Positions 1 to 9,950 of a stretch of DNA of 9,950 bases are shown here, piece after piece. Positions within the stretch are counted from its first letter, which is position 1; every line of letters starts with the position of its first letter. Made by a program: the position numbers and the translations under genes. Origin of the DNA: Treponema sp. (GTDB lineage Bacteria > Spirochaetota > Spirochaetia > Treponematales > Treponemataceae); NCBI GenBank assembly GCA_021442965.1, contig JABUUX010000044.1:1-9950 (forward strand). The letters run 5' to 3'. The notes beneath the pieces were generated by a model. The model was not told where the DNA came from, ran no database searches, and saw only the letters and a list, made by a program, of their open reading frames with translations.

Positions 1-333
1 GATAAATTCGGATTTCAGAAAGTTGCCATTACGCTTCGTTCTTCAATCAATGCAAACCGCAATGACTGGCAGGCTTTACTTTATGACGGAACAGATTTCT
101 GCTTTTCAAAAAAATACGAAATGTATATTGTGGACCGTGTAGGCGGAGGAGACAGTTTTGGTGGCGGATTGATTTATGCGCTCTTGAATGGAAAATCTAC
201 TCAGGACGCTGTAGAATTTGCCGTTGCCGCAAGCTGTTTAAAACATTCTATCGAAGGTGATTACAATATGGTCAGTGTAGATGAAGTGGAAAAACTTGCT
301 GCAGGAAACGGAAGTGGAAGAATTCAAAGATAA
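1..333 (+). CDS. kdgK: 2-keto-3-deoxygluconate kinase (PfkB family), C-terminal part
   Basis: The gene enters from the left edge in frame 1; the last 110 residues are present and the stop is TAA at 331-333. It phosphorylates 2-keto-3-deoxygluconate to the 6-phosphate with ATP in the cytoplasm, the step before KDPG aldolase in hexuronate and pectin breakdown. Seen directly: the PfkB C-terminal signature [18 protein letters not shown] at fragment residues 45-62. Its GGGD replaces the usual GAGD, and Asp51 of the fragment should be the catalytic base. The following [12 protein letters not shown] and the ending GSGRIQR are what I know from KdgK-type rather than ribokinase- or fructokinase-type members. 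The N-terminal sugar-binding half lies outside the window. It converges on the GH130 gene and shares a terminator with it. The KdgK assignment within PfkB is strong but rests on memory of the family, not a search. Confidence 0.88.
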
Positions 334-358
334 AAATAGTTTATAAATCTGATAGGAT

Positions 359-399
359 AAAAAAAAACTCCGTGGAAAAATTTCTACGGAGTTTTTTTT
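359..399. terminator. Bidirectional intrinsic terminator between kdgK and the GH130 gene
   Basis: The stem is CTCCGT (368-373) with ACGGAG (386-391), extended inside by GAAA (375-378) with TTTC (381-384). It is flanked by nine A (359-367) and eight T (392-399), so an RNA from either strand gets a GC-containing hairpin followed by a U-run. It can end kdgK on the plus strand and the GH130 transcript on the minus strand. Confidence 0.9.
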
Positions 400-450
400 C
401 AAAATACACTTTTATATATTCTGAATTATTCTTTACGAATTATGCATTCA

Positions 451-1470
451 CTAAAACTTTCCTTCGTTTCCGTCGTTTCCTACAAGTTCGTTGTGTTCTT
501 TAATAAACTTAACTGTTTCGTCGACCGTAGTAAAACAAAGCCCTACAACAGTGTCTGCACAGCCGTAGTAAATGGCAATACGTCCTGTATCCTGATCTGC
601 AAGGGCAGCAACCGGGAATGCTACATTCGGTACAAATCCTGTTGTTTCATATGGTTCCTCTGGGGTAAGCATATAAGCACCAGAACGGTACAATACCTTT
701 GAAGGACAGTCTCGGTCCAGGATGGCTGCGCTGAAGGAGTATACAAATCCGTCACAAGTTGTTGCTACTCCGTGGTAGAATACAAGCCAGCCTTCATCAA
801 TTTCGATTGGGGCAGGGCCTGTTCCAATTTTTACACCCTGCCACCAGGCTGAACCACCACGCTGCATAACAAGACGATGTTCACCCCAGTATTTCAAGTC
901 AGGGGACTGAGAAAGAAGAACATCACCAAATGGAGTGTGTCCGGAATCTGAAGGTCGGGAAAGCATGATATATTTATTGTTAACTTTTCGAGGGAAAAGA
1001 ACTCCGTTTCTATTAAACGGTAATGTAGGATTTTCCATTCTTGTGAATTCTACAAAGTCCTTTGTTTTAGCCATACAAATAGCAGCACCGTCAAAATCAC
1101 CGCACCACATAATGTAATAGGTATCATCAATTTTTATACAACGCGGGTCATATGCGTAGTAAGGATCCCATGGGTTTCCGTTTTCATCTTTCATGTGGAT
1201 TTTTTCCTTCTGAAATTCCCAGTGGATGCCGTCTTTTGAGTCTCCTACATAAAGGAATGGGCGTGCAGTGTAGTCTTCGCATCGGAATACACCTTTGAAA
1301 GCTCCTTTCCAAGGTACAACGGCAGAGTTGTAAATACGTCCCATTCCAGGGAACGGGTTTCGTCCAATTACAGGGTTTGCACTGTAGCGCCAAACAGGAA
1401 GATTCCAGCCTTCAGGTTTATCCTGCCATGGCATGTTAGGAATTGATTCTCCATTGATGATTTTACTCAT
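451..1470 (-). CDS. GH130 family beta-mannoside phosphorylase
   Basis: A 339-residue protein without a signal peptide, so cytoplasmic. GH130 enzymes cleave beta-mannosides, most by phosphorolysis, giving mannose 1-phosphate. The N-terminal run with NPVIGRNPFPG, RIYNSAVVP and GVFRCED (residues 32-66) and SKDGIHW (78-84) matches the mannooligosaccharide/N-glycan mannoside phosphorylase branch (subfamily 2) as I remember it, and the length fits. Asp108 in YAYDPR is the expected catalytic acid. Arg161, Arg172, Lys214 and His233 (FPRKV, LSRPSD, GVKIGTG, FYHG) are candidates for the phosphate site, favouring phosphorylase over hydrolase. The start is supported by GAGAGG at 1477-1482, six bases upstream. 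The stop is TAG. It stands alone with its own promoter and ends at the terminator shared with kdgK. The exact substrate linkage (beta-1,4 or beta-1,2, chain length) cannot be read from sequence alone. Confidence 0.88.
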   Translation of the reverse strand: MSKIINGESIPNMPWQDKPEGWNLPVWRYSANPVIGRNPFPGMGRIYNSAVVPWKGAFKGVFRCEDYTARPFLYVGDSKDGIHWEFQKEKIHMKDENGNPWDPYYAYDPRCIKIDDTYYIMWCGDFDGAAICMAKTKDFVEFTRMENPTLPFNRNGVLFPRKVNNKYIMLSRPSDSGHTPFGDVLLSQSPDLKYWGEHRLVMQRGGSAWWQGVKIGTGPAPIEIDEGWLVFYHGVATTCDGFVYSFSAAILDRDCPSKVLYRSGAYMLTPEEPYETTGFVPNVAFPVAALADQDTGRIAIYYGCADTVVGLCFTTVDETVKFIKEHNELVGNDGNEGKF

Positions 1471-1527
1471 TTTTTTCCTCTCAAAGTAAAAAGTCTTAAT
1501 TATTCACTTTTTCTTGTGAACACTTTC

Positions 1528-1556
1528 AGATTACTTCAGTATTATTAATCTGTCAA
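1528..1556 (-). promoter_or_regulatory. Promoter of the GH130 gene
   Basis: On the minus strand a perfect -35 TTGACA (1551-1556) is followed after 17 bases by TAATCT (1528-1533), a poor -10 matching consensus at three of six. Transcription would start near 1521, giving a leader of about 50 bases. Inside that leader is an inverted repeat TTCAC-N8-GTGAA (1503-1520), which could be an operator or a weak hairpin. A strong -35 with a weak -10 suits an activated or regulated sugar gene, but that is inference. Confidence 0.55.
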
Positions 1557-1644
1557 GTGAAATTTACCTAAAAAATAAAAGAAATTTAAGTAAAATATAG
1601 TTAATGTTTTAATTCTATTTAATAATGTTATTTTAAAAGAAAAA

Positions 1645-1653
1645 TGTTATACT
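1645..1653 (+). promoter_or_regulatory. Extended -10 promoter of rlmJ, start point predicted on the ATG
   Basis: TGTTATACT contains a TGn extension plus TATACT (1648-1653), five of six against TATAAT. No convincing -35 is seen at the right distance (around 1625-1631 is only AT-rich), as is common for extended -10 promoters. The usual seven-base distance from the hexamer puts the first transcribed base at about 1660, which is the A of the rlmJ start codon, implying a leaderless mRNA. Confidence 0.55.
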
Positions 1654-1659
1654 TTTCTT

Positions 1660-2532
1660 ATGCTAAGTTATCAGCACGCTTTTCATGCGGGAAATCATGC
1701 AGACCTCCTGAAGCATTTTGTTCTTTCTCAGGTACTGCTTCATATGAACAAAAAAGAAAAACCTTATACTTTTATTGATACTCATTCCGGAAACGGATTA
1801 TACAGTATGAAGGATGAAAGGGCTCTTAAAACCGGAGAGGCGGCTTGTGGTATTCAAAAACTACTTTCGGTGGATAATACAGATTTCCCCAAATCTTTGT
1901 GTGATTATTTATGCAAAATCAAATCCTATACAGATTCATTGTTGTATCCGGGTTCTCCTTTAGTTGAAATGGAGTATTTAAGAAAACAGGACAAACTTTT
2001 TCTTTCTGAATTGCATCCTGCAGAAAATGAGCTTTTAAGAATTAATACACAAAATTATAGAAAACAGGATACATGTCAGGTTCAGGTAAAAAAATGCAAT
2101 GGTTTTAATTTATTAAAAAGTCTTACTCCTCCAGAAACAAAAAGAGGTGCGGTTTTAATTGATCCAAGCTATGAAGAACTTTCTGATTATGACAATGTTT
2201 CGGATTCCGTTTTACATACTTTTAGAAAATGGAGTGGCGGTGTAATAATGGTATGGTATCCGCTTTTGTCATACAGGTTGTCTGTTATAGAAAATATGGT
2301 GGAACGGATTACAGAAGGTGTTCATGTAATTTTTCCTAATACCGAAGTAAATGATTTTAGATTATGTGTTGCGCCTGAATCTGAACATGAAGAAACAGAA
2401 CTTACTAAAACTAAGACCCCAAGGCTATATGGAAGTGGTATTCTTGTAATTAATACGCCTTGGCATCTTGTGGAAACAATGGAAGAAGTTATTCCTGTTT
2501 TGGAAAAAATCTTGTTTAGAAATGCAGCCTGA
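1660..2532 (+). CDS. rlmJ: 23S rRNA (adenine-2030-N6)-methyltransferase RlmJ
   Basis: A 290-residue SAM-dependent methyltransferase, about the length of the E. coli enzyme. RlmJ makes m6A2030 in 23S rRNA during ribosome assembly. Diagnostic features: the N-terminus MLSYQHAFHAGNHADLLKH, nearly that of the E. coli protein; SAM motif I DTHSGNG (40-46); YPGSP (96-100); SELHPAE (116-122); catalytic motif LIDPSYE (166-172, Asp168); VWYP (198-201); and GSGILVINTPW (258-268). The catalytic motif reads DPSY rather than the usual DPPY. The start at 1660 is fixed by the family N-terminus and by the lack of any in-frame start upstream. No Shine-Dalgarno precedes it, and the promoter sits directly before it. 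The gene is monocistronic and its last 17 bases overlap the end of the convergent barrel gene. Family certainty is high; activity with the Ser substitution is likely but unproven. Confidence 0.94.
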   Translation: MLSYQHAFHAGNHADLLKHFVLSQVLLHMNKKEKPYTFIDTHSGNGLYSMKDERALKTGEAACGIQKLLSVDNTDFPKSLCDYLCKIKSYTDSLLYPGSPLVEMEYLRKQDKLFLSELHPAENELLRINTQNYRKQDTCQVQVKKCNGFNLLKSLTPPETKRGAVLIDPSYEELSDYDNVSDSVLHTFRKWSGGVIMVWYPLLSYRLSVIENMVERITEGVHVIFPNTEVNDFRLCVAPESEHEETELTKTKTPRLYGSGILVINTPWHLVETMEEVIPVLEKILFRNAA

Positions 2533-3046
2533 GCCCGCTTTCTACAGGAAAGAAAAGATTTATTGCTGAACTCCCGGTTTTAAGATTTGTTGCAAACACA
2601 GGAGCGGCTGCAATTTGCAGGTAGTATTCCATAAAGCCGTCAAAAAAATGCCAGTTAAGACCTAAAAAAGCCCTGAGTCCGGCATCAAGATTTAACATTT
2701 GGTTTTCCCCAAGTCTGAAATCTGCCGTAACACCTGTTCCGCCGTAGCAGTTCATAATGTTTATAAGTTGCTTTTCAAAAATCCAGTAGTCAAACGTTAA
2801 GTTCAATCCAAAAAGAAATTCGTTTTTTGTTTCCTCAAAATCAAAGCCAACAGCGTAAACTGCAGGAAATCTTTCTGTTCTGAAAGTACCGGTAATATTT
2901 TCTCCCATAATAAAATCAGGATTTGATGTATTTTCTGATAAGGGAAAAGAAATTCCAGGTTTTGCAGATATCTGGATTCCAGCTCCAAGAGCAAATATTT
3001 GGGAGGTAAGAAAGAAAAATGAAATTAGAAAGAGTGTTTTTTTCAT
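2516..3046 (-). CDS. Small outer-membrane beta-barrel-like protein (unknown function)
   Basis: A 176-residue protein. Residues 1-19 form a clear signal peptide (KK, a hydrophobic run, then IFA before LG), giving a mature part of about 157 residues. That is the size of an eight-stranded barrel. The mature part is rich in short alternating aromatic/hydrophobic stretches, Gly and Asn, has no hydrophobic helix, and ends GLRLHF. A C-terminal Phe on an amphipathic strand is the classic signal for BAM-dependent insertion in the outer membrane. I do not recognise a named family, so the function is unknown. It is the last gene of the PBP/ParB-like operon, 12 bases after the ParB-like stop. No good Shine-Dalgarno is visible, suggesting translational coupling. 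The stop at 2516-2518 lies inside the 3' end of rlmJ on the other strand, and no terminator follows. Alternative: a periplasmic beta-rich protein. Confidence 0.75.
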   Translation of the reverse strand: MKKTLFLISFFFLTSQIFALGAGIQISAKPGISFPLSENTSNPDFIMGENITGTFRTERFPAVYAVGFDFEETKNEFLFGLNLTFDYWIFEKQLINIMNCYGGTGVTADFRLGENQMLNLDAGLRAFLGLNWHFFDGFMEYYLQIAAAPVFATNLKTGSSAINLFFPVESGLRLHF

Positions 3047-3058
3047 TTTAGTTTATCT

Positions 3059-3457
3059 TTATTTCTTCTTGAAAAAATCAATTATTTTTTGAAACAGGCG
3101 CTTGAAAAAATTAATAATTCGCATAAGAAGGGAAGGGTGTTTCAGACGTTCGAGTCTTCTGTAGCCTTCCATAAGCTCTTCTTCAGTGAATTCTTTTCTC
3201 TGGTTATTTTCTTCCAGTTCCATTTCAAGCTTTTCTATTTCTGTTATATTATCAACCATGTTGGCATTGATATTGGTCCAACCGATTTGTCTTGCTGCTT
3301 CCAAACGACGTTCACCTGCAATTAGTTCATATTTTTTTGTAATGGTAATTGGATTCATAAGACCATAAAGCCTTAAGCTTTCTTTAAGGTCATCAAGGTT
3401 TCCTAAATCTTTGCGAACTCTTTTTTTTACTTTAATTTTTGATACAGGTACAAGCAT
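3059..3457 (-). CDS. ParB N-terminal-domain protein with C-terminal amphipathic helix, no HTH
   Basis: A 132-residue protein. Residues 1-65 carry the ParB/Srx fold: VPVSKIKV, LKESLRLYGLMNPITI (25-40), and the nucleotide-binding box ELIAGERRLEAAR (44-56) with the GERR motif that binds CTP in true ParB proteins. Residues 82-95 (EENNQRKEFTEEE) match the ParB segment leading into the helix-turn-helix, but the helix-turn-helix and the dimerisation domain are absent. Instead residues 108-132 form a basic amphipathic helix with hydrophobic pairs II, FF, LF, II, FF at 114, 117, 121, 125 and 128, separated by polar or Lys/Arg residues, ending KKK. This resembles membrane-targeting tails. It starts 3 bases after the PBP stop, with GGAG (3464-3467) six bases before the ATG. 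I infer a membrane-associated nucleotide-switch protein acting with the PBP. It is not a plausible chromosome segregation ParB. The function itself is unknown. Confidence 0.8.
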   Translation of the reverse strand: MLVPVSKIKVKKRVRKDLGNLDDLKESLRLYGLMNPITITKKYELIAGERRLEAARQIGWTNINANMVDNITEIEKLEMELEENNQRKEFTEEELMEGYRRLERLKHPSLLMRIINFFKRLFQKIIDFFKKK

Positions 3458-3460
3458 GTT

Positions 3461-6040
3461 TTACTCCATAAGGAAGTTATAGTCCAAATCATCATGAATA
3501 TCCTCATGAGTTTCCTCAGGATAGTAATCAGAATCTTCCTCAGTGCTGTTTATATCATAATCTACTAATGCATAATTGTCATCTAAAAGGTCCCAATTTA
3601 TTGTTAGAGGACTTGTATCTACGGGGAGAATAGGGCGCTGTCCTGAACGGTACATTTCTTTTTGAATACGATATTCCCCAAGCACTGAACCAGTTTTATT
3701 TGTATGAATAGGACAAATTTGAGTTGGTTGTGTTCCTTCAAGGAACCACTGTGTTGTTTTGTGTTCTCCACATGCGTCTGAAAGTACCATTCCTGATGTT
3801 GAACAAACAGTACATTCAATAACTCCTGAAAGAGGTTTTGGGAAATCTTTGGAAATCATATCTTTATGTATTTTACTCATGTAGTCTCCCCAAGCGTGTC
3901 CGGCAAGGGTTGCACCTGTGATGTTAAGTCCTAAAGATTGCCCCGGTTTATCGAATCCAAACCAGAAGGCTGCAGTATAATACGGAGTATATCCGCAAGT
4001 CCATGCATCAGCCCAGTTTTGTGTTGTTCCGGTTTTTCCAGCGGCAGGCATTACATAAGTTTTTCCACTTTCTGTGGTGTATTTGAATTTATCTCTTTGT
4101 CGCCATAAAGTTCCTTTTTGAACTGTCTGTTCAAGAAGTTTGGTCATAACAAAGGATGTTTGAGGTGTGATAACTTGAATATTCTGTCCTTTTGCTGCCT
4201 GTTTTTTTCTTATTTCAAGTTCCGGATTCAGAATAACGTTTCCGTTTTTATCTTCCACAGTTCTTATGGCAATAGGTGTAACTTCTTTTCCTCCGTTTGC
4301 AAAAATAGCGTAAGCTCTAGCAAGTTCAATAGGGCGAACAGAACAAACACCAAGTCCAATAGGATATCCTGGAACAAAACCTCGGGATGGAAGTTCTTTT
4401 TCGGATATGCCAAGAAGGCTTACGGCACGGTTAATTGCAGCTTCAAAACCAATTCCATCCAGAACTTTAAGTGATGGTACATTCATTGATGTACACAATG
4501 CATACCATAATTGAACATCACCTTCCCAAACACCTAAAAAGTTTTGTGGAATGTATGGTTTACCGTCTGCTGTATAGAAAACAACCGGCGAGTCTGAAAT
4601 TTCTGTGGCTGGAGTAAACTTTCTGGAATCGATGGCGGCAGAGTAGTATAGCGGTTTAAATGTTGAGCCTGGTTGAAGTATAGACTGTGTTGCACGAATC
4701 AGTTCGTTTTCACCTTTTTCATATTTGCTTCCGCCTACTATAGCGTCTATGTATCCTGTTTCACTGTCCAGAGCAATCATGGTTCCTTCAATAGTTGTTT
4801 TTGCATTGTCCTGTTTTGTTTTTGTGTTTGCACGGTTTATGATGTCAGTTTTAAGAGATTCGTTTCCTGTCATAAGGGAAATGATATCCAGAACAGGATT
4901 GACTTTTTCCATGTATTCTGAGTTTGCTATGTTTTCTGCGCGCTGTTCTGAAACTTTAAGTTCCGGAATATTAAATACCAGAGAAAGAAGTTCTGTAAGT
5001 GGAACATAAGTATTAAAAGCTACATCAGATTTTCTGGAATGTTCGCGCTGGTAACGTGAATTACCTTCTGTAATCCAATACTGCATAACTTCATCTGCAA
5101 CAGCCTGGTGTTCCAGATTCAGTGTTGTGTTAACAGTAAATCCGCTTGTGTAGATATCATCTGACCCGTAAATAAGGCTTCCCAGTTCACGTCGTACATA
5201 TTCGCTGAACCAAGGAGCCTGATCTTCACGCATCATATATGCAGATGAGTTTGTTCTGGTGTAGTCAAAATTTGCCCAATAGTCTTCAAAAGAACGGTCA
5301 GCTTCTTCCTGTGTAATGTATCCTGCGTCGACCATTGAAGCAAGAACATATTTTTGTCTGTCTCTGGCACGGTTAGGGTGATCAAAAGGATTGTAATGTG
5401 CCGGATTTGAAAGTTGAATTACCAGGATGGCAGATTCCGCAGGAGTAATTTCTGTTGCACTATGCCCGAAGTAAAATTTTGATGCTGCATTTACACCATA
5501 GGTTCCGCCACCAAAGTAGATTTTATTCAGATAAAGTTCCAGAATTTCATTTTTTGAATAACGGCGTTCCATTTGTATGGCCCACCACAGTTCCTTCATT
5601 TTTCTGATAATAGCTTTAAATCCTGAGCGTTCTGTACGGTCACAGTAAAGTGTTCCTGCAATCTGCTGGGTAAGTGTAGATCCACCCCCAAGTGAGATAT
5701 GAAAAACCTGTCCAACTACGGCACGAACCAAAGCCTTGAAACTGTAGCCTTTATGAGAAAAGAAAATGCGGTCTTCTCGTGTAATGAGAGCATCAATCAT
5801 GTGCTGAGGAAGATCCTGATAACTAATGATTTCACGTTTTTCGTCTGAAGAAAATTCAGTAATTAGTTCACCGTTAATGTCCAGAAGTTTTGTTGGAAGT
5901 GCTGTTTCAAATTCTGTAATGTATTCAGTATTTTTTATATTTTTTGTCTGTGCAAGACCAAGTCCCAGTCCTGCACCAACGCATACTGTTCCAACTATAA
6001 GAAGGCAAAGAAAAACAACGCCAGAAATTTTTACTCTCAT
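3461..6040 (-). CDS. mrcA: Bifunctional class A penicillin-binding protein (PBP1A type)
   Basis: An 859-residue enzyme that polymerises lipid II into glycan strands and cross-links the peptides on the outer face of the inner membrane. Residues 5-30 are the single membrane anchor. The GT51 glycosyltransferase has REDRIFFSHKG (88-98, catalytic Glu89), GGGSTLTQQIAGTLY (118-132), RKMKE (146-150) and ILELYLNKIYFGG (166-178, Glu168). A roughly 95-residue helix-rich linker (about 320-415) leads to the transpeptidase, with PGSTFK (457-462, Ser459 nucleophile, Lys462), SMN (518-520) and AAGKTGT (666-672). All catalytic motifs are intact. A four-Cys segment (743-776) of the kind common after PBP1A transpeptidase domains precedes a strongly acidic tail: from residue 815 on there are 17 Asp/Glu and no Lys or Arg. 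It is the first gene of an operon with the ParB-like and barrel genes. The ATG is the only possible start, with no Shine-Dalgarno and the promoter directly in front. Confidence 0.97.
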   Translation of the reverse strand: MRVKISGVVFLCLLIVGTVCVGAGLGLGLAQTKNIKNTEYITEFETALPTKLLDINGELITEFSSDEKREIISYQDLPQHMIDALITREDRIFFSHKGYSFKALVRAVVGQVFHISLGGGSTLTQQIAGTLYCDRTERSGFKAIIRKMKELWWAIQMERRYSKNEILELYLNKIYFGGGTYGVNAASKFYFGHSATEITPAESAILVIQLSNPAHYNPFDHPNRARDRQKYVLASMVDAGYITQEEADRSFEDYWANFDYTRTNSSAYMMREDQAPWFSEYVRRELGSLIYGSDDIYTSGFTVNTTLNLEHQAVADEVMQYWITEGNSRYQREHSRKSDVAFNTYVPLTELLSLVFNIPELKVSEQRAENIANSEYMEKVNPVLDIISLMTGNESLKTDIINRANTKTKQDNAKTTIEGTMIALDSETGYIDAIVGGSKYEKGENELIRATQSILQPGSTFKPLYYSAAIDSRKFTPATEISDSPVVFYTADGKPYIPQNFLGVWEGDVQLWYALCTSMNVPSLKVLDGIGFEAAINRAVSLLGISEKELPSRGFVPGYPIGLGVCSVRPIELARAYAIFANGGKEVTPIAIRTVEDKNGNVILNPELEIRKKQAAKGQNIQVITPQTSFVMTKLLEQTVQKGTLWRQRDKFKYTTESGKTYVMPAAGKTGTTQNWADAWTCGYTPYYTAAFWFGFDKPGQSLGLNITGATLAGHAWGDYMSKIHKDMISKDFPKPLSGVIECTVCSTSGMVLSDACGEHKTTQWFLEGTQPTQICPIHTNKTGSVLGEYRIQKEMYRSGQRPILPVDTSPLTINWDLLDDNYALVDYDINSTEEDSDYYPEETHEDIHDDLDYNFLME

Positions 6041-6049
6041 ATCATTAAT

Positions 6050-6078
6050 ATTATAGTAAATATATACGCTTCTCTCAA
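6050..6078 (-). promoter_or_regulatory. Strong promoter of the PBP / ParB-like / barrel operon
   Basis: On the minus strand TTGAGA (6073-6078) is followed after exactly 17 bases by a perfect TATAAT (6050-6055). Only nine bases separate the -10 from the PBP start codon at 6040, so the leader should be about 0-3 bases. An out-of-frame ATG at 6043-6045 opens a two-codon reading frame, ATGATATGA, whose stop overlaps the PBP ATG. Confidence 0.8.
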
Positions 6079-6124
6079 GTTAATGGGAATTATGGAAAAA
6101 TTGATTTTGAAAACTAAAAAGGAC

Positions 6125-6153
6125 AAAAAAAAAGGCACGGCGGGTACCGTGCC
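6125..6153 (-). terminator. Intrinsic terminator of the 8382-6266 envelope operon
   Basis: Read on the minus strand: GGCACGG (6153-6147), a six-base loop, CCGTGCC (6140-6134), then nine T (6133-6125). This is a seven-base-pair GC-rich stem with a perfect U-run, about 110 bases after the PEGA-gene stop. It separates that operon from the PBP promoter. Confidence 0.92.
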
Positions 6154-6231
6154 CATGCCCATCAGGCAACCAAGGGCATGGGTGGGAGGGGAAAATGCCC
6201 TTGGTATTTTAAATATCGACACCAGGGGGCA
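6152..6231. repeat. GC-rich block of competing inverted repeats with a G-quadruplex motif
   Basis: In the 225-base gap between two operons, a block far richer in GC than its surroundings holds overlapping inverted repeats. ACCAAGGGCA (6169-6178) pairs with TGCCCTTGGT (6196-6205), ten perfect base pairs. CCCATGCCC (6152-6160) pairs with GGGCATGGG (6174-6182), nine perfect base pairs. A near copy of the first arm, ACCAGGGGGCA (6221-6231), can also pair with 6196-6205. The second pairing excludes the first and also takes two bases of the terminator arm at 6147-6153. The loop of the ten-base stem is G-rich on the plus strand and, with the stem, gives four G-runs (6174-6191). On the minus strand this is the 3' untranslated RNA of the PEGA operon. 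It could be a regulated terminator, an RNA-stability element, a small RNA released from the 3' end, or an interspersed palindromic repeat. Confidence 0.75.
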
Positions 6232-6265
6232 AATTCTTGAGTGATTTTATAAAAAAAATGAAAAA

Positions 6266-7249
6266 TTAATCCTCTCCGTCAGAAATGTACAAATCAACTT
6301 CAAAATTTGCTTTATATGTTTTACCTTTTTGTGCATTTAATGCTCTTATTACTTCGTAGTCTCCTATAACGAATTTAACAGAATGTTCGCCTTCCGAAAT
6401 GATGAATTCACTGCCAATTTCTTTTACAAGGTTACCGTCCAGATAGACTTTAGTTCCCGATGGAGCATTTATAAGTAGAGAAGGTTCTACGCCTCGTAAT
6501 TCTACTTCAAGTTCTGTGTTCTTTGCCTGTTCTATGTAGAAAGTACGTACTTCGTTTCTGTAATTTTCTGAGATAATAGAAAGGTCGTGAGAGCCTGCTG
6601 TAAGAATTATATCTTTTGACAGGTCTGAAATTTTATCATCAATAAATACTGTAAGAGGCTGCAGGTCTTTTTCTGTAGTTTTTAGATTTAGTTTAAGTCT
6701 GCCCTTATCCGAAAAAATTGGGCGTGCTGAAACCTGAAGTTCGGCTTCCAAAACTTCTTCCGGGATACCTTTCATTACAGGCTGAAATTTAAGAAAAATA
6801 TTTGTACATTTTGGATTCAAAATCGGTTCAATTTTAGCTGAATACTGGTTTTCTTTTATGCTGTTGTCTTTTGTAAGAGGAACCTGAATAATCCAGGAAA
6901 GGCGACCTGGAAGAGCATTTACATAAAATCTGGTTCCCGAATAATCAATTTGAGAAGGTTTTGGTTCGGGAGAGATTTTATCGTAAATGGTTGCTGCTAC
7001 AGAGTTCCGCCATGAAGCAATGGATTCCGGAATAACGATTTTAATTTCAATGCCTTCAAGGAATGTACGGTCTTCGGGAAGAATAACTGCAAAAGCATCG
7101 TAAATTTTACACGAAACGGGCGAAGATTCCAAAGTGGTTTGAGATAAATCTGCAATATGTGTTTTCCGTACACGAAAACTTTCGGAATAAACGCCAGTTA
7201 GAAGAGAAAAAATAACTGTAAAGGCAAAAAATCTTTTAGTTGCCATCAT
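6266..7249 (-). CDS. Periplasmic PEGA-repeat protein (unknown function)
   Basis: A 327-residue exported protein. Residues 1-22 are a signal peptide (MMATKR, a hydrophobic run, VYS before ES) with no lipobox Cys. Residues 25-180 are a beta-rich region I do not recognise. Two successive beta modules follow: about 183-252 and about 256-322. The second is a clear PEGA-type repeat: PSLLINAPSGTKVYLDGN, then a turn, EGEHSVKF, and a final strand pair. PEGA modules are small beta domains of surface or periplasmic proteins, often in cell-wall contexts; their ligand is generally unknown. The start overlaps the end of the M23 gene by 14 bases, with no Shine-Dalgarno, so translation is probably coupled. 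Met1 or Met2 could be the start. It is the last gene before the terminator at 6125-6153. I infer a partner of the M23 peptidase. Function unknown. Confidence 0.82.
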   Translation of the reverse strand: MMATKRFFAFTVIFSLLTGVYSESFRVRKTHIADLSQTTLESSPVSCKIYDAFAVILPEDRTFLEGIEIKIVIPESIASWRNSVAATIYDKISPEPKPSQIDYSGTRFYVNALPGRLSWIIQVPLTKDNSIKENQYSAKIEPILNPKCTNIFLKFQPVMKGIPEEVLEAELQVSARPIFSDKGRLKLNLKTTEKDLQPLTVFIDDKISDLSKDIILTAGSHDLSIISENYRNEVRTFYIEQAKNTELEVELRGVEPSLLINAPSGTKVYLDGNLVKEIGSEFIISEGEHSVKFVIGDYEVIRALNAQKGKTYKANFEVDLYISDGED

Positions 7250-8177
7250 TTTTTGATTTTACAGGCAGAAGCCTTTCCGGATCTTCTGCTACGCCTCCAA
7301 ATCTAATTTCAAAATGCAGGTGAGGTCCAGTTGCCATACCGGTCTGCCCTACATATCCAATTACATCACCTTTTTTTATCATATCACCGTTTTCTATGCA
7401 CATTTTGGAAAGATGGGCATAGACACTGGTCATAGAATTGTCTGAGTGTTTAATAATTATATAGTTTCCAAAAACGGAATCATTTTTTTTTGCAAGAGAC
7501 ACAATGCCGGATTTTACGGCTCTTACCGGTGTACCTTCAGAGGCGGCAAAATCAACACCTTTGTGCTGTTTCCATTGACCAGAAAAAGGATTTTTTCTTA
7601 GTCCAAAACTGGAAGATATATAGGTTTGAGAGGCGTCCAAAGGAAGACCCAAAGAAGCATCCAAAAAATAAGCTCTTTCAGTAGGTGTGAACCTTTGGTT
7701 TTTTAAAAAATAAAAAGTCTCATTCCCAATATTATAACACACATTTTCAGTTTGTAAATTTTCAATTCTTCCGTTACGCAAAATCGTGTTTAGAGAGTCT
7801 TCTGAAGATACGCTTATAAAAAGTCCGGGTACAGTTGGTAAAATGATTTCTTTGTTTTTTATATCGGAGGCACTGTTTTGTATGTGATTTATAGTAGAAA
7901 TGGTTTCATAAGGAATATTGCACCGGGCAGAAAGTGCCAGAAGGTTAGTGTCTTTTGGAACGTTGCATTTGAAAAATATCATCAGAGTATCTTTACCGGA
8001 AGAAAGAAACTGATAGTTTTCATCGACTATGGCAGAATATTCTTTAAAGATTTCATCTCTTGATATAAGCTCCGGAATATAGGGGAGTTTTTCTTTGTTA
8101 ATTATATGAGGGGAGGCAAAGGTTTCTGAAACGAAAAAAAATGCTGTCAGCAGGTACTGTAAGCATTTCTTATTCAT
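7236..8177 (-). CDS. Secreted LysM / M23 peptidoglycan endopeptidase
   Basis: A 313-residue protein. The signal peptide spans about residues 1-21 (KK, hydrophobic run, TFA before SP). A LysM-like module lies at about 74-120 (DTNLLALSARCNIPYETI, INHIQN, EIILPTVPG) and should bind glycan. The M23 LytM-type metallopeptidase domain lies at about 186-305: SSSFGLRKNPF, HKGVDF (His205, Asp209), YAHLS (His255) and GPHLHFEI (His286, His288). All zinc ligands and the catalytic His are present, so it should be an active endopeptidase cutting peptide cross-links in the periplasm rather than a degenerate activator. The ATG overlaps the stop of the upstream small membrane gene by 8 bases, and AAAGGA lies eight bases before it. 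The downstream PEGA gene overlaps its end. Role inferred: wall remodelling in growth, division or flagellar passage. Confidence 0.94.
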   Translation of the reverse strand: MNKKCLQYLLTAFFFVSETFASPHIINKEKLPYIPELISRDEIFKEYSAIVDENYQFLSSGKDTLMIFFKCNVPKDTNLLALSARCNIPYETISTINHIQNSASDIKNKEIILPTVPGLFISVSSEDSLNTILRNGRIENLQTENVCYNIGNETFYFLKNQRFTPTERAYFLDASLGLPLDASQTYISSSFGLRKNPFSGQWKQHKGVDFAASEGTPVRAVKSGIVSLAKKNDSVFGNYIIIKHSDNSMTSVYAHLSKMCIENGDMIKKGDVIGYVGQTGMATGPHLHFEIRFGGVAEDPERLLPVKSKNDGN

Positions 8178-8382
8178 TAGTTTTTCCTTTACGGATACGA
8201 AAAATTATTTTCTTTGTTATAAAGAAAACTGCTGCCAGACTGATAAGCAGCAGAACAAAGAATGTGTAAAGGTTTTTGTTTGATGTAGCAAATTTCCACA
8301 GTGGCCAGACAATAATAAATGAAAGCCCTGCACATGCCAGTAGAATAAGAATAAAGCTTAAAAACGAAATAATTTTTTTCAT
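8170..8382 (-). CDS. Small two-helix inner-membrane protein
   Basis: A 70-residue protein: short basic start MKK, transmembrane segment about 5-30, a polar loop KFATSNKN (30-37), a second segment about 39-56, and a basic tail KKIIFRIRKGKTNE. The charge pattern predicts both ends in the cytoplasm. I do not recognise a family. ILLACAG around Cys17 is faintly lipobox-like, but the sequence stays hydrophobic after it, so a lipoprotein is less likely. It is real rather than a chance ORF: its stop overlaps the M23 start by 8 bases (ATGAATAA), it encodes a coherent topology, and it fills the space after the ferredoxin terminator. Oddly, that terminator's U-run ends four bases before the ATG, and no Shine-Dalgarno is visible. 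Likely an accessory of the M23/PEGA operon; function unknown. Confidence 0.75.
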   Translation of the reverse strand: MKKIISFLSFILILLACAGLSFIIVWPLWKFATSNKNLYTFFVLLLISLAAVFFITKKIIFRIRKGKTNE

Positions 8383-8386
8383 AGAT

Positions 8387-8420
8387 AAAAAAATAAAGGG
8401 CTCTGGTGAACAGAACCCTT
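8387..8420 (-). terminator. Intrinsic terminator of the ferredoxin gene, abutting the next start codon
   Basis: On the minus strand AAGGGTTCTG (8420-8411), loop TTCAC, CAGAGCCCTT (8405-8396) form a ten-pair stem with one G-U, followed by T, A and seven T down to 8387. The start codon of the small membrane gene begins at 8382, four bases later. Transcription of that operon must therefore come from readthrough or from a promoter overlapping this hairpin. Confidence 0.88.
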
Positions 8421-8441
8421 GAAATGAATGAATAATAAAAA

Positions 8442-8612
8442 TTATTCTTCAGCGATAGCTTCTGTAGGACATGTTGAAGCACATGAGCCACAGCTGATGC
8501 ATGCATCAGCATCGATTACACGTTTTCCGTCTTTTTCAGAAATAGCTGAAACAGGACAGTCACCTTCACAAGCACCGCAGTTTACACAAGCGTCAGAAAT
8601 TTTGTATGCCAT
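8442..8612 (-). CDS. 2[4Fe-4S] ferredoxin
   Basis: A 56-residue protein, MAYKISDACV to ending EAIAEE, with two CxxCxxCxxxCP clusters: Cys9, 12, 15, 19 and Cys38, 41, 44, 48. Each set gives three ligands to one cubane and one to the other, the classic clostridial ferredoxin fold with internal two-fold symmetry. It carries low-potential electrons in the cytoplasm, for example for pyruvate:ferredoxin oxidoreductase or hydrogenase, and points to an anaerobe. It is acidic, as usual for the family. The start is set by a strong AAGGAG (8619-8624) six bases upstream. It is a single gene with its own promoter, a structured leader and an intrinsic terminator. Nothing nearby identifies its electron donor or acceptor. 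Confidence 0.96.
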   Translation of the reverse strand: MAYKISDACVNCGACEGDCPVSAISEKDGKRVIDADACISCGSCASTCPTEAIAEE

Positions 8613-8631
8613 AAAAGACTCCTTGATGGGC

Positions 8632-8679
8632 TCCGTTTTAAACGGACTTATTATTTAAAGGCGCTCCACATTAAGTGGA
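8632..8679 (-). promoter_or_regulatory. Two inverted repeats in the ferredoxin leader
   Basis: Downstream of the predicted start point the leader carries TCCAC-N5-GTGGA (8665-8679), almost at the RNA 5' end, and TCCGTTT-T-AAACGGA (8632-8646), a seven-base perfect palindrome seven bases ahead of the Shine-Dalgarno. They may be stabilising 5' hairpins or, for the second, a protein-binding operator. I see no known riboswitch pattern. Confidence 0.5.
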
Positions 8680-8688
8680 ACTTTTTTA

Positions 8689-8717
8689 AATATAAACAAT
8701 AATATCTAAAAATTCAA
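8689..8717 (-). promoter_or_regulatory. Promoter of the ferredoxin gene
   Basis: On the minus strand TTGAAT (8712-8717; four of six) and TATATT (8689-8694; five of six) are 17 bases apart, within an AT-rich stretch. The start point should be near 8682, giving a leader of about 70 bases. The rest of the gap to deoC (8718-8786) shows no gene and no clear terminator for deoC. Confidence 0.6.
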
Positions 8718-8786
8718 CAATGAAATATTTTTAAGTATTTTATTTATCCCAAATTATTAATCCTTAGAAAACCTACAAATGTAATG

Positions 8787-9497
8787 TCATTCAAACGTTT
8801 TTATGATGTTTACTCCACTGGATGTTCCTATTCTTGTGGCTCCGGCATTTATCATATTTATGGCAGTTTCTGCACTGCGGATTCCACCGGAAGCTTTGAC
8901 CCCCATTTTGGGACCAACAGTTTCTCTCATAAGACGGATGTGATGTTCCAAAGCTCCATTTGGAAGTGGTGTTCCGTCCGGAGCTTTAGGTGTCCCAAAT
9001 CCTGTAGATGTTTTTACAAAATCTGCACCGGCTTCTTTGGACAAAATGCAGCATCTTTTTATGGTGTCGTCATTCAAATAGCAGGTTTCAAGAATTACTT
9101 TTACGGTAATTTCTTTGCCAAGTTTTTCTCCCGTTGTTTTTGCAATTTTTACAACTTCAGAAATATCTGTTCCAACTTCTAAAAAGCGTCCGTCTAAAGC
9201 GGCAGAAATGTTTATTACCATGTCTATTTCATCAGCACCATTTTCTATAGCGTGTTGTGTTTCTGATACTTTGTCTTTTGTAGAAGTAGCACCTAGTGGA
9301 AACGCAATAACTGTACAAACTTTTACAGAAGAGTCTTTCAGATTTTCTGCAGCACGGGTTACAAAAACTGGGTTTATACAGACTGATGCAAAATGCCATT
9401 CTTTAGCTTCTTCGCAAATTTTATCAACCTGTGAACTTGAAATGTTAGGTGCCAGAATAGTATGGTCTATCATGGCTGCAATTTCTTCTTTTTTCAT
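8787..9497 (-). CDS. deoC: Deoxyribose-phosphate aldolase
   Basis: A 236-residue class I aldolase that splits 2-deoxyribose 5-phosphate into glyceraldehyde 3-phosphate and acetaldehyde in deoxynucleoside breakdown (cytoplasm). Motifs: IDHTILAPN (10-18), SVCINPVFV (38-46), VIAFPLGA (63-70), GADEIDMVINI (87-97, Asp92), DFVKTSTGFG (159-168, Schiff-base Lys162), GVKASGGIRS (199-208, Lys201) and GTSSGV (224-229, phosphate site). All catalytic residues are present. Compared with the usual STGFxGGGATVEDxxLM, this protein has about ten extra residues (KAPDGTPLPNGALEHH around 171-186) after the Schiff-base lysine. AGGA (9503-9506) lies five bases before the ATG. The gene starts only 13 bases after the U-run of the greA terminator, so it has no room for a promoter of its own downstream of that hairpin. 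No other deo gene is in the window. Confidence 0.96.
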   Translation of the reverse strand: MKKEEIAAMIDHTILAPNISSSQVDKICEEAKEWHFASVCINPVFVTRAAENLKDSSVKVCTVIAFPLGATSTKDKVSETQHAIENGADEIDMVINISAALDGRFLEVGTDISEVVKIAKTTGEKLGKEITVKVILETCYLNDDTIKRCCILSKEAGADFVKTSTGFGTPKAPDGTPLPNGALEHHIRLMRETVGPKMGVKASGGIRSAETAINMINAGATRIGTSSGVNIIKTFE

Positions 9498-9510
9498 ATT
9501 TATCCTATGT

Positions 9511-9553
9511 AAAAAAAAATAACCACGAAAGAACTTTGACTTCCTTCGTGGTT
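9511..9553 (-). terminator. Intrinsic terminator after greA
   Basis: On the minus strand AACCACGAA (9553-9545) pairs with TTCGTGGTT (9529-9521), nine pairs, extended past an A-C mismatch by GAA/TTC around a seven-base loop. It is followed by A and nine T (9519-9511). It lies directly ahead of the deoC ribosome-binding site. Confidence 0.9.
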
Positions 9554-9578
9554 TGTTTTCTAACTACTGCTTAAATAA

Positions 9579-9950
9579 TTAGATTTTTGCAGCAGTAATT
9601 TCTTTAATTGTACAGTTGTATTTGTGTTCATTGATTGTGAAGACACAAACATCACCTTCTTTTTTATCCATGATGGCATTTCCAAATGGAGACATGTAGG
9701 AAATGATTCCATTGTCAGGATCAGATTCCCATGGACCAAGAATAGTGAACTTTTCATCTTTACCTGTTTCATTGTCTGTTATTGTAACAGTTGTAGCAAA
9801 AGAAACGACAGAAGTTGTAAGAGTTGTAGGGTCAAATACTACAGCACGTTTAAGTTCGCTTTGAAGTCTTGTAAGGTCCAATGAAAGCATATGCTGCTTT
9901 TCTTTTGCGGCTTTGTATTCAGCGTTTTCTTTTAAGTCTCCCTTTTCACG
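9579..9950 (-). CDS. greA: Transcription elongation factor GreA, C-terminal part
   Basis: The gene runs off the right edge; 123 residues and the TAA stop (9579-9581) are present, in frame up to base 9950. GreA enters the RNA polymerase secondary channel and stimulates cleavage of backtracked RNA. The fragment begins REKGDLKENAEYKAAKEKQ, the tip and descending arm of the coiled coil. The two acidic tip residues needed for cleavage (Asp5 and Glu8 of the fragment, in GDLKENAEY) are there. Then come the linker and the C-terminal FKBP-like domain with GPWESDPDNGIISYMSPFGNAIM (fragment residues about 72-94) and the final KEITAAKI. At least the first part of the coiled coil is missing. As established knowledge, some spirochaetes encode a much longer GreA with an N-terminal extension; whether this one does cannot be seen here. 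The internal Met at 9888-9890 is not the start. Confidence 0.95.
   Translation of the reverse strand, partial: REKGDLKENAEYKAAKEKQHMLSLDLTRLQSELKRAVVFDPTTLTTSVVSFATTVTITDNETGKDEKFTILGPWESDPDNGIISYMSPFGNAIMDKKEGDVCVFTINEHKYNCTIKEITAAKI

Follow-up and report, generated by a model that had tools for sequence, protein, structure and literature searches.

The minus strand of the window, i.e., the whole 9,950-nucleotide stretch of Treponema sp. DNA analyzed here, encodes at 3059..3457 a 132-aa protein in which a ParB-type N-terminal nucleotide-binding domain (ParB_N) stands alone and is followed by a C-terminal cationic amphipathic helix. Judging from sequence comparisons, stand-alone tailed ParB_N proteins of this kind are a real and old spirochaete family, with a new architecture on the known ParB fold and not a new fold. 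We give slightly better than even chances to the explanation that they are minimal CTP-sensing peripheral membrane proteins resembling PadC and Noc, in which the N-domains would form a dimer and the tails would lie on the inner membrane, with a link to a class A penicillin-binding protein (PBP) in some lineages. The analysis supports the fold, the domain content, the conservation of the CTP-contact residues, the amphipathicity of the tail, the existence of variants bearing transmembrane (TM) segments, and pairing with the PBP in part of the phylum.

The open reading frame proposed in an earlier note on this DNA is real, with its ATG at 3457 and its stop at 3059-3061. The Pfam family ParB_N (PF02195) matched residues 11-85 (3203..3427, minus strand) at 45.6 bits against a cut-off of 26.3. 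No second Pfam family was found in the protein at E ≤ 0.01, and the lack of any Pfam match past residue 85 in a protein of only 132 aa bears out the earlier statement that it has neither a helix-turn-helix (HTH) nor a dimerization domain. With TIGR00180 it scored 57.9 bits, just short of the cut-off of 58.45, and the Noc profile TIGR04285 gave 58.6 bits vs. a cut-off of 315, profile positions 18-111 of 255 being matched. The best sequence match in the PDB was Noc. AlphaFold2 modeling of the monomer yielded a best model with a mean pLDDT of 85.2 (74.0-79.5 for the other four), which opens with a strand at residues 2-4 and has a single tail helix at 110-131 (block mean pLDDT 75-80), in agreement with the helix previously proposed at 108-132 (3062..3136, minus strand). 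Structural comparison by Foldseek and VIA gave matches to ParB, Noc and PadC, as well as to sulfiredoxin and free serine kinase (SerK/SbnI), which have the same superfamily fold; the VIA-align rows span residues 1-108 only, with the tail outside the comparison. Sulfiredoxin has a catalytic Cys, whereas the window protein contains no Cys. Amongst ten ORFs of the window searched with Pfam, none matched parA.

Family members were aligned, in three MAFFT modes, to canonical ParBs taken from four genomes that themselves carry the family; the step from Caulobacter ParB to these canonical ParBs rests on the common motifs QPR, SI..G, GERR and ENxQR, whose Caulobacter letters we assumed. The GERR box does lie at residues 48-51, as previously claimed (3305..3316, minus strand), and corresponds to P-motif 2 in the naming of PMC8367383. 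The P-motif 3 region, ENNQR, occupies residues 83-87 (3197..3211, minus strand). Caulobacter ParB mutants at R60, S74, G79, R103, R104, N136 and R139 showed weak or no CTP binding (PMC8367383). In the window protein these seven positions are R13, S27, G32, R50, R51, N84 and R87, with R60 aligned to R13 in all three modes. Across 119 distinct sequences, R13 and S27 were each found in 118 and the other five in all 119, the missing cells being gaps; G48 was also present in 119/119.

Mutants of Caulobacter ParB at Q58, E135 and E102 bound CTP and did not hydrolyze it, Q58 and E102 being suggested as catalytic (PMC8367383). The equivalent of E135, E83, was kept in 119/119 sequences. Q58 aligned with K11 in two MAFFT modes and with a gap in the third, and position 11, in P-motif 1, was Gln in 0/119. 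At position 49, Glu was present in 58/119 and absent in 61/119: it was found in 52/56 of the window-plus-named sequences vs. 6/63 of those from the phylum draw described below, in which the residue was mostly Tyr (33) or Phe (12). Because the binding residues are conserved but the suspected catalytic ones are not, CTP binding is predicted for the family, and hydrolysis is doubtful for most members, which probably turn CTP over weakly or not at all; with its Glu retained, the window protein might depart in part from this rule. The earlier idea of a ParB-type CTP switch thus holds for the nucleotide fold and the CTP-contact residues, whereas the word “CTPase” is doubtful, the suspected hydrolysis residues not being conserved. 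Two points from a 2025 survey weigh against the reading: of 28 ParB-fold proteins that were purified, 17 failed to bind any NTP in vitro, and a section heading of that paper states that specificity is not reliably predictable from sequence (PMC12704722).

The tails of the same 119 sequences were scored over at most 30 residues past position 107, taking the best 18-residue window and comparing it with 500 shuffles of each tail. The window protein reached a hydrophobic moment (muH) of 0.81 and a net charge of +4 over its best 18 residues, with 0/500 shuffles as high. Median values for the family were 0.65 for the best 18-residue moment and +3 for net charge; 109/119 tails stood above their own shuffles at p ≤ 0.05 and the other 10 did not pass. 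The controls were the C-terminal ends of 467 further ORFs, taken from the phylum-draw loci and the window. A muH of at least 0.6 with a charge of at least +2 was found in 73/119 tails vs. 1/467 controls, and a discriminant D above 1.34 (formula and threshold being, we presume, those of HeliQuest) in 83/119 tails vs. 44/467 controls, with 36 tails below it. These statistics are descriptive only, because related sequences are not independent. The membrane-type tail of the earlier note was upheld, its amphipathicity exceeding chance.

Two hydrophobic segments of TM strength are added after the retained helix region in six relatives of about 200-225 aa, i.e., L050, L055 and L133 of the 119 sequences and P0175, P0180 and P0215 of 240 listed proteins. 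An added membrane hairpin is hard to explain otherwise and therefore argues that the protein works at the membrane. In the short members L030, L039 and L042, a C-terminal stretch exceeds the same TM threshold, and members may therefore differ in how they contact the membrane. That the tail is instead a self-assembly helix or a dock on a cytosolic protein, with no membrane binding, appears very unlikely: amphipathic helices also form coiled coils and interfaces, and the helix was modeled in the monomer only, but the strong positive charge, the bulky hydrophobic face and the TM hairpins of some relatives count against such a role. The tail probably binds the membrane.

Noc, a ParB family CTPase, likewise joins a ParB-type N-domain to a membrane-targeting amphipathic helix. 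The Noc helix is N-terminal, however, and accompanied by DNA-binding and C-terminal domains, whereas the window protein has its helix at the C-terminus and lacks both domains. In Noc, it is CTP binding, not hydrolysis, that turns on membrane binding via the helix, which is restrained in the apo state (PMC8429893). PadC of M. xanthus recruits ParA to bactofilins and is called a CTPase in one paper (PMC9712426); in another it is called catalytic-dead, with Phe at both the Q58 and E102 positions (PMC8367383). Its domain lies deep in a longer protein, at 295-387 in crystal numbering, whereas the window protein begins with the domain, ends in a membrane-type helix and has the Glu that PadC is without. 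Of the two residues that are Phe in PadC, the P-motif 1 Gln is gone throughout the family, and the Glu, kept in the window protein, is replaced in 57/63 draw sequences. Canonical ParB/Spo0J has the same N-domain fold as the window protein, and each of the seven CTP-contact residues is common to both, but its HTH, C-terminal dimerization domain and P-motif 1 Gln have no counterpart in the window protein. According to PMC12704722, bacterial single-domain ParB-fold proteins are mostly long, while those of about 100 aa occur in phages and some archaea. These short proteins resemble ours in having a stand-alone ParB fold, and differ in that the present genes are spirochaetal and carry a membrane-type tail. 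Noc is the only protein for which the accessible text of the same survey speaks of membrane binding, the word otherwise appearing for nitrocellulose and in titles of references, and a term search found no occurrence of “amphipathic”, “spiroch” or “transmembrane”. Amongst the papers listed by our literature search, and in the accessible parts of PMC8429893, PMC8367383, PMC9712426 and PMC7586716, we found no account of the stand-alone tailed family.

A protein search returned 1594 matches at E ≤ 0.001 and a profile made from 17 divergent members retrieved 663, the best 120 of each being examined. Both searches admit candidates of at most 1.75 times the query length, because of which longer homologues are invisible to them; a tblastn scan of genome contigs has no such limit. 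The scan gave 58 named loci, with the titles Treponema, Spirochaetaceae, Spirochaetales or Treponemataceae, all 58 of which encode proteins of 131-200 aa to the stop. Homologues bearing an HTH domain, which the earlier note had named as the sign of a mere truncation, are therefore not routine and the short form is genuine. Truncation of a ParB was ruled out by these loci together with the separate full ParB of four genomes. A phage origin was also considered, and no close relative turned up when viral contigs were scanned with the window protein, a scan limited to such relatives. Amongst the matches listed, 20/20 organism-named rows were spirochaetes, and the taxa included Leptospirales, Leptonema, Leptospiraceae, Treponema putidum and Brucepastera. 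In a phylum draw centered on G003, a genome picked for carrying the gene, 66/149 spirochaete genomes had a family match, 65 of them scoring at least 87 bits and a single one, cut short by a contig end, scoring 70.9 bits; the next listed matches, at 64 bits or less, covered the model partially and lay in open frames of about 230-330 aa.

Where source names are given, they read “ParB N-terminal domain-containing”, “ParB/RepB/Spo0J family partition protein” or “chromosome partitioning protein”, and names of this kind probably mislead for the stand-alone family. The T. denticola “ParB-like nuclease” TDE1162, which may or may not belong to the stand-alone family, is reported to be 85.78-fold up in a prtP-deficient mutant (PMC7586716).

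The four genomes first tested contain exactly two ParB_N proteins each, one frame of approximately 320 aa and the short one, and a longer canonical-type ParB is also present in 17/20 further genomes (G003 being in both sets). G029, G138 and G143, the other three of the 20, have the short ParB-like gene and no second ParB_N protein; these genomes may be incomplete. Such co-occurrence would suit an arrangement in which the short protein forms mixed N-domain dimers with the canonical ParB of its genome and tethers ParB-parS to the membrane, much as if Noc had been split in two; Noc itself provides a CTP-controlled link of DNA with the membrane (PMC8429893). We regard this arrangement as highly doubtful, given the three genomes with no second ParB_N protein and the residues R15 (118/119) and E80 (119/119), which are family-specific and are replaced in the four canonical ParBs by Glu or Phe, and by Ala, respectively. 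Since these two residues differ from the canonical ParBs, self-pairing fits better than mixed dimers.

Immediately upstream of the ParB-like gene, at 3461..6040 on the minus strand, lies the gene for an 859-aa class A PBP of the PBP1A family (TIGR02074 at 587 bits; Pfam), with 3 nt between its stop and the ATG of the window protein, as previously noted. The PBP was co-directional and directly upstream in 57/58 named loci, with gaps of 1-130 nt; the remaining locus, L054, begins 72 nt before the ParB-like gene and is not testable for the PBP, making 57/57 testable loci. In the 48 named loci whose upstream flank spans the full 6 kb, the PBP was found in the same orientation in all 48, above any other upstream gene of the window, compared with 28 for the M23 peptidase (7236..8177, minus strand), 26 for the PEGA-domain protein (6266..7249, minus strand), both further upstream in the window, and three for DeoC. 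RlmJ lay within 6 kb downstream in 30/41 named loci. Just downstream of the ParB-like gene in the window, at 2516-3046 (minus strand), is a protein with a weak, below-cut-off match to DUF3996, found downstream in 6/41 named loci with a full flank.

Across the phylum draw the pairing was less constant: of 65 loci, 15 have the PBP next to the ParB-like gene, 45 do not and five are undetermined, which gives 15/60 testable loci. The adjacent loci include four genomes in which the gene lies on contigs of 0.91-0.96 Mb, with a gap of 5 nt to the PBP. Downstream in these four are glucose-6-phosphate isomerase-, dicarboxylate transporter- and NADH oxidase-like genes, named by reading the sequences. We take this to be the gene order of BB0731-BB0728 in Borrelia burgdorferi, BB0731 and BB0732 presumably being the locus tags of the B. 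burgdorferi pair; a literature search for BB0731 and BB0732 found no paper. On an N-domain tree of 107 columns, with 56/113 inner branches open, PBP adjacency takes four changes over 113 labeled rows, in a direction that is not tellable, and 0/500 shuffles were as low. L137, L139 and L140, which resemble T. putidum P0142, fall among PBP-linked rows yet are unpaired, and a false joining of long branches is flagged as possible in that part of the tree. The claim that pairing with the PBP is conserved therefore held for the testable named treponeme loci and some other spirochaetes but not for 45/60 draw loci, on which count a dedicated PBP subunit was rejected as a general role for the phylum and retained as a rival reading for lineages with the PBP link.

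The tails were then compared by neighbor, using 300 shuffles: p ≤ 0.05 was reached by 54/55 named sequences with a PBP, 10/13 draw sequences with a PBP and 38/45 draw sequences without one. As the tails of these 38 loci outscore their shuffles even with no PBP alongside, the protein is not a dedicated PBP subunit; rather, the tail varies less across the family than the pairing does, the PBP being a partner in particular lineages, and with a PBP in 15/65 draw loci, a PBP-specific mechanism is not general. The same evidence makes it unlikely, in our estimate, that the protein is a dedicated regulator of the class A PBP whose amphipathic helix binds the PBP TM segment or stub and sets where or when the PBP works. 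The unbroken pairing in named loci and the low number of changes on the tree favor such a regulator, but the unpaired loci, including L137, L139 and L140, and the short cytosolic stub of the PBP argue against it. The nearest Met was 0-18 residues before the TM segment in 66/71 partner PBPs, the starts being estimates and some having further Mets upstream, so there would be little cytosolic PBP surface to contact if the starts are right; this weakens the earlier proposal that the protein meets the PBP at its N-terminus. In treponemes, the strongest candidate for a partner is the class A PBP.

In L152 and L099, the PBP is further upstream and gcv-type genes separate it from the ParB-like gene, all in a single closely packed run, which suggests insertion into the pair. 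(We gave the gcv-, citrate synthase- and rRNA methyltransferase-type names by reading the sequences, with no family matches behind them.) A Pfam search of ten representative neighbors found no common function for the non-PBP neighbors; the matches were FMN-binding, NfeD, cNMP-binding, C39-peptidase and GlmU-like hexapeptide families, with weak outer-membrane and other matches. Instead of an adjacent PBP, eleven draw loci have a large protein of 585-660 aa, in two clusters, at most 60 nt downstream. Three of these were searched in Pfam, and since L098 and L146 gave no match and L124 only sub-threshold ones, including peptidase M1, the label “M1like” for them is weak. A protein of 627-660 aa that matches no Pfam family thus recurs as a second kind of neighbor: in L098, L107, L135, L146 and further loci it is directly downstream, with a 4-nt overlap in some.

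Returning to the minimal CTP-sensing membrane protein, we infer CTP binding, dimerization, membrane binding and any effect on the PBP from the architecture described above, in which a C-terminal amphipathic helix would have replaced the DNA-binding and C-terminal dimerization domains of ParB. CTP makes the N-domains of ParB and Noc engage (PMC8367383, PMC8429893), and CTP binding may bring two N-domains of the present protein together in the same way; as there is no C-terminal dimerization domain, N-domain engagement would be the main route to a dimer. The engaged dimer would present two cationic amphipathic helices together and so bind the inner membrane with higher avidity, serving there as a localized scaffold or regulator of envelope machinery. 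With hydrolysis probably absent or weak, release would follow the CTP level or exchange. In treponemes and Borrelia-like genomes this role may be tied genetically to the upstream class A PBP, with another partner elsewhere. More speculatively, and with somewhat low expectation, these proteins could be, through much of the spirochaete phylum, the smallest CTP-controlled membrane switches, in which a single ParB N-domain would dimerize on CTP and thereby insert paired amphipathic tails, a DNA-free counterpart for CTP of what Arf/Sar1 do with GTP. In treponemes and Borrelia-like genomes the switch would be wired to the PBP and would keep peptidoglycan synthesis informed of CTP supply or cell-cycle position. 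Few CTP switches are known, and the sole membrane-acting one named in the accessible text of the papers cited, Noc, also binds DNA. A conserved DNA-free version of 130 aa would, if confirmed, show a minimal CTP-switch architecture in a protein small enough for direct biochemistry, and would provide a candidate spirochaete regulator encoded beside a peptidoglycan synthase.

Elsewhere in the window, the protein of a GH130 gene (451-1470, minus strand) is 96-99% identical in L003, L007, L010 and L057, from horse-faeces Treponema, while the genes around it are about 45-80% identical in the same loci. Very recent transfer of GH130 was not upheld: DNA identity was only about 83-85% in three copies aligned alone, which therefore points to strong conservation instead.
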